Shown here: in pieces, positions 1-64,000 of the stretch
Numbering within the stretch: the first letter of the stretch is position 1
How the letters are laid out: the number at the start of each line of letters is the position of its first letter
Source: Desulfarculus baarsii DSM 2075
Lineage (GTDB): Bacteria > Desulfobacterota > Desulfarculia > Desulfarculales > Desulfarculaceae
Length of the DNA stretch: 64,000 nt
Assembly (NCBI RefSeq): GCF_000143965.1
Contig: NC_014365.1
Span: forward strand, 1,019,501 to 1,083,500
Direction: 5' to 3'
Notes under the pieces: model-generated
Seen by the model: only the letters and a program-made list of their open reading frames with translations
What the model was told of the DNA's origin: nothing
Databases searched by the model: none
Position numbers and translations under genes: made by a program

Positions 1-501
1 CAGGGCCAGTGCGGGCCCAACATCGCGCGCCTGCTGACGGGCCAGGAGGACGACGGGGTGCTGCGCGACGAGCTGGTGGAGATCGTCTGCCACATCGACG
101 ACATGCAACCCGAGGACATACCCCTGGCCATCGCCCGGCTGATGAGCGCCGGCGCCCTCGACGCGGCGGCCGCGCCGCTACAGATGAAAAAAGGCCGGCC
201 CGGCTGGCGTTTCATTGTTTTGGCCCGGCCCGAGCAGGCCGAGGAACTGGCCGCCCTGGTCCTGGAGCAGACAACGACCCTGGGCGTGCGTTTGCGACGC
301 ATGGGCCGCATGATCCTGCCGCGCCGCGTGATCGAGGTGCAAAGCCCCTGGGGCCAGGCCCGGATCAAGGTCTCGTCGACCAGCCAGGGCCCTCGCCTGC
401 ACCCCGAGGCCGACGACGTGGCGGCCATCGCCCAGCGCACGGGGCTGGCCCCGGCCAAGGTGCGCCAGGAACTGACCGCCCTGGCCGCGGCCCAGCTCTA
501 A
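1..501 (+). CDS. larC: LarC-type nickel insertion protein, C-terminal part
   Basis: The reading frame is open from the first base, so the gene begins upstream. The visible 166 residues match the C-terminal half of LarC (old DUF111), the CTP-dependent enzyme that puts nickel into the pyridinium dithiocarboxylate mononucleotide cofactor of lactate racemase-type enzymes. The family signature PNIARLLTGQ is followed by the HIDDMQPEDIPLAIARL block, where LarC homologues usually read NIDDM-PE. In lactobacilli larC is made from two frames by frameshifting; here the visible part runs in a single frame. No larA, larB or larE is visible, so the client enzyme is unknown. Confidence 0.85.
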   Translation, partial: QGQCGPNIARLLTGQEDDGVLRDELVEIVCHIDDMQPEDIPLAIARLMSAGALDAAAAPLQMKKGRPGWRFIVLARPEQAEELAALVLEQTTTLGVRLRRMGRMILPRRVIEVQSPWGQARIKVSSTSQGPRLHPEADDVAAIAQRTGLAPAKVRQELTALAAAQL

Positions 502-525
502 AAAAACGCGCGCCGCCAAAGCGCG
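500..525 (-). terminator. Possible rho-independent terminator of the hsp20 pair
   Basis: Read leftward, a CGCGC...GCGCG stem with an 8-9 base loop is followed by a run of seven T. It lies between the converging ends of larC and the downstream hsp20 gene. The stem is short, so the call is tentative. Confidence 0.45.
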
Positions 526-563
526 GGGCCTTGACGGCGCTTGGTTGGTGGCCGGCGGGGGCT

Positions 564-947
564 TTAGGCCTGGCTGACCTGGATCTTGCGCGGCATGGCC
601 TTGGCCGCCTTGGGCAGGCGCAGGGTCAACTGGCCGTTTTTCAGCTCGGCGCTGATCGCTTGGCGGTCAATGGCCTCGTTGATGGTGAACTGGCGCAGAT
701 AGCGGCCCAGTTGATATTCGCGCAGGAGCGGCTCGCCCTCGGCCTCGCCGTTGGCCCCGCCCTGTAGGCGCAGCACGTCGTTTTCCAGGTCGATGGCCAG
801 TTCGTCGGCCTTGACGCCGGGCAGATCGGCCAGCACCACCAGCATCTCGTCGGTCTCATAGATATCCACCGGCGGCTGGAACACGGGCGCGGGCCTGGTT
901 TGCTCGGCGCTGACGTCGGTGGCGGCGTTTTTTTCCAGCATGGTCAT
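564..947 (-). CDS. Small heat shock protein (Hsp20/alpha-crystallin)
   Basis: This 127-residue protein has an alpha-crystallin domain over about residues 22-118 with the GQLTLRLPK strand typical of the family. A C-terminal IxV anchor (IQV at 122-124) normally docks into neighbouring subunits of the oligomer. It should act as an ATP-independent holdase in the cytoplasm. Translation starts at ATG 947 behind GGGAGGA. It lies 15 bp downstream of a second, diverged hsp20 gene on the same strand, so the two are probably co-transcribed and may form mixed oligomers, which is inference. Confidence 0.93.
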   Translation of the reverse strand: MTMLEKNAATDVSAEQTRPAPVFQPPVDIYETDEMLVVLADLPGVKADELAIDLENDVLRLQGGANGEAEGEPLLREYQLGRYLRQFTINEAIDRQAISAELKNGQLTLRLPKAAKAMPRKIQVSQA

Positions 948-962
948 GGCTCATCCTCCCTT

Positions 963-1424
963 CTAGGCCGCGTTTACGGAGATTTTCTTGGGCAGGGCCG
1001 CGGCGGCCTTGGGCAGGATGATGGTCAGGACGCCGTCGGTCAGCTTGGCCGAAACACGCTCCGCGTCCACCTCGTCGGGCAGGCCCAGCATGCGGTTGAA
1101 CTTGGGGTAGGCCCGCTCGCGCCGGTGGAACTTGGCCCCTTCGGGCAGCTCGGGCGGCTTGCGTTCGCCCTTGATGCCCACGTTTTTACCCACCACCGAG
1201 ATATCCACGTCCTCGGCGGCCACGCCGGGCAACTCGGCGGTGACGATGAATTTGTCCTCGGCCTGGCTGATGTTGACCAGCGGAAACACGCCGGCGGAGG
1301 GTAATCCAGCGACTTCGCCGGAAATGGCCCCCAACAGCCGGCCCATTTCCTGACGCAGGCGGTCCACCTCGGACAACGCGCCACGCCAAGAACCATATGG
1401 ATTGAAAATCCTGGTCGTCAACAT
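963..1424 (-). CDS. Small heat shock protein (Hsp20/alpha-crystallin)
   Basis: A 153-residue Hsp20 protein, longer at the N terminus than its neighbour. The N-terminal arm (1-45) resembles class A bacterial small heat shock proteins. The alpha-crystallin domain covers about 48-140 with GVLTIILPK, and a C-terminal ISV gives the IxI/V anchor. The start ATG 1424 has a strong AAAGGAGGAAA site. It is the first gene of the two-gene hsp20 unit. I saw no CIRCE element, sigma-32-type promoter or ROSE thermometer ahead of it that I would defend. Confidence 0.94.
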   Translation of the reverse strand: MLTTRIFNPYGSWRGALSEVDRLRQEMGRLLGAISGEVAGLPSAGVFPLVNISQAEDKFIVTAELPGVAAEDVDISVVGKNVGIKGERKPPELPEGAKFHRRERAYPKFNRMLGLPDEVDAERVSAKLTDGVLTIILPKAAAALPKKISVNAA

Positions 1425-1494
1425 GCGCTTTCCTCCTTTTTTCAGCCATGATCTCTCGGGCCGCCTGGCGTCGGCCCGGTGCTTTACGTTCTAG

Positions 1495-1531
1495 AAAAAA
1501 AATAGGCACGGGCTTTTCCCGCGCAAGCCCG
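1495..1531 (-). terminator. Rho-independent terminator of the eRF1-like gene
   Basis: On the minus strand a CGGGCTT...AAGCCCG stem with a loop of about nine bases is followed within a few bases by eight T. It lies about 80 bp after the stop of the eRF1-like gene and upstream of the hsp20 pair, so it separates the two units. Confidence 0.6.
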
Positions 1532-1612
1532 CGCCGCCAAAAAAATGTCGTGCGTCGTTTGGCCGGCGGCGCGGCCCCTGCCGGGTGGGGTCGCGCCGCC
1601 GGGGCGTCGGTT

Positions 1613-2740
1613 CTAGGAGTAGCGCAGCATGGCCGCGACGCCGCCCATGTCGTCGAGGATGGAGTCTTCGGCCACCTGCTCCAGGCGCGCGCCCGAGGCC
1701 AGGGCCCGGGCCACGGCCAGGTTGACCACATCGGCGACGGCGGTCATTTTCTGGCCGCAGATGGGGCAGGGCTCGGCCACGTGACGCAGCCGGCCGCAGG
1801 CCGGGCAGACGCCGCCGGCGGCGCGGTAGCCCCGCTTGACCACCAGCGTGCGCACCTGGCCCTCGTAGACGCTGGCCAGCACCTGGTTGAGGCCGGTGGC
1901 CACCTTGCCGCCGGGGCCCAGGTTTTCGGACATGGTCCGCAACAGGTCGTGTTGGCGAACTCGGCGGGCCTTTTCTTGAACCTCGGCGATGTGCTGGGCC
2001 ACCTGGCCGGCCGGCGCGCCGCAGTCGGCGACGAACGATCCGGCCAGGAGTTTGGCCAACTCGGGCGGCAGTTGGGCGGCGAACTCGTCGGCGGCCTGGC
2101 GCGCGCCGCCGACGATGAGTTGCTGGCAGTCCAGCTCGTGGCACAGGTTTTTGACGATGGCGGTGACGGCCTTGTGAAAGCGGGCCGCGGCCTGGTCTTC
2201 CCAGCGGCCGACCTGGTTGTCGCCGGCGCGACCCTGGCCGCCGTCGCGTTCGAAAACGCCTTCCTCGGCGCTGAGTTGGGTCAGCTCCAGCTCCCTGACC
2301 TCGCCCAGATAGCCGAAAAACAGCCGCGCGGCCTTGCGGTCGATGAGCACGGTCAGGCTGCGGCGGTGGTCCGAGGCCAGGGCCGCCAGGGGCCGGATGT
2401 AGGGCGCGGGGCCGACCTCGAGCATGTTGGGCACGGGCGCGGCCAGGGCGTAGGCCTGGAACATGCCGGATTTGCTGGAAGAAAATACGGCCAAGCCTCG
2501 GCCGTGATCCGCTGGCAACTCCTCGACATGGCGCATTATCGCTTGACGGTCGGCGGCCAGATCGTCCCATTGGCCGGCCGCGCCGTTGCCTTGCAGCTGT
2601 TTCTCGGCGCGTTTGATCATCTCGCCCATGGCCAGGCCGCGGGCGTCGCGCAGGCCGTCCAGGCTCAGGTAGAGGCTGACAATGCCGTGGGGATGGGCGT
2701 CCAACTGGGCAAGGTGGCGCAGGGTCGTTGCGTCAAGCAT
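1613..2740 (-). CDS. Bacterial eRF1-like protein (baeRF family) with zinc ribbon
   Basis: A 375-residue protein resembling the bacterial relatives of archaeal/eukaryotic release factor 1 (baeRF/Host_attach-like group). The central part carries the VLIDRKAARLFFGYLGEV block and the QLIVGGARQAADEF block of the family. A zinc ribbon follows, with CPACG at about 312-316 and CPICG at about 325-329. Members are predicted to work on stalled or hibernating ribosomes; this is family-level inference. The start was placed at ATG 2740, not further upstream, because AAGGAGGAG lies just before it and similarity begins there. Its position beside two Hsp20 genes fits a stress role. Confidence 0.75.
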   Translation of the reverse strand: MLDATTLRHLAQLDAHPHGIVSLYLSLDGLRDARGLAMGEMIKRAEKQLQGNGAAGQWDDLAADRQAIMRHVEELPADHGRGLAVFSSSKSGMFQAYALAAPVPNMLEVGPAPYIRPLAALASDHRRSLTVLIDRKAARLFFGYLGEVRELELTQLSAEEGVFERDGGQGRAGDNQVGRWEDQAAARFHKAVTAIVKNLCHELDCQQLIVGGARQAADEFAAQLPPELAKLLAGSFVADCGAPAGQVAQHIAEVQEKARRVRQHDLLRTMSENLGPGGKVATGLNQVLASVYEGQVRTLVVKRGYRAAGGVCPACGRLRHVAEPCPICGQKMTAVADVVNLAVARALASGARLEQVAEDSILDDMGGVAAMLRYS

Positions 2741-3051
2741 CTGGTGCTCCTCCTTGAATAAAATGGGGACGACGCGGCTCGCCGGGCGCGAACCGGTGGG
2801 CAAGAAGCGGTCGCCGGCCGCGTGATGGGGGGAAGGGCGCGGCGCTGGGCCGCTGGCGGTCGGGGCCTGGCCCGGCCAGATGGAGGCTCCGCCCGGCGCT
2901 GGGCGGATCATGACGCCTCCCGTCAAAAGGATGGTGTGGGGCAAACCCCTTCATATTTTTAGGTTATCGCCGCCGTTGGCCAGGGTCAAGGGCCGGTTGG
3001 CCGGGCGCCGATTATTTTTTCGCGCCTGGGCCGGCCGGGGCAATCAAGAGC

Positions 3052-3080
3052 TTGCAAGACGAGATGATTGTTCATAAACT
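3052..3080 (+). promoter_or_regulatory. Candidate sigma-70 promoter of the fleQ-like gene
   Basis: TTGCAA at 3052-3057 and TAAACT at 3075-3080 are separated by exactly 17 bp; each matches consensus at four of six positions. The predicted start falls at the left edge of the inverted repeat at 3082-3111, so the repeat would be either the first bases of the mRNA or an operator over the start site. Confidence 0.45.
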
Positions 3081-3081
3081 A

Positions 3082-3111
3082 CAAGCTGCGTCGAAAAAAT
3101 GACGCAGCTTG
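3082..3111. repeat. Perfect inverted repeat, 11-bp arms, 8-base AT-rich spacer
   Basis: CAAGCTGCGTC at 3082-3092 and its exact reverse complement at 3101-3111 flank GAAAAAAT. It lies 25 bp upstream of the chosen ATG of the fleQ-like gene and just after the candidate promoter. There is no T-tract after it, so it is not an ordinary terminator. An operator (possibly autoregulatory) or a 5' stabilising hairpin would both fit. Confidence 0.8.
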
Positions 3112-3136
3112 CCGCCAAGGGTTGGCCGAGGACAGC

Positions 3137-4549
<1,413 letters not shown>

Positions 4550-4659
4550 TGGCGTCGAAATTTTGACGACGCTGGGCGGCCCGGCCAGACGCCGGCTCGG
4601 CCTGATAATTAGGCCATATTATTCGGCAAGATAGCCGCGTTACACGCCGCCGCTCGCTT

Positions 4660-4676
4660 TGGCGCGCCGCTTGCAG
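4660..4676 (+). promoter_or_regulatory. Sigma-54 promoter of the AMIN/TPR gene
   Basis: TGGCGCGCCGCTTGCAG matches the -24/-12 consensus TGGCAC-N5-TTGCW. The GG at 4661-4662 and GC at 4673-4674 are twelve positions apart, as required. Transcription would start near 4686, about 85 bp before the ATG at 4771. The preceding gene encodes a sigma-54 activator. Confidence 0.75.
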
Positions 4677-4770
4677 CGCCCCATGCCAGGCCCCGCCAGG
4701 GGCGTTTGGCCATTTTGCCCCGACGCGGGCTTTCGCGGGGAGTCGCCTTATCAAGCATCGTGGCCCGCAT

Positions 4771-7700
4771 ATGTTTTTTGCCTTGGCGCTGGTGGCGCTG
4801 GCGTTTAGCGCCTGGCCGGCGGCGGCCGCGCGCCTGACCGACGTGTCGGTGACCCAGAGCGGCGGGGCGACCAGGCTGGTGCTGCGCGCCGACGGGCCGT
4901 TGCGCTTTCAACTCGACCTCACCGGCCCCGAATCCATCGAGATAGCCCTGGCCGAGACGATCATGGCCGCTGAACTGCCCGCCGTGCCCCAGGGCCTGAT
5001 CGGCGACATCGGCCTCGACCGCCGGGGCGACGACCTGGTGTTGGCGGTGCGCTTCAGCCAGCCAGGGGTGACGGTGCTGCCGATCTACGACGCCCCGGCC
5101 AAGCGCCTGACCATCGAGTTGGGCGGTCGGCCCGGTCAGGAAGAACGCCTGGCCCCGCCGCCAGAGCCCGAACCGAGCGCCACGCCCGCGCCAACCGCCG
5201 AACCAGCCGCCACGCCCACGCCGCCGACCCAGGTCGCGCCGGCGGCGGCCACCGCGCCGTTGGTGCGGGCCGTGCGCGTGGTCAGCCACGACGGCTTCAC
5301 GCGGGTGGCGCTGTTGGCCGACGGGCCCATCGAGGCGTCTTTTCAGGCCGAGGGCCAGGTGGGCTGGCTGCGCCTGAAACGAGGCGGCCTGGCCCCGGAC
5401 GCTAGCTGGGACAGGCCCGACAGGCGCGTGCTGGGCCTGGGCGTCATCGGCCGCCAGCCCCTGGTGCTGCGCCTGCAACTGGCCCGGCCGGCGGTGCGTC
5501 ACCGCCTGTTCGCCGCCGAGGATGGCCGTAGCGCCGTGTTGGACCTGGACCTGGACGGCCCGCCGCCGGCCGCCAGCACCCGCCAGCCCATGCCCGCGCC
5601 GCCGGCCGCGGCCGAACCGACGCCGGAACCGACCGCCACGCCCACGGCGAGCCCGCCGCCGCCCGCGCCCGAGGCCAGCGCGCCCACGGCAAGCCCGGCA
5701 CCGCCCGCGCCCGAGGCGCCGAAAACGGCCCTTGCCGGCCCCGTCACGCCCGCGCCGACGCCGGGCTTTTCGGCCCGGATGGAACTGCGCGCCCAGCACC
5801 TGGCTCGCAACATGCCGGCCCTGGCCGCCGTGGCCACCATCGACCGCCGCGAACCCTATCTGGCCCGTGGGCCCATGCCGCCCATGCCCACGCCGCCGGC
5901 CCTGGCCCGGCCGCGCCAGACGGCCACGGCCCAACCCGGCCCCACCCCCGGACCGCCTCAAGACGCGGCCCAGGTGCTGGCGGCGATCAAAAACGCCCAG
6001 CAAGCCGCGCCGGCCCAGCCATCGACGCCAGCCAGCCAGCCAGCGCCGGCCAGCCAGGCCACGCCCGCGCCGCCGACCGCCGCGCAAGAGGCCGACCGCC
6101 AGCGTCAGATTGCCGACGCCCTGCTCAGCCGTGGCCGCTCCGCCCTGGAGGAGCGCGACTACAACCAGGCGCTGTTGGCCTTTCAGGAGCTGATGGACCG
6201 CTTCCCCAAGGATCAGGCCGTCGGTGAGGCCATGTTTCGCTTCGCCGATGCTTTTTATTACGAAAATGAACGCAAGATGGCCGCCAAGTTCCACGACGTG
6301 ATGTTCAACTATCAGCGGGCCATCGACCTCCACCCCCAGTCGGACCAAGTGCCCTGGGCCCTGCTGATGATGGGCAAGGCCAGCATGGCCTTTGGCGAGC
6401 CCTTCCGGGGCATGGGCTATTTCGAAATCGTCATCAACGATTACCCCAAGAGCCCCTACGTGCCCCTGGCCCTGGTCAACCGCGGCGGCGCCTTCCAGGA
6501 GCAGGGCAAGTTCGCCATGGCCGTGGCCGAATACGAGCGCGTCCTGGCCAGCTATCCCCAAAGCGACTATCGCGTCGACGCCCAATGGGGCCTGGCCAAG
6601 GCCTATTTCGGCATGGCCCGCTTTCGTGCGGCCAGCGACGTTCTGCTGGAAATGGCCAAGGAAAACCCGCAGATGCATCTGCAAAACCCGGAGTTGCTCT
6701 ATTACCTTGGCGAGGCTGAATTCCAACTGCGCGACTACAACAAGGCCCGTTTCTATTTCCTGTGGGCCCTCAATATCCGCCCCGACATGCGCGACGGCGA
6801 CATCATCCTCACCCGCGTCGGCGACTCCTACGGCTACCAGGGCCAGGACCGCGCCGCCCGCGAGATCTACGCCCAGGTCATCGACATGTACCCCGATACC
6901 GACGGGGCGCTGGTGGCGCGCATCCGCCTGGCCGAATCGCCGGAAAAGGATATCGAGCACCCCTGGGACATCTTCCAGGTCAAGGCCGACCTGGACGCCT
7001 ACCGCACCTACAAGGAGATCGCCGATAAATACGCCGACCGTCAGGTGGGCCAGTTGGCCAAGGTCAAGCTGGCGGTCTATCACTACAAGAAAAACGAGTT
7101 CGTCAAGGCCATCGACACCCTGGAAAAATTCTTGCAGCTAAACCCCAACACGCCTTTCCGGCCCGAGGTGGACTACACCATGAACCTGGCGGCCATCGGG
7201 CTGCTGGAGGGCCTGCGCGCCGAAAACAAGCCCATGGAGCTGATGGACGCCTATTTGCGCAACCGCGTCCTGTTGACCAGACCCAACAGCAACCAGATGC
7301 TTTCGCTTTTGGCCTGGGCCTACGAATCCACCGGGCTCTACGACCGGGCGGCCGGGCTCTACAAGGTGCTGGCCAGCCGAGGCATGGTCGACTCCAAGAT
7401 CTGGCTGGCCTGGGCCGAGAACCTGGCCAAGAGCGGCCAGACCAAGGAGGCCGTGGGCGTGCTGGAAGATATCGACACGGCCAATCTCAAGGGCCCCGAG
7501 ATCACCCGCGTGCGGTCGCTTCTGGGGCGCATGCTCTGCCTGGATGGCCAATATGAAAAGGCGGCCAAGGCGCTGCAAGAGCTGATCAAGGGCAGCCCCA
7601 ACCACGGCGGGGCCGAGGCCGATTACCGGGCCTTGGGCCAATCGCTGGCCGCCCTGAATCGCCCGGCCGAGGCCTTGCCGGCCTTCGAGAAGGCCATCGC

Positions 7701-8028
7701 GTTGTTGACGCCCATGCAAGGGCCCGAGATCGACCTGGAGCGCTATCTGCTGGCCATGGAGGCCGGGGCGGCGGCGGTGGCCAGCGGCAAGCTCGACCTG
7801 GGCGTGACCCACTTCGCCACCGCCGAAAGCCTGGCCCAGAGCCCGGCCGACAAGGCCCAGGCCATGTACGAGCTTTCGCGGACCTATGGTCGCCTGGGCC
7901 AGAGCAAGCGCATGACCGAGGTGCTAAACGACCTGGCCAAGATGGACCTGACGCCGTGGTCGGAGATGGCCAAGGGCGCGCTCAACGACCAAAAGCTCTC
8001 CAAGCGCTTGCTTCAGATGGGGAAATAG
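4771..8028 (+). CDS. Secreted two-AMIN-like-domain TPR protein of the flagellar locus
   Basis: A 1085-residue exported protein of unknown exact function. A hydrophobic signal segment (FFALALVALAFSAWPAAAA) comes first. Two AMIN-like beta domains follow at about residues 22-125 and 160-265 (TRLVLRADGPLRFQLDL and TRVALLADGPIEASFQ); AMIN domains of PilQ and AmiC bind peptidoglycan. Residues 130-165 and 265-440 are Pro/Ala/Thr-rich linkers. From about 445 to the end it is built of tetratricopeptide repeats. It lies alone between two sigma-54 activators, behind its own sigma-54 promoter, where gammaproteobacteria carry a sensor kinase. It may be a peptidoglycan-bound scaffold or checkpoint for flagellum assembly; this is inference. 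The start lacks a good SD, and a TTG at 4705 would add 22 residues. Confidence 0.85.
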   Translation: MFFALALVALAFSAWPAAAARLTDVSVTQSGGATRLVLRADGPLRFQLDLTGPESIEIALAETIMAAELPAVPQGLIGDIGLDRRGDDLVLAVRFSQPGVTVLPIYDAPAKRLTIELGGRPGQEERLAPPPEPEPSATPAPTAEPAATPTPPTQVAPAAATAPLVRAVRVVSHDGFTRVALLADGPIEASFQAEGQVGWLRLKRGGLAPDASWDRPDRRVLGLGVIGRQPLVLRLQLARPAVRHRLFAAEDGRSAVLDLDLDGPPPAASTRQPMPAPPAAAEPTPEPTATPTASPPPPAPEASAPTASPAPPAPEAPKTALAGPVTPAPTPGFSARMELRAQHLARNMPALAAVATIDRREPYLARGPMPPMPTPPALARPRQTATAQPGPTPGPPQDAAQVLAAIKNAQQAAPAQPSTPASQPAPASQATPAPPTAAQEADRQRQIADALLSRGRSALEERDYNQALLAFQELMDRFPKDQAVGEAMFRFADAFYYENERKMAAKFHDVMFNYQRAIDLHPQSDQVPWALLMMGKASMAFGEPFRGMGYFEIVINDYPKSPYVPLALVNRGGAFQEQGKFAMAVAEYERVLASYPQSDYRVDAQWGLAKAYFGMARFRAASDVLLEMAKENPQMHLQNPELLYYLGEAEFQLRDYNKARFYFLWALNIRPDMRDGDIILTRVGDSYGYQGQDRAAREIYAQVIDMYPDTDGALVARIRLAESPEKDIEHPWDIFQVKADLDAYRTYKEIADKYADRQVGQLAKVKLAVYHYKKNEFVKAIDTLEKFLQLNPNTPFRPEVDYTMNLAAIGLLEGLRAENKPMELMDAYLRNRVLLTRPNSNQMLSLLAWAYESTGLYDRAAGLYKVLASRGMVDSKIWLAWAENLAKSGQTKEAVGVLEDIDTANLKGPEITRVRSLLGRMLCLDGQYEKAAKALQELIKGSPNHGGAEADYRALGQSLAALNRPAEALPAFEKAIALLTPMQGPEIDLERYLLAMEAGAAAVASGKLDLGVTHFATAESLAQSPADKAQAMYELSRTYGRLGQSKRMTEVLNDLAKMDLTPWSEMAKGALNDQKLSKRLLQMGK

Positions 8029-8107
8029 TGATTTGCTCTTGTGCTATACTCGGAGGCGGGGCAAAATCAGCCTGCTGCGCTAACCCATTGCTGGCCGGAA
8101 GCCGTTG

Positions 8108-9505
<1,398 letters not shown>

Positions 9506-9666
9506 TCTTGACGCGGCCCGGCAAGTCTCGCCCGGCAGTCAAATAATTGGCGCGCCTTTCACCGGGTCGGACCTGGCGGGGCTTGGGCCGGCCCAGCGGG
9601 CCCAAGGCGCGAAAGATGCTGGCCCTTTGGCCGCCCGGCCAGCTTGGGGCGCGCGCGTTCGACGTT

Positions 9667-9683
9667 TGGCATATCGCTTGCAT
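9667..9683 (+). promoter_or_regulatory. Sigma-54 promoter of the flgB operon
   Basis: TGGCATATCGCTTGCAT is a near-consensus -24/-12 element with GG at 9668-9669 and GC at 9680-9681. The start would be near 9693, 33 bp before the flgB ATG at 9726, which has AGGAGAGG ahead of it. It is the obvious target for the upstream AAA+ activators. Confidence 0.85.
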
Positions 9684-9725
9684 GGTTGTTGGCAAACATC
9701 CGACGCGCACCGTCAGGAGAGGCCA

Positions 9726-10127
9726 ATGTCCATCGTCGATATTTTCGATCGCAACGTCGAGTTGCTCAACGCCAACCTGGACCGCCGCGCCCAGAGCCAC
9801 CGGCTGATCGCCCGCAACGTCTCCAACATCGACACGCCAAACTATAGCGGCACCGGCCTGGAGTTTGAAAAACAACTGCGCGCGGCCATCAAGGGCGACG
9901 TGTTGCCCACCAGCATGCAACGCACCGACCCGCGGCACCTGCCCATCGACGAAGGGGCCGCCTTCGCCGACGCCCAAGGCGTCTACAAGGACACCGGCCC
10001 GGTGCACCTGGACATCGAAATGAGCAAGCTGGCCGAGAACAACATCATGTTCAACACCATGGTCACCCTGCTCAACAAGAAATTCTCGCTGCTCAAGACG
10101 GCCATCGCCGATTCGGGAGGCAAGTAG
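9726..10127 (+). CDS. flgB: Flagellar basal-body rod protein FlgB
   Basis: A 133-residue proximal rod subunit. The N terminus (IVDIFDRNVELLNANLDRRA) and the ARNVSNIDTPNY motif are typical of FlgB, and the C-terminal helix keeps the NNIMFNTMVTLLNKKF pattern. It is exported by the flagellar type III system and builds the rod with FlgC, FlgF, FlgG and FliE. It is the first gene of a nine-gene operon with very short spacings. The start at 9726 is fixed by AGGAGAGG and by family length. Confidence 0.96.
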   Translation: MSIVDIFDRNVELLNANLDRRAQSHRLIARNVSNIDTPNYSGTGLEFEKQLRAAIKGDVLPTSMQRTDPRHLPIDEGAAFADAQGVYKDTGPVHLDIEMSKLAENNIMFNTMVTLLNKKFSLLKTAIADSGGK

Positions 10128-10128
10128 C

Positions 10129-10572
10129 ATGGACTTCGTCACATCCATGGAGATCAGCGCCAGCGGCCTGAGCGCCCAGCGCACGCGGCTCAACATCATC
10201 AGCCAGAACCTGGCCAACGCCGAGACCACCCGCACCGCCGAGGGCGGGCCTTATCGCCGGCGGGTGACCGTCATGTCGGCCCAGCCCTTTGTCTCGCACC
10301 TGGAGCAGGCCATCGATTCGCCGCCTCAGCAGCAAGACCCGCGCAAGGGCGTGCTGGTCAACGAGATCGCCCAGGACAACTCGCCCTTCAAGAAGGTCCA
10401 CGACCCCAGTCACCCCGACGCCGACGCCGATGGTTACGTGCTCTACCCCAACGTGGACGTGGTCACCGAGATGGTCAACCTCATCAGCGCCACCCGTTCC
10501 TACGAGGCCAACGTCTCGGCGGTGGGCGCCAGCAAGAACATGGCCCTCAAGGCCCTGGAAATCGCCCGCTAG
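10129..10572 (+). CDS. flgC: Flagellar basal-body rod protein FlgC
   Basis: A 147-residue rod protein. It carries the family N-terminal motif for secreted rod/hook proteins (SGLSAQRTRLNIISQNLANA) and the matching C-terminal helix (EMVNLISATRSYEANV). It begins one base after the flgB stop, with GGAGG inside the end of flgB, so translation is probably coupled. The product is polymerised in the proximal rod in the periplasm. Confidence 0.96.
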   Translation: MDFVTSMEISASGLSAQRTRLNIISQNLANAETTRTAEGGPYRRRVTVMSAQPFVSHLEQAIDSPPQQQDPRKGVLVNEIAQDNSPFKKVHDPSHPDADADGYVLYPNVDVVTEMVNLISATRSYEANVSAVGASKNMALKALEIAR

Positions 10573-10587
10573 CCCAAGGAGTGAGTC

Positions 10588-10881
10588 ATGAGCGTCGGCC
10601 CGATCAAACCCCTCGTCGGCATGGTTACCGGCACGCCCGGCTTCCAGGATCCCAAGGCCCAGGGCGGCTTCGCCGACACCCTCAAGCAGGCTGTCAACGA
10701 GGTGGAACAGATGCACCAGACAGCCGAAAACTCGGTGCAGGACCTGGCCACCGGCAGCCGCAAGACCCTGCACCAGACCATGATCGACGTGGAAAAGGCC
10801 GACATCGCCTTTCGCATGCTCATGGGCGTGCGCGGCAAGATGATCGGCGCCTACCAGGAAATCTGGCGGATGAATTTCTAG
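10588..10881 (+). CDS. fliE: Flagellar hook-basal body protein FliE
   Basis: A 97-residue protein matching FliE, which joins the MS ring to the rod and is among the first substrates of the flagellar export gate. Family features are the FADTLKQAVNEVEQMHQ helix and the C-terminal MIDVEKADIAFRMLMGVRGK segment. It lies 15 bp after flgC behind AAGGAGTGA. Confidence 0.95.
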   Translation: MSVGPIKPLVGMVTGTPGFQDPKAQGGFADTLKQAVNEVEQMHQTAENSVQDLATGSRKTLHQTMIDVEKADIAFRMLMGVRGKMIGAYQEIWRMNF

Positions 10882-10900
10882 CCCGAGGGGACCGACAGCC

Positions 10901-12583
10901 ATGGCCGACAATACGCCCAAGAAAAGCCCCGAAACCGCCGCCGCGCGCATCGACGACGAGGGCGCATCGCCCCAAAGCGGCGGGGTGGCCGGCATCATCC
11001 GCGATATGCCCACCGGCCGCAAGGTGGCCATGCTGGGCCTGGCCGCCCTGGCCGCCGCCAGCCTGGTGGCCGTCTTCCTGTGGCTGAACCAGCCCGACTA
11101 TCAGACGCTCTTTTCCGGGCTTTCGCAGCAGGACGCCTCGCAGGTGGTCAACCAGCTCAAGGACATGAAGCTCGACTACAAGCTGGAGTCTGGCGGCACG
11201 ACCATCCTGGTGCCCGAGGAGAGCGTCTACGAGGCGCGCCTGACCCTGGCCAGCGCCGGCTTGCCCCGAGGCACGGCCGGCGTGGGTTTCGAGGTGTTCA
11301 ACGAAGTGCAGATGGGCGCCACCGATTTCGTGCAGCGCATCAATTATCAGCGGGCCTTGCAGGGTGAACTGGCCCGGACGATCAGCAGCTTCGGCGAGGT
11401 CGAGGACGCCCGGGTGCACATCGTTTTGCCCCGCGAGTCGCTGTTTGTCGAGGACGAAAAGAAGCCCAGCGCCGCGGTGGTGGTGCGCCTGGCCCGCGGC
11501 CAGAGCCTCAGCGCCGGCCAGATCGCCGGCGTGGTCCACTTGGTGGCCGGCTCGGTGCCCGACCTGACCGACGACCGCGTGACCATCGTCGACACAAACG
11601 GCAACCTGCTCTATCGCAAGGACGTCGACACCGCCGATTTCCCGGCCGCCCTCACCGCCAGCCAGCTCGATTACCAGAAGAACCTGGAGCGCGGCTTCGT
11701 GGCCAAGGTGCAGTCCATGCTCGAGGAGGTGCTGGGGCCGGGCCGGGCGGTGGTGCGCGTCAACGCCGACATCGATTTCACCCGCACCTCCACCACCCAG
11801 GATCTTTTCGACCCCGACCAGGTGGCCGTGCGCTCCGAGACCAGGGCCAGCGACAAGAGCATCAACAGCGGCAACATGCCCATCGGCTCGCCCGATCAGC
11901 GCTTCACCCTGGCCGAGGCCAACGCCAATCCCGAGGAAGGTCAGAACCAGAGCAAGACCGACACCGAAAACGAGACCACCAACTACGAGATCAGCCGCAC
12001 CCAGAAGCAGGTGCAGAAGGCCATCGGCGGCCTGCAGCGTCTGACCGTGGCCGTGATGATCGACGGGCCCTACAAGGACGCCGCCGACGCCGAGGGCAAC
12101 ACCACCCGTTCCTTCGCCCCGCGCAGCGCCGAGGAGATGCAGCAGCTCACCGAACTGGTGCGCCGGGCCGTGGGCTACGACGCCCAGCGCGGCGATCAGG
12201 TCACCCTGGCCAACATTCCCTTCCAACTGCCCGTCGGAACCGATGACATGGGCGTGATGACGTGGGAAGATTATCTCAAGCAGTGGGGCAAGCCGGCGCT
12301 CAACATCATCCTGGCCCTGCTGTTCTTCCTGCTGGTGATCCGCCCGGCGCTGAAGATGGCCTCGCGCTACGTCAACGCCCGCAGCGAGTTGGCCGCCGCC
12401 ACCCGCCGCGTGGGCCCCGGCGAGGAGCTGCCCGGCGGCGGCATGGACGAACAGGCCGCCGCCCTGGCCGAATCGGCCATGAGCCGCAAGATCGGCGTGC
12501 GCGACCAGATCCTGCTGGTGGCCCAGCAAGACCCGGAACGGGCCACCGCCGCCCTCAGGGGCTGGATCCACGAGACCGAATAG
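10901..12583 (+). CDS. fliF: Flagellar MS-ring protein FliF
   Basis: A 560-residue protein of the expected length. The first membrane segment is at about 47-67 (MLGLAALAAASLVAVFLW) and the second at about 463-482 (NIILALLFFLLVIRPALKMA). Between them lie the ring-building motifs (QRINYQRALQGELARTI) and the Gln/Asn/Thr-rich beta-collar loop. The C-terminal cytoplasmic tail ends in DPERATAALRGWIHE, the FliG-binding motif. It forms the MS ring in the inner membrane around the export gate. Confidence 0.97.
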   Translation: MADNTPKKSPETAAARIDDEGASPQSGGVAGIIRDMPTGRKVAMLGLAALAAASLVAVFLWLNQPDYQTLFSGLSQQDASQVVNQLKDMKLDYKLESGGTTILVPEESVYEARLTLASAGLPRGTAGVGFEVFNEVQMGATDFVQRINYQRALQGELARTISSFGEVEDARVHIVLPRESLFVEDEKKPSAAVVVRLARGQSLSAGQIAGVVHLVAGSVPDLTDDRVTIVDTNGNLLYRKDVDTADFPAALTASQLDYQKNLERGFVAKVQSMLEEVLGPGRAVVRVNADIDFTRTSTTQDLFDPDQVAVRSETRASDKSINSGNMPIGSPDQRFTLAEANANPEEGQNQSKTDTENETTNYEISRTQKQVQKAIGGLQRLTVAVMIDGPYKDAADAEGNTTRSFAPRSAEEMQQLTELVRRAVGYDAQRGDQVTLANIPFQLPVGTDDMGVMTWEDYLKQWGKPALNIILALLFFLLVIRPALKMASRYVNARSELAAATRRVGPGEELPGGGMDEQAAALAESAMSRKIGVRDQILLVAQQDPERATAALRGWIHETE

Positions 12584-12601
12584 CATCCGAGGAGATCGAC
12601 A

Positions 12602-13612
12602 ATGGCCGTGGGAGACAAACTGACCGGCGTGCAGAAAACAGCCATCGTCCTGGCTTCGCTGGGCGAGCAGTTCGCGGCCGAGATCTTCAAGCAGATGGAC
12701 GAGGAGGAGATTCGTCAGGTCGGCCTGGCCATGAGCAAGCTCAACCAGGTCGACGCCAAGGTGGTCGACGCGGTGCTGATGGAGTTTCTGGAAAAGCTTC
12801 GCGGCGACTCGGGACCGCTGGTCGGCGGCAGCAAGACCGCCCAGCGCGCCTTGGCCCTGGCCATGGGCGAGGACGCCGCCCGCGACATCATCGCCGACAT
12901 GGAGCGCTCCATCGAGCCGGTGCCCTTCGAGCGGGTCAAGACCGTCGACAGCAAGACCCTGGCCAGCTTCATCAAGAGCGAACACCCCCAGACCATCGCC
13001 GTGATCCTCTCGCACCTGCCGCAGATGAAGGCCGCCGAAGTGCTGCGCGAGTTCCCCGAAAACCTGCAGTACGACGTGGTGCTGCGCATCAGCAACCTGG
13101 ATGTGATCCCGCCGGGCATCATCGAGGAGATCGACGCCGTGCTGCAGCGCGAGATCGTCAGCACCGAGGGCGCCGAGGCCAAGCAACTCGGCGGCGTCGA
13201 GGCCGTGGCCGAGCTTCTCAACAACGTCGACAAGGCCACCGAGGAGCACATCTTCGGCCGCCTGGAGGAAGACGACCCCGAGATGGCCGAAAAGATCCGC
13301 CAACTCATGTTCGTCTTCGAGGATCTGATCAACGTCGACGACCGGGGCATCCGCACCCTGCTCAAGGAGGTGCGCAACGAGGATCTCACCGTGGCCCTCA
13401 AGACCTCCAGCGAGGATCTGCGCGCCAAGATTCTGGGCAACGTCAGCGAACGCGCCGCGGCCATGATCCAGGAAGACCTGGAGGTGATGGGCCCGGTGCG
13501 GCTGTCGGAGGTGGAGCAGTCGCAGCAAAAGATCATCCAGATCGCCCGTCGCCTGGAAAAAGAAGGCAAGATCGCCATCGGCGGCAAGGGCGGGGAGGAC
13601 GTCCTTGTCTAA
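12602..13612 (+). CDS. fliG: Flagellar motor switch protein FliG
   Basis: A 336-residue rotor protein. The N-terminal domain (KTAIVLASLGEQFAAEIFK) binds FliF. The middle part contains HPQTIAVILSHLP, the EHPQ-containing segment that binds FliM. The C-terminal torque domain has FEDLINVDDRGIRTLLKEV, with the charged residues that meet the stator. Full family length, no breaks. Its last eight bases overlap the fliH start. Confidence 0.97.
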   Translation: MAVGDKLTGVQKTAIVLASLGEQFAAEIFKQMDEEEIRQVGLAMSKLNQVDAKVVDAVLMEFLEKLRGDSGPLVGGSKTAQRALALAMGEDAARDIIADMERSIEPVPFERVKTVDSKTLASFIKSEHPQTIAVILSHLPQMKAAEVLREFPENLQYDVVLRISNLDVIPPGIIEEIDAVLQREIVSTEGAEAKQLGGVEAVAELLNNVDKATEEHIFGRLEEDDPEMAEKIRQLMFVFEDLINVDDRGIRTLLKEVRNEDLTVALKTSSEDLRAKILGNVSERAAAMIQEDLEVMGPVRLSEVEQSQQKIIQIARRLEKEGKIAIGGKGGEDVLV

Positions 13613-14435
13613 GGCCGAGTCCGATAGCCAAGTGCGCGATTTCAGCCTGGGCGAGTTCCAGGCCGGCCGCAAACCGGCTCCCCGGCCGGCCGGGGACACG
13701 GCCTTTCACCCCGGTCAGTTCGAGCCGCTCAACCTGGGCCAACCCGAGGAAGACCCCCGCGAGCGGGCCCAGCGTCAGGCCAAACAGATGGTCGACGAGG
13801 CCAACGCCCAGGTGGCCCAGGCCAAGAAAGACGTCGAGCGCATCCGGGCCCAGGCCTACGAGGAGGGCTACAAGCAGGGCCAGCAGGAAGGCCACGCCGC
13901 CAGTCAGGCGCGCATCGAGGCGGCCATGAGCAACCTGGAGGCCGCGGCCACGGCCCTGGCCAGGGCCAAGGCCAACGTGCTGGCCCACATGGAGCGCGAG
14001 ATCGTGGCCCTGGTCCAGGCGGCGGTGGACGGCGTGTTCCTGAGCGTTGACGCCATGCCGGCCAAACTGCTGCGCCAGGTGGTCGGCCGGGCCGTGGCCC
14101 AAATCGGCGAGTCGGAACGCCTGACCATCCATTGCAGCGCCGCCGACGCCGAGACCCTGCGCGAGTTTCGGCCCCAGTTGCTCGACGCCATCGCCAGCCT
14201 GGCCCAGGTTGACTTGAACGTCCGCGACGATCTGCGCCCCGGCGATTGCCTGGTCGAAAGCCCCGAAACCATGGTCGACGCCACCCTGCAAACCCGCCGC
14301 CAGGCCATCCTGGCCCAGTTGGAGCAGACCCTGCGCCAGGGCCCGCCCCTGGACTTGGCCGGCCTGGCCGACCAGCCGCCGGCCGCGCCAGCCGCCGACT
14401 GGGCCGCCGCCGGCGATCCTGGCGAGGACTGGTGA
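13605..14435 (+). CDS. fliH: Flagellar assembly protein FliH
   Basis: A 276-residue FliH, the dimeric stator-like regulator of the FliI ATPase. It has a Pro-rich N terminus, a charged coiled coil (about 55-110) including the EGYKQGQQEG block with spaced glycines typical of FliH, and a C-terminal FliI-binding domain from about 130. The start is an unusual TTG at 13605: GGGGAGGA lies at the right distance, no ATG is available nearby, and the codon falls inside the last codons of fliG, giving an 8-base overlap. Confidence 0.92.
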   Translation: MSKAESDSQVRDFSLGEFQAGRKPAPRPAGDTAFHPGQFEPLNLGQPEEDPRERAQRQAKQMVDEANAQVAQAKKDVERIRAQAYEEGYKQGQQEGHAASQARIEAAMSNLEAAATALARAKANVLAHMEREIVALVQAAVDGVFLSVDAMPAKLLRQVVGRAVAQIGESERLTIHCSAADAETLREFRPQLLDAIASLAQVDLNVRDDLRPGDCLVESPETMVDATLQTRRQAILAQLEQTLRQGPPLDLAGLADQPPAAPAADWAAAGDPGEDW

Positions 14436-15751
14436 TGGGCGCGCCTTCCCTGGGCCGCTATTGCGACCAACTGCGGGCCTGTCAGCCGCTGACCGTTTTG
14501 GGCCGCGTCAGCCAGGTGGTGGGCCTGGTGGCCGAGGTGCGGGGCCTGGAGTTGCCCGTGGGGGCCAGCGTTTTTCTGCATCTGGATGAAGGCCCGGTGC
14601 TGGGCGAGGTGGTGGGCTTCAAGGGCCAGGGCGTGCAGATCATGCCCTACGCCGACACTCGCGGCCTGCGGCCGGGCTGCCTGGTCTCCAGCGCCGGCGG
14701 CGCGGGCCTGGTCAAGGTGGGCCAGGCCCTGCTGGGCCGCGTGCTCGACGGCCTGGGCAACCCCGTCGACGGCGGGCCCATGCCCGAGTGGGATCAATTA
14801 TATCCGCTCTATCGCCAGGCGCCCTCGGCCATGGGCCGGCCGCGCATCAGCCAGCCGGTGGACGTGGGGGTAAAGGTCATCAACGCCCTGCTGACCCTGG
14901 GCAAGGGCCAGCGCATCGGCATCTTCGCCGGCTCGGGCGTGGGCAAATCCACCCTGATGAGCATGATCGCCCGCCACACCCAGGCCGACATCAGCGTCAT
15001 CGGCCTGGTGGGCGAGCGCGGCCGCGAGCTGCGCGAATTCATCGAGCGCGATCTTGGCCCCGAAGGCCTGGCCCGCAGCGTGGTCATCGTGGCCACCAGC
15101 GATCAGCCGGCCCTGGTGCGCATGCGCGCGGCCTATCTGGCCACGGCCGTGGCCGAGTATTTCCGCGACCAGAGCCGCGACGTCATCTTGATGATGGACT
15201 CGGTGACCCGTTTCGCCATGGCCGGCCGCGAGGTGGGCCTGAGCATCGGCGAGCCGCCCACCACCAAGGGCTACACGCCAAGCGTTTTCGCCCAATTGCC
15301 GCGCCTGCTGGAGCGGGCCGGCACCAGCGAGGGCGGCGGCTCGATCACTGGCATCTACACCGTTTTGGTCGAGGGCGACGACGTCACCGAGCCGGTGGCC
15401 GACGCCATGCGCTCGATCCTCGACGGCCACTTCGTGTTGACCCGGGCCCTGGCCGACCGTGGCCACTACCCGGCCATCGAGCTGTTGGGCTCCATCAGCC
15501 GTTTGGCCCGCGACATCAATCCGCCCGAGGTGACCACCGCCGCGCGCCGGCTCACCGAGTTGCTGGCCGCCTATCGCCGCAACGAGGATCTGATCAACAT
15601 CGGGGCCTACGCCGATGGCTCCAACCCGGTAATCGACCGGGCCATCCGCATGATGGAGCGCATCAACAAGTTTCTGACCCAGCCCGTGGAAAAAGGCGTC
15701 GACATCACCGCCAGCCGCCGCGAACTGGTCCAACTGATGGCCCAGAAGTAG
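14435..15751 (+). CDS. fliI: Flagellum-specific ATPase FliI
   Basis: A 438-residue F1-beta-like ATPase of the flagellar type III export apparatus. The Walker A motif GSGVGKST is at 166-173; DVILMMDSVTRFAMA holds the Walker B region, and GEPPTTKGYTPSVFAQLP is a strong family signature. The ATG at 14435 shares bases with the fliH stop (TGATG). It works with FliH and FliJ at the cytoplasmic face of the export gate. Confidence 0.97.
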   Translation: MGAPSLGRYCDQLRACQPLTVLGRVSQVVGLVAEVRGLELPVGASVFLHLDEGPVLGEVVGFKGQGVQIMPYADTRGLRPGCLVSSAGGAGLVKVGQALLGRVLDGLGNPVDGGPMPEWDQLYPLYRQAPSAMGRPRISQPVDVGVKVINALLTLGKGQRIGIFAGSGVGKSTLMSMIARHTQADISVIGLVGERGRELREFIERDLGPEGLARSVVIVATSDQPALVRMRAAYLATAVAEYFRDQSRDVILMMDSVTRFAMAGREVGLSIGEPPTTKGYTPSVFAQLPRLLERAGTSEGGGSITGIYTVLVEGDDVTEPVADAMRSILDGHFVLTRALADRGHYPAIELLGSISRLARDINPPEVTTAARRLTELLAAYRRNEDLINIGAYADGSNPVIDRAIRMMERINKFLTQPVEKGVDITASRRELVQLMAQK

Positions 15752-15753
15752 CC

Positions 15754-16200
15754 ATGGCCTTCCGTTTTCGGTTACAATCGGTGCTGGATCACCGCAAGCA
15801 TCTGGAAGAAAAGGCCCAGGGCGAGATGGCCACGCGCCTGCAAAAGCAACTGGCCTGCCAACGGCAGTTGGAGTGGATCGCCGGCGAAATGACGCGCAAC
15901 CGCCAGGAACTGGCCCGGCGGGGCGCTCAAGGCATTTCGGCCCAGGAGTTCGCCCTGGCCGGCGATTACGCCACGACCCTGCGCCTGCACCAGATGCGCG
16001 CCGGCTCGCAACTGGAGCTTTTGAAGGCCGAGACCGAGATCGCCCGGCAAAAGCTCCTGGAGGCCACCCGCGACCGCAAGGCCATGGATATTCTGCGCGA
16101 GCGGCATCTGCAAGACTATCTGGCCGAGGAACGCCGGCAAGAACGCATCGCCATGGACGAGGCCGCCGTGCGCGGCTTCTTGGGGAAGGCCGACCGATGA
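15754..16200 (+). CDS. fliJ: Flagellar export chaperone FliJ
   Basis: A 148-residue, almost wholly coiled-coil protein. The start FRFRLQSVLDHRKHLEEKAQ is the FliJ signature. FliJ is the central stalk-like subunit that pokes into the FliI hexamer and contacts FlhA. It begins two bases after fliI and overlaps the next gene by ATGA. Confidence 0.93.
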   Translation: MAFRFRLQSVLDHRKHLEEKAQGEMATRLQKQLACQRQLEWIAGEMTRNRQELARRGAQGISAQEFALAGDYATTLRLHQMRAGSQLELLKAETEIARQKLLEATRDRKAMDILRERHLQDYLAEERRQERIAMDEAAVRGFLGKADR

Positions 16201-16892
16201 AACTTGGGCTTTTGGGCAAAATCCTTGTCGTGGGCCTGGCCCTCAAGGCCGCGGCCCTGATCGGGGCGCTTTTCGTGGGTGGGCCTGGGCTGCCGCCGGT
16301 GGCCCAGCCCGTGGCCGCCCAGGAGGCGGCCCAGCCGGCGCCGGCCGCCCAGGAGGCCGCGCAAGAACCGGCCCCGGAGGGCCAACCCCCGGCCGAAGGG
16401 GCCCAGGAGCCGGCCGCGCCGCCGCCCAGCCAGCCGGCCAACTATGACCCGCGCCTGATCGAGCTGCTGGACCAGAAAAAGAAAAAGCTGGCCCTGGAGG
16501 AAGAGCGCCTGCAACAAGAGCGCAAGGAATTGCAAAAGCTGCGCGAGGAGGTCAACGGCCGCATCGTCGAGTTGCAAAAGGTCCAGACCGCCCTGGAAGG
16601 GCTCATCGACCAACAGAACAAGGCCCGCCAGGAGCGCATCGAGCAACTGGTCAAGGTGCTGGGCAACATGCGGCCCCAGCCGGCGGCCGACGTGATCAGC
16701 AAGCTGGACCTGGACATGTCGGTGGAGATCTTCCGGCGGATGAACAGCCGCACCGCCGGCAAGGTCATGGCCAGCCTGGAGCCCGAGCGCGCCGCCCAGA
16801 TCAGCACGCTACTCACCCAGCAGCAAAAGTCCGAACAGGCCGCCAAGGTGGCCCGCGATGCGGCGGCGGCCGGAGCGGAGCCGGCGGAGTAA
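16197..16892 (+). CDS. MotE-like / MgtE-N-domain flagellar protein
   Basis: A 231-residue protein with one N-terminal membrane segment (about 6-25), an Ala/Pro-rich linker (35-80), a strong coiled coil (85-145) and a C-terminal MgtE-N-like domain (about 155-215). That domain includes RPQPAADVISKLDLDMSVE and TAGKVMASLEPERAA. This architecture is found in flagellar operons after fliJ and is named MotE-like; in rhizobia MotE is a periplasmic chaperone for MotC. Here the role is inferred from position. A terminator follows directly. Confidence 0.8.
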   Translation: MKLGLLGKILVVGLALKAAALIGALFVGGPGLPPVAQPVAAQEAAQPAPAAQEAAQEPAPEGQPPAEGAQEPAAPPPSQPANYDPRLIELLDQKKKKLALEEERLQQERKELQKLREEVNGRIVELQKVQTALEGLIDQQNKARQERIEQLVKVLGNMRPQPAADVISKLDLDMSVEIFRRMNSRTAGKVMASLEPERAAQISTLLTQQQKSEQAAKVARDAAAAGAEPAE

Positions 16893-16913
16893 TCCGCGCC
16901 CGAAGAAAAGACG

Positions 16914-16957
16914 CGGCCCGACCCCTCCAGCGCGAGGGGCCGGGCCGTCGGTTTTTT
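16914..16957 (+). terminator. Rho-independent terminator of the flagellar operon
   Basis: A 13-bp stem (CGGCCCG-CCCCT against its complement, one mismatch) with a short loop is followed by GTCGGTTTTTT. It lies 21 bp after the motE-like stop and also separates the convergent molybdopterin oxidoreductase gene. Confidence 0.8.
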
Positions 16958-16965
16958 GGCGCGGC

Positions 16966-19206
16966 TCAGGCCGCCGGCTGGATCGTCACGGGGATGCCGT
17001 TTAGCACGCAGTTGCCCGAGAGTCGGTCGAGCAGTTGGTCGTCGGTGAGGACGTTGCTGTTGACGCCGGGGTTGGCGGCGGCCACCGACAGCCTGGCCCC
17101 GGCGGCGTGGTGGCCCCAGCCGTGGGGCGCGCAGACCACGCCGGGCATGAGCGCTTCACTCAGCTCCACGGTCATTTGCAGGCTGCCCACCCGGCTGGCG
17201 ATCACGGCGGTTTTCCCGTCCTCCAGGCCCAGGGCCGCGGCGTCCTGGGGATGGACCAGCAGGGTGCAGCGGCCCTTGCCGGCCACCAGGGGCGGGATGT
17301 TGTGCATCCACGAGTTGTTGGAGCGCAGGTTCCGGCGGCCCACCAAGAGCGTCCCGGCCGGCGGGCGCTCCATGGCCTGGGCCAGGCGGTCCACGTCGGC
17401 GGCCAAGGGGGAGGGGGCCAGTTCGATCTTGGCCGAGGGCGTGCGCAAGACATTGGGCACGCCGGGCTTGAGCGGCCCCAGGTCCACGCCGTGGGGATTG
17501 GCCAGCAGCACGTCCAGGCTCAGGCCCTGGGGGTTCAGGCCAAACCAGTCGCCATATGCGCCGGTGCGCAGCATCAGGTCCAGCAAGCGGCCGGGGCCGG
17601 GGCCGCCATGCAACTGGGCCAGCAATTCGGCGGGCTGGCGACCGGCCAGGGGCGAGCCCTTGGCCTGGATGGCCTGGTTCAGCGCGCCCTCGATGATCAT
17701 TTGTTCCAAGGTCAGCGGATCGGCCGCCGCGCCTTGGCCGGCCAAAATCAGGGCCAGCTTGAGCATGATCCGCCACTTGTCCAGCTCGTCGGGGCCGGGG
17801 GCGATGACCGGCGGCGAGAAGTTGGCCACGTTGTGCACGGCAAAGCCGTAGAAGACAATGTCGTATTGGGCCGTGGACAGCGGGCCGCACGGCGGCAGAA
17901 TCACGTCGGCGTGGCGGGCGGTCTCGTTGAGGTAGAAATCGACGCAGACCAGAAAATCCAACGAGGCCAGAGCCTTGTCCAGGCGCTGGCTGTTGGGGCA
18001 GGTCAGGGCAGGGTTGCCGGCGATGGTGATCAGGGCCCTGGCCGCGCCCGCGCCCTGGGCCTCGATGGTCTGGGCCAGGGTGGCCACGGGAAACTCGCCG
18101 ATGACCTCGGGCGCGCCGGTGGCCGGGCTGGTCCAACGGCCCATGCTCCAGCCCTTGCCGCCGGCCTTGAAACGGGGCGGCAGATGGGCCGGCGTGGGGA
18201 ACATGGCCCCGCCGGGCCGGTCAAAGGAGCCGATTAGCACGTTGATGGCGTCGATGAGCCAGTTGGCCAGCGCGCCAAACTCCTGGGTGCTGGCGCCCAT
18301 GCGACCGTAGACCACGGCGCTGGGGGCCTGGGCCAGCTCGCGGGCCAGGCGCTGGATGTCGGCGGCGGCGAGGCCGCAAGGCCCGGCCACGGCCTGGGGC
18401 GTGAAAGGCCGGGATAGTTCGCGCAGATCGTCCAGGCCGTTGACGTGCTGGGCCATGGGGCCGGGGTCGGCCAGGTTCTGCGCGAACAGGCTGTTGACCA
18501 TGGCCATCAGCAGCAGGGCGTCGGTCCCAGGCCGGATGAAAAAATGCTCGTCGGCCAGTTCGGCGGTGCGGGTGCGGCGGGGGTCGATGACCACCAGCTT
18601 GGCCCCGCGCTGGCGCAGGGCGCGCAGGCGGCCGGGAAAGTCCGGCGCGGTGCAGAGGCTGCCGTTGGACTCCAAGGGGTTGGCCCCCAGCATCAGCAGA
18701 TAGTCGGTGCGCTCGATGTCGGGCACGGGGATGGTGGCGGGGCTGCCGAACATCAGCCCGCAACTGACGTGCTTGGGCAGTTGGTCGACGCTGCTGGCCG
18801 AGAAGATGTTTTTGCTGGCCAGGGCCTTGAGCATGGGCCGCATGAACAGGTTGCCGGCCATGGTGTGCGAGTTGGGGTTGCCCAGATAGACGGCCACGGC
18901 GTCGCGGCCGTGTTCGGCGATGACCCGGCCCAGGCCTTGCTCCACGGCCTGGAAGGCCTCGGGCCACGAGACCTCGCGCAGTTGGCCGTCGATGCGCATG
19001 AGCGGCCGGCGCAGGCGGTCGGGGTCGTTGTGCAACTGGGCGATGGAGGCGCCCTTGGGGCACAGATAGCCCTTGGAAAAGACGTCTAGCTTGTCGCCGG
19101 TGACGTGGGTGACTTGGTCGCCTTGCAGGGTGATGGCTAGGCCGCAGGTGGCCTCGCAGAGCGGACAGGTCTTGAATACTGTGCGGGTTTGGCTTTGTTC
19201 GGCCAT
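16966..19206 (-). CDS. Cytoplasmic molybdopterin oxidoreductase, solitary catalytic subunit
   Basis: A 746-residue member of the Mo/W bis-pyranopterin family. An N-terminal 4Fe-4S motif has Cys14, Cys17, Cys21 and Cys49 (CPLCEATC and YLCPKG). The molybdopterin domain follows, with SVDQLPKHVSCGLMFG and DYLLMLGANPLESNG, and a C-terminal dinucleotide-binding domain (about 610-740, NSWMHNIPPL). No twin-arginine signal is present, so it is cytoplasmic. No electron-transfer or membrane subunit is encoded beside it. The substrate is unknown; it resembles broadly annotated oxidoreductases rather than a typed formate dehydrogenase. It may be the last gene of the unit starting at 20465, but a 172 bp gap with a hairpin lies before it. 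Confidence 0.88.
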   Translation of the reverse strand: MAEQSQTRTVFKTCPLCEATCGLAITLQGDQVTHVTGDKLDVFSKGYLCPKGASIAQLHNDPDRLRRPLMRIDGQLREVSWPEAFQAVEQGLGRVIAEHGRDAVAVYLGNPNSHTMAGNLFMRPMLKALASKNIFSASSVDQLPKHVSCGLMFGSPATIPVPDIERTDYLLMLGANPLESNGSLCTAPDFPGRLRALRQRGAKLVVIDPRRTRTAELADEHFFIRPGTDALLLMAMVNSLFAQNLADPGPMAQHVNGLDDLRELSRPFTPQAVAGPCGLAAADIQRLARELAQAPSAVVYGRMGASTQEFGALANWLIDAINVLIGSFDRPGGAMFPTPAHLPPRFKAGGKGWSMGRWTSPATGAPEVIGEFPVATLAQTIEAQGAGAARALITIAGNPALTCPNSQRLDKALASLDFLVCVDFYLNETARHADVILPPCGPLSTAQYDIVFYGFAVHNVANFSPPVIAPGPDELDKWRIMLKLALILAGQGAAADPLTLEQMIIEGALNQAIQAKGSPLAGRQPAELLAQLHGGPGPGRLLDLMLRTGAYGDWFGLNPQGLSLDVLLANPHGVDLGPLKPGVPNVLRTPSAKIELAPSPLAADVDRLAQAMERPPAGTLLVGRRNLRSNNSWMHNIPPLVAGKGRCTLLVHPQDAAALGLEDGKTAVIASRVGSLQMTVELSEALMPGVVCAPHGWGHHAAGARLSVAAANPGVNSNVLTDDQLLDRLSGNCVLNGIPVTIQPAA

Positions 19207-19317
19207 GAAGAGCGCCTTTCAGCGACCAGGCGTTGGCGCCGTGGTCGGGTTTGGGTTTGGCGGCCCTCGCCGTCGGCCCGCTGGGGCCAGGCCGGCCGTC
19301 GGCGCATGAAGCCCCGA

Positions 19318-19342
19318 CCCGGCCGCCGTGGGGGCGGCCGGG
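19318..19342. repeat. GC-rich hairpin between the PNPOx and molybdoenzyme genes
   Basis: CCCGGCCGCC and its exact complement flank GTGGG. There is no T-run on either strand, so it is not a canonical terminator. It may stabilise a processed mRNA end or cause partial termination. Confidence 0.5.
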
Positions 19343-19378
19343 CGCGGCGCTTGGCTCAAACGAAAAGGCTGGCGGCGG

Positions 19379-19789
19379 CTATTCGACCCGCTGGCCGGCC
19401 TTCGGTCCGGGGGTGGTGTAGAAAATGTCGTCGATCTTGATGACCAACACGCCCTTGGAGCGCAGCACGATGCCCCGCTCTTCGCCCTTGGCCTTGACGG
19501 CGGCGGCCATGGTTTCGTAGACAGGGCCCTCGGTCACGATCTGGGCCTTGCCCTTTAGCTGATAGCCGTTCATGCCCTCCCAGAAGCTGACGCTGACCTG
19601 GGGGTTTTCCTTGACGTTGGCCAGGGTCTTGTTGAAAAACTGGTCGGAGATGACGATGGTTTCGTCGTCGAGGGCGGCCTTGGCGTTGACCGGCACGGCG
19701 TTGGGCGCGCCGTTTTTGTCGGCGGTGGCCAGCACCACGGTCACCAGGCCTTGGAACATCTTGCGGATCTTTTCGTTCATCTTGGCCAT
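19379..19789 (-). CDS. Pyridoxamine 5'-phosphate oxidase-like (split-barrel flavin) protein
   Basis: A 136-residue split-barrel protein of the PNPOx-like family. Core strands VTVVLATADKNGAPNAVPV and VSVSFWEGMNGYQLKGKAQI match the FMN-binding barrel of small single-domain members. Such proteins bind FMN, F420 or heme, and their substrates are usually unknown. It lies 19 bp after the DUF1847 gene and shares its promoter. The partnership with a cysteine-rich DUF1847 protein and a molybdoenzyme suggests a redox role. Confidence 0.82.
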   Translation of the reverse strand: MAKMNEKIRKMFQGLVTVVLATADKNGAPNAVPVNAKAALDDETIVISDQFFNKTLANVKENPQVSVSFWEGMNGYQLKGKAQIVTEGPVYETMAAAVKAKGEERGIVLRSKGVLVIKIDDIFYTTPGPKAGQRVE

Positions 19790-19808
19790 GATCGCCTCCT
19801 GCGCCGCC

Positions 19809-20465
19809 CTAGGGCTTGTCGGTCTTGGGCCGCTTGACCTTCAGGCGGGTGTAGATGTTGCGGGCGGTGTAGAGCGCCCCCAGGGGATTGTGGGCCAGCA
19901 CGCGGTCCTTGACGGCCAAGACCGTCACCGGCGCTTGGGAATGCTTGATGAACAGGGTGTCGTCGCCCACGCACAGGCCCAGGATGATGTTGAGTTCGCA
20001 GCCGGCCTCGTCGAGCAGACGGGCTTGGCCGATGGGGTTGCACATGGGCTGGCGGCCGCCGCCAAAGGCCTTGTCCTCCACGGGCAGATCCACGTCGTCG
20101 GAGCTGAAGCCGCCGAACATGCAACAGGCCGAGGCCACCTCGAAGCCCTCGTTGCGCAGCAGGTTGGTGAACTTCTCGGCCTCCTCGGAGAGCCCCACGC
20201 AAAAAGCCACGCCCAGCTTCTTGAAACCGCGCAGCCTGGCGTAAAGCACCGTTTCCTCGACCCTGGTCAGTCGGCCATAGTCCTTCCAGGTGCGGGCCAC
20301 GTCCTGGGCCATGCGCTGGTTTTCGGGCTCGGCCAGCTTTTGGCGCGAATACTCCAGCTCGGCTTGCCTGGTGATGGTGGGGCAGTCGGGCGGGGCGGTG
20401 GAAAAGTCGCCGAAAAAGCACTTCTTTTTGGCGCAATAACTACACGCCGTCTGCTCGTCGCTCAT
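19809..20465 (-). CDS. DUF1847 cysteine-rich metal-binding protein
   Basis: A 218-residue DUF1847 protein. The N terminus has Cys8, Cys11, Cys16 and Cys28 (CSYCAKKKC, then CPT), probably a zinc or Fe-S site. The body continues with GVAFCVGLSEEAEKF, the CCMFGG motif, the CNP-type segment (QPMCNPIGQA) and GLCVGDDTLFIKHS, all family hallmarks. The function is not known; the family is common in anaerobes. It is the first gene after a strong promoter with a TetR-like dyad. Confidence 0.85.
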   Translation of the reverse strand: MSDEQTACSYCAKKKCFFGDFSTAPPDCPTITRQAELEYSRQKLAEPENQRMAQDVARTWKDYGRLTRVEETVLYARLRGFKKLGVAFCVGLSEEAEKFTNLLRNEGFEVASACCMFGGFSSDDVDLPVEDKAFGGGRQPMCNPIGQARLLDEAGCELNIILGLCVGDDTLFIKHSQAPVTVLAVKDRVLAHNPLGALYTARNIYTRLKVKRPKTDKP

Positions 20466-20578
20466 TGGTCCCTCCTGCTGGGCTAATGGCCCGGCGCGGG
20501 GTCAGCCACGGAGATGATCGGGCGATGATGGGCTGCCGCCCGGCCGCCGCGTCCGATCGGTCTGCCAGACAATAAATC

Positions 20579-20622
20579 GAACGCTCGTTCTGTTTATAAG
20601 GCAAGGCCAGCGGCCCTGTCAA
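20579..20622 (-). promoter_or_regulatory. Strong sigma-70 promoter with overlapping TetR-type operator
   Basis: Leftward, TTGACA (20622-20617) and TATAAA (20598-20593) are 18 bp apart. Three bases beyond the -10 lies the dyad GAACG-CT-CGTTC (20579-20590), the type of short palindrome recognised by many TetR-family repressors. A repressor there would cover the transcription start. The target is the DUF1847-PNPOx unit. Confidence 0.65.
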
Positions 20623-20630
20623 CGTAAATG

Positions 20631-21101
20631 CTACTTGGCTTCGACCAGGGGTTGGCCTTCGCAGATGAAGCTGATGCCCTGATTGGCTCGCGCGCCGATC
20701 ATCACCGCCTGGATCACCGGCTGGTTGATCGGCTGGCCGGCGCGCCAACGCACCAGGAAGCAGGCCCCCGAACCGCCGTGGGCGTCGCTCTCGGCCACCA
20801 CGAAACGCGTGGCGGCCAGCGGCGCGATGGAAAGCGGCTTGTCGAGGAACGACTTGAGCACCCGCCCGTCGGAGCCGCGATATTCGAGCATCGTCAGCTC
20901 CAGAGGCCGCCAGGGGTCGGCGTTGCGCACGCTGATGGTGATGGTCAGCAGAAATTCGTTTGGTTTGTCGCCGTGGTAGATGTGCGAATAGGCCGGCACG
21001 TAGACCAGTTGACCGCTCGATGTCTGGGGCTGGGCCTGGGCCGGAAGCCAGACGGTCAGGGTCAACAGCGCCGCCAGCAGGGCGCGAGTGCAGTGACGCA
21101 T
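20631..21101 (-). CDS. DUF3124 exported protein
   Basis: A 156-residue exported protein. A signal peptide (CTRALLAALLTLTVWLPAQAQ) precedes a beta-rich domain with LVYVPAYSHIYHG and FLLTITISVRNADP, matching DUF3124. Function unknown. ATG 21101 was chosen over the one at 21125 because GGGGGAG lies just before it and the signal peptide then begins cleanly. It stands between fpg (upstream, same strand) and the DUF1847 promoter. Confidence 0.8.
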   Translation of the reverse strand: MRHCTRALLAALLTLTVWLPAQAQPQTSSGQLVYVPAYSHIYHGDKPNEFLLTITISVRNADPWRPLELTMLEYRGSDGRVLKSFLDKPLSIAPLAATRFVVAESDAHGGSGACFLVRWRAGQPINQPVIQAVMIGARANQGISFICEGQPLVEAK

Positions 21102-21133
21102 GATGCTCCCCCAAAAGTTCATCATGGCTCAGC

Positions 21134-21952
21134 CTAGCACTTTTCCTGGCAGGCGGGGCAGAAATGTGTCCCCCGGCCGGCCACGACGATGCGCTCGACG
21201 GGTTGGCCGCAGACCGGGCAGGGCTGGCCGGTCCGGCGATAGACGCGGTGGCTGTGCTGGAAGGTTCCGGCGCGGCCATGGGCGTCCATGAAATTGCGCA
21301 CGCTGCTGCCGCCTTGCTCCAGCGCTTCCAGGAGGGTCTGGCGCAGGGCCCGGTGCAGGCGGTCCAGGTCGTCAGCGCTCAGGGCGCGGGGGTCGGCCAA
21401 GGGCGAGAGCCCGGCGCGGTGCAGGCTCTCGTCGGCGTAGATGTTGCCGACCCCGGCCAGCACGCGCTGGTCGAGGAGCACGTTTTTGAGCTTGCCGCCC
21501 CGCGCGCCGACCAGGGTGGCGAAGGCCTCGGCCTCCAACTCCAGGGCGTCGGGGCCCATGTTGGCCAGAGGTCCGTTTTGCAGGGCCTGGGCGTCGGGGC
21601 AATAGTTGAGCCGGCCGAACTTGCGCATGTCGCGGTAAAACAGGCTCTGGCCGTCATCGAGATCGATGCGCGCGTGGATGTGATCGGCCTGGGGGGCCTG
21701 GTCGGCCACGATGACCTGGCCGGTCATGCGCAGGTGGATGGTCATAAACGCGCCCTGGTCCAGGCCCAGGATCAAGAGCTTGCCGTGGCGGGCGGTGGCG
21801 GTTATGCTTTTGCCGCCCAGGCCGTCGGCAAAGGCCCGGGCGTCGGGCAAGACGGCTTTGGCGTAGTTGATCTGCACGGCCACGATGGCGCGGCCCAGCA
21901 CGGCCGGCTCCAGGGTGCGGCGCACGCATTCGACTTCGGGCAGTTCGGGCAT
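21134..21952 (-). CDS. mutM: Formamidopyrimidine-DNA glycosylase (Fpg/MutM)
   Basis: A 272-residue base-excision repair enzyme that removes 8-oxoguanine and ring-opened purines. The mature N terminus PELPEVE carries the catalytic Pro2 and Glu3; Lys and Arg of the helix-two-turn-helix lie in VLLDQRVLAGVGNIYADE; the C-terminal zinc finger is CPVCG...CPACQEKC. The start is fixed by the need for Pro at position 2. Confidence 0.96.
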   Translation of the reverse strand: MPELPEVECVRRTLEPAVLGRAIVAVQINYAKAVLPDARAFADGLGGKSITATARHGKLLILGLDQGAFMTIHLRMTGQVIVADQAPQADHIHARIDLDDGQSLFYRDMRKFGRLNYCPDAQALQNGPLANMGPDALELEAEAFATLVGARGGKLKNVLLDQRVLAGVGNIYADESLHRAGLSPLADPRALSADDLDRLHRALRQTLLEALEQGGSSVRNFMDAHGRAGTFQHSHRVYRRTGQPCPVCGQPVERIVVAGRGTHFCPACQEKC

Positions 21953-22025
21953 GGGTGGGCGAGCCTTGTTTTGGGGGTGAGGGGCGCGAACGTCATTTTT
22001 GGCGTTTTGCCCCATTATTCTGTGG

Positions 22026-22054
22026 TTGACACAAATTGTCGTCCTATATAGAGT
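22026..22054 (+). promoter_or_regulatory. Sigma-70 promoter of the DUF6485-GAF-mreB unit
   Basis: TTGACA at 22026-22031 and TAGAGT at 22049-22054 are 17 bp apart. The predicted leader is about 65 bases to the ATG at 22128. Confidence 0.5.
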
Positions 22055-22127
22055 GGTTCAGCGCAACTTGTGCTCATTTCGCCACAATTAGATTTTTTAA
22101 CCATCAAGTTTCGACGCGAGGCGCGCC

Positions 22128-22349
22128 ATGGCCGACCTTCAAAAGATGAAAGACGCCTGCCCCAATTATAAGGCCAATCTGGCCCAATGCACTTGCAGCT
22201 ATGGCTCTTGCGACAAAACAGGGTTATGCTGTCAATGCGTGAGCTACCACCGCAAGGCGGGGCAGATCCCCGGATGCTTCTTTTCGGCCGAGGGCGAGGC
22301 CAGCTATGATCGTTCCTACGCCAATTTCTGCCGCGACATCGGTCGCTAG
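22128..22349 (+). CDS. DUF6485 small cysteine-rich protein
   Basis: A 73-residue cytoplasmic protein of the DUF6485 family. Seven cysteines fall in a pattern of CPNY, CTCSYGSC and CCQCVSYHR, followed by GCFF and NFC. The pattern suggests a zinc or iron-sulfur knuckle. Short proteins of this type are widespread in anaerobic Desulfobacterota and Firmicutes, but their function is not established. The next gene, a GAF protein, begins about 20 bp later. Confidence 0.82.
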   Translation: MADLQKMKDACPNYKANLAQCTCSYGSCDKTGLCCQCVSYHRKAGQIPGCFFSAEGEASYDRSYANFCRDIGR

Positions 22350-22370
22350 GCGCGAAAGACCAGCGCATTG

Positions 22371-23336
22371 ATGGATTCGCGGCGCGAGCTTTCCGACGCC
22401 ATTGAGCTTTTGGCCGACATCGTCGAGGCTTTCACGGCGGCGCTTTTCGTCAGGCAGCCCGGCGAGGAGGGCCTGCGGGCGGTGGCCTGGCACTCGCTGG
22501 GCAAATCATTCCGCCACGACGAGATGATCAAGCCGGGCGAGGGCCTGGTGGGTTACGCGGCCAAGCACGGCCAGATCATCGACGTCGACCGCCACCGGGT
22601 CAGTTCCGACGCCACGGGCATCTACGCCGACGACGAAGACATCAAGGCCCTTTTGGTCATGCCGGTGAGCGACTTTGGCGTGCTGGCGGTCGACATCAAG
22701 AGCCGCCCGGTCTTTGGCGAACGCGAGAAAAAGACCGTGCGTGATTTCGCCAAATTTTTCGCCAACATGATGCTGCACCACGACGTGTGCTGCCGCGAGG
22801 CCATGTATGGCCGCATCCTCGATCTGCTCTACGAGGTGGAAAACGCTTCGTTGACCCTGGGCGAGGCGCGGGAGTTTTACCGCGCCGTTCTGGACGCCGG
22901 CCGCCGCTACACCGGGCTGCCCATGGGCCTGCTCTGCCTGCTGCACCCTGGGCGGCGTCAGTTCACCGTCGAGGCCGTGGACGGGCCGTCGCTGAGCACC
23001 CTGCGCGGGCGATCCTTTCCCGTCTCGCAGGGGCTGATCGGCCTGGTCATGCGCAAGGCCAACCCCCTGTGCCACAACAAGCTCAAGCCGCTCAAGGGAA
23101 AGTCGTATCTTGTGTCGCCAGACGAGCAGATCAGGGGTTACAATGCATTTTTGGGAGTTCCGCTCATCTCGTGGAAGCGCTTGATCGGCGTGTGGGCCTT
23201 TGCCGGCTCCACCGAGCGCGTGGTCGACGAGGAAGAACTGCGGGCTTTGCAATTGGCCGGCCACCGCGTGGCGGCCACCATCGAACACTGTGGCCTGTGC
23301 CAGGGCGTTGGCCCGACGCCGGGCGGGCTTTCGTGA
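22371..23336 (+). CDS. Tandem GAF-domain protein upstream of MreB
   Basis: A 321-residue soluble protein with two GAF domains, about 5-135 (KPGEGLVGYAAKHGQIIDV) and 155-305 (VSQGLIGLVMRKANP, FLGVPLISWKRLIGVWAF). No output domain is seen, so it may regulate a partner by direct binding. Cysteines at the domain junction (DVCCRE) and the end (HCGLC) could be redox-active. Eleven bases separate it from mreB, suggesting it adjusts shape or growth to a small-molecule or redox signal; that is inference. TTG 22368 is an alternative start. Confidence 0.82.
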   Translation: MDSRRELSDAIELLADIVEAFTAALFVRQPGEEGLRAVAWHSLGKSFRHDEMIKPGEGLVGYAAKHGQIIDVDRHRVSSDATGIYADDEDIKALLVMPVSDFGVLAVDIKSRPVFGEREKKTVRDFAKFFANMMLHHDVCCREAMYGRILDLLYEVENASLTLGEAREFYRAVLDAGRRYTGLPMGLLCLLHPGRRQFTVEAVDGPSLSTLRGRSFPVSQGLIGLVMRKANPLCHNKLKPLKGKSYLVSPDEQIRGYNAFLGVPLISWKRLIGVWAFAGSTERVVDEEELRALQLAGHRVAATIEHCGLCQGVGPTPGGLS

Positions 23337-23348
23337 TGAGGGAGCGCC

Positions 23349-24374
23349 ATGCTGTTTGACAAATTGATCGGCTTGTTCGCCAAAGACATGGCCATGGACC
23401 TGGGCACGGCCAACACCCTGATCTTCATCAAGGGCCAGGGCGTGGTGCTTAACGAGCCTTCGGTGGTGGCGGTGCAGCGCGGCACGGGCAAGACCGTGGC
23501 CGTGGGCCACATGGCCAAGGAATACCTGGGCCGCACCAACCCATCGATCATCGCCTCGCGGCCATTGCGCGATGGCGTCATCGCCGACTTCGACATGACG
23601 CGCATCATGATCAAGGAGTTTGTCACCCAGGTGCGCTCCATGGCCGGGCTGGTGCGGCCGCGCATGCTCATCGGCGTGCCCAGCGGCGTGACCCAAGTCG
23701 AGAAACGGGCGGTCATCGAGAGCGCCGAGCAGGCCGGGGCCCGTGACGTTTTCCTCATCGAGGAGCCCATGGCCGCGGCCATCGGGGCCAACCTGCCCAT
23801 CGGCGAGCCCAGGGGCTCGATGATCATCGACATCGGCGGCGGCACCACCGAGGTGGCGGTTATCGCCATGTATTCGACGGTCTACTCCGAGTCGGTGCGC
23901 GTGGCCGGCGATGAGGCCAACGAGGCGGTGATGCGCTATGTCCAGAAAAAATATCAGATGCAGATTGGCGAAAACACCGCCGAGCAGATAAAAATAAACA
24001 TAGGTTCGGCGTTTGCCCTGGATAACCCCCTGACCATGGACATCAACGGCAAGGATGTGGTCCAGGGCATCCCCAAGATGGTCACCGTCAACGACGCCGA
24101 GATTCGCGAGGCCATGTCCGAGCCTGTTTCGGTGATCATCGACAGCGTGCGCCGCGCCTTTGAAAAAACGCCGCCCGAGTTGGCCGCCGACGTGGCCGAG
24201 CAGGGCCTGGTTTTGGCCGGGGGCGGGGCGTTGATCCGGGGCCTGGACAAGCTTTTGTCCAAGGAACTGAAGATGAAGGTCCACGTGGCCGACGATCCGC
24301 TGACCTCGGTCGTCATGGGCGCGGGCATCGCCCTCAACAACATGCGCCACTATCGACGAGTGTTTATCAACTGA
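23349..24374 (+). CDS. mreB: Rod shape-determining protein MreB
   Basis: A 341-residue bacterial actin. It carries the nucleotide-binding motifs MDLGTANTL (phosphate 1), MIIDIGGGTTEVAVIA (phosphate 2) and LAGGGALIRGLDK (adenosine), plus the membrane-associated N terminus MLFDKLIGLF. It polymerises under the inner membrane and guides the elongasome. mreC, mreD and rodA are not in this stretch, so this copy is separated from the classical mre operon. Confidence 0.97.
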   Translation: MLFDKLIGLFAKDMAMDLGTANTLIFIKGQGVVLNEPSVVAVQRGTGKTVAVGHMAKEYLGRTNPSIIASRPLRDGVIADFDMTRIMIKEFVTQVRSMAGLVRPRMLIGVPSGVTQVEKRAVIESAEQAGARDVFLIEEPMAAAIGANLPIGEPRGSMIIDIGGGTTEVAVIAMYSTVYSESVRVAGDEANEAVMRYVQKKYQMQIGENTAEQIKINIGSAFALDNPLTMDINGKDVVQGIPKMVTVNDAEIREAMSEPVSVIIDSVRRAFEKTPPELAADVAEQGLVLAGGGALIRGLDKLLSKELKMKVHVADDPLTSVVMGAGIALNNMRHYRRVFIN

Positions 24375-24391
24375 CCATCAGCCTAAGGAAT

Positions 24392-24589
24392 ATGCATTTG
24401 GCCAACAGACTGGAAGCAGGGGACATGGAGGACCGCGTCAGTTGCTTCGGTCACTTCGACCGCGAAGACGTGATCTGCTTGGTTCACTGCGCCCTGCACT
24501 TCGAGTGCGCCGCCGCCCGTGAGCAAAGCCAGGCCCACCGCTTTTTCGATGAATCGCTGGAGACGATGCCCTTGGCCTACAGCGCCTGA
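24392..24589 (+). CDS. Small cysteine-motif protein downstream of mreB
   Basis: A 65-residue protein I do not recognise by name. Four cysteines are spaced C18-x10-C29-x3-C33-x5-C39 in a segment SCFGHFDREDVICLVHCALHFEC, quoted here only by its ends SCFGHFD and HFEC. Such spacing suggests a metal site. It follows mreB by 17 bp after AAGGA. ATG 24392 sits very close to that site, so TTG 24398 or ATG 24425 may be the true start. Its end overlaps the convergent next gene by 13 bp. Confidence 0.55.
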   Translation: MHLANRLEAGDMEDRVSCFGHFDREDVICLVHCALHFECAAAREQSQAHRFFDESLETMPLAYSA

Positions 24590-25572
24590 TCGTCAACGCC
24601 GCCGCCTGGCGGCCGGGACGCGTTTTGCCCGGCCTCGCCCAGGACGTCGGCCCGCGGCTCCGGCGGCGGCCAGCAACGGCCGCCAGGGCCGTGCAATGCC
24701 CGCCAGTGGCTTTCATCCATGCCTTGGCGGCGCGCCTTTTGCCGCCTGCGCCGCCAGACCAGACCAGCCCCCGCCAACAACGAAAACAGCGCCCACAGCG
24801 TGCCGCCGGCGGTCAACAGGGCCAGCCACGAAAAACGCTCCGCCATGTCTTGGCGAAATTGTTTTTCCAGCCCGGCCAGCGAGCGGCCGCAGGCGACCAT
24901 GAACGCCGCGCTGGGCTCCAGGCCATGGGCCAGGCCGGCCAACACCTGGCGCAAGGCCGCGTCGCCGTGGTTGTTAAGAAACCAACTGACGAAATAATAC
25001 GACTGGGCATAGGCCAGGGCCGCCGCGCCCTCCTCGGCCGGAAAGCCTTCGGCCAGCGCGCCCAGGGGCGGCAACTGGTCGGCCAGCACGCCGCCGGCCA
25101 TGGTCGGCGCGCGGCCCCAGGCCGTCTCGCCCGAGAGGATCATGGCCAGGCCTTCCTCCAGCCACAGAGGCAACCGACGGCCGCCCATGGCCGGCGCCAG
25201 ATGCAAATGCATCAACTCGTGGGCCAGCACGTGATCGAATTGTTCGGCCCCGCCCAGCAGGGCCGGCGACTTGATGACGATCTCGCCGCGCAGGGGCAGG
25301 GCCAGGCCGTCGGCCCAGGCCGGCGCGCCCAGTTGCTCCATGCGCCGGGCAAAGGCGTCGTTGTCGGCGATGACGCTGACGACGATGCGTCGCGGGCTGG
25401 CCCCGGTCCATTGGGCCAGGCGCGGGGCCAGTTGCGCGACGCTTTGGCGGGTGTGTTGGGCCAGGCGGGCGTTGTCGGCCTGGACGGTGATGTCGGCCGC
25501 CGCGCCAACGGCGGGCCAAGCCGCCGCCAGCAGCCAGATCAGCGCCGCCGGCAACCAGGCCCGCGGGCTCAC
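24577..25572 (-). CDS. Exported peptidase-MA-like membrane protein
   Basis: A 331-residue protein with a signal peptide (1-24), a gluzincin-like domain with the zinc motif HELMH in VLAHELMHLHL and a downstream Glu in WLEEGLAMILSGE, and one membrane segment at about 248-270 (LALLTAGGTLWALFSLLAGAG). This fits the peptidase MA family of zinc metallopeptidases anchored in the inner membrane with the active site outside. The substrate is unknown. It overlaps the DUF167 gene upstream by four bases. Confidence 0.78.
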   Translation of the reverse strand: MSPRAWLPAALIWLLAAAWPAVGAAADITVQADNARLAQHTRQSVAQLAPRLAQWTGASPRRIVVSVIADNDAFARRMEQLGAPAWADGLALPLRGEIVIKSPALLGGAEQFDHVLAHELMHLHLAPAMGGRRLPLWLEEGLAMILSGETAWGRAPTMAGGVLADQLPPLGALAEGFPAEEGAAALAYAQSYYFVSWFLNNHGDAALRQVLAGLAHGLEPSAAFMVACGRSLAGLEKQFRQDMAERFSWLALLTAGGTLWALFSLLAGAGLVWRRRRQKARRQGMDESHWRALHGPGGRCWPPPEPRADVLGEAGQNASRPPGGGVDDQAL

Positions 25573-25856
25573 AGGCCCAGCCTCGCCAGCAGTTGCTCGC
25601 GGCCCAAGCCCTTGACCAGCAAGCGCTTTTGCCGTGAGCGCGGCCCCGAGGCCAGGCTGACGTCACGGCGGGGAAGGCTCAGGGCCTTGGCCACCAGGCG
25701 CAAGAGGGCCTCGTTGGCCTGGCCGTCCACCGGCGGGGCGCACAGGCGCACCTTCAGCGCGCCGCCTTCCTCGCCGGCCAACTGGTCACGGCTGGCGCGC
25801 GGGCTGACCCGCACGGCGAAGCTGAGCCCGCCGTTTTCGTCTTTGATTTGGAGCAT
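25569..25856 (-). CDS. DUF167 (YggU-like) protein
   Basis: A 95-residue protein of the DUF167/YggU family: FAVRVSPRASRDQL and the VDGQANEALLRLVAKAL helix with SLASGPRSRQKRLLV are diagnostic. Function unknown; the family is highly conserved across bacteria and eukaryotes. Co-transcribed with the DivIVA gene before it (12 bp) and the peptidase-like gene after it. Confidence 0.88.
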   Translation of the reverse strand: MLQIKDENGGLSFAVRVSPRASRDQLAGEEGGALKVRLCAPPVDGQANEALLRLVAKALSLPRRDVSLASGPRSRQKRLLVKGLGREQLLARLGL

Positions 25857-25868
25857 CGGGAGGGCCGG

Positions 25869-26372
25869 CTATTTGCTGGCGGGGCTGCGCAGAATCTTGA
25901 TCTTGTCTTCCAGGTCGGCCAGTTCGCGGTCGCGGTCCAGCTCCACGTCCAAAAGCTTCATGTGAGCCTCGACCAGCGAGCGCAGGCGCACCTCGAACTG
26001 CACGCGCTGGCGCTTGAGCTCGCCGATGTCGTCATGGATCTGGGCCAGGCGGTTGTGGGCCTGGCTGAGGATCTTTTCGGCCTGGAGTTCGGCCTCGGCC
26101 ACCAGAAGCTGGCTTTCGCGCTCGGCATTGGCCTTGATTTCATCAGCCATTTCGCGGGCTTGATTCAGCGCTGCCTCCAGGGTGTGATCACGGGCGCGCA
26201 GGTCTTTCAACTCGGCGCGGGCCTCGGCCAACTCGCCCTGCGCCTGGGCCAACTGACTTTCCAGGCCCCGCGCGAACTCGCCGACCTGGCTGATGAACGC
26301 GTCGACCTCCTGGGGGGAGTAACCACGCAGCCGTTTGGAAAAACCTTTGCGGTCGATATCTTCGCCCTTCAT
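25869..26372 (-). CDS. divIVA: DivIVA-domain protein
   Basis: A 167-residue coiled-coil protein. The N terminus DIDRKGFSKRLRGYSPQEVDAF is the DivIVA/GpsB membrane-curvature motif, followed by about 120 residues of heptad repeats. In Gram-positives DivIVA marks poles and division sites; in this group its role is less clear, probably polar or septal scaffolding. It heads a three-gene unit with DUF167 and the peptidase-like gene, behind a good promoter at 26415-26443. Confidence 0.88.
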   Translation of the reverse strand: MKGEDIDRKGFSKRLRGYSPQEVDAFISQVGEFARGLESQLAQAQGELAEARAELKDLRARDHTLEAALNQAREMADEIKANAERESQLLVAEAELQAEKILSQAHNRLAQIHDDIGELKRQRVQFEVRLRSLVEAHMKLLDVELDRDRELADLEDKIKILRSPASK

Positions 26373-26414
26373 ATTCGTTCTCCGCTGAGGGGCTTGGCCA
26401 AAAAAACTAGCGTT

Positions 26415-26443
26415 ATATTAGTATGTTATTTAGGCAATGTCAA
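26415..26443 (-). promoter_or_regulatory. Sigma-70 promoter of the divIVA unit
   Basis: Leftward, TTGACA (26443-26438) and TAATAT (26420-26415) are 17 bp apart. The leader would be about 35 bases. Confidence 0.6.
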
Positions 26444-26482
26444 CAGCCAAGCCGTGGCGTGGCCAGGGCCGGCGCGTGCTTC

Positions 26483-26512
26483 AAAAAAAAGGCCATCCAA
26501 AACTGGATGGCC
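26483..26512 (-). terminator. Rho-independent terminator after tRNA-Pro
   Basis: Read leftward, GGCCATCCA and its exact complement TGGATGGCC enclose a short loop and are followed by eight T. It lies 26 bp after the tRNA 3' end and keeps tRNA transcription out of the divIVA promoter. Confidence 0.85.
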
Positions 26513-26537
26513 GACCCCATGGGGCTTTTTCGGGTTA

Positions 26538-26614
26538 TGGTCGGGACGACTGGATTTGAACCAGCGACCCCTGCGTCCCGAACGCAGTGCTCTACCAGGC
26601 TGAGCCACGTCCCG
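26538..26614 (-). tRNA. tRNA-Pro (anticodon CGG)
   Basis: A complete cloverleaf: 7-bp acceptor stem CGGGACG/CGTCCCG, D arm with AGCCTGGTA, anticodon stem CTGCG/CGCAG around TTCGGGA (anticodon CGG), T arm with TTCAAAT. The CCA end is encoded (26540-26538) after discriminator A. A candidate promoter, TGGACA (26653-26648) and TACTAA (26630-26625), overlaps the end of the Nudix gene. Confidence 0.95.
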
Positions 26615-26660
26615 ACAGCGGGTATTAGTACACCAGGCCGCCGGCCCTGTCCACCTCTTT

Positions 26661-27296
26661 TTACGCCCGACCCCCGGCGGCGGCGATGATCGCCTCCACC
26701 CGGCCGCCCAGGCTCTCGACGAAGTTTTGCAGCATGCGGAAGGTGGCTCCCCAGATCACGTCGCCGTCGTGGGGCAAGGCCATCTGGCAGAACTTCATGC
26801 CGTCCCAGTCCACCTCCATCTGGCGGTAGTTATTGCGGTCGAGAACCTTGGCCAGGGGGGCCAGCAGCAGGCGGTCGACCTCCACCGGGTTGACCTGAAA
26901 CGTCGCCCCCGAGGCCACCAGCCCCAAAAACGGCGTGACCACGAAGCCGGTGATGGTCTGGAGTTGATCCAAGCGCGAGAGGACCTTGATCTGGTCCATG
27001 GGCACGCCGATCTCCTCGTTGGTCTCGCGCAGGGCGGTGTGGGCCAGGTCGCGGTCGCCACGTTCGGACATGCCGCCGGGAAAAGACACCTGGCCGGCGT
27101 GCTGGGGCAGCTCGGAACTGCGCTTGGTAAAGATCATCTGCACGGCCTGGCCGTCATCCCACAGGGGCATCAACACGCCGGCCGGCCGGCCCTTGCCGTT
27201 GGCGATCTCCAGCGGCCGCCGCCAGGCCAGGGCTTCTTGCAGGGCCTTGCCCACGGCCAACAGGCGCGTGGTGTAGAGTTCGTCCATGTCCTTCAC
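26661..27296 (-). CDS. Nudix hydrolase, CoA pyrophosphatase type
   Basis: A 211-residue Nudix protein. The CoA-pyrophosphatase signature QHAGQVSFPGGMSE runs straight into the Nudix box, with ALRETNEEIG giving the catalytic Glu residues that bind magnesium. Relatives (NudL, NUDT7/8) split CoA and oxidised CoA into 3',5'-ADP and 4'-phosphopantetheine. No other CoA-turnover genes are adjacent; panC/panD are 7 kb away. Substrate call is by family. Confidence 0.85.
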   Translation of the reverse strand: MKDMDELYTTRLLAVGKALQEALAWRRPLEIANGKGRPAGVLMPLWDDGQAVQMIFTKRSSELPQHAGQVSFPGGMSERGDRDLAHTALRETNEEIGVPMDQIKVLSRLDQLQTITGFVVTPFLGLVASGATFQVNPVEVDRLLLAPLAKVLDRNNYRQMEVDWDGMKFCQMALPHDGDVIWGATFRMLQNFVESLGGRVEAIIAAAGGRA

Positions 27297-27385
27297 CCAT
27301 CGACCGGCCGCTTCAGCCGGCCGCGCGCTAATAAAAATCGTTTGACCTCGCCACTAAAATATAATTCCGCCGGCACGATTGTCCA

Positions 27386-27398
27386 TATCTGGCAGATA
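27386..27398. promoter_or_regulatory. Short palindrome in the divergent Nudix / hydrolase region
   Basis: TATCTG-G-CAGATA lies midway in the 245 bp between the divergent Nudix and metallo-hydrolase genes, in an AT-rich island that also contains TATAAT (27360-27365). It could be a dimeric regulator site for either gene. No -35 at a proper distance was found for the TATAAT. Confidence 0.35.
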
Positions 27399-27541
27399 AT
27401 TATATTGCCGCGCGCCGGCGCGGTCCGGCGCGGCTTAAAGTTGACGCCGGGCGCGGCGCGGCCCTTCAGCCCAGGGCCGGGATGTGCTAAGTTCGGGGTG
27501 AAGGGCGCATGCGCCTTGGACCAACCACGACGGAGCACGCC

Positions 27542-28474
27542 ATGGAGCTTTGTTTTCTGGGCACCGGCGGGGCCTGGGGCCTGCCCGAACACGCCTGCCC
27601 CTGCGCCACCTGCCGGCGCATGCGCGCCCTGGGCCAGCATCGCGGCCGGGCCGGCCTCTGGCTGTCGACGGCCGCCGGCGGCGTGTTGATCGACCCCGGC
27701 CCGGATCTGCGGGCCCAGCTGATGGCCAACGACCTGCCCCGGCCCGACGCCGTGCTGATCAGCCACGAACACGGCGATCACTTCCTGGGCCTGGACGATC
27801 TGCTGTGCTTCCGGCGGGCGGTGGCCAAGGACCAGTGGCGGCCCATCCCCACCTACGCCAGCGAGGCGACCTGGGCCGCGGTCGAACAGCGCTTCGGCTA
27901 CCTGCTGCCCAGCCTGTTGGAAAAACGCCTCTGCCGGCCCGGCCAGGCCCTGGAGGGCGCGCCCATGGGCCCGGAACTGGCCTGCACGCCGATCAAGGTC
28001 GATCACGGGCCCTTTCCCAAGGGCGCGCTGGGCTTTGTCTTCGATTTGCGCCAGGACGGGCGCTCGCTACGCCTGGGCTACACCGGCGACATGCTGCGGC
28101 CCCAGGACGACCCCGACGCCTTTGCCGGCCTGGACGTGTTGGTCTGCCAGTGCGCCTTTCTCAACGAGCCGGCGGTCAACCTGGCCAATCACCTCAGCCT
28201 GCAGGCGGCCCTGCCCATGTTGCGACGTTGGACGCCGGGGCGGGTCTATTTTGTGCATTTCACTTGCCAGGACGTCACCCCCGGCGACCAGGCCGGCAAC
28301 GCCGCCATCAAGCGGCGCGCGCCGGCCCAGCCTCTTTGCCGGCCCGACGGCCAGCCCCACGCCATCCCCCAGGACCAAGAATCATGGCAGGCCACCATCA
28401 GCCAGGTTTTGGCCGAGGCCGGTTTGAGCTGCCAGGGCTTCGCCGCCTTTGACGGGCTGCGCGTGAGGTTGTGA
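27542..28474 (+). CDS. Metallo-beta-lactamase-fold hydrolase (PhnP/RNase Z-like)
   Basis: A 310-residue MBL-fold enzyme. The zinc motif HEHGDH in LISHEHGDHFLGLDDL and later metal ligands (VDHGPFPKGALGFVFDL, YTGDM) are intact, and the N-terminal CPCATCRRM motif resembles the structural cysteine site of PhnP-like phosphodiesterases. No phn genes are present, so a cyclic phosphodiesterase or pyrroloquinoline-type relative is only a guess. The ATG at 27542 follows GGAG; the ORF could be read from 27509 but with no ribosome site. Confidence 0.8.
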   Translation: MELCFLGTGGAWGLPEHACPCATCRRMRALGQHRGRAGLWLSTAAGGVLIDPGPDLRAQLMANDLPRPDAVLISHEHGDHFLGLDDLLCFRRAVAKDQWRPIPTYASEATWAAVEQRFGYLLPSLLEKRLCRPGQALEGAPMGPELACTPIKVDHGPFPKGALGFVFDLRQDGRSLRLGYTGDMLRPQDDPDAFAGLDVLVCQCAFLNEPAVNLANHLSLQAALPMLRRWTPGRVYFVHFTCQDVTPGDQAGNAAIKRRAPAQPLCRPDGQPHAIPQDQESWQATISQVLAEAGLSCQGFAAFDGLRVRL

Positions 28475-28484
28475 CCGGCCGCGC

Positions 28485-29045
28485 TCACGGTGCGGAGAGG
28501 GCCTGGCTGTCGTGGGAGTCGCTGCTGGTGGTGTCGTGGCGGTCGCTGGGACTGATGGTGGCCGCGCTCGCCTGGCCGGGGGCGTGGATTGTCCCGGATT
28601 GATCGCCGCTGGCGTTGAAGCTGCCCGTGATGGTCGAACCGCCCGCCGCGCCCACCGCGCCCACCAGCCTGACGGCGCTTTCGCCGGCCACATAGACGCC
28701 GGCCACCGTGCCGGCCACGCCAAAGGCCGTTTTCAACACATCCCAGCCGGGATGGTGATATTGCTGAATTTGGCTGCCTCCGCCGCCGTAAACCTCCATC
28801 TCACGGATGTTTTTCAGCTCGATTGACTTGTCGGGGTCGCTGGCCGTCAGGCGCAGAATGGGCCTGAGCGCCGCTTGCTGGGCCTGGACAAAGGCCGCCT
28901 CGTCGGTGAGTTCCTGGATGGTTTCGGTCACGGAGCCATCGGGGTGGGTGGTTTTGCTGGTGATGGTGCTTTTGCCCGCGCAACCCAGGCTCAGCAGGGC
29001 GGCCAAGGCCAAGGCGGCCCCGGCCGCGCGCTTGCCGACGGTCAT
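28485..29045 (-). CDS. Predicted lipoprotein of the lysis-like cassette
   Basis: A 186-residue protein with a hydrophobic leader (KRAAGAALALAALLSLGC) ending at a probable lipidated cysteine; the lipobox SLGC is imperfect. The middle (IQELTDEAAFVQAQQAAL) is helical, a Gly-rich hydrophobic stretch lies at about 105-140, and the tail is low-complexity Ser/Asp/His. I recognise no family. Its ATG overlaps the stop of the holin-like gene by TGATG, so the two are translationally coupled; position suggests a spanin-like or pore-associated envelope role. Confidence 0.6.
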   Translation of the reverse strand: MTVGKRAAGAALALAALLSLGCAGKSTITSKTTHPDGSVTETIQELTDEAAFVQAQQAALRPILRLTASDPDKSIELKNIREMEVYGGGGSQIQQYHHPGWDVLKTAFGVAGTVAGVYVAGESAVRLVGAVGAAGGSTITGSFNASGDQSGTIHAPGQASAATISPSDRHDTTSSDSHDSQALSAP

Positions 29046-29182
29046 CACAGGCCCTCCAACATCAGCGCCCACAGCCGCGCCAACGGCTCGGGGCAGGCGT
29101 AGCCCAGCGCGCCGGCCCCGGCGGCCAGGCCGGCGACGATGGCGGCGACGATTTTTTTGTGCTGTTTGATCCAAGCAAGCAT
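29045..29182 (-). CDS. Holin-like 45-residue membrane peptide
   Basis: A 45-codon gene: start MLAWIKQHKKIVAAIVAG, one Ala/Gly-rich membrane segment (about 11-28), then PEPLARLWALMLEGL. It has a strong AAAGGAG five bases before ATG 29182, overlapping the stop of the endolysin gene, and its own stop overlaps the next start. A positively charged N terminus, one membrane helix and this position between an endolysin and a lipoprotein suggest a holin or pinholin, but sequence alone cannot prove it. Confidence 0.6.
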   Translation of the reverse strand: MLAWIKQHKKIVAAIVAGLAAGAGALGYACPEPLARLWALMLEGL

Positions 29183-29193
29183 TTCGGCTCCTT

Positions 29194-29736
29194 TCATGTT
29201 TTTTGGCTAAAGGCCCACAACGCCGCGCAGCGTCTGGTCCAGCCGGTGATGAAGACGGCCTGATCGGGCTTGGCGGCCACGCGTTGGGCGTGGGCGGCCA
29301 TGCGTCGCCAGATCAGTGCGCCGGCCAGGACATGGGGGTTGGCGTGGGCCTTGGCTGAGGCGATGCTGCGCGGGCCGATCACGCCGTCGATGGCCACGCC
29401 CAGGGCCTCTTGCAGCCAGCGCGTCGGCCGGTCGGGGCCCAGGAGCACGGCCGAATCCATAAGCGTCACCGCCAGCGGCGCGGGCAGTTCCTCACCACCG
29501 ACCACCCGCCAGTAATGCCGATGATAGATGGCCAGGGCCTGGGCCAGGCTGGGCGGGCCAAAGCGCCAGGCCTCGGGATGATGGGCGCGGGCGATGCCCC
29601 AACGCGTGGGGCCGCCGCTGTCGGCTTGGTGCTGGCTGATGGTCGCCCAGCCTTCCTGAGCCAAGGTGAAGCCCACGGCCCACAAGAATCCTTGCTTGTA
29701 GCGCTGGGCGAACGGTTGCAGGCGCGAGTCGATCAC
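29194..29736 (-). CDS. Phage-type endolysin, glycoside hydrolase 108 / PG-binding-3 family
   Basis: A 180-residue enzyme resembling small GH108 muramidases. The N-terminal catalytic block has the probable acid Glu in FTLAQEGWATISQHQADSGG followed by PTRWGIAR, and the C-terminal PG-binding-3-like part includes LQEALGVAIDGVIGP. No signal peptide is seen, so release would need the holin-like peptide. The start is GTG 29736 because GGAGGG stands five bases upstream; longer readings from 29886 have no such site. No other phage genes are nearby. Confidence 0.8.
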   Translation of the reverse strand: MIDSRLQPFAQRYKQGFLWAVGFTLAQEGWATISQHQADSGGPTRWGIARAHHPEAWRFGPPSLAQALAIYHRHYWRVVGGEELPAPLAVTLMDSAVLLGPDRPTRWLQEALGVAIDGVIGPRSIASAKAHANPHVLAGALIWRRMAAHAQRVAAKPDQAVFITGWTRRCAALWAFSQKT

Positions 29737-29906
29737 TTTGTCCCTCCGGCGGCCTTGCCGCTGGGGCCAAGGATCGGCCGCCGCGCCGGGGCCGGCCAGG
29801 GAGCGGGCGCGCCAAACGGCCGCCGCCGTGGATGGGCAGGCAATGGTTGCCTTGGGCCGGCCAAGGCGACTACAATCGGGCTTCAACCCTAAGCTGGTTT
29901 TGGCAA

Positions 29907-30314
29907 ATGAATTATTCGCTGATCATCGCGCTGTGCGTGGCGGCCCTGGCCGTGGCGGTGGTGTTGTCGGGCTTTTCGGCGCTGGCCTGGTTCAAGTCGC
30001 GGGGCGCGGCCCAGCGAGCGGTGGAGTTGTTGCGCCTGGCCGACGAAAAGCACAAGGCGTCCCTGGAGATCTACGCCCAGGCGTCGTTGCGGGCCAGGGT
30101 GGCCCACGAGCTTTTATCGATGGGCCCGGTGTACGGGGCGCTGCTGGCCGGCGTGGCCGCCGACCCCGATGCGGCCCAACAGATCGCCGAACTGCTCGGG
30201 CAGATGCAAAAAAGCCAGATCGGCCCCGAAGTGGAGCGCATGGGTCAGTTGGACGCCCAGTACCTGAGCGAGTTGCAAGCCATGCTCAAATCCCTGGGCC
30301 TGAAAGACGCCTAG
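29907..30314 (+). CDS. Single-pass membrane protein with coiled coil, unknown
   Basis: A 135-residue protein with an N-terminal membrane helix (LIIALCVAALAVAVVLSGFSAL) and a long helical cytoplasmic part (about 35-135), with heptad-like AAQRAVELLRLADEKHKASL. I do not recognise a family. It diverges from the endolysin cassette with 170 bp between the starts. The SD site is poor. An 8-bp hairpin (30337-30356) follows the stop. Confidence 0.55.
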   Translation: MNYSLIIALCVAALAVAVVLSGFSALAWFKSRGAAQRAVELLRLADEKHKASLEIYAQASLRARVAHELLSMGPVYGALLAGVAADPDAAQQIAELLGQMQKSQIGPEVERMGQLDAQYLSELQAMLKSLGLKDA

Positions 30315-30345
30315 CGCGGCCCGGCCGGCGGCGGACGCTATTTTT

Positions 30346-30374
30346 TTGAAAATAGCCTGTTGTTGCGATAATAT
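30346..30374 (+). promoter_or_regulatory. Candidate sigma-70 promoter of ahcY
   Basis: TTGAAA (30346-30351) and TAATAT (30369-30374) are 17 bp apart. The predicted leader is about 30 bases, with AGGAG before the ATG. No room or signature for an SAH riboswitch was found. Confidence 0.45.
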
Positions 30375-30411
30375 CTAACGATTGACAACAGCCCTCAACA
30401 GGAGACGAAAA

Positions 30412-31842
30412 ATGAACGCCGAGGCCGCGCGCAAGGGCGAAGCCCCGTTGGCATACAAGGTCAAGGACATCGCTTTGGCCGATTGGGGCCGCAAGGAAAT
30501 CGAGATCGCCGAACAAGAGATGCCCGGCCTCATGGCCACCCGCGAGAAATATGGCCCACAAAAACCGCTGGCCGGCGCGCGGATCAGCGGCAGCCTGCAC
30601 ATGACCATCCAGACGGCGGTGCTCATCGAGACACTGGTGGCTCTGGGCGCCGATGTGCGCTGGGCCTCGTGCAATATCTTCTCGACCCAGGATCACGCCG
30701 CCGCGGCCATCGCCGCCGCCGGCGTGCCGGTTTTCGCCTGGAAGGGCGAGACGCTCGAGGAATACTGGTGGTGCACCATGCAGGCCCTGACCTGGCCCGA
30801 CGGCCAGGGGCCCAACCTGGTCGTCGACGACGGCGGCGACGCCACGTTGTTGATCCACAAGGGTTACTACGCCGAGAAAAATCCGGCCCTGCTCGATGAG
30901 CCCACCGACGACAAAGAATTGAAGTGCGTCATCGACGTCCTGCGCCGGATGCAGGCCCAAAATCCCCGCCACTGGCACGGAGTGGTGGCCGATTGGAAGG
31001 GCGTCTCCGAGGAGACCACCACCGGCGTGCATCGGCTCTATCACATGGCCGAACAAAACCAACTGCTGGTGCCGGCCATCAACGTCAACGACTCGGTGAC
31101 CAAGAGCAAGTTCGACAATATCTACGGCTGCCGCGAATCGCTGGTCGACGGCATCAAGCGGGCCACCGACGTGATGGTCGCCGGCAAGCAGGCGTTGGTC
31201 TGCGGCTACGGCGACGTGGGCAAGGGCTCGGCTGAATCACTGGCCGCCCACAAGGCCCGCGTCTCGGTGACCGAGATCGACCCCATCTGCGCCCTGCAGG
31301 CCCTGATGGCCGGCTTCCGCGTGATCACCGTCGAGGACGCCTTGCCCTTCGCCGACATCTACGTCACCGCCACCGGCAACCGCGACATCATCACCGCCGA
31401 GCACATGGCCGGCATGAAAGACCAGGCTATCGTCTGCAATATCGGCCACTTCGACAACGAGATCCAGGTCGATCGCCTCAACGCCTGGCCCGGCGTCAAA
31501 AAGATCAATATCAAGCCCCAGGTCGACAAATACGTCTTTGCCGACGGCCATTGCATCTATCTGTTGGCCGAGGGCCGTCTGGTCAATCTGGGTTGCGCCA
31601 CCGGCCACCCCAGCTTCGTGATGAGCAACAGCTTCACCAACCAGACCCTGGCCCAGATCGACCTGTGGCAAAATCGGCGCGCGGTGGGCGTCTACACCCT
31701 CTCCAAGCAACTCGACGAGGAAGTGGCCCGTCTGCACCTGGGCAAGCTGGGGGCCAGGCTGACCAAGCTCAGCCCCGAACAAGCCGCCTACATCGGCGTG
31801 GGCGTCGACGGCCCCTTCAAAAGCGAGTTTTATCGCTACTAA
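30412..31842 (+). CDS. ahcY: Adenosylhomocysteinase
   Basis: A 476-residue enzyme that hydrolyses S-adenosylhomocysteine to adenosine and homocysteine, removing the inhibitor of methyltransferases. The NAD-binding motif [12 protein letters not shown], substrate residues in [20 protein letters not shown] and EEYWWCT, and the C-terminal YRY (KSEFYRY) are all present; full length for the bacterial long form. It converges on metK, the other half of the methyl cycle, with two terminators between. Confidence 0.97.
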
Positions 31843-31864
31843 CGCCCGGCTTGGCCTGGCGCGC

Positions 31865-31891
31865 GGCGGCCCCCGTTGGGGCCGCCTTTTT
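31865..31891 (+). terminator. Rho-independent terminator of ahcY
   Basis: GGCGGCCCC and its exact complement GGGGCCGCC flank CGTT and are followed by TTTTT. Confidence 0.85.
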
Positions 31892-31915
31892 GTTTGGCCG
31901 CCATCAAAAGAGGCC

Positions 31916-31944
31916 GCCGCACGGACGGGATGCTCCCGTGCGGC
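31916..31944. repeat. Hairpin related to the 59.4 kb structured element
   Basis: GCCGCACGG (31916-31924) and CCGTGCGGC (31936-31944) enclose an 11-base loop containing GGGAUG in RNA form. It lies between the ahcY and metK terminators. The same hairpin with a compensating C-G to T-A change in the third pair occurs at 59493-59522, so this looks like a dispersed element rather than chance. Confidence 0.6.
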
Positions 31945-31951
31945 AATCCAC

Positions 31952-31986
31952 AAAAAAGCCCCGCCCCCTCGGCGAGAGGGCGGGGC
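31952..31986 (-). terminator. Rho-independent terminator of metK
   Basis: Read leftward, GCCCCGCCC-CTC and its near-perfect complement form a GC-rich stem followed by TTTTTT. It lies 27 bp after the metK stop. Confidence 0.8.
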
Positions 31987-32012
31987 GTCTTGCTCTACGA
32001 CGCGGGCGGCGC

Positions 32013-33176
32013 TTAGACCGCGGCCTTGAGGGCCTCGACCATGTCGCGGCGCTCCCAGGTGAAGCCGCCGTCTTCCTCGCGGCCAAAGTGGCCGTAGGCG
32101 GCGGTGCGGCGATACATGGGCTGCTTGAGCTGGAGTTTTTGGATCATCATGGCCGGGCGGAAGTCGAAGACCTTGCGCACGGCGGCGACGATGCGGTCGT
32201 TATCCACGGTCTCGGTGCCGTAGGTGTGCACCAGGATCGACACCGGTTGGGGCACGCCAATGGCGTAGGCGATCTGCACCTCGCACTTGCGGGCCAGGCC
32301 GGCGGCGACGATGTTCTTGGCCACGTAGCGCGAGAAATAGCTGCCCGAGCGGTCGACCTTGGAGGGATCCTTGCCCGAGAAGCAGCCGCCGCCGTGGCTG
32401 CCCTGGCCGCCGTAGGTGTCGACGATGATCTTGCGCCCGGTCAGGCCGCAGTCGCCGTGGGGGCCGCCGACCACGAAGCGGCCGGTGGTGTTGATGAACA
32501 TCTTGGTGTCGCCGTCGATCATCTCGGCGGGCAGGATCTTGCGCACCACTTCCTCGATGATGGCCTCGCGCAGGCGTTCCTGCTTGACGTCGGGGCTGTG
32601 CTGGGCGGCCACGACCACGGCCTCGACCCGCTTGGGCCTGTCGTCTTCGTACTCGATAGTGACCTGGGTCTTGCCGTCGGGCCGCAGAAAGCCAAGAGAG
32701 CCGTTTTTGCGCACGGCGGCCAGGCGGCGGGCCAGCTTGTGGGCGTAGTAGATGGGCATGGGCATCAGTTCGGGGGTCTCGTCGCAGGCGTAGCCGAACA
32801 TGAGGCCCTGGTCGCCGGCGCCCTGTTCACCAAACATGGCCGTGTCGGCGTCGACGCCCATGGCGATATCGGGCGACTGCTTGTCCAGGCTGGTCATCAC
32901 CGCGCAGGTTTCCCAGTCGAAGCCCATGGACGAGTTGGAATAGCCGATTTCGCGGATGGTTCCGCGGACGATCTGCGGTATGTCGACGTAGGTCTTGGTG
33001 GTCACCTCGCCGGCGACGATGGCCATGCCGGTGGTGACCAGCGTTTCGCAGGCCACGCGGCTTTCGGGGTCGTCGGTGAGCATGGCGTCGAGGATGGCGT
33101 CGCTGATCTGGTCGGCCACTTTGTCGGGATGACCTTCGGTCACCGACTCGCTGGTAAACATGTAATTGGAACCCAT
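32013..33176 (-). CDS. metK: S-adenosylmethionine synthase
   Basis: A 387-residue enzyme that makes S-adenosylmethionine from methionine and ATP. Signatures are [20 protein letters not shown], the [12 protein letters not shown] hexapeptide region and the [17 protein letters not shown]-loop-like motif. ATG 33176 lies eight bases after AAGGAGAG. The candidate promoter (33215-33243) leaves only about 30 leader bases, so no SAM riboswitch is present. Confidence 0.97.
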
Positions 33177-33214
33177 GATTCGGCTCTCCTTGATATGTCC
33201 GTTCAAGAAGAAAG

Positions 33215-33243
33215 ATTGAAGCACCATCGGGCGCTTTTGTCAA
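33215..33243 (-). promoter_or_regulatory. Sigma-70 promoter of metK
   Basis: Leftward, TTGACA (33243-33238) and TTCAAT (33220-33215) are 17 bp apart. Confidence 0.5.
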
Positions 33244-33336
33244 GGCCATGGCGCAACTATGCCTACGCGCGGCCAAGGGGCGGGCAACCGCGGGCGTGCG
33301 TGAAAATGCTTTGGCTGGCGACGCGCGGGCAGGAAA

Positions 33337-33726
33337 CTATTTTATGCGCCGCAGGGCCAACTTGGCGTCGGAGTAGACGCGCTTGATCTCGTTGCCTTCG
33401 CCGACCAAAACGACCTTGGGCTCGTAGTTGACCAGCTCGGCTTCATTCAGCCAGGCGGTGGTCACCAGGATGACCAGATCGCCGATCTGGGCCATGCGGG
33501 CGGCGGCCCCGTTCAAACAGATGACCCTGCTGCCCGGTTCGCCGGGGATGACATAGGTCTCGAAGCGGCTGCCGGTGTTGACGTTGTAGACCTGGACCAT
33601 CTCGTGGGGGATGATCTCGGCGGCGTCCAATAACTCCTGGTCCACGGTGATGCTGCCCTCGTAGTTGAGGTCGGCTTGAGTGACCGTGGCGCGGTGAATT
33701 TTGGACTTCATCATCCAACGATGCAT
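33337..33726 (-). CDS. panD: Aspartate 1-decarboxylase precursor
   Basis: A 129-residue pyruvoyl enzyme that makes beta-alanine for pantothenate. The self-cleavage site Gly24-Ser25 in NYEGSIT gives the pyruvoyl group from Ser25, at the same position as in E. coli, which fixes the start at ATG 33726 (GAGG upstream). The active-site Lys9 and the GAAARMAQIGDLVI segment are conserved. It follows panC by eight bases. Confidence 0.96.
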   Translation of the reverse strand: MHRWMMKSKIHRATVTQADLNYEGSITVDQELLDAAEIIPHEMVQVYNVNTGSRFETYVIPGEPGSRVICLNGAAARMAQIGDLVILVTTAWLNEAELVNYEPKVVLVGEGNEIKRVYSDAKLALRRIK

Positions 33727-33734
33727 GTCGTGCC

Positions 33735-34589
33735 TCAGTTGAGTGGTGCGTTGTCGATCAGACGGGTGCTCCCCAGCCATACGGCCATGGCCATCCTGGC
33801 CGGCCGGTCGAGCCGCTCCAGGCTCTCCAGGTTGGTGGAGTCCACTATTTCGATGTATTCCAGGCGCGTGGGGTTGATGGCCTCGATCTCTTGCCGGGCC
33901 GCGTCGATGAGAACCCGCGCCTCGGTCTGGCCGGCGTCGGCCAGGGTCCGGGCCTTTTGCAGGCCGCGCCACAGGGCCAGGGCCCGCTGGCGCTCCTCGG
34001 GCGAAAGATGGACATTGCGCGAACTCATGGCCAGGCCGTCGGCCTCGCGCACGGTGGGCCGGCCGACGACCGCCACGTCCAGGCCGAGGTCGAGGGCCAT
34101 GCGCTTGATCAGCGTAAGCTGCTGATAGTCTTTTTCGCCAAAGGCCGCCACGTGGGGCAGCACCGCGTTGAAGAGCTTGAGCACCACGGTGGTCACGCCG
34201 TCAAAATGGCCCGTGCGCACCTTGCCGCAGAGCAGGCCGCTCATGCCGGACACGCTCACCTTGGTGCAGTAGCCCTCCGGGTACATGGCCGGGGCGGTGG
34301 GGCAGAAAATGACGTCCGTCCCGCGCTGGGCGCAAAGGGCGCGGTCGGCCTCGAAGGTGCGAGGGTAGGTGTCGAGATCCTCGGCGCGGTCGAACTGCAG
34401 GGGGTTGACGAAGATGCTTGCCACCACCACGTCGCACTCTTGGCGGACGTAGTCGATCAGCGAAAGATGACCGGCGTGCAGCGCGCCCATGGTCGGCACG
34501 AAGCCGATGCGTTTGCCAGCCGCGCGCAAGGCGTGGCCGTGGGCCCGCATTTCGGTGGGAGTTCGAATGATTGTCGGCTCTGAAGGCAT
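33735..34589 (-). CDS. panC: Pantothenate synthetase
   Basis: A 284-residue ATP-dependent ligase joining pantoate and beta-alanine. Motifs are PTMGALHAGHLSLI with the HIGH-type site, FVNPLQFDRAEDLDTYPR, GEKDYQQL and the KMSKS-like MSSRN. It shares a unit with panD; panB is not in the window. The start ATG 34589 has GGAG upstream. Confidence 0.97.
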   Translation of the reverse strand: MPSEPTIIRTPTEMRAHGHALRAAGKRIGFVPTMGALHAGHLSLIDYVRQECDVVVASIFVNPLQFDRAEDLDTYPRTFEADRALCAQRGTDVIFCPTAPAMYPEGYCTKVSVSGMSGLLCGKVRTGHFDGVTTVVLKLFNAVLPHVAAFGEKDYQQLTLIKRMALDLGLDVAVVGRPTVREADGLAMSSRNVHLSPEERQRALALWRGLQKARTLADAGQTEARVLIDAARQEIEAINPTRLEYIEIVDSTNLESLERLDRPARMAMAVWLGSTRLIDNAPLN

Positions 34590-34732
34590 GTCCACTCCGT
34601 CCCGGTCAACCACCAGCGGTTGATCCAAGCGGTAAAAGTGGTGATTCGCGCGGGAGAATTTCGCCTTGACCCTCTGGCTTGCCCGTGGCGCGTGGCCATC
34701 GAGCGACCCGGTCGGACGCCCCGCTGGCGGGA

Positions 34733-34761
34733 AAGATAACGCAGCGCGTGAACGTTGTCCA
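34733..34761 (-). promoter_or_regulatory. Candidate sigma-70 promoter of panC-panD
   Basis: Leftward, TGGACA (34761-34756) and TATCTT (34738-34733) are 17 bp apart. The leader would be about 135 bases; I saw no recognised riboswitch in it. Confidence 0.45.
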
Positions 34762-34803
34762 GGCCAATTTCACTCGATCGTCGGCGCAAAGTCGGGCAAA
34801 TGT

Positions 34804-35658
34804 CTAGTTGGGCGGGCCTGGCGGGGTCAGGGCCAGGGCGATGGCCCCCAGTTCGGCGATGGAGAGCGTCTCGGCGCGGCGGCTCGGCGCTACGGCGGCC
34901 CGACCCAGGGCGTCCTCCACGCGGCCGCGCTCCAGGCCCAGGCCGCCGGCCAACGCGTTGGCCACGGTCTTGCGGCGCTGGCCAAAGGCCGCCTTGACCA
35001 CCTGGCCGAACCATGCCTGGCTCAGGCCCAGGGCCGCCGGCAACGGCTGCTCCAACGGCGTCAGATGAACGATCTGGCTGGACACGTTGGGCTCGGGAAA
35101 AAACTGCCCCCGGCTCAGGGTCACGCCAGCGCGGACCTGGCACAGGCTCTGGACCATCACGCCCAGCCGGCCCCAGTCCTTGCCGCCGGGCTTGGCCGCC
35201 AGGCGCGTGGCCACTTCCTTTTGCACCATCAACGTGGCCGCGCGCCAGCAGGGCGCGGCCGCCAGCAGGGCAAACAGCAGCGGCGAGGTGATGTTGTAGG
35301 GCAGGTTGCCGATGACCACCAGCGGCCGGCCGGCTTGCTCGCGGGTCGCGGGCCAGTCCAGGTCCAGGGCGTCCATCAGCCGGGCCTCGACATTTTGCAG
35401 GCCTTCCTCGGCCAGCACGTCCATAAGCGCCCGGTGCACGCCCCGGTCGATCTCCACGGCCAGCACCCGGCTGGCCAGGCGTCCGGCGGCCACGGTCAGC
35501 GCGCCCAGGCCGGGGCCGATCTCCACCACGAAATCCTCGGGGCCGATGGCGGCGCTGGCCACGATGGCCTGGGCCGTGGCCGGTTGGGTCAGGAAGTTCT
35601 GGCCCCGGGCCTTGGAGGCGTGCAGGCCCAGGCGCTCCAGCAACAGGCGCGGATGCAT
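34804..35658 (-). CDS. rsmA: 16S rRNA dimethyladenosine transferase (RsmA/KsgA)
   Basis: A 284-residue SAM-dependent enzyme that dimethylates two adjacent adenines of the 16S rRNA 3' hairpin, a late step of small-subunit assembly. Motifs are ARGQNFLTQPATAQAIV, the SAM site VVEIGPGLGALT and the catalytic NLPYNITSPLL. It follows tsaD by six bases. Confidence 0.95.
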   Translation of the reverse strand: MHPRLLLERLGLHASKARGQNFLTQPATAQAIVASAAIGPEDFVVEIGPGLGALTVAAGRLASRVLAVEIDRGVHRALMDVLAEEGLQNVEARLMDALDLDWPATREQAGRPLVVIGNLPYNITSPLLFALLAAAPCWRAATLMVQKEVATRLAAKPGGKDWGRLGVMVQSLCQVRAGVTLSRGQFFPEPNVSSQIVHLTPLEQPLPAALGLSQAWFGQVVKAAFGQRRKTVANALAGGLGLERGRVEDALGRAAVAPSRRAETLSIAELGAIALALTPPGPPN

Positions 35659-35664
35659 GGGCGT

Positions 35665-36720
35665 TCAGGCCTCGCCGGGCAGGCGGCCGCCCCGGGGCAG
35701 GCGGCTGACGGCGTCGGCTTCGAGGGCCAGGCGCAGGCCGGCCCGCAGGCGGATGGCTCCGGCGGCGGCGATCATGGCGGCGTTGTCGGTGCACAGGGCC
35801 ACGGGCGGGGCGGTGAGCTCCATGCCGGCCGCGGCGGCGGCCTGGGCCATGGCTTGGCGCAGGCGCTGGTTGGCGGCCACGCCGCCGGCCAGGGCCAGGC
35901 GGGTCAGGCCGCGTTGCTTGGCCGCGGCGATGGTCTTGCTGGTCAGCACCTCGACCACGGCCTCCTGAAAGCCGGCGCAAAGGTCTTCGATGCGATAATT
36001 CTGGCCGATGTGCTCCTGGCGAAAGCGCACCACCGCGCTTTTGAGCCCGCTGAAGCTGAAATCCAGCGTGCCGTCGCGCAGGCGCGGCCGGGGCAGTTGA
36101 ATCGCCGTGGGATCGCCGCCGGCGGCCAGGCGGTCGATGATCACCCCGCCGGGGTAGCCCAGGCCGTAGAGCTTGGCCACCTTGTCGTAGGCCTCGCCGG
36201 CCGCGTCGTCGACGGTCTGGCCCAATTCTTCCATCTGGCCGAAATCATGCACGTGATAGATGCTGGTGTGGCCGCCGCTGACCAACAGCGCGGCGAAGGG
36301 CGGCGCGGGCGGATCGTCCATCAGGCGCAGCGCCGCGATGTGGCCCTCCAGGTGGCTGACCCCCACGATGGGCAGATCACGCGCCCAGGCCAGGGCCTTG
36401 GCCGCCGACAGCCCCACCAGAAGCGAGCCGATCAGCCCCGGCCCCTGGGTCACGGCCAGGCCGCTGATCTGGCCAAGCGTGACGCCGGCCCCCGCCAGCG
36501 CCGCCCGGATCACCGGGGCCACGGCCTCCAGATGGCGACGGCTGGCCAGTTCGGGCACCACCCCGCCAAAGGGCGCGTGATCGCGCACCTGGCTGGCCAC
36601 CACGCTGGAAAGCGCGCGGCGGCCGTCCTCAACGACCGCCGCCGCCGTCTCGTCGCACGAAGACTCCACGCCCAGGACCAGGCGCCCCGGGTCGCCGTCG
36701 TTATTGAGCGCGTTGGCCAC
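35665..36720 (-). CDS. tsaD: tRNA N6-threonylcarbamoyladenosine transferase TsaD
   Basis: A 351-residue ASKHA-fold enzyme that transfers threonylcarbamoyl to A37 of ANN-decoding tRNAs. The metal-site motif HLEGHIAALRL, the N-terminal ESSCDETAAAVVEDG and the VSGGHTSIYHV block are typical. Translation starts at GTG 36720, inside the last 20 bp of fbp, so it is coupled. Its partner TsaE is encoded at 40.7-41.2 kb on the same strand; tsaB and tsaC are elsewhere. Confidence 0.95.
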   Translation of the reverse strand: MANALNNDGDPGRLVLGVESSCDETAAAVVEDGRRALSSVVASQVRDHAPFGGVVPELASRRHLEAVAPVIRAALAGAGVTLGQISGLAVTQGPGLIGSLLVGLSAAKALAWARDLPIVGVSHLEGHIAALRLMDDPPAPPFAALLVSGGHTSIYHVHDFGQMEELGQTVDDAAGEAYDKVAKLYGLGYPGGVIIDRLAAGGDPTAIQLPRPRLRDGTLDFSFSGLKSAVVRFRQEHIGQNYRIEDLCAGFQEAVVEVLTSKTIAAAKQRGLTRLALAGGVAANQRLRQAMAQAAAAAGMELTAPPVALCTDNAAMIAAAGAIRLRAGLRLALEADAVSRLPRGGRLPGEA

Positions 36721-37726
36721 TGATGAACTGTTCCGCCTCTTGCACGTCGAGCTTGCTGCCGATGACAATGGGCACCCGCTGATGCAGCTCTTCGGGCTGG
36801 ATCTCCAGGATGCGCTGGCCCTCGCCGGTGCTGGCCGCGCCGCCGGCTTGCTCGGCGACCATGGCCAGGGGGTTGCATTCGTAGAGCAGACGCAGTTTGC
36901 CGTGGGGTTTTTTGGGGTCTTTGGTGTCCTTGGGGTAGAGGAACACACCGCCATAGAGCAGGGTGCGGTGGAAGTCGGCGACCATGGAGCCAATGTAACG
37001 GCATGAATACACTGGCTTATCCGGCGTGGTCCGCCGCAGGTGGCGGAAATAGTCTTGCAGGCCCTGGCTCCAATAATCCCAATAACCCATGTTGGCGCTG
37101 AAGATCTTGCCCCGCTCGGGGATGGTGATGTCGGGGTGGCTGAGCAAAAACTCGCCCACCGAGGGCTCCAGGGTGAAGCCGCTGACGCCGTTGCCGGTGG
37201 TGTAGACCATCATCGTCGAGGAGCCGTAGAGAAAATAGCCGGCGGCGACCTGCTTGTAGCCCGGCTGGAGCAGATCGCTCATCTGGTAGTCGGAGCCCGG
37301 CGACTCCTTGCGCAGGATGCTGAAGATCGTGCCGATGCTGACGTTGGCGTCGATGTTGGACGAGCCGTCGAGCGGATCGAAAAGCAGCACGTAGTTGCCT
37401 TTGTTGTAACCGCGCGGAATCTCGATGGGATCGGCGTCTTCCTCCGAGCCCAGCACGGCGCAGTGGCTGCTGCGACAGAGGCGCTCGATGAGCAGGTCGT
37501 GGGCGAATTCGTCGAGCTTGCGCACGATTTCGTCCTGGACGTTGCTGCGGCCGGTGGCTCCCAAGATGCCGGCCAGGCCGGCCCGGTTGACCTCGGCCGA
37601 GATGATTTTGGCGGCGAATATCAGTTCGTTGAGCAGCCGGGTGAACACGCCGGTGGCGTCGCCGTGCCGCTGTTGTTGCATCAGGATGTGGTTGGTGACC
37701 GTAATGCCGAGTTTGTTCTCAGTCAT
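36701..37726 (-). CDS. fbp: Fructose-1,6-bisphosphatase class I
   Basis: A 341-residue gluconeogenic phosphatase. Metal and substrate motifs VLGSEEDADP, LFDPLDGSSNIDANVS and GGVFLYPKDTKDP are intact; full class I length. Needed for growth on acids or autotrophically, in line with a sulfate reducer. It heads fbp-tsaD-rsmA. Confidence 0.96.
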   Translation of the reverse strand: MTENKLGITVTNHILMQQQRHGDATGVFTRLLNELIFAAKIISAEVNRAGLAGILGATGRSNVQDEIVRKLDEFAHDLLIERLCRSSHCAVLGSEEDADPIEIPRGYNKGNYVLLFDPLDGSSNIDANVSIGTIFSILRKESPGSDYQMSDLLQPGYKQVAAGYFLYGSSTMMVYTTGNGVSGFTLEPSVGEFLLSHPDITIPERGKIFSANMGYWDYWSQGLQDYFRHLRRTTPDKPVYSCRYIGSMVADFHRTLLYGGVFLYPKDTKDPKKPHGKLRLLYECNPLAMVAEQAGGAASTGEGQRILEIQPEELHQRVPIVIGSKLDVQEAEQFISGQRAQ

Positions 37727-37856
37727 TGCCCCCTCCAGTTAATTGCCAGCCATGAAACGCTTTGTCATCTAGTTGTAACACCCCTTTGACGGCAGGGCAA
37801 TCTTCCAGCCAACCCGCCGCCGGGGCCAGGGCGCGGCCGTGGGGCGTTTGGCCGCC

Positions 37857-39467
37857 CTAGCTGGTCTCGTCTTGCTGCAGCTTGTATTGGATGCTCTCGG
37901 ACAAGGCCTGCCACGAGGCCTCCAGCACGTCGAAGCTCACGCCCACCGTGCCCCAGCGCGATCGGCCGTCGCTGGATTCGATCAGCACGCGCACCCGGGC
38001 GGCGGTGCCGTCGGCGCTGGACAAGACGCGCACCTTGTAGTCGACCAACTGCATCTCGGCCAACTGGGGGTAAAAGCCCAGCAAGGCCTTGCGCATGGCC
38101 CGGTCGAGGGCGTTGACCGGGCCGTTGCCCACCGCGGCGGTGTGGCGCACCCGGCCGTCGACCAGAACCATCACCGTCGCCTCGGACACCGGGCCCGGCG
38201 CCTTGCAGCCCAGGATGTTGTTGGCCTCCTTGTGGGTGTGCACGCGGAAGTCCATCAACTGGAAGTAGGTCTTTTCGCGGCCCAAGACGCGGTTGATCAG
38301 CAGCTCGAAGCTGGCCTCGGCGGCTTCGTAGACATAGCCCTTGTTTTCCTGGGCCTTGAGCTCCTCGAGCATCCGGCCCAGGGCGGGGTCGTTGTCGGCC
38401 AGGTCCAGGCCCATGTCGCGGGCCTTGCGCAGGATGGCGGCCTTGCCGGCCAGGTCGCTGATCAGATAGCGGCGGTCGTTGCCCACGGCCTCGGGCGACA
38501 CATGCTCGTAGAGGGCCGGGTCTTTTTCGACGGCGCTGATGTGCAGCCCGCCCTTGTGGCCAAAGGCGGCCCGGCCCACGTAGGGCGCGAAGGGCCGCGG
38601 TTGCTGGTTGGCCAGCTCCAGCACGAAGCGGGCGGTGTCGGTCAGCAGGGGCAGCCGGCCCTCGGGCAGGGCGCGCAGGCCCATCTTGAGCTCCAGGGCG
38701 GCGACGATCGAGCACAAATTGGCGTTGCCGCAGCGCTCGCCCACGCCGTTGATGGTGCCCTGCACCTGGCTGGCTCCGGCCTCCACGGCGGCCAGCGAGT
38801 TGGCCACGGCCAGTTCGGCGTCGTTGTGGGTGTGCACGCCCACGGCCAGGCCGGGCAGCGTCTGGCGAACCAGCCGCGTGGCCTCGGCCACCTGGCCGGG
38901 CAGCGAGCCGCCGTTGGTGTCGCAGAGCACCAGGCACTTGGCCCCGCCCTCGGCGGCGGCCTTGAGGCAGGCCAGGGTGTATTCCCGGTTGTGCTTGAGG
39001 CCGTCGAAAAAGTGCTCGGCGTCGAAAAAGACCTGGATGTGATGCCGGCTGAGATAGGCCACCGAGTCGGCGATCATGGCCAGGTTGCGCTCCAGGGGCA
39101 CGCCCAGTTGGATCGTCACGTGGCGATCCCAGGTCTTGCCGACCATGGTCACCACGTCGGTGCCCGCGCCGAGCAGATCGGCCAGATTCTGGTCGTTTTC
39201 GGGCCGCCGGTTGGCGTGGTGGGTCGAGCCGAAGGCCACCAGTTTGGCCGTTTTCAGGCGCAGCTCGCCGGCGCGGGCGAAAAACTGCTTGTCGCGCGGG
39301 TTGCTGCCGGGCCAACCGCCCTCGATGTAGTGCACGCCCAGGTGATCCAGGCGCTGGGCCACCTTGAGCTTGTCGTCCACCGACAGGACGAATCCCGCCG
39401 CCTGGGTGCCGTCGCGCAGGGTGGTGTCGTAGATCTCCACCACCCGTTTGTCTGGGTTGCCGGCCAT
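37857..39467 (-). CDS. cimA: (R)-citramalate synthase
   Basis: A 536-residue DRE-TIM enzyme with the IYDTTLRDGTQAAGF motif and a C-terminal regulatory LeuA-dimer domain. The HTHNDAELAVANSL motif and the GTINGVGERCGNANL block favour citramalate synthase of the long bacterial type, which condenses pyruvate and acetyl-CoA towards 2-oxobutyrate and isoleucine without threonine. It follows lysC by eight bases, placing two branch-point amino-acid enzymes together. Confidence 0.92.
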   Translation of the reverse strand: MAGNPDKRVVEIYDTTLRDGTQAAGFVLSVDDKLKVAQRLDHLGVHYIEGGWPGSNPRDKQFFARAGELRLKTAKLVAFGSTHHANRRPENDQNLADLLGAGTDVVTMVGKTWDRHVTIQLGVPLERNLAMIADSVAYLSRHHIQVFFDAEHFFDGLKHNREYTLACLKAAAEGGAKCLVLCDTNGGSLPGQVAEATRLVRQTLPGLAVGVHTHNDAELAVANSLAAVEAGASQVQGTINGVGERCGNANLCSIVAALELKMGLRALPEGRLPLLTDTARFVLELANQQPRPFAPYVGRAAFGHKGGLHISAVEKDPALYEHVSPEAVGNDRRYLISDLAGKAAILRKARDMGLDLADNDPALGRMLEELKAQENKGYVYEAAEASFELLINRVLGREKTYFQLMDFRVHTHKEANNILGCKAPGPVSEATVMVLVDGRVRHTAAVGNGPVNALDRAMRKALLGFYPQLAEMQLVDYKVRVLSSADGTAARVRVLIESSDGRSRWGTVGVSFDVLEASWQALSESIQYKLQQDETS

Positions 39468-39475
39468 GGCCCCCT

Positions 39476-40720
39476 CTACGAGAGATCTTCGGCTTTGGGC
39501 GCGTCGCCGGCCAAGTGGAACGCCTCGTGCAGGGCGCGCACGGCCAGCTCGGTGTATTTCTCCTTGATGACGCAGGAGATCTTGATCTCGCTGGTGTTGA
39601 TGGTCTCGATGTTGATGCCCTCGCCGGCCAACACCTGGAACATCTTGGTGGCCACGCCGGCGTGGTTGCGCATGCCGGTGCCGATGATCGAAACCTTGGC
39701 CACGTTGGGGTCGCCGATGACCTGCTTGGCCCCCAGCTCCTTGGCCGTGGCCTGGACGACCCGCATGGCCTGGTCGTAGTCGGTCTTGGGCACGGTGAAG
39801 GAAATGTCGGTCTTGCCGTCCTCGCTGGTGTTTTGGATAATCACGTCGACGACGATGTTGGCCGCGCCGATGGGCGTGAAGACCTTGCTGGCCACGCCGG
39901 GCTGGTCGACCACGCCCTTGATGGTGATGCGGGCCTCGTTTTTGTTGTAGGCCACGCCGCTGACGACGAGTTTTTCGGTGATTTGCTCTTCGGAAACCAC
40001 CATGGTGCCCTCCTGGTCGGTGAAGGTTGAACGCACGTGGATTTTCACGCCGAACTGCTTGGCGAAGGCCACGGAGCGGATCTCCAGCACCTTCGCGCCC
40101 AACGAGGCCATTTCCAGCATCTCGTCGTAGGATATGGCCGCCAACTTGCGCGCCTGGGGCACGATGTTGGGGTCGGTGGTGTAGACGCCATCGACGTCGG
40201 TGAAAATCTCGCAGACATCGGCCTTGATGGCCGCGGCCAGGGCCACCGCGGTGGTGTCGCTGCCGCCACGGCCCAAGGTGGTCACGTCGCCCGAATCCCA
40301 GTCCAGGCCCTGGAAGCCAGCCACCACCACCACCTGGCCCTGGTCGAGCATCTCCGAGATGCGCTGGGCCTCCACGTCCTTGATGCGGGCCTTGCCAAAG
40401 ACGTTGTCGGTGAGGATGGCCGCCTGAAAGCCCAAAAGCGAGTGGGCCGGCAGACCCATCTGGCGGGCGGCGATGCAAAACAGGGCCACCGATTGTTGCT
40501 CGCCAGTGGCCAGCAGCACGTCCATTTCGCGGGCGTCGGGTTCGGGGCTGACTTCCTTGGCCAGGGCGATGAGCTTGTCGGTGACGCCGGCCATGGCCGA
40601 AAGCACCACCACCATCTTGTTGCCCTGATCGGCCCGCGCCTTGACCTTGCGGGCGACGTTTTTGATCTTTTCGATGCTGCCGACGGACGTGCCGCCGAAT
40701 TTTTGCACGATTATGGCCAT
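39476..40720 (-). CDS. lysC: Aspartate kinase
   Basis: A 414-residue monofunctional aspartokinase: catalytic domain with [15 protein letters not shown] and [15 protein letters not shown], then two ACT domains (from about 265) that usually bind lysine and/or threonine. It commits aspartate to lysine, threonine and methionine synthesis. ATG 40720 was preferred; a TTG nine bases upstream is an alternative. A five-base gap separates it from tsaE. Confidence 0.96.
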
Positions 40721-40725
40721 CGTCC

Positions 40726-41202
40726 TCAATCCGCCTGAATGTTCAAAAGCCCGCGCAACCCGTCCAAAAACGCGGCCGGGCCGCTGATCCGCGCCTGACG
40801 CTCATGGCCGGCCTCGCCCGTCAGCCAGACGTCCACCGCCGTCTCCGGCCAGCGGCCGTCCATGACCTCGGCCCATTCCACGGCCAGCACGCCCTCGGCC
40901 GATTCCTCCAGCAGGCCCAGGTCAAGGGCGCCGCCCAGGTCGAGCCGATAGAGGTCGGCGTGAAAAAACGGCGTGGGGCCGGGATAGACGTTCAACAACG
41001 TGAAGGTGGGGCTGACGACGTTGTAGTCGTCGCCCACGCCCAGGCCCCGGGCCAGGCCCCGGGCCAGGGTTGTCTTGCCCGCGCCCAGGCCGCCGCGCAG
41101 CAGCACCACCGCGCCCGGGCCCAACACGCGGCCCAAGGCCAGGCCCAGCCGGAGGGTCTGCTCCTCGCCGCGCAAAAGCAATTCGATGACGTCGCCGCTC
41201 AT
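40726..41202 (-). CDS. tsaE: tRNA threonylcarbamoyladenosine ATPase TsaE
   Basis: A 158-residue P-loop ATPase with Walker [18 protein letters not shown] and the [10 protein letters not shown] switch-like segment, ending with the [13 protein letters not shown] block typical of TsaE. It drives the TsaB-TsaD-TsaE cycle for t6A37 formation. It sits between the NAD(P)H-hydrate repair gene and lysC. Confidence 0.94.
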
Positions 41203-41277
41203 GGCCTTGACGCCGCCGCCAATTGCAGGGATTTACCAGAATCGCGGCCCAGGGGCAAGGGCAAGGCCCACATTTGC

Positions 41278-42855
41278 CTAGTCCTCGTCGTGGTGGTCGT
41301 GGTCGTGACCGGCCTCCAGCGTGGCGAAGGCCGTCGGCAGATAATCGGCCAGTTCCTCGGCGGCCAGGCCGCGCAGGCCGAATTCCTCGGCGGCCAACTG
41401 GGCGGCCAGACCGTGAATAAAGGCCCCGCACAAGGCCGCCTCCAGGGCGCTCGACCCTTGGGCCAAAAGGCCGCCGATCAGGCCGGTGAGCACGTCGCCG
41501 CTGCCGCCGCTGGCCAACAGCGGCGAGCCGGTGTCGTTGACCCAGGCCAGGCCGTCGGGCGCGGCGATGACGCTGCGCGCGCCCTTGAGCAGGCAGACGG
41601 CGTTGTATTTGGCGGCGATGCGCCGGGCCGCGTCCAGGCGATCGGCCTGGATTTCGGCGGTCTGGCAGCCCAGCAGGCGGCCGGCCTCGCCGGGATGGGG
41701 GCAGAGCACCACCTGCTCGGCGGCCCAGACCGGCGGTTCGGGGCTTTCGGCCAGGGCGTTCAAGGCGTCGGCGTCGATGACCAGCGGCGCTTCGATGACG
41801 TTCATCAGCGCGATGGCCAATTGGGCGCTCTCGGCGGCGCGGCCCAGGCCGGGCCCCAGGGCCAGGGCCTGGCGCGAGGCCATCAACTGGCGCGCATCCT
41901 CCAGGGCCGCCACGTCCAGCGCGCCCGTGGCGGTCTGGGGCAGGGGATGGCTCATGCAGGCGGTCAATTTGGTTTCGGCCACGATGTTGAGCCCGGCCGG
42001 CAGGGCCACGGTGACCAAGCCGGCCCCGGCCCGCAACCCGCCCATGGCCGCCAGGCACGGCGCGCCGCTGTAGCCGGGCGCGCCGCCCACCACCAGCAGA
42101 TGGCCGAAATCGCCCTTGTGGGCGCTGGCGTCGCGGGGCGGCAGCAGGGCGGCCACGGTCTGGGGCTCCAGCAGCAGGCAGTCGATGTCCAGTTCGTCAA
42201 AGACGTGGGGCGGGATGGAGATATCGACCAGGCTCAGTTCGCCGGCGTGGTTTTCAAAGTCCAGCAGCAGCCCCCGCTTGACCGCGCCGAAGGTGGCCGT
42301 CCAGTCGGCGCGCACGGCCTGGCCCAGGGGCCGGCCGGTGTCGGCCGAGAGCCCGCTGGGCATGTCGATGGCCAGGATCGGCGCGTCGGATTCGTTTAGC
42401 GCCTCGATGGCCCGCAGATAAAGGCCTTCCACCGGCGCGCTCAGGCCCGTGCCCAAGATGGCGTCGACATAAATGTCGTAGGCGGCCATTTCGCCGGCGT
42501 AGAGATCGAAGGCGTCCTCGTCGGGCAGCTCGATCACCTCGACGCCGCAGGCCTCGGCCACGCGCAGGTTGATGGCGGCGTCGGGGCCAAGCTGCTCGGC
42601 CTTGGCCAGCAGAAACGCCGTGCAGACCGCGCCCTTCTGGGCCAGCATGCGCAGCACCGCCAGGCCGTCGCCGCCGTTGTTGCCCCGGCCGCAAAAGGCC
42701 GCCACGGCCAGGCCTTCCACCTCGCCCACCGCCTCGACGATCACCTTGGCCGCGCCCCGGGCGGCGTTTTCCATCAGCACTATGCCCGGCAGACCGATCT
42801 CGTTGATGGTGCGCTCGTCGGCCAGGCGCATCTGCTTGGCGCTAACAAGAATCAT
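41278..42855 (-). CDS. nnr: Bifunctional NAD(P)H-hydrate epimerase / ADP-dependent dehydratase
   Basis: A 525-residue fusion of NnrE (about 1-215; FCGRGNNGGDGLAVLRML, IDMPSGL) and NnrD (about 225-510; ALGPGLGRA, CPHPGEAGRLL, ASGGSGDVLTGLIGGLLAQG). Together they repair hydrated NADH and NADPH. The C terminus carries an unusual short His/Asp tail (GHDHDHHDED) that could bind metal. It overlaps acpS by four bases. Confidence 0.95.
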   Translation of the reverse strand: MILVSAKQMRLADERTINEIGLPGIVLMENAARGAAKVIVEAVGEVEGLAVAAFCGRGNNGGDGLAVLRMLAQKGAVCTAFLLAKAEQLGPDAAINLRVAEACGVEVIELPDEDAFDLYAGEMAAYDIYVDAILGTGLSAPVEGLYLRAIEALNESDAPILAIDMPSGLSADTGRPLGQAVRADWTATFGAVKRGLLLDFENHAGELSLVDISIPPHVFDELDIDCLLLEPQTVAALLPPRDASAHKGDFGHLLVVGGAPGYSGAPCLAAMGGLRAGAGLVTVALPAGLNIVAETKLTACMSHPLPQTATGALDVAALEDARQLMASRQALALGPGLGRAAESAQLAIALMNVIEAPLVIDADALNALAESPEPPVWAAEQVVLCPHPGEAGRLLGCQTAEIQADRLDAARRIAAKYNAVCLLKGARSVIAAPDGLAWVNDTGSPLLASGGSGDVLTGLIGGLLAQGSSALEAALCGAFIHGLAAQLAAEEFGLRGLAAEELADYLPTAFATLEAGHDHDHHDED

Positions 42856-43229
42856 GGTTTCTCCAATACGACCACCGCCGCGGCGTAATCGCCGTCGTCG
42901 GTCAGGCTGAGGTGGGCGGTCAGGCCGCCGTTGTCGCGGGCCCATTGGGCCACCGCGCCGTGCAGGCGCAGCAGCGGCCGGCCGCCGGCGGCGTGGGCCA
43001 CTTCTATTTCGGTGAAGGCCAGCCGGCCCATGCCCAGGCCGGCGGCCTTGACAAAGGCCTCCTTGGCCGCCCAGCGCAGGGCCAGGGCCGCGGCCGGCTT
43101 GGGCCGGGCCATGGCTTGCTCCCACTCGGCGGCGGTGAAACAGCGCCGGCCCAGGCGTGGGCCAAAGCGGGCCAGCGCCCGCTCGAAGCGCGCCACGCGG
43201 GCCAGATCCAGGCCCAGGCCAAAGATCAT
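42852..43229 (-). CDS. acpS: Holo-[acyl-carrier-protein] synthase
   Basis: A 125-residue 4'-phosphopantetheinyl transferase that activates acyl carrier protein. Family motifs are GLGLDLARVARFE with the magnesium-binding Asp and RWAAKEAFVKAAG. Its ATG overlaps nothing upstream; it follows pdxJ by two bases and its stop overlaps the nnr start (ATGA). Confidence 0.95.
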   Translation of the reverse strand: MIFGLGLDLARVARFERALARFGPRLGRRCFTAAEWEQAMARPKPAAALALRWAAKEAFVKAAGLGMGRLAFTEIEVAHAAGGRPLLRLHGAVAQWARDNGGLTAHLSLTDDGDYAAAVVVLEKP

Positions 43230-43231
43230 GG

Positions 43232-43990
43232 CTAGAGCCGGCGCGCCGGCGACTCGGGCTGGCGGGGCGGGGCGCTTTGCCGCACCAGGGCCAGCATCTC
43301 GGCAACGGCGCTCTCGAAGCCGACAAACAGGGCCCGCGCCACGATGGAATGCCCGATGGAGTACTCGACGATCTCGGGAATTTTCAGCAGCGGCGCGACG
43401 TTGCGCAGATTAAGCCCGTGACCGGCGGCCACGCGCATGCCCACCCGCGCGGCCAGGCGGGCGGCGTCTTCCAGGGCCGAGAGCAGCTTGAGGCGGGCGG
43501 CCTCGCCGGCGGCGTTGGCATAGGCCCCGGTGTGCAGTTCGACGACCTGGGCCCCGGCCATGTGGGCGGCCTTGACCTGCTCGGGGTGGGGGTCGATGAA
43601 CAGGCTGACCTCGATGTCGGCCTGGTTGAGCTGGGCGATGACGTCGCGCATGTAGTCCAGATTGCCCTTGACCTCCAGGCCGCCCTCGGTGGTCAGCTCC
43701 TGGCGGCGTTCGGGCACCAGCGTGCAGATCTGGGGCCCCACCTCGGCGGCGATGCCGATCATTTCCTCGGTGGCGGCCATTTCCATGTTCAGCGCGCCCT
43801 TGACCACCTGGCGCAGCACGCGCAGGTCGCGGTCCTGGATATGGCGGCGATCCTCGCGCAGGTGAACGATGATGCCGTCGGCCCCGGCCTTTTCGGCCAG
43901 CACGGCGGCCCAGACCGGGTCGGGCTCGTCGATGCCCCTGGCCTGGCGCAGGGTGGCCACGTGATCGACGTTAACCGACAGTCGGGCCAT
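43232..43990 (-). CDS. pdxJ: Pyridoxine 5'-phosphate synthase
   Basis: A 252-residue TIM-barrel enzyme of the DXP-dependent vitamin B6 pathway. RLSVNVDHVATLRQARG, HLREDRRHIQDRD, TLVPERRQELTTEGG and GHGLNLRNV are all diagnostic. It overlaps the ybeY end by 20 bases. The pdxJ-acpS pair is a common arrangement. Confidence 0.97.
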   Translation of the reverse strand: MARLSVNVDHVATLRQARGIDEPDPVWAAVLAEKAGADGIIVHLREDRRHIQDRDLRVLRQVVKGALNMEMAATEEMIGIAAEVGPQICTLVPERRQELTTEGGLEVKGNLDYMRDVIAQLNQADIEVSLFIDPHPEQVKAAHMAGAQVVELHTGAYANAAGEAARLKLLSALEDAARLAARVGMRVAAGHGLNLRNVAPLLKIPEIVEYSIGHSIVARALFVGFESAVAEMLALVRQSAPPRQPESPARRL

Positions 43991-44447
43991 GGCAGATCCT
44001 TTCCGAGGCAGCGGCGCTTTTTTCCAGCAGGTCTTCGGTCAGCTCCTCCATGGCCCGGGCCTGCTCCTCGTCGCGCAGGTGGTCGTGGCCCAGCAGGTGC
44101 AGCAGGCCGTGGATGATCAGGCGCACGAAATGTTCATCGGGGTCGAGCCCGTTTTCGGCGGCCTCGCGCTGGGCGGTGTCGATGCTGACGACCACGTCGC
44201 CCAGAATCTGGGGGTTTACGCCGGCGCCGTCGCCCTCTTGCATGGCGAAGGCCAGGACGTTGGTCGGCCCGCGTCGGTCCAGATATTGGCCGTTGATCTG
44301 GGCGATTTCGACGTCATCGCAGATCAGGAGCGAAAGCTCGGCGTCCTCAGCCAACGCCAAGGCGGCGCAGATTCGTTTGATCCGCGATTCCAAGGTCGTC
44401 AGGTCGATCGCCACCCGGCTTTGTCGATTGTCTATCGCAACTATCAT
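43971..44447 (-). CDS. ybeY: Endoribonuclease YbeY
   Basis: A 158-residue zinc-dependent RNase of 16S rRNA maturation and ribosome quality control. The zinc motif HGLLHLLGHDH is intact, as is NGQYLDRRGPTNVLAFAM. The start ATG 44447 has little SD, but it lies 101 bases inside the end of the upstream PgpH-like gene, so ribosomes could be delivered by coupling. Confidence 0.95.
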   Translation of the reverse strand: MIVAIDNRQSRVAIDLTTLESRIKRICAALALAEDAELSLLICDDVEIAQINGQYLDRRGPTNVLAFAMQEGDGAGVNPQILGDVVVSIDTAQREAAENGLDPDEHFVRLIIHGLLHLLGHDHLRDEEQARAMEELTEDLLEKSAAASERICHGPTVG

Positions 44448-46059
44448 TTTGTTTTTTCGGGCCGTTGTTGTCGGTGTTGGGGTACTCCACGCGGTGGTGG
44501 AAGATGCCATTGAGTATCTTGTTGAAGACCTTGGCGATTTTGTGCAAATCCTTCAGGGTCAGCTCGCACTCGTCCAGTTGGCCTTCGGCGAAAACCTTGT
44601 TGATCTGGCTCTGGACCAGGCCCTGGATGCGCGCCGGGGTGGGGTTGTCCAGGGATCGGCTGGCGGCTTCGACGGTGTCGGCCAGCATGACCAAGCCGGC
44701 CTCGCGGGTCTGGGGGCGCGGGCCGGGGTAGCGGAAGCTCTCGATGTTGGGCTCTTCACGGCCGGTTTCGCGGCTGCACTCCAGGGCTTTGTTGTAGAAA
44801 TAGTGGATCAGGCGGGTGCCGTGGTGTTGGCCGATGATGTCGATGATGGGCTGGCCCAGGCGGTGGCGGCGGGCGGCCTCGACGCCTTCCTTGACGTGAC
44901 TGATCAGGATCAGGGCGCTCATGGTCGGGGCCAGTTTTTCGTGGCGGTTGGGGGCGACGCCCTGGTTTTCCACGAAATAATCGCATTTTCGCAGCTTGCC
45001 CAGGTCGTGATAAAGGGCGGCCACCTTGGCCAAAAGCGAGTTGGCCCCGATCTCCTTGGCCGCCGCCTCCACCAGGCTGCCCACCACCAGGCTGTGGTGA
45101 TAGGTGCCCGGCGCCTGGAGCATCAGTTCCTGGAGCAGGGGATGATCCAGGCTGGCCAGCTCCATCAGGCAGGGCGCGCTGATGAAGCCGAAGGCCGACT
45201 CGGCCAGGGGGGCCATGCCCGCCGCCAGGATGCCCGCCAGCAGCGAGCCCAAAAGCGCCGCGGCCAGCGCGGCCATGAAGGCGGCGCTAAACAGCCAGCC
45301 CTGAACCAGGGCCATGGCCGCCAGGGCCAGCGCGCCGCTGAGGGCCGACCAGGCCGCCGCGCCGATCAGCGACATGCGGGTGTGGCCGCTGCGCACGTAG
45401 TGGGCGGCCACCACGCCGGTGATGAGATAGTAGACGAAAAGGGCCATGGAGCCCGGCCACAGCAGGCTGGCCAGCAGGCCGAAACCCAGGGCCGTGAGCA
45501 TGCCGGCCTGGGCGCTCATGAACAAACTGACCAACAGCGGCCCGGCGGCCAGCGGCACGGCGTAGCCCATGGCCTGGAGGGCCAACCCGCCGTGATCGAC
45601 GCTCATCGCCAGGGCCAGCAGGTTGTAACCACGTGAAAGACCGGCCAAAATTAGCAGGATGCACCACAGGAAGATGATCTGCCGGGCGCTGACCTCGCCG
45701 CCGAAAACAGGCAGGCGCTGGAACCAGATCAGATACAACTGCCTGAGCACCAGCGCCGAAAGAACCACCGCCCCCACGATGATCGGCCAGGGGGCGTGGG
45801 TGAAAAGATCTACCAGCAACGCGCCGAAGATCATGGCCGAAAGAATGGTGGGGGCGCTCAGGTGCAGGCTGCCTGGGCCCTGGAAGGCCCCGCGCAACTT
45901 GGGCAGGAGCCGTTCGCGCAGCCGCGTGCGGCAAAGCTGGCACAGCAGTTCCCAGGCCCGTTTGATCAGGGCCATGGCGCGAGCCCGCCATGCGGCGGCC
46001 GTCGGGTGGGTTTTCGGCGCGCCCACCGGGCGCAGCTTGCTTGGGCGCTCCACGCCCAT
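44347..46059 (-). CDS. PgpH-like 7TM HD-domain phosphohydrolase, lacking the extracellular domain
   Basis: A 570-residue membrane protein: a short cytoplasmic N terminus, about seven hydrophobic segments (about 70-300) and an HD domain (about 320-500) with [19 protein letters not shown] and QHHGT, the metal ligands of the PgpH type that degrades cyclic di-AMP. Canonical PgpH has a large extracellular HDED domain before the membrane part; it is missing here. A basic C-terminal tail of about 35 residues is read from DNA that also encodes the N terminus of ybeY (101 bp overlap). It follows phoH by four bases. Confidence 0.85.
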
Positions 46060-46063
46060 GGGC

Positions 46064-47020
<957 letters not shown>

Positions 47021-47214
47021 GGTCGACCACCAGGGACCGGCGCGCGTTTTGCTGTCGGCCGCGTCGGCGCTTTGCGCTGTGGAGGGCTTTTACTCATCGC
47101 AAACTAATACCACAGCCCGCCGCAAGCGGCAACAGGCGGCCCACGCCACGGGATGGCTCGGGATAACACTTTGTAATAACTTGTGATTATTGGGCGTTGA
47201 TTGGGAGCCGGCCC

Positions 47215-47243
47215 TTGACAAGCCGGCCCCGGCATGCTACTAC
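47215..47243 (+). promoter_or_regulatory. Sigma-70 promoter of cvpA, nearly leaderless
   Basis: TTGACA (47215-47220) and TACTAC (47238-47243) are 17 bp apart, with TG just before the -10. The start would be near 47250, only about five bases before the cvpA ATG, and no SD is visible. Confidence 0.5.
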
Positions 47244-47254
47244 GCTGATTCAAC

Positions 47255-47854
47255 ATGAACGCCTCGCCCAACATACTCGACCTGGCCATCGTGGCGGTGG
47301 TCGGCTTTTTCGTGGTCAAGGGCCTGATGCAGGGCCTGGTCCGCGAGGTCATGGGCCTGGCCGGAGTGGTGGCCGGGCTGTTTCTGGGCCTGGCCTATTA
47401 TGGCCAACTGGCCGCTCTGGCCCGCCAATGGCTGAAGATGGACGCCGCCTGGTTGGACGCGGCGGCTTTCGGCGTGATCTTGCTGGCGGTCTTTGCCCTG
47501 GTGGTGGCGTTGGGCGCGGCCATCACCAGCCTGCTGGCCCGGGTCAGCCTTTCGCCGCTCAACCGCCTGCTGGGCGGCGGCCTGGGCCTGCTCAAGGGCG
47601 TGCTGCTCACTTATCTATTATTGAACATGCTGCTGCTGATAATGCCCTTCAACCCGCCTCAGCAACTGCGCCAATCGCTGACCGCGCCTTACGTGATCCA
47701 GGCCGGCCGGGCGCTGATGGCCCTGGCCCCCGAGGATCTGCTCCACGCGCTCCAGGAAAAAAGCGGCCTGATCGGCCCTGGCGGCGATTTCGCGCCCCAG
47801 GGGCAGCCGACGCCCATGCCGCAACCAACGCCAGCCAAGGAACCGACACCGTGA
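47255..47854 (+). CDS. CvpA-family membrane protein
   Basis: A 199-residue protein with four hydrophobic segments (about 8-28, 32-50, 65-90, 105-130) and the CvpA pattern (NILDLAIVAVVGFFVVKGLMQGLVREV). The C terminus is Pro-rich and soluble. CvpA proteins are linked to colicin V export, biofilm and envelope stress; the exact job is unknown. Its stop overlaps the GTG start of mazG. Confidence 0.87.
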   Translation: MNASPNILDLAIVAVVGFFVVKGLMQGLVREVMGLAGVVAGLFLGLAYYGQLAALARQWLKMDAAWLDAAAFGVILLAVFALVVALGAAITSLLARVSLSPLNRLLGGGLGLLKGVLLTYLLLNMLLLIMPFNPPQQLRQSLTAPYVIQAGRALMALAPEDLLHALQEKSGLIGPGGDFAPQGQPTPMPQPTPAKEPTP

Positions 47855-48669
47855 GTGATCAACACCAGCAAGCGGCCCTGGCCGGCGCGTCCTTCGCCCG
47901 GCTGGTGGCCCTGGCCGCCCGGCTGCGCGCCCCCGACGGCTGCCCCTGGGATAGGCAGCAGACCGTGCAAAGCTCCACGCCCTATATCCTCGAAGAGGCC
48001 TACGAGGCCGTCGACGCCCTGGAAAGCGGCGACCGACGCGAGGCCATGGGCGAGTTGGGCGACCTGCTGTTCCAGGTGGTTTTTCAGTCTCAACTGGCCG
48101 CCGAGGCCGGTGATTTCGACGCACGGGCGGTGATCGAGGCCGTCGAGGCCAAGATGATCCGCCGTCACCCCCACGTCTTTGGCCAGGAGCGGGCCGCCGA
48201 CGCCGAGGCGGTCCTGCGCCGTTGGTCGGAGATCAAGCGCGACGAGCGCGGCGCGAGCCAAGGCCTCCTGGACAGCGTGCCCAAAGGCTCGGCCGCCCTG
48301 ACCAGGGCCCAACGCCTGGGCCAAAAGGCGGCGCGGGTGGGTTTCGACTGGCGGGGGCAGGCCGACGTGCTGGCCAAGGTGGCCGAGGAGGCCGCCGAAC
48401 TGACCGCCTCCGCCGACGCCGCCCAGCGCGAGGCCGAGTTTGGCGATCTGCTCTTTGCCCTGGCCCAGTGGGCCCGGCACGGTAAGATCGACGCCGAGGC
48501 GGCCCTGCGCCGGGCCTGCGAGCGCTTTCAACGGCGCTTCGAACTGATGGAAGCAGCGGCCGCCGGCCGTGGCGTGAGCCTGGACCGGCTCGACGAAGCG
48601 GCTCTGGACGAACTCTGGCGCGAGGCCAAGGCGGCGCTGGCCGCCCGCCAGGGCGTCGGCGGCAAATGA
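47851..48669 (+). CDS. mazG: MazG nucleoside triphosphate pyrophosphohydrolase
   Basis: A 272-residue tandem MazG protein. The first domain has LRAPDGCPWDRQQT, EEAYEAVDAL and the E-x2-E metal site; RRHPHVFG follows, and the second domain has EEAAELTASADA. It hydrolyses NTPs to NMPs and cleans nucleotide pools. Start GTG 47851 overlaps the cvpA stop (GTGA). Confidence 0.95.
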   Translation: MSDQHQQAALAGASFARLVALAARLRAPDGCPWDRQQTVQSSTPYILEEAYEAVDALESGDRREAMGELGDLLFQVVFQSQLAAEAGDFDARAVIEAVEAKMIRRHPHVFGQERAADAEAVLRRWSEIKRDERGASQGLLDSVPKGSAALTRAQRLGQKAARVGFDWRGQADVLAKVAEEAAELTASADAAQREAEFGDLLFALAQWARHGKIDAEAALRRACERFQRRFELMEAAAAGRGVSLDRLDEAALDELWREAKAALAARQGVGGK

Positions 48670-48711
48670 ATTTGTGAATGGCGCGGCGCGGCAAAGGCCG
48701 GGTGAAAGGGG

Positions 48712-48741
48712 TTGACAAGACCCCCTGGCCTGGCTTATAAA
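48712..48741 (+). promoter_or_regulatory. Strong sigma-70 promoter of the cytochrome c3 gene
   Basis: Consensus TTGACA (48712-48717) and TATAAA (48736-48741) are 18 bp apart. The start would be near 48748, giving a leader of about 55 bases with AAGGA before the ATG. It is one of the best promoters in the window, fitting an abundant electron carrier. Confidence 0.8.
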
Positions 48742-48803
48742 TTCGGCAGTTTATCGTGAATGATTTCGCATTTTCCGCCACCGCGCGGGGAAGGAAAAGG
48801 GAC

Positions 48804-49232
48804 ATGAGGAAAAGCCTGATCGCAACTATCACAGTTGTCGCCTTTATCGCCGTGGCTGCCTTGTTCTCCATGGCGTGGGCGCAGAAAACCGCCTCTGGCG
48901 AAGTGGCCGATGTTATCGAGCTCAAGGACGGAATCTTCAAGACCTACAAGCAGGGCCCTGTCAGCTTCACCCACCTGAAGCACACCGTGGACCACAAGGT
49001 CAAGTGCACCGACTGTCACCACGGCGACACCGGCGCGGCCAGCAACACCTGGAAAGAAGGCGATCCGGTCAAGAAGTGCTCCACCTGCCACGGCCTGAAG
49101 AAGCAGGGCAAGGTCGAGAAGCTGGAAAAGGCCTTCCACGACAACTGCAAGACCTGCCACAAGGACTACAACAAGGCCCAGGGCACCAAGGGCGCGCCCA
49201 CCGCGTGCAAGGACTGCCACGCCAAGAAGTAG
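48804..49232 (+). CDS. Tetraheme cytochrome c3 (class III)
   Basis: A 142-residue periplasmic cytochrome. A signal peptide (about 1-26, ending MAWAQ) is followed by four CxxCH heme sites at Cys68-Cys71-His72, Cys92-Cys95-His96, Cys115-Cys118-His119 and Cys135-Cys138-His139. Extra histidines (57, 60, 64, 73, 112) can be the second axial ligands. Type I c3 accepts electrons from periplasmic hydrogenases and formate dehydrogenases in sulfate reducers. It is monocistronic, 0.1 kb from the ferredoxin gene of the dsr region. Confidence 0.93.
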   Translation: MRKSLIATITVVAFIAVAALFSMAWAQKTASGEVADVIELKDGIFKTYKQGPVSFTHLKHTVDHKVKCTDCHHGDTGAASNTWKEGDPVKKCSTCHGLKKQGKVEKLEKAFHDNCKTCHKDYNKAQGTKGAPTACKDCHAKK

Positions 49233-49258
49233 CCTCCCGGGCTTTAGCGTCATCCCAT

Positions 49259-49288
49259 CGGTCGGCCCACGGGCCGGCCGATTTTTTT
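49259..49288 (+). terminator. Rho-independent terminator of the cytochrome c3 gene
   Basis: A 10-bp stem (CGGTCGGCCC with GGGCCGGCCG, one G-T pair) around a one- to two-base core is followed by seven T. Confidence 0.8.
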
Positions 49289-49302
49289 GCCGTCGCGCCC
49301 GC

Positions 49303-49341
49303 AAAAAAAGAAGCCCCCCGCCAAGTGCACCGGCGGAGGGC
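49303..49341 (-). terminator. Rho-independent terminator of the ferredoxin gene
   Basis: Read leftward, GCCCTCCGCC pairs with GGCGGGGGGC and is followed by TTCTTTTTTT, 22 bp after the ferredoxin stop. Confidence 0.8.
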
Positions 49342-49363
49342 TTAACTGGTCGGATTCGGTCGG

Positions 49364-49552
49364 CTAGACTTCGGTCACCGTGATGGCGTCCTGCTCGCAG
49401 ACCTCGACGCAGCTTTCACAGCCCAGGCACTCTTCCTCGTTGACGGGAACGGCCTTGCCATCCTGCATCTCGTAGACGTCCACCGGACAGACCTCCACGC
49501 ACTCCTCGTCGCCAATGCATTTGTCAGCGTCGACAACAACCTGGAAACCCAT
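49364..49552 (-). CDS. Seven-cysteine ferredoxin with Asp at one cluster position
   Basis: A 62-residue 2-cluster ferredoxin. The second cluster motif is complete (Cys42, Cys45, Cys48, Cys52). The first reads C12-IG-D15-EE-C18-VEV-C22-P: Asp15 replaces the second cysteine. The same change in Desulfovibrio africanus ferredoxin III gives a [3Fe-4S] cluster that can take up iron or other metals to form [4Fe-4S]. AAGGAGG precedes ATG 49552. It probably carries low-potential electrons in the sulfite-reduction or carbon pathways. Confidence 0.93.
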   Translation of the reverse strand: MGFQVVVDADKCIGDEECVEVCPVDVYEMQDGKAVPVNEEECLGCESCVEVCEQDAITVTEV

Positions 49553-49742
49553 GTGATTCCTCCTTATGAGCCTGAGTTAGATCGGGGCCTGCCCGATGCA
49601 ATCAGTTGATACGCCTGGTTACGAGCATCCGGCCCGTGGGTCGGTTTTTGTTTTGGCGGCCGGTTCGGCAAGGTGCTGGCACTTGCCCAAAGGTCAAGCG
49701 CTTCGTGGTGTAAGGCGCTTTTTGCCGGCAACCGTAATTCTC

Positions 49743-49771
49743 TCAATAACGGCAACACGCCATTCGGTCAA
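49743..49771 (-). promoter_or_regulatory. Candidate promoter of the ferredoxin gene
   Basis: Leftward, TTGACC (49771-49766) and TATTGA (49748-49743) are 17 bp apart. The leader of about 180 bases contains a small hairpin (ATCGGG...CCCGAT near 49590). Otherwise nothing recognisable lies in the 274 bp gap. Confidence 0.4.
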
Positions 49772-49826
49772 GTGCAATTTAGCACTTTGCGCAAAACAAA
49801 TTGACCCGTGGCGGGCGCGCGTCGGC

Positions 49827-50471
49827 TCAGGCCAGGCCCAGGCGGGCCAGCATCTCCGGGTGCACCGGATAGCCCAGTTCACGGGCGCGGGCGGCGGCCC
49901 GTTTGGCCTCTTGTTCGCAGCCCAACTCCAACAGGGCGGCGGCCTTGTTGTTGTGGGCCATGGCGAAGCCGTCGTTGATTTCCAGGGCGCGGGCGGCGGC
50001 GTCGACGGCCTCGGCGAACTGCTGGCGGCGCACCAGCACCGTGGAGAGGTTGGTCCAGGCGTCGGGCAGTTTGGAGTTTTCGGCCAGGGCGCGGCGCAGC
50101 TCCCGCTCGGCGTCGTCGAGCTTGTCGAGCTGCATGTAGGCCACGGCCAGATTGGCGCGCACCGCCGGCAGATCCCACACGGTCAGCGCGCCGGTGAAGG
50201 TGCGCAGGGCCATGTCGGCCATGCCCTTGGCCAGGTAGAGCCCGCCCAGGTTGAGCATGCTCTCCAGATGCTTGGGGGCCTCGAACAGCACCTGCTTGAA
50301 CTGCTCGATGGCCTCGTCCTCGCGGCCGTCGTGGGCCAGGGCCACGGCCAGGTTGTAACGGATATGCCAGGCGCCCGGTTCGGCGGCGAGATACTGCTGC
50401 AAGCGGTCGATGAGCCCCTCGCGCAGGAAATCGTCCTCGGGGATGCCGCTGGGGGTTTCTAGTATGGCCAT
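49827..50471 (-). CDS. Soluble TPR protein downstream of dsrD
   Basis: A 214-residue protein made of about five tetratricopeptide repeats (for example AWHIRYNLAVALAHDGRED and VRANLAVAYMQLDKLDDAE), with no signal peptide, so cytoplasmic. TPR proteins scaffold complexes; a link to sulfite reduction is suggested only by location. A strong terminator lies between it and dsrD, so it is expressed separately or by read-through. Confidence 0.85.
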   Translation of the reverse strand: MAILETPSGIPEDDFLREGLIDRLQQYLAAEPGAWHIRYNLAVALAHDGREDEAIEQFKQVLFEAPKHLESMLNLGGLYLAKGMADMALRTFTGALTVWDLPAVRANLAVAYMQLDKLDDAERELRRALAENSKLPDAWTNLSTVLVRRQQFAEAVDAAARALEINDGFAMAHNNKAAALLELGCEQEAKRAAARARELGYPVHPEMLARLGLA

Positions 50472-50511
50472 GATCCCTCGCTGGCTGGTTGTTCAGCGGA
50501 TAAAAAACCTC

Positions 50512-50547
50512 CGCGGCGCGGGATGAAATGATTCCCCGCCACGGAGG
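50512..50547 (-). terminator. Rho-independent terminator after dsrD
   Basis: Leftward, CCTCCG and CGGAGG close a larger stem that also pairs GCGGGG with CCCGCG, then TTTTTT. It separates dsrD from the TPR gene. Confidence 0.75.
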
Positions 50548-50578
50548 GTCGCTGTCGTCGACCTGATCTTGGCCTGGC

Positions 50579-50812
50579 TTAGTGTTCGCCCTCGGCCACG
50601 TGCTCGTTGCCGGGCATGTCAAAGTAGGTGGTCGAGCCGCTGGACCAGTAAGAAAGCGTGCCGTCGGCGATCATGGCCGTGGTTTCCTTTTTCAGGGACT
50701 TCTTATCCACGCTTTCGTCGAGCTTCTGGACCTCTTTGAGCAGGTCGTTCATCATCATGCGTTTTTTCTTCTTGGTCATGACTTCGAGAACTAGGCTTCG
50801 CACATCCGCCAT
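50579..50812 (-). CDS. dsrD: Dissimilatory sulfite reductase-associated protein DsrD
   Basis: A 77-residue winged-helix protein: MADVRSLVLEVMTKKKKR, MMMNDLLKEVQKLDESVDKK and GTLSYWSSGSTTYF match DsrD over its length. DsrD is an allosteric activator of DsrAB and marks reductive-type Dsr systems. Usually it follows dsrB directly; here dsrN lies between them and dsrD has its own promoter. AAGGAG precedes ATG 50812. Confidence 0.95.
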   Translation of the reverse strand: MADVRSLVLEVMTKKKKRMMMNDLLKEVQKLDESVDKKSLKKETTAMIADGTLSYWSSGSTTYFDMPGNEHVAEGEH

Positions 50813-50856
50813 TTTAGTATCTCCTTCGCTTTGCGGTATTTTTCTCAAGTTTTAAG

Positions 50857-50885
50857 AACATATCGCCATCGTGCGGCCATGTCAA
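50857..50885 (-). promoter_or_regulatory. Sigma-70 promoter of dsrD inside the end of dsrN
   Basis: Leftward, consensus TTGACA (50885-50880) and TATGTT (50862-50857) are 17 bp apart. The -35 overlaps the last codons of dsrN. The leader would be about 38 bases. Confidence 0.65.
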
Positions 50886-52294
50886 GCCCATATCGACCCG
50901 CCCGAGCGTGCGGCGTTCACCAGGCCGGCGGCCCACTGCGGCAGGCCCAGGGCATGCACGTGGTGATAGGTGGCCATGACATTTTTGTGCAGCAGCCCGC
51001 CCTTGCCTTCGTGCAGGCCGCGGCCGCGGATGACCTCGTAGGCCAGCGACAGACGCGTGGCGTCGGCGAACTGGGGCCGCGAATAATGGAACTCGTGGGC
51101 CTGGAAGCGCGCGCCCACCGGCAGGAACGGGTTGGCCGCCAGCACCTGGCACAGCGAGTAGCCGTGGCCCTGGGGCTTGGGTTGCATGGCGAAATCCACC
51201 GGGAACACGCCGACCATGTCGTGCTCCCGGCCATCGATCAACAGCTTGCGGCCCAGGTACATCAATCCGCCGCATTCGGCGTAGATGGGCAGGCCCCCCT
51301 CCGCCGCCGCCAGCACCGAGCGCCGGAACGACTGGTTGGCCGCCAACCTGGCCGCGTGAGTCTCGGGAAAGCCGCCGCCGATGTAGAGCGCCTCAACCGG
51401 CGGCAGTTCGGCGTCTTCCAGGGCCGAACAAAAGACCAGCCGCGCGCCGTGGTTGGCCAGGGCTTCCAAGTTTTCGGCGTAGTAAAAGCCAAAGGCCGCG
51501 TCGCGGATCACGCCGATGCGCGGGCCCTGGCCTTGGGGCGGCCGCTCCGGGCCCAGGCCAAGGGGCTTGGGCTGGGCTGGCAGGGGTGGGGCCGAGGCCA
51601 TCAAGGCCCAGACCTGGTCGATGTCCACGTGGGCGGCCACCAGCCGGGCCACGCCGTGCAGGGCCTGGGCCACCTGCTCGTGCTCCTGGGGCGGCACCAG
51701 GCCCATGTGCCGCTGGGGCATGTCCAGCTTGAGCCGAGGGATCGCCCCCAGCACGGGTAGGCCCGCGTATTGGGCCACGGCCCGGCGGATGAGCCCCTCC
51801 TGACGGGCGGTGCCCACGGGGTTGAGGATCACGCCGGCCAGGTTCAGCGCGGGGTCGAAAAGCTTCATGCCCAGCACCGTGGCCGCCACGGTGCGGGTGG
51901 CCATGGCGCAGTCGATGGTCAGGACGGTGGGGGCCTTTAGCAGCTTGGCCAGCTCGGCCGTGGAGAACGAGCCTTGGTCGTCCATGCCGTCGTAGAGCCC
52001 GCGGTTGCCCTCGATCACCGCGCAGTCGAAACCGCGGCCGTGGTGATCAAACGAGGCCAGGGTCTGCGCGGGGCCCATCATGTAGGGGTCAAGGTTGCGG
52101 CAGGGGGCCTGGGCCGCCTCGGAGTGCCAGAAGGGGTCGATGTAGTCGGGGCCCTTTTTGAAGGGCGCGACCGTGAGCCCCCGGTCCTTGAGGGCCTGGA
52201 TCAGCCCCAGGGTCAGGGTGGTCTTGCCCGAGCCGCCTCGGGTGGCCGCCACCGCCAGGCGCGGCAGATCAAGCTGTGGCTGCAATTGGGCCAT
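50882..52294 (-). CDS. dsrN: DsrN/CobB-type cobyrinate or siroheme a,c-diamide synthase
   Basis: A 470-residue glutamine amidotransferase of the CbiA/CobB type. The ATP site is ATRGGSGKTTLTLG, with PFKKGPDYIDP; the C-terminal glutaminase domain has the nucleophilic Cys in YAECGGLMYLGR and GGGFPETHA. Next to dsrAB such proteins (DsrN) are thought to amidate siroheme, matching the siroamide found in desulfoviridin-type enzymes. A cobalamin role is the alternative, but no cob/cbi genes are nearby. Confidence 0.9.
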   Translation of the reverse strand: MAQLQPQLDLPRLAVAATRGGSGKTTLTLGLIQALKDRGLTVAPFKKGPDYIDPFWHSEAAQAPCRNLDPYMMGPAQTLASFDHHGRGFDCAVIEGNRGLYDGMDDQGSFSTAELAKLLKAPTVLTIDCAMATRTVAATVLGMKLFDPALNLAGVILNPVGTARQEGLIRRAVAQYAGLPVLGAIPRLKLDMPQRHMGLVPPQEHEQVAQALHGVARLVAAHVDIDQVWALMASAPPLPAQPKPLGLGPERPPQGQGPRIGVIRDAAFGFYYAENLEALANHGARLVFCSALEDAELPPVEALYIGGGFPETHAARLAANQSFRRSVLAAAEGGLPIYAECGGLMYLGRKLLIDGREHDMVGVFPVDFAMQPKPQGHGYSLCQVLAANPFLPVGARFQAHEFHYSRPQFADATRLSLAYEVIRGRGLHEGKGGLLHKNVMATYHHVHALGLPQWAAGLVNAARSGGSIWA

Positions 52295-52308
52295 CGCCGC
52301 CCTTTATC

Positions 52309-52345
52309 AAAAAGACGCTACCCGGGACCGGGGCCCCGGGTAGCG
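52309..52345 (-). terminator. Terminator/attenuator between dsrB and dsrN
   Basis: CGCTACCCGGG (52316-52326) and its exact complement (52335-52345) form an 11-bp stem; read leftward it is followed by TCTTTTTG. It would let dsrAB be made in excess over dsrN. Confidence 0.75.
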
Positions 52346-52389
52346 GTTTCGGCAAATCCCGCTGACGCGAGAACCAGTTTAAGCGGCGA

Positions 52390-53475
52390 TTACCACTTGA
52401 ACTGGGTGCTGGTCCGCCAGGTGGTGGCGGCGAAGCGGTAGTCGTCGATGTGCCGCTTGGTGAACTCGAAGCCGGTCACGTCGAAGAAGCGCTCCCAGCC
52501 AATGCGCTCGATCCACTCGCCAATGCGCTCGTAGCGCTTGGCCCCCGAAACGTAGGCTTCGAGGATGGTGGTGATGGCCTTGACGGTGCTCTCCCAACGC
52601 GGGGGCTCGTTGGGAATGTAGGGGATGGCCAGCTTGGAGAACTTGGGCATGCACTTGGAGTTGCTGACCTTGCCGCCGACCATGATGGCGATGCCGTCGC
52701 CATCGGCGTCGGCCAAGGGCATGGCCGGGCACATGGTGTAGCAGTTGCCGCAGTACATGCAGCGATCGGCGTTGACGGCCACCGACTTGAAGTCATCGAC
52801 CTTGGAGGGCTTGATGGCCGCGGTCGGGCAACTGGCGATGGTCGTGGGAATTTCGCACATCTTGTCCAGGTGGCTGTGCTCGATCACCGGGGGCTTGCGG
52901 TGCACGCCCAGGATGGCGATGTCGGAGCAGTGCACGGCGCCGCACATGTTCAGGCAGCAGGCCAGGGCGATGCGCACCTGGGCCGGCAACTTCATCGAGG
53001 TGAAGTAGTCGAACAGGGCGTCCATGACCGACTTCACCGGGCCGGAGGCGTCGATGGCCGGAGTGTGGCAGTGCACCCAACCCTGGGTGTGGACGATGTT
53101 GGTCACCGAGTGGCCGGTGCCGCCGATGGGCATGTTGCCGGCGGCGGCCAAGGCCTTCTTCAGGCCTTCGAGCTTCTCGGTGCTGGTGACCATGAACTCG
53201 ACGTTGTTACGAGTGGTGAAGCGGAAGTAGCCGCCACAGAACTCGTCGGCGATCTTGCAGTAGTCCTCGACCATGTGCGTGGTCATCAAGCGAGTGGCGC
53301 CACAACGAACGGTGTAGAGCTTGTCGCCGGACTCGGCCACATGCACCAACACGCCCGGCTCCAGGATCTCGTGATGAAGCCATTTGCCGTAGTTGTTTTT
53401 GATGATCTCGGGCCACATCTCGTCGTATTTTGGCGGTCCGATATCGGTAATACGATTGGCTACCATTTCAGCCAT
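52390..53475 (-). CDS. dsrB: Dissimilatory sulfite reductase subunit beta
   Basis: A 361-residue DsrB. It has [20 protein letters not shown] at the start, the siroheme/4Fe-4S cysteines in [13 protein letters not shown] and SCPTAAI, and the inserted ferredoxin motif [18 protein letters not shown]. With DsrA it forms the alpha2beta2 enzyme that reduces sulfite in the cytoplasm, passing sulfur to DsrC. GGAGGA lies before ATG 53475, 47 bp after dsrA. Confidence 0.97.
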
Positions 53476-53522
53476 TTTTGTATTTCCTCCTTTAATCCGA
53501 AAAAGCAAACCCAGTGAATCGG

Positions 53523-54794
53523 TTAGCGGGCGTGCTTCTTGCGGAACACCTCGATATCACGATCGAAGCCGCCGGGAACCTCATCTTCGGTGTAGAAGAA
53601 GTAGGGGTTGGACCGCGGTTCCTTGACCATCTGGGGCACGGGGTCGAAGCCGAGGGCGTCGAGATACGACTGCAGGCCCAGGCGCTGGATCGTCTCACCG
53701 ATGCGCTCGCGGTTCTTGCCGTTCTCATCCCACCAGTCCCACGTGTTGGCGACGAACTCTTTGAACTCGTCGTAGGGCTCTTCCATCTTGATGAAGGGAA
53801 TGATCACCGAGCTGAGCTGGGCGCCTTCGAGGATGGGAGCCTTGGCGCCCACCAGGATGGTGGCGCCGGTGTCGGTGCCGGGACGCAGGGCCTTGGGCAT
53901 CAGGTTGATGCAGTGCATGCAGCGGGTGCACTCACGGTTGTTGATGGCCAGCTTGCCGCCCTCGTAGCTCATGCAGCCGGTGGGGCACAGCTCGACGACG
54001 TCCTTCTGGACGTCGAGCTTGACGCCCTGGCCCATGGCGCCGCCGCGCGCGGGGATCTCGCCGCCGGCGTAGGCGGCCACGGCGGCCTGGTCGATGCGGA
54101 TGTCATCGCGCCAGGTGCCGATGATCGAGCAGTCCGAGCGGGCGATGGAGGCCACACAGTCGTTGGGGCAACCGGAGATCTTGAACTTGAACTTGTAGGG
54201 CCAGGCCGGACGGTGCATCTCGTCCTGGTACTCTTGGGTCAAGTTGTAGCAGATGTCCTGGGTGTCGATGCAGGCCCATTCGCAACGGGCCTTGCCCAAG
54301 CAGCACTCGGGGGTGCGCAGGGCCGAACCGGAGCCGCCCAAGTCCCAACCCTTTTGGGTCAGTTCGGCGAAGATGGGCTCGAGCTGCTCGGTGAAGGCGC
54401 CCAGCAGAATGATGTCGCCGGTGGAGCCGTGCATGTTGAGCATGCTGGAGCCACGGCGGTTCCAGATGTCCATGATCTCGCGCAGACGCTCGGTCTTGTA
54501 GAACTTGGACGCGGGCTGGTTGACGCGCACGGTGTGGAAGTGTTCGACGCCAGGGAAAAGGTTGGGGACGTCGGAATAACGGCCGATGACGCCTCCGCCA
54601 TAGCCCAGAACGCCCACGATGCCGCCATGCTTCCAGTGGCCCTCCTTGTCGTTGTAGGAGAGCTCGAGCTGGCCGAGGAGGTCGGCGCAGGCCTCTTTGC
54701 CCGCTTCCGCCGCCCTTTTGATGTCGGTGACGAAGCTAGGCCAGGGCCCCTTCTCCAGCTCATCCAGCATCGGAGTCGGATGCTTGATAGCCAT
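53523..54794 (-). CDS. dsrA: Dissimilatory sulfite reductase subunit alpha
   Basis: A 423-residue DsrA. It begins [18 protein letters not shown], carries the siroheme-side cysteines in [15 protein letters not shown] and SGCPNDC, and the ferredoxin-domain motif [15 protein letters not shown]. Sequence type and the presence of dsrD indicate the reductive bacterial enzyme. GGAGGA lies eight bases before ATG 54794. A strong promoter at 55006-55034 gives a leader of about 200 bases. Confidence 0.97.
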
Positions 54795-55115
54795 TGAATT
54801 AATCCTCCGTAAGTGTTGCTGACTATTGCAAGTCAAGGTTGGGCGAACCGCATGCCGGCTCCCCGCAAGTTACACGTCGACCCATCAAGCGGCCATAACG
54901 CCCGCCGGCGCCGGTCCATGCCGGGGGCGTCAAAGTGCGAATGTTGGGCTAACTATCCGTTTTTTCAGCAGGGACGGTATTTTCCCGCTCTTAACGATTG
55001 TTGTGAGTATAGGAACAACCCCAAAGTGTGTCAACCAAAAAACACTACCAGTTGCGCCGGGCTCGCCCGTACCCTACACTGTCGACGCAAACGACACCAA
55101 TCGCGGACGGACGCC
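54795..55115. other. dsrA leader and divergent control region
   Basis: A 321 bp gap between dsrA and the divergent small gene. It contains the dsr promoter and a long dsrA leader with a possible stem (ACGCCC...GGGCGT, about 54895-54930) enclosing CCGG-CATGGA-CCGG. No known riboswitch pattern is recognised. No clear promoter was found for the rightward gene. Confidence 0.55.
55006..55034 (-). promoter_or_regulatory. Strong sigma-70 promoter of dsrAB
   Basis: Leftward, consensus TTGACA (55034-55029) and TATACT (55011-55006) are exactly 17 bp apart; transcription would start near 54999. Confidence 0.8.
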
Positions 55116-55385
55116 ATGATCGCTGAAAACGACCCGACCATCGAAGCAAACTTCCAACGCGTGCTGGGACTCATCCGCGCCCAGGGCGTCGAACAGTGGA
55201 CGGAAGGCAAAATCGGCGCGCCAGACCTGCCAGGCCTGATCTACCTCTGCAAGTTCGGTTTCATGACCGCCGTGCTCACCAAGGGCCAGATCGCCCAGAT
55301 CCTGGGCCTGGACCGCGCCGAATTGCGGGCCATGGTCAAGGGCTGGTACGACGACCACCGCCGCAAGGGTTGCGGCGCCTGCTAG
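55116..55385 (+). CDS. Small HTH-like protein divergent from dsrA
   Basis: An 89-residue cytoplasmic protein that I cannot place in a named family. The C-terminal half, KGQIAQILGLDRAELRAMVK, reads like a helix-turn-helix, and the protein ends in KGCGAC, a CxxC pair that could be redox- or metal-responsive. It faces dsrA across the promoter region, as local regulators often do. The SD is weak. It converges on the next gene with a four-base overlap. Confidence 0.7.
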   Translation: MIAENDPTIEANFQRVLGLIRAQGVEQWTEGKIGAPDLPGLIYLCKFGFMTAVLTKGQIAQILGLDRAELRAMVKGWYDDHRRKGCGAC

Positions 55386-56092
55386 TCGGACAGGCGAGCC
55401 AGGGCCTGGCGCAGCTCGGCGGCCGAGGCCGGCGCGTCCCCGATGCGGTTGTTGAGGATGTCCTCGTTGGATGCGTCAGCATTATAATATAGATCGTCGG
55501 CCTCGGCGTCGGCTTCGATGACCACGCTCTGCAACGAGGCCCCGGCGAACAAGCCCTGGGCCCGCGAATACGAATAGACGTCGGCGCGCATGTTGGCCGC
55601 CGCCAGCGAGGCCTCGGTCTGCCGGCCCAGCGGACCGGCCGCCGCCGAGGCGTCCACGCCCAGTTGCAGCTTGTTTCGCATCACCCCGCTCAGGCCCTTG
55701 TCGGTCATGATCACCATCAGCAGGTCGGCCGATTGGGCCCCGGCCTGAAAACCGATGCTGGCCGCGCCCATGTGGAAAAAGGCCGGCGGACTCCATGCGC
55801 CGTCGGCCTGACGCACCAAGACCACGCCCATGCCCAGTTTGCCGCCGAAGATCAGGCCCACCCGCAGCGTCCCCGGAAAAATGGCCACGGCCTTGGCCCG
55901 GCGCAGCAGATAACGCGCCGCGTCGGCGTCGGGGGCCTCGGCCGCCTCCAATAGCACCAAATGCGCGCGACGCACCACCAACTCGGCGTCGTGGGCGTTG
56001 GAGACGAACGTGGGCGTGGCGCAGCCGGGGGCCAGCGCCGTCAGCGCCAAAACGGCCAGCGTGGCCAGGGCGGTCAAAAACTTACGTGTCAT
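55382..56092 (-). CDS. SYLF/YSC84-domain lipoprotein
   Basis: A 236-residue protein with a lipoprotein signal ending APGC (Cys24) and a SYLF domain (about 60-210), with AKAVAIFPGTLRVGLIFGG and the MTDKGLSGVMRNKLQLGVDAS segment. SYLF domains bind phosphoinositides in eukaryotes; bacterial members are outer-membrane or periplasmic lipoproteins of unclear function. It overlaps the TPR gene upstream by 11 bases. Confidence 0.88.
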   Translation of the reverse strand: MTRKFLTALATLAVLALTALAPGCATPTFVSNAHDAELVVRRAHLVLLEAAEAPDADAARYLLRRAKAVAIFPGTLRVGLIFGGKLGMGVVLVRQADGAWSPPAFFHMGAASIGFQAGAQSADLLMVIMTDKGLSGVMRNKLQLGVDASAAAGPLGRQTEASLAAANMRADVYSYSRAQGLFAGASLQSVVIEADAEADDLYYNADASNEDILNNRIGDAPASAAELRQALARLSD

Positions 56093-56825
56093 CGCGCGGT
56101 GCTCCATCCTGTTCTTCCAGGCCCAGGCGGGCTATCTCGGCCCGCACCTCGCGGGCCTGCTGGACCATGCCCAGCCCCAGGAACGTGGCCGCCGCCCGGT
56201 GCAATGCGCCCCGGGCCACCTCGGGCCGGCCCAGTTGGGCCTCCAGCGAGCCCACCGCCACGTAGGCCAGGGCCACTCGCTGGGGTTCGCCCAGCTTCTC
56301 GGCCAGGGCCCCGTGGCGACGATAGGTGGCCAAGGCCCGTTCGACCCGGCCCAGGCGGCGTTGCAGCGGGGCCAGGTATTGCAACAGCAAAAGCACGCTG
56401 ACTTCGTCGCCGGCCTGGTCGGCCTGGGCCAGTAGGTTTTCCAACTCCGCGGCGGCCTCGGCCGTGCGCCCCAGGCGATCCAGGGCGCGGGCGCGCAACT
56501 CCACGGCCTGGAAGACGACCTCCGGCGGGGCTTCTTGCCGAAAGATGGCCAGGGCTTGGTCAAGTTTGGCCAAGGCCGCCTGGCCATCGCCCGTGGCCAG
56601 GGTCAGTTCGGCCTGTTTTTGCAACACATGGGCCAGGCCCAGGCGATTTTCCAGCTTTTCACAGAGGTATTGGGCCTCGTCAAAGGCTTCTTCGGCCTGG
56701 GTCAGGCGGTTGCGTTGCAGATAGGCCACGCCCAGGCGATAAAGGGCGTTGGCCACGCCTTCGTCGGAATCGACGTGACGCATTTCTTGCAGGCGATCCA
56801 GGGCGTCTTGCAGGTTGATTTTCAT
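56082..56825 (-). CDS. Cytoplasmic TPR protein
   Basis: A 247-residue protein of about six tetratricopeptide repeats (VANALYRLGVAYLQRNRLTQ, AHVLQKQAELTLATGDGQ and others) without a signal peptide. Function unknown. It follows yjbQ by 17 bp and overlaps the SYLF lipoprotein gene, so all three are likely one unit. Confidence 0.85.
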   Translation of the reverse strand: MKINLQDALDRLQEMRHVDSDEGVANALYRLGVAYLQRNRLTQAEEAFDEAQYLCEKLENRLGLAHVLQKQAELTLATGDGQAALAKLDQALAIFRQEAPPEVVFQAVELRARALDRLGRTAEAAAELENLLAQADQAGDEVSVLLLLQYLAPLQRRLGRVERALATYRRHGALAEKLGEPQRVALAYVAVGSLEAQLGRPEVARGALHRAAATFLGLGMVQQAREVRAEIARLGLEEQDGAPRDDT

Positions 56826-56842
56826 CGCTGGCTCCGTGGCCG

Positions 56843-57244
56843 TCAGCCGGCCGAGACGTCCACCAGGGCCCGCCGTCGGCGCGGCCCGTCAAACTCCATG
56901 AAAAACAGGCCCTGCCACTGGCCCAGGCCCAATCGGCCGCCGCTGACCGGCGCGCGCGCGGAGCTGCCGGTGAGGATGGCCTTGATGTGGGCGGCGCTGT
57001 TGCCCTCCTGGTGGGCGTAGCTGGCCGACCAGGGAACAAGGCCTTCCAGGGCGCGCAGGACGTCGGCCATCACCGCCGGATCGGCGGCCTCGTTGATCGT
57101 CACCGCCGCGGTGGTGTGAGGCACGAAAATCGTGCACCAGCCGTCCTTCACGCCGCTTTGGGCCACGATCCGCCGCGCCTGGTCGGTGATCTCGATGGCT
57201 TGGGCGCGGGCGGTGGTTTCGATAAAAATCGTCTCGCGGGGCAT
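56843..57244 (-). CDS. yjbQ: YjbQ/UPF0047 family protein
   Basis: A 133-residue protein of the UPF0047/YjbQ family. The conserved FVPHTTAAVTINEAADPAV motif, the AHQEGNSAAHIKA histidines and GQWQGLFFMEFDGPR are all present. The family has weak thiamine-phosphate synthase activity and an uncertain true role. AAGGAG precedes ATG 57244. Confidence 0.92.
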   Translation of the reverse strand: MPRETIFIETTARAQAIEITDQARRIVAQSGVKDGWCTIFVPHTTAAVTINEAADPAVMADVLRALEGLVPWSASYAHQEGNSAAHIKAILTGSSARAPVSGGRLGLGQWQGLFFMEFDGPRRRRALVDVSAG

Positions 57245-57400
57245 GGCTCGCTCCTTGGACGCCGAAGCTGGTCCACGCTTCGGCCGGGTCATTCTAGCAA
57301 GGCTGGACGCGCGCCAGAAGCAAAAAGCGCTCCAGCCTTGACAGCCGCCCCGTCCATGGGCAGACTTTTGCGGCAAGGACGCCGCCACACAGGAGAGAAC

Positions 57401-58063
57401 ATGAAACTAGCCGACGGGTTGCACGCCTTCGTCTGGACCCAGCCAAACATCAACAATTGCAACGCTTACTTCATCGACGGCCAGACCCCCACCCTCATCG
57501 ACCCCGGCCACGCCCAGTTGTTCGGCCATGTCGAGATGGGCCTCTCGCGCGATGGCTTGGTCAACAAGCCCAAGCTGACCATCGTCACCCATTGCCACCC
57601 CGATCACCTCGAAGCCGCCGAGCCCCTGCAACGGGCCGGCGTGCTGCTGGCCCTGGGCGCCCAGGAGGACGAATACCTCAAGGGCGATGGCCGCCGCCTG
57701 GCCGCCGCCCTGGGCATGAGCTTCCCCGAGATCGTCCCGGACATGTTTCTGCAAGAGGGCTCGCTGACCCTGGGCCAAGAGGAGTTGCAGGTCTTCGTGA
57801 CACCCGGCCATTCGCCGGGCCATATCTGCCTCTACTGGCCGCGCCACAAGGCCCTGTTCAGCGGCGACCTGATCTTCGCCCAAGGCGTGGGCCGGGTGGA
57901 CTTCCCCGGCGGCGACGGCGCGCAACTCAAGGCCTCGATCATGCGCATGGCCGGCCTGGACGTGGAGTGGGTCTTGCCCGGCCACGGCCCGATCATCAAG
58001 GGCAAGCAGAACGTTCAGCGCAATTTCGAACTGATCGAGAAAATGTATTTCGGCATGATCTGA
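57401..58063 (+). CDS. Metallo-beta-lactamase-fold hydrolase, glyoxalase II-like
   Basis: A 220-residue MBL-fold protein. The zinc motif is HCHPDHLEA, followed by TPGHSPGHICLYW, FSGDLIF and PGHGP. It resembles glyoxalase II-type thioester hydrolases, but the substrate is not evident from sequence. AGGAGAG stands before ATG 57401. It is apparently monocistronic; a 9-bp hairpin follows its stop. Confidence 0.88.
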   Translation: MKLADGLHAFVWTQPNINNCNAYFIDGQTPTLIDPGHAQLFGHVEMGLSRDGLVNKPKLTIVTHCHPDHLEAAEPLQRAGVLLALGAQEDEYLKGDGRRLAAALGMSFPEIVPDMFLQEGSLTLGQEELQVFVTPGHSPGHICLYWPRHKALFSGDLIFAQGVGRVDFPGGDGAQLKASIMRMAGLDVEWVLPGHGPIIKGKQNVQRNFELIEKMYFGMI

Positions 58064-58067
58064 CCCT

Positions 58068-58095
58068 TGGCGGCGGTCGACGCCGGCCGCCGCCA
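58068..58095. repeat. GC-rich hairpin between convergent genes
   Basis: TGGCGGCGG and its exact complement flank a 10-base loop, four bases after the metallo-hydrolase stop. No T-run; may act with Rho or protect mRNA ends. Confidence 0.5.
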
Positions 58096-58105
58096 GGATC
58101 GTTTG

Positions 58106-58639
58106 TCAGGCCACGGCCCGTTGCAGGGCCTGGGCCGCCTCTTGCACGGCTTGCAGGTGAGGGGCCAGGGCCTTTTGCGTGCGCAGCTCCAGGTCGGGCA
58201 ACGACAGCGGGTTGGGCAGCACCGCCGAGCCGCCGATGCCCATGCGGGCCAGGTCGTCGGCCATCACCGCCGCCAAGTCGGCGTAGAGCTGGCCGGCCGC
58301 CTGGAAACGGCCCCGCGCCGCCGTGATCAGGGCCGCCAATTTGTCCTTGGCCCGATCCAAGGGCAGGGCGGCCAGGCCATCGACGGCCAGATCGTCGCCA
58401 TTCAACAGGGCCTCGACAAAATGCTCCAACGCCGCGGCCAGGGCGGGGCGCCTTTGCTCCTCCGGCCTGGCCGCCAAAAGCTCGGCCATTGCCGCGCCGT
58501 CCACGTCGCCGCTGAGAAAACGCCGGGCGGCCGCCTGACCGTGTTTGCGGCCTTCCTCCTTGGCCGTGTCCTCGACCCGGCCCATCATGGCCTCGGCCCG
58601 CTCCAGGGCTATCTCCAAGCTGGATTTGATCAGAGCCAA
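58106..58639 (-). CDS. Helical hypothetical protein downstream of pyrR
   Basis: A 177-residue, Ala/Leu-rich, mostly helical protein with no signal peptide or cysteines. I do not recognise a family. It starts at TTG 58639 with GGAG eight bases upstream and follows pyrR by 35 bp, so they are probably co-transcribed. The amino-acid pattern and codon use are normal for the genome, which favours a real gene. Confidence 0.65.
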   Translation of the reverse strand: MALIKSSLEIALERAEAMMGRVEDTAKEEGRKHGQAAARRFLSGDVDGAAMAELLAARPEEQRRPALAAALEHFVEALLNGDDLAVDGLAALPLDRAKDKLAALITAARGRFQAAGQLYADLAAVMADDLARMGIGGSAVLPNPLSLPDLELRTQKALAPHLQAVQEAAQALQRAVA

Positions 58640-58674
58640 TCGGTCATCTCCGCGAAAAAATGTCGCAATAAAAC

Positions 58675-59241
58675 CTACAAGCCGGCCAGGCCCGCCCCCG
58701 CCTGGCGCTGGCGCACGACCCGATCGTCGCCGGGCGTGCCGCCCAGCAACACGTCGATGCGTTCGCCCTTGGCGCAGGCGATGGTCTGGCCCACGTAATC
58801 GGGCTGAATGGGCAGTTCGCGTCCGCCGCGATCGACGAGCACCGCCAGGCGCGCCACGCGCGGCCGGCCGAAATCCATCAATTCGTCCAGCGCCGCCCGC
58901 ACCGTGCGCCCGGTGAAAAGCACGTCGTCGACCAGGATGATCTCGCGGTCATCGACGGGGAAGGTGATGTCGGTGCGTCGCACCACCGGCCGGTCGGTGC
59001 GCATGGTCCAGTCGTCGCGGTATAGGGTGATGTCGATGGCCCCGATCTTGGGCGGCGCGCCGGTGGCGCGGGCCAGGCCGTGGGCCAGGCGGGTGGCCAA
59101 CTCCTCGCCGCCACGACGGATGGCCACCAGGCACAGCTCGGCCGGCGCGGGCGAACCCGCCTGGATGGCCGAGGTCAACGCCGCGATCATCCGGGCGATC
59201 TGGGGAGCGGTGAGCACGATCTCCGAGCGGCTGGCGGGCAT
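58675..59241 (-). CDS. pyrR: Bifunctional PyrR: pyr operon regulator / uracil phosphoribosyltransferase-type
   Basis: A 188-residue PRTase-fold protein. The PRPP loop IILVDDVLFTGRTVRAALDE and LVDRGGRELPIQPDYVG are the PyrR signature. In Bacilli it binds pyr mRNA leaders; in this group its regulatory target is not established. GGAGGG precedes ATG 59241. No pyr genes are next to it. Confidence 0.92.
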   Translation of the reverse strand: MPASRSEIVLTAPQIARMIAALTSAIQAGSPAPAELCLVAIRRGGEELATRLAHGLARATGAPPKIGAIDITLYRDDWTMRTDRPVVRRTDITFPVDDREIILVDDVLFTGRTVRAALDELMDFGRPRVARLAVLVDRGGRELPIQPDYVGQTIACAKGERIDVLLGGTPGDDRVVRQRQAGAGLAGL

Positions 59242-59647
59242 GATCCCTCCGCGCTGGGGCCCGCTGGGCCCGGTTTGCCTGGGGCCGACGTCGACCACGC
59301 CGGCGTCTGGGCCGATTAGAGGCTGCTGCACGCTTAAACATAACAAATGTTGTAAAAACAAATAATTACCTGTGAAACATGCATCATGCCGTGCGGCAGC
59401 CGAGGCGCGCCATGGATGGCGCGCCAAATCGCGAGCCTGATTAGGCGAGCGATTTGGGAGGCTTGGCAAAACCGCGCTTTTGCCAAGCCGATGCTGCACG
59501 GGGCAGGACGCCCCCGTGCAGCACTCTCGATTAAGGCATTGTAGCAAAACGCGCCGAACCTCGCACGCGGCGGCATGGGCGCTGGCGCTTTTTTCCTTCA
59601 GCCCCCTTGACCAGCGGACGCGGCCGAATTATAAATGTAGCGGTCAT
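59242..59647. other. Intergenic region upstream of pyrR
   Basis: A 406 bp non-coding gap. Next to pyrR it is AT-rich (59335-59385). The rest is taken up by the hairpin cluster at 59387-59522, listed separately. If pyrR is transcribed from beyond it, the cluster would lie in the pyrR leader. No clear promoter was found. Confidence 0.5.
59387..59522. repeat. Structured element: cluster of four to five adjacent hairpins
   Basis: H1 TGCCGTGCGGCA (59387-59398). H2 GGCGCGCCA/TGGCGCGCC around TGGA (59404-59425). H3 CAAATCGC/GCGATTTG with inner GCCT/AGGC and facing GA-GA (59425-59456). H4, 12-bp perfect arms GGCTTGGCAAAA/TTTTGCCAAGCC (59460-59489). H5, 11-bp arms GCTGCACGGGG/CCCCGTGCAGC (59493-59522). 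Only a few bases separate them. H5 recurs in altered form at 31916-31944. It may be a mobile repeat (MITE-like) or a structured RNA; strand unknown. Confidence 0.7.
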
Positions 59648-59735
59648 GCCGGAGTGGCGGAATTGGTAGACGCAGGGGACTCAAAATCCCCCACTCCTTG
59701 CGGGTATGAGAGTTCGAGTCTCTCCTCCGGCACCA
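59648..59735 (+). tRNA. tRNA-Leu (anticodon CAA)
   Basis: A class II tRNA: acceptor GCCGGAG/CTCCGGC, anticodon loop CTCAAAA (CAA) on stem GGGGA/TCCCC, long variable arm, T loop TTCGAGT, encoded CCA at 59733-59735. Confidence 0.95.
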
Positions 59736-59746
59736 ATAAAATCAAT

Positions 59747-59774
59747 GGTCAGCCTCTGTGGCTGGCCTTTTTTT
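59747..59774 (+). terminator. Rho-independent terminator of tRNA-Leu
   Basis: GGTCAGCC and GGCTGGCC (one G-T pair) around TCTGT, then seven T. Confidence 0.85.
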
Positions 59775-60304
59775 GTGGCGCAATCAGCTTGTGCGCCTTT
59801 TTCGCGCCTGGTGGATCGGCTGGTGTGTTCGGAGCATCGCCTAGCTGTAAACGCTTAAGATCTTGTTCACACGGTTCCAGAAGTAGAGACTGGTGATTGC
59901 CACGTCAACCCTGACGCCGCCGCCAGCGGTGGGACCATCTCCGGGTGGCCCCTTGCGGCGACTGTTTTGGCCTTTTCACCTTTGGCGGGCCATCCAGAAA
60001 AGTCTCGCCGTCGCCACTCTTTCGCGCCGCCATAGCCAACACCTGCGCGCCAACAACGTCCCGCTGCTGGCGGACTGACAGCCGCTCCGCGCCAGCGAAC
60101 AGCCGCCATTCTCACACCGGTTTTCGCGTTTTGTCTGACAGATTTTTGCATTTCGTTTTATCGCTCGCGGCGGGGAGGCTTCGGGAGCGCCCGAGGCGCT
60201 GGCCGTAAATTGACTGGCCGGCCAATTTTGGCCTTGACAAGCGAATGGCGTTCGGTGGAATGATGGATATTCGTTAAACGTTGTTTTGCGGAGTTGGGGC
60301 GGTT
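59775..60304. other. 530 bp intergenic region before the TetR gene
   Basis: No ORF here looks real and I saw no integrase, IS element or duplicated tRNA end. At its right end lie TGGCCGGCCA (60215-60224), TTGACA (60234-60239) without a good -10, and CGAAT...ATTCG (60242-60272), which could be operator half-sites for the TetR regulator. Confidence 0.4.
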
Positions 60305-60937
60305 ATGGTGGTGGCCAGTCGTCGGGAGCGAGAGAAGCTGTTGCGTCGGCGGCAGATCATGGACGCGGCGCGGGAGGTGTTCGCGGCCAGGGGTTTTGGC
60401 CGGGCGACGATGGAGCAGATCGCCGAGCGCGCCGAGTACAAGCCGGCCACGCTTTATCTATATTTCAAGAACAAGCAGGAGCTTTACACCAGCCTGACAA
60501 TGGAGCTGATGGAGCGCATCAGTGGCCGGTTCACGGCGTGGGCTGGCCAAGCCGGCCTGGGGCCGATGGAAAAGCTGGGCCAACTGCCCGATCTGATGTG
60601 CGAAATATATGATTATGATCCCACGGTGCTGGTGGCGTTGTTTCGTTTGCAGGCCAGCCAGGGTTTGCAGCATTTGGCGGCCGAGACCATCGCCGAGTTG
60701 AACGGCCATGCGCGGCGGGCCATGGGCTGCATGGCCGAGGTTTTCGCCGACGCCATGGATCGTGGACTGTTGCGGCGCCATCATCCCAACGCCATGGCCG
60801 ACAGCGCCTGGGCGATCTTCACGGGCATGGTTTTGTGGGAAGAGAGCAAGCGTTTTTTCGATGGGCGCAAGCAATATCTCAAGCCGACGCTGAAATTGGC
60901 CGTGGACCTGCTGATCGCCGGCGCGGCCCGCAAATAA
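60305..60937 (+). CDS. TetR-family transcriptional regulator of the acyl-CoA cluster
   Basis: A 210-residue TetR protein. The HTH lies at about 25-50 (ATMEQIAERAEYKPATLYLYF) and the helical ligand domain follows. It is the first gene of a rightward set with thiolase, OB-fold, HSD10-type dehydrogenase and acyl-CoA dehydrogenase, 21 bp before the thiolase. By analogy with FadR/PsrA-type TetR proteins it probably senses an acyl-CoA; the ligand is unknown. Confidence 0.9.
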   Translation: MVVASRREREKLLRRRQIMDAAREVFAARGFGRATMEQIAERAEYKPATLYLYFKNKQELYTSLTMELMERISGRFTAWAGQAGLGPMEKLGQLPDLMCEIYDYDPTVLVALFRLQASQGLQHLAAETIAELNGHARRAMGCMAEVFADAMDRGLLRRHHPNAMADSAWAIFTGMVLWEESKRFFDGRKQYLKPTLKLAVDLLIAGAARK

Positions 60938-60958
60938 ACCGGGGCGGGAGAGTATCCG

Positions 60959-62125
60959 ATGAGAGAAGTTGCCGTCATTGGCGTGGGGATGACCAAGTTC
61001 GGCGTCTCCGACAAGACCAACATAGAGTTGTTCAGCCAGGCCGCCCTGGAGGCCATTGGCGAGGCCGGGTTGGAGCCCGGCGACATGGAGGCGTTGTTTT
61101 TCGGCAACTGCCTGGGCGATTTCGAGGAGGGCCAACTGCACATGGCGCCTTTCGCGGCGGCGGCCATCGGCATGCCGACGACGGCCCCGGCCACGCGTTT
61201 CGAGGCGGCCTGCGCCACGGCCACGGTGGCCATGCGTCACGCGGTGCTGTTGGTGGCGGCGGGGGTTTATGACGTGGCCTTGGTTGGCGGGGCGGAGCGC
61301 TGCCTGCGCATGGGCACCGATCTGGCCACCCGCGCCTTCGCCATGGCTTCCGACGCCTATTACGAAGGCCCCACGGGCGTGACTTTCCCGGCTGTTTTCG
61401 CCATGGCCACGCACATGTACGCGGCCAAGCACGGCGTGGAGTTGAGCGAACTAAAGCGTTGCATGGCCGAGGTTTCGGTGAAAAACCACCGCCATGGCGC
61501 GTTGAATCCGCTGGCGCAGTTCCAGAAGGAGATCGACCTCGACAAGGTTCTGAAGGGGCCGATGATCGCCGATCCGCTGCAACTTTTCGATTGCTGCCCG
61601 TTTTCCGACGGAGCCACGGCCTGCGTGGTGGTTGCGGCCGAAAGGGCCAAGGCCGCGCCCAAGCAGCCGATATGGGTGGCCGGCATGGGCCAGGCCAGCG
61701 CCGGGCCGCTCTACGCCCAGGGCGATCTGACCCGCGTGCGCGCCCGCGAGGCGGCGGTGGCGGCTTCTTACAAGCAGGCCGGCCTGACTGCGGCGGACAT
61801 CGATGTGGTCGAGCTGCACGACTGCTTCACCATCGCCGAGATATTGGCCCTGGAGGCGCTGGGCTTTTACGAGTTCGGCCAGGGCTACGCGGCGGCGGCC
61901 AAGGGCGAGACGACCTTTGGCGGCAAGGTGGTGGTCAACCCCTCGGGCGGGCTCAAGGCCAAGGGGCACCCCATCGGGGCCACGGGCACGGGCCAGGTCT
62001 ACGAGATCGTCAAGCAGTTGCGCGGCGAGTGCGGCCCGCGCCAGGTGGCGGGGGCCAAGGTGGGCATGGTCGACACGCTGGGCGGCGATCTGGGCACGGT
62101 TTGCAATTTGATTCTGAGGAGTTGA
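60959..62125 (+). CDS. Thiolase-family acyl-CoA acyltransferase (SCP2/BbsB type)
   Basis: A 388-residue thiolase of the SCP-x/archaeal type, not the FadA type. The nucleophile is in FEAACATATVAM, with VELHDCFTIAEIL and the C-terminal VNPSGGLKAKGHPIGATGTGQ. Enzymes of this type need a separate small OB-fold/zinc-ribbon partner, and one is encoded three bases downstream. It should cleave a 3-ketoacyl-CoA; chain type is unknown. Confidence 0.9.
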   Translation: MREVAVIGVGMTKFGVSDKTNIELFSQAALEAIGEAGLEPGDMEALFFGNCLGDFEEGQLHMAPFAAAAIGMPTTAPATRFEAACATATVAMRHAVLLVAAGVYDVALVGGAERCLRMGTDLATRAFAMASDAYYEGPTGVTFPAVFAMATHMYAAKHGVELSELKRCMAEVSVKNHRHGALNPLAQFQKEIDLDKVLKGPMIADPLQLFDCCPFSDGATACVVVAAERAKAAPKQPIWVAGMGQASAGPLYAQGDLTRVRAREAAVAASYKQAGLTAADIDVVELHDCFTIAEILALEALGFYEFGQGYAAAAKGETTFGGKVVVNPSGGLKAKGHPIGATGTGQVYEIVKQLRGECGPRQVAGAKVGMVDTLGGDLGTVCNLILRS

Positions 62126-62128
62126 GCC

Positions 62129-62530
62129 ATGGCGCAAGGTGTTTTTCTCAAGGATTATATCCAGGCCTTGGCCGAGGGCCGCTTGCTGGGCCAGCGTTGC
62201 GCGGCCTGTGGGGCGGTGACGTTTCCGCCCAAGGCCGTCTGCGCGGCTTGTGGCAAGGCCGAAAACGCGCCGGTCGAGCTTTCGGGCCAAGGCGAGCTGA
62301 CCACCTTCACCGTCTGCCGGGTGGCGCCCGAGGGCATGACGCCGCCTTACATCGTGGCCATGGCCAAGCTGGCCGAGGGTCCGTGCGTGATCGGCAATCT
62401 GGAGGGCGTCGCGGCCGATGACGCCGACATGAGCCTGATCGGCCGCCGGGTGCGCCTGGGGAGCAAACCGGCGGCCAGCAGATCCTACGCGGTCGATCAA
62501 TGTCGCGTGCTGACTTTCGAACTGGAGTGA
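62129..62530 (+). CDS. OB-fold / zinc-ribbon partner of the thiolase (DUF35)
   Basis: A 133-residue protein: an N-terminal helix (FLKDYIQALAEGRLLGQRC), a zinc ribbon with CAAC and CAAC (about 24-45), and an OB fold. DUF35 proteins form complexes with SCP-type thiolases and feed CoA to the active site, as seen for BbsA with BbsB and for archaeal HMG-CoA synthase complexes. GAGGAG precedes ATG 62129. Confidence 0.9.
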   Translation: MAQGVFLKDYIQALAEGRLLGQRCAACGAVTFPPKAVCAACGKAENAPVELSGQGELTTFTVCRVAPEGMTPPYIVAMAKLAEGPCVIGNLEGVAADDADMSLIGRRVRLGSKPAASRSYAVDQCRVLTFELE

Positions 62531-62585
62531 CAACCAGACGCCTTGGCGTCGTTATTTCATGAACCGTTTCGTGTGGGGGTATCAC

Positions 62586-63353
62586 ATGGATGCGAAAAAC
62601 ATCGTCGCCCTGGTCACTGGCGGAGCCTCGGGCCTGGGCGAGGCCACGGCGCGGGCCTTTGTGGCTGGCGGCGGCAAGGCGGCCATCTTCGACCTGGACG
62701 AGGCGCGTGGCCAGCAAATCGCCGCCGATCTGGGTCCGGCGGCCATCTTTTGCAAGGTCAACGTGGTCGACGAGGCCAGCGTGCAGGCGGGCGTGGCGGC
62801 GGCGTGCGCGGCCTTTGGCCTGGTCAACGTGGCGGTCAACTGCGCCGGCGTGGGCACGCCGGCCAAGGTGCTGGGCAAGGGCGGGCTGATGAGCCTGGAT
62901 TTCTGGAACAAGGTCATCGGCATCAACCTCACCGGCACCATGAACGTCATCCGCTACGCCGTGGAGAAAATGGCCGCCAACCAGCCCAACGCCGATGGCG
63001 AGCGCGGCGTGATCATCAACACCGCCTCGGTGGCCGCCTTCGAGGGCCAGGTGGGCCAGGCCGCCTACAGCGCCTCCAAGGGCGCGGTGGTGGCCATGAC
63101 CCTGCCGTTGGCCCGCGAGTTCGCGCCCATCGGCGTGCGGGTGATGACCGTGGCCCCGGGCATCTTCGAGACGCCCATGCTCAAGGGCCTGCCGGCCAAC
63201 GTGCAAGAGGCCCTGGGCAAGATGGTGCCCTTCCCCTCGCGCCTGGGCCGCGCCGAGGAGTTCGCCGCCCTGGCCGCGCATATCGTGCAAAACAGCATGC
63301 TAAACGGCGAGACGATCCGGCTTGACGGGGCCATCCGCATGCAGCCAAAGTAG
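62586..63353 (+). CDS. HSD10-type 3-hydroxyacyl-CoA dehydrogenase (SDR)
   Basis: A 255-residue short-chain dehydrogenase. The NAD motif is [13 protein letters not shown], the acidic residue FDLDEA favours NAD, and the catalytic set is Ser ([10 protein letters not shown]), Tyr and Lys (YSASKG). [17 protein letters not shown] and [15 protein letters not shown] are hallmarks of the HSD17B10/3-hydroxy-2-methylbutyryl-CoA dehydrogenase group. ATG 62586 was chosen because GGGGGT lies before it; 62559 would add nine residues. Confidence 0.92.
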
Positions 63354-63408
63354 AAAAGGCCCATTGTTTATCGGGTTTTGTTTGCGCAGTAATTTTGGGA
63401 GGGACCAA

Positions 63409-64000
63409 GTGGACTACAATCTGACCGAAGAACAAAGCATGCTCCGCGACATGGCCTACAAGTTCGCCGTCAAGGAGATCGCCCCGCTTTCGGCCAAATG
63501 CGACGCCGAGGAGGCCTACACGCCCGAGTTGGTCAAGCTGGCCGCCGAAAACGGCCTGGTTGGCTCGTGGGTGCCCGAGGAGTACGGCGGCGCCGGCGCG
63601 GGCATCATGGGCAACGCCCTGATCACCGAGCAGCTTTCGCGGGTGGACATGGGCATCGGCCTGAACATCGTGGCCGCCACCTTTGGCTGCGAGGCCATCG
63701 TGCTCTATGGCTCCGAGGAGCAAAAAGAGCAATACGTGCGGCCGGTTTGCGAGGGCAAGGCCATCAGCGCCGGGGCCTACACCGAGCCCAACGCCGGCAC
63801 CGACGTGGCCGGCTACGGCACCCGCGCCGTCAAGGACGGCGGCGATTACATCATCAACGGCCAGAAGATGTTCATCACCAACGGCACGGTGTGCGACTTT
63901 TTCCTGGTGCAGGCCATCACCAACCCCGAGAACAAACGCCACGCCCGCTTCAGCCAGATCATCGTGCCGGCCGACGCGCCGGGCGTGACCCGCACCAAGA
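63409..64000 (+). CDS. Acyl-CoA dehydrogenase, 5' part
   Basis: The first 197 codons of an acyl-CoA dehydrogenase, cut by the window end. The N-terminal helical domain (LTEEQSMLRDMAYKFAVKEI) and the FAD/substrate motif SAGAYTEPNAGTD followed by KMFITNGTVCDFF are clear. It starts at GTG 63409 with GGGAGGGA at a good distance. It should introduce the double bond in the same beta-oxidation route as the upstream genes; an electron-transfer flavoprotein would be its partner. Confidence 0.92.
   Translation, partial: MDYNLTEEQSMLRDMAYKFAVKEIAPLSAKCDAEEAYTPELVKLAAENGLVGSWVPEEYGGAGAGIMGNALITEQLSRVDMGIGLNIVAATFGCEAIVLYGSEEQKEQYVRPVCEGKAISAGAYTEPNAGTDVAGYGTRAVKDGGDYIINGQKMFITNGTVCDFFLVQAITNPENKRHARFSQIIVPADAPGVTRTK

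Follow-up and report, generated by a model that had tools for sequence, protein, structure and literature searches.

The DNA analysed (the window; 64,000 nucleotides, C1:1019501-1083500) is part of the genome of Desulfarculus baarsii DSM 2075, which consists of a single contig of 3,655,731 bases. It contains a cassette of three intact genes on the reverse strand, of which the position (28485-29736) and orientation had been given correctly by a sequence-only reading. The features of the cassette and of its divergent neighbour are, in window coordinates:

29741..29747, reverse strand: likely ribosome-binding site of the endolysin gene (GGAGGGA), from the sequence
29194..29736, reverse strand: endolysin, a GH108 and PG_binding_3 muramidase (180 amino acids, GTG start)
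29188..29194, reverse strand: likely ribosome-binding site of the peptide gene (AAAGGAG), from the sequence
29045..29182, reverse strand: peptide of 45 amino acids with one hydrophobic segment, holin-like by its place
28485..29045, reverse strand: lipoprotein of 186 amino acids, of a lysis-cassette family without a name
29907..30314, forward strand: P0004, the divergent neighbour, with an N-terminal membrane segment and a helical part (by eye)

An endolysin, a small membrane protein, and an envelope lipoprotein are thus adjacent on one strand, which is the make-up of a phage lysis cassette. The good ribosome-binding sites noticed before were found again in front of the endolysin and peptide genes. 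Coupling by stop/start overlap, as claimed for the whole cassette, applies to the peptide and lipoprotein genes (TGATG) but not to the endolysin and 45-amino-acid peptide genes, which are 11 bp apart; an alternative peptide start at 29197 gives 50 amino acids and overlaps the endolysin stop.

The assignment of the endolysin as a GH108 muramidase is based on two Pfam models, both matched above their curated cut-offs, namely Glyco_hydro_108 (PF05838; E=1.7e-16, 60.9 bits versus a cut-off of 21.2) and PG_binding_3 (PF09374; E=9.2e-11, 42.2 bits versus 24.6). In addition, it matched PHROG 315, annotated as endolysin (E=4.4e-32), and scored far under the cut-off of the NCBIfam holin-associated muramidase model (27.3 of 240 bits). 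Neither a signal peptide nor a SAR segment was read in it by eye. Among solved structures, it matched 6v3z_A (Sen1395) and 6v40_A, which we take to be TtsA, with E-values of 7-8e-5. The active-site loop residues Glu28, Asp39, and Thr44 were kept. Residue Gln35 aligns with Asp19 of TtsA, which has been named as part of a triad (PMC6996933), and a prophage copy in the same genome (described below) as well as the outgroup copies of genomes G028 and G032 have Asp there. Among solved homologues, Asp occupies this position in 7dnp and 6v40, and Asn in NMB1012 and Sen1395. Gln35, which at first seemed a lost catalytic residue, may or may not be one, as Sen1395 has Asn there and its catalytic domain is able to replace that of TtsA (PMC6996933).

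The peptide has its hydropathy peak at residues 11-29. No significant family was found for it, and the sole holin hint from families was a weak match with PHROG 4712 (E=0.015); its place in the cassette suggests that it may be holin-like. The lipoprotein, far longer than o-spanins, carries a lipoprotein signal with the cysteine at residue 22 after ...LSLG, and no further cysteine occurs in the mature protein. Near residues 103-121 lies a weakly hydrophobic stretch rich in glycine (KD hydropathy of 1.1-1.6 over 19 residues in five members of its family), after which about 65 residues remain, the last of them mostly hydrophilic. The lipoprotein had no significant Pfam or NCBIfam model, and four family members, including the window and prophage copies, had no significant PHROG match. 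Its fold was predicted poorly (pLDDT 38.6, pTM 0.19, five alignment rows).

A second cassette, with the same three families in the same order and orientation, was found at C1:1744803-1746018, 0.7 Mb from the window copy. Indeed, the genome contains two PF05838 loci above cut-off and two lipoprotein loci, which pair up. The second cassette is located where a Mu-like prophage ends with its tail fibre region; genes for tail fibre and tail assembly precede it and a papain-like gene follows it (by eye), whereas the window copy lacks both the tail assembly and the papain-like neighbours. Also unlike the prophage copy, the window copy has its own ribosome-binding site before the endolysin gene. The Mu-like contractile-tail prophage lies at C1:1744224-1782800 (L003, L005, L052; calls by a home-made gene caller). 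PHROG matches were obtained for its portal (5e-97), tail sheath (2e-88), transposase (1e-84), baseplate wedge (1e-77), and major head protein (2e-30), and not for its cassette peptide and lipoprotein. A terminase above cut-off lies at 1766028, and Mu-type early genes resembling those of GemA, Gam, and MuB were recognised by eye. The prophage also carries type III-like restriction-modification cargo (by eye).

Between the two copies, amino acid identity is 74-76% for the endolysin, 77% for the peptide (versus a gene of 44 amino acids in the same place), and 45-46% for the lipoprotein. At the DNA level, the copies are 78.6% identical over 690 bp, from the peptide end to the endolysin start and hence across two genes, and a further similar piece of 59 bp lies within the lipoprotein gene. 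The copies differ too much to stem from a recent duplication, and a related phage offers the simpler origin; the window cassette would accordingly come from a relative of the resident Mu-like prophage and not from a recent copy of it. The proposal of a phage lysis module was borne out by the Pfam and PHROG matches of the endolysin and by this homologous cassette. Within a single genome, an apparently host-owned lysis operon can thus be linked to its phage counterpart, and its isolation in the window is therefore not evidence of domestication. During lysis, the small peptide would open the inner membrane, upon which the signal-less GH108 muramidase would reach and cut the peptidoglycan. The lipoprotein would act last, at the outer membrane and in place of a spanin, a role suggested by its position after the genes for the endolysin and the small membrane protein and by the lack of a recognised spanin pair in the cassette.

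Other phage regions were encountered in the genome. A second contractile-tail phage region (C1:1999300-2049700; L073-L075) contains a sheath gene (PF04984), a terminase gene, and an M15-like endolysin gene, the last by eye. PF04984 found this sheath at 2.01 Mb and missed the Mu-like one, recognised by PHROG 23, which makes counts based on one family minimum values. Furthermore, two small similar elements (near C1:1928500-1939000, L070-L071, and C1:2480700-2491900, L077-L078) carry genes of integrase, portal/capsid, and terminase type, and both adjoin the same transposase-like gene of 329 amino acids (mostly by eye). These terminase-bearing elements are possible phage satellites, and no lysis gene was recognised in them by eye. 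A tailocin or gene transfer agent elsewhere in the genome had been proposed as a user of the window cassette; contractile-tail regions indeed exist, the Mu-like prophage with its own lysis module and the second region with an M15-like endolysin, and a putative tie of either to the cassette has no support.

In the direction of the cassette, P0004 lies upstream, followed by ahcY and metK, and a convergent gene coding for an MBL-fold protein lies downstream. Of the seven neighbours scanned, ahcY, metK, and the DivIVA domain and DUF167 genes matched housekeeping models above cut-off, the NUDIX and MBL genes matched below cut-off, and P0004 had no match in that scan. None was recognised as a cargo gene, and no dedicated regulator was recognised near the cassette. 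A crude scan, which misses other promoter types, found no sigma-70-like promoter facing the cassette; two such sites, at 29847 and 30346, are directed towards P0004 and ahcY. A set of 129 proteins predicted in four regions of the genome, each a prophage or prophage-like, was compared with the whole window (E<=1e-3; proteins of at least 30 residues were used), and only the Mu-like endolysin and lipoprotein gave matches, both within the cassette. When the search was restricted to 27901-31000 and the low-complexity filter switched off (E<=0.05), the peptide was matched as well (E=4e-8). Six weak matches also appeared (E 0.003-0.012); they lie in the MBL gene, ahcY, or the endolysin gene and were read as chance. 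The earlier statement that no phage genes are nearby was hence confirmed as measured with the prophage proteins of the same genome, a yardstick that unlike phage genes among the 73 called window genes could escape. In particular, no genes for phage structure, packaging, or integration were found next to the lysis genes, and no prophage genes just outside the cassette boundaries. At the cassette edges, terminal repeats, a target duplication, and other phage remnants were not found, and only short GC-rich matches occurred.

The cassette probably belonged to a Mu-like transposable phage, of which only this lysis module remains, stranded in the chromosome. We infer that the flanking phage genes were lost, with just these three being spared, as no remnant, terminal repeat, or target duplication was found at the edges. 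Alternatively, recombination could have brought in the cassette, with no prophage ever present at this place. An argument against a stranded module is that no close phage relative was found among 50,697 phage records, in which the endolysin matched 201 records, every one less than 60% identical, and the lipoprotein none (E<=0.01). Similarly, IMG/VR scans with the endolysin and with lipoprotein subset A2 confirmed no relative; as the phage record and IMG/VR scans are seeded by short patterns that must match exactly, near records may have escaped them, and this absence is weak evidence.

Among 20 genomes of the family, including one of the genus, GH108 matches (E<=1e-5) occurred at seven loci in six genomes. 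Phage-type genes, among them those for tail or baseplate, adjoin six of these loci (by eye except for the resident prophage), the window copy being the only isolated one. This speaks against a host autolysin operon that was later picked up by phages, a scenario for which the occurrence of the lipoprotein as an orphan chromosomal gene in sister species can be cited and which we consider highly improbable, the endolysin being found elsewhere in the 20 family genomes only beside phage genes. Synteny in relatives, a check proposed with the initial observation, gave no sign of the cassette at this place. Close ahcY genes (E<1e-200) were found at eight loci besides the own one, in seven genomes, and ahcY and the MBL match are on different contigs in all seven relatives that have both. 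In the 16 flank loci fetched from relatives, neither the cassette (E<=1e-4) nor P0004 was found, and genome G024 has the genes from ahcY to tsaD in window order without the cassette. The cassette thus marks a synteny break seen, among the 20 family genomes, only in its own genome.

P0004 is likewise present in only one of the 20 family genomes, its own, and is possibly part of the same strain-specific block. Together with its absence from the flank loci, its N-terminal membrane segment, and its helical remainder (by eye), this could fit a small strain-specific insertion of about 28475-30314 in which P0004 is an inner-membrane spanin-like partner. This combined reading seems improbable, as P0004 is on the opposite strand with its own promoter-like site, had no match in the 50,697 phage records, had no counterpart seen in the gene list of the resident prophage, and had LapA_dom as its best weak match (E=7e-4, below cut-off).

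A long-standing stranded relic would be expected to show clear decay, and the frames and conserved residues of the window copy do not, which weighs against the stranded-module reading. The pairwise dN/dS between window and prophage copies is 0.33 for the endolysin, 0.35 for the peptide, and 0.64 for the lipoprotein. For the endolysin, conserved sites were counted with different outgroups. At 64 sites on which G028 and G032 agree and which at least one of the two copies retains, 58 are kept by both copies, three by the window copy only, and three by the prophage copy only; with G017 added (35 sites), these counts are 33, two, and zero. Corresponding counts are 37, two, and one for G032 with G017, 75, seven, and 11 for G028 alone, and 82, seven, and 14 for G032 alone, so that with single outgroups more losses fall in the window endolysin (11 versus 7 and 14 versus 7). 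For the lipoprotein, the window copy alone keeps 18 sites and the prophage copy alone 11 with two outgroups, versus six and six with three. As far as these comparisons go, the window copy shows no clear faster decay and seems to have kept its frames and conserved residues about as well as the prophage copy. Its divergence may have taken place while it was still in a phage, and the cassette may still encode working proteins.

These data also bear on the suggestion, made in the sequence-only reading, of a domesticated lysis or release system, in which the cassette would be retained to serve the host in programmed lysis, in forming vesicles, or in releasing proteins by type 10 secretion. Intact frames, good ribosome-binding sites, the endolysin and peptide dN/dS values, and window endolysin losses that equal those of the prophage (three each) or, with G017, fall below them (zero versus two) are in line with it, and the literature offers precedents in type 10 secretion systems (PMC13284979, PMC6996933) and the DLP12 lysis module (PMC7918800). 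However, the pairwise dN/dS cannot separate time in a phage from time stranded, the lipoprotein value is higher, and the single-outgroup counts lean towards more window endolysin losses. Moreover, the cassette occurs at this place in one genome only, and neither a facing sigma-70-like promoter nor, among the seven neighbours, a cargo gene was recognised. Support stops at the intact genes, and domestication appears unlikely compared with the stranding of a phage module.

The lipoprotein belongs to a family (11 members aligned) with at least 16 loci, 12 of them in seven of 60 genomes of the class and at least four more from a phylum search. The latter gave at least seven matches in at least six of 395 genomes, three of them already among the 12 class loci, and scored at most nine candidates per genome, making it a lower bound. 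Judged by their neighbours, mostly by eye, nine of the 16 loci are phage loci, two are less sure (L026 and L065), four are orphans, and one is the window locus. The phage lipoproteins come after unlike endolysins, namely of GH108, of a transglycosylase type (PHROG 669, E=5e-24), and of a PHROG 873 type (E=8e-28). The orphans occur at two places, each common to two genomes of one genus, with neighbours read by eye:

L021, 1954-2451: orphan lipoprotein beside cytidylate-kinase-like and his genes
L023, 9213-9716: orphan lipoprotein beside cytidylate-kinase-like and his genes
L027, 5932-6486: orphan lipoprotein beside lipA/engB/topA-like genes
L029, 7423-7977: orphan lipoprotein beside lipA/engB/topA-like genes

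The L021 contig also has a transposase-like fragment at 8-307. The dN/dS is 0.19 for the L021/L023 pair (0.14 and 0.04 for two neighbour genes) and 0.85 for the L027/L029 pair (0.23 and 0.24), so the former pair looks constrained and the latter does not; evidence of selection on orphan lipoproteins in the sister species therefore appears mixed. A literature search, in which the nameless lipoprotein was not itself a search subject, found no published account of the cassette or the lipoprotein; for prophages of D. baarsii, it listed a single paper, which concerns SpoVG. As a speculative extension, which we consider unlikely, the lipoprotein could be a lysis (or phage-exclusion) factor that acts at the outer membrane as one piece and has gone unrecognised in phages of this bacterial family, partnering unrelated endolysins and repeatedly retained by hosts, alone or with the whole cassette. 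The family offers a concrete candidate for the unassigned outer-membrane lysis step in this group, and its orphan chromosomal copies make host retention testable.

Compared with known systems, the cassette resembles the lysis set of phage Mu, which comprises the SAR endolysin gp22, the releasin gp25, and the spanins gp23/gp23.1 (PMC9239132), in that the endolysin of a transposable phage is accompanied by a small membrane protein and by a lipoprotein of the outer membrane. It differs from it in that the endolysin is of GH108, with no SAR segment by eye, and no i-spanin was recognised. Like unimolecular spanins of the T1 gp11 type, the lipoprotein comes last in the cassette and has a lipobox and no further mature cysteine. 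The published definition of that class needs a C-terminal TMD (PMC6139136), whereas the lipoprotein combines its lipobox-like signal with a hydrophobic stretch that is weak and internal. Type 10 secretion systems, which include TtsA, ChiWXYZ, ChiH/ChiP, and a Yersinia system (PMC13284979, PMC6996933), differ from the window cassette, which has no cargo gene or dedicated regulator recognised nearby and is not found at this place in relatives; a cargo gene might be located elsewhere in the genome. The window nevertheless holds an isolated hydrolase gene alongside a putative holin gene, and, as in type 10 secretion, a phage-derived putative holin and peptidoglycan hydrolase occur outside a phage. 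By analogy with such systems (PMC13284979) or with the DLP12 module (PMC7918800), domestication is possible.
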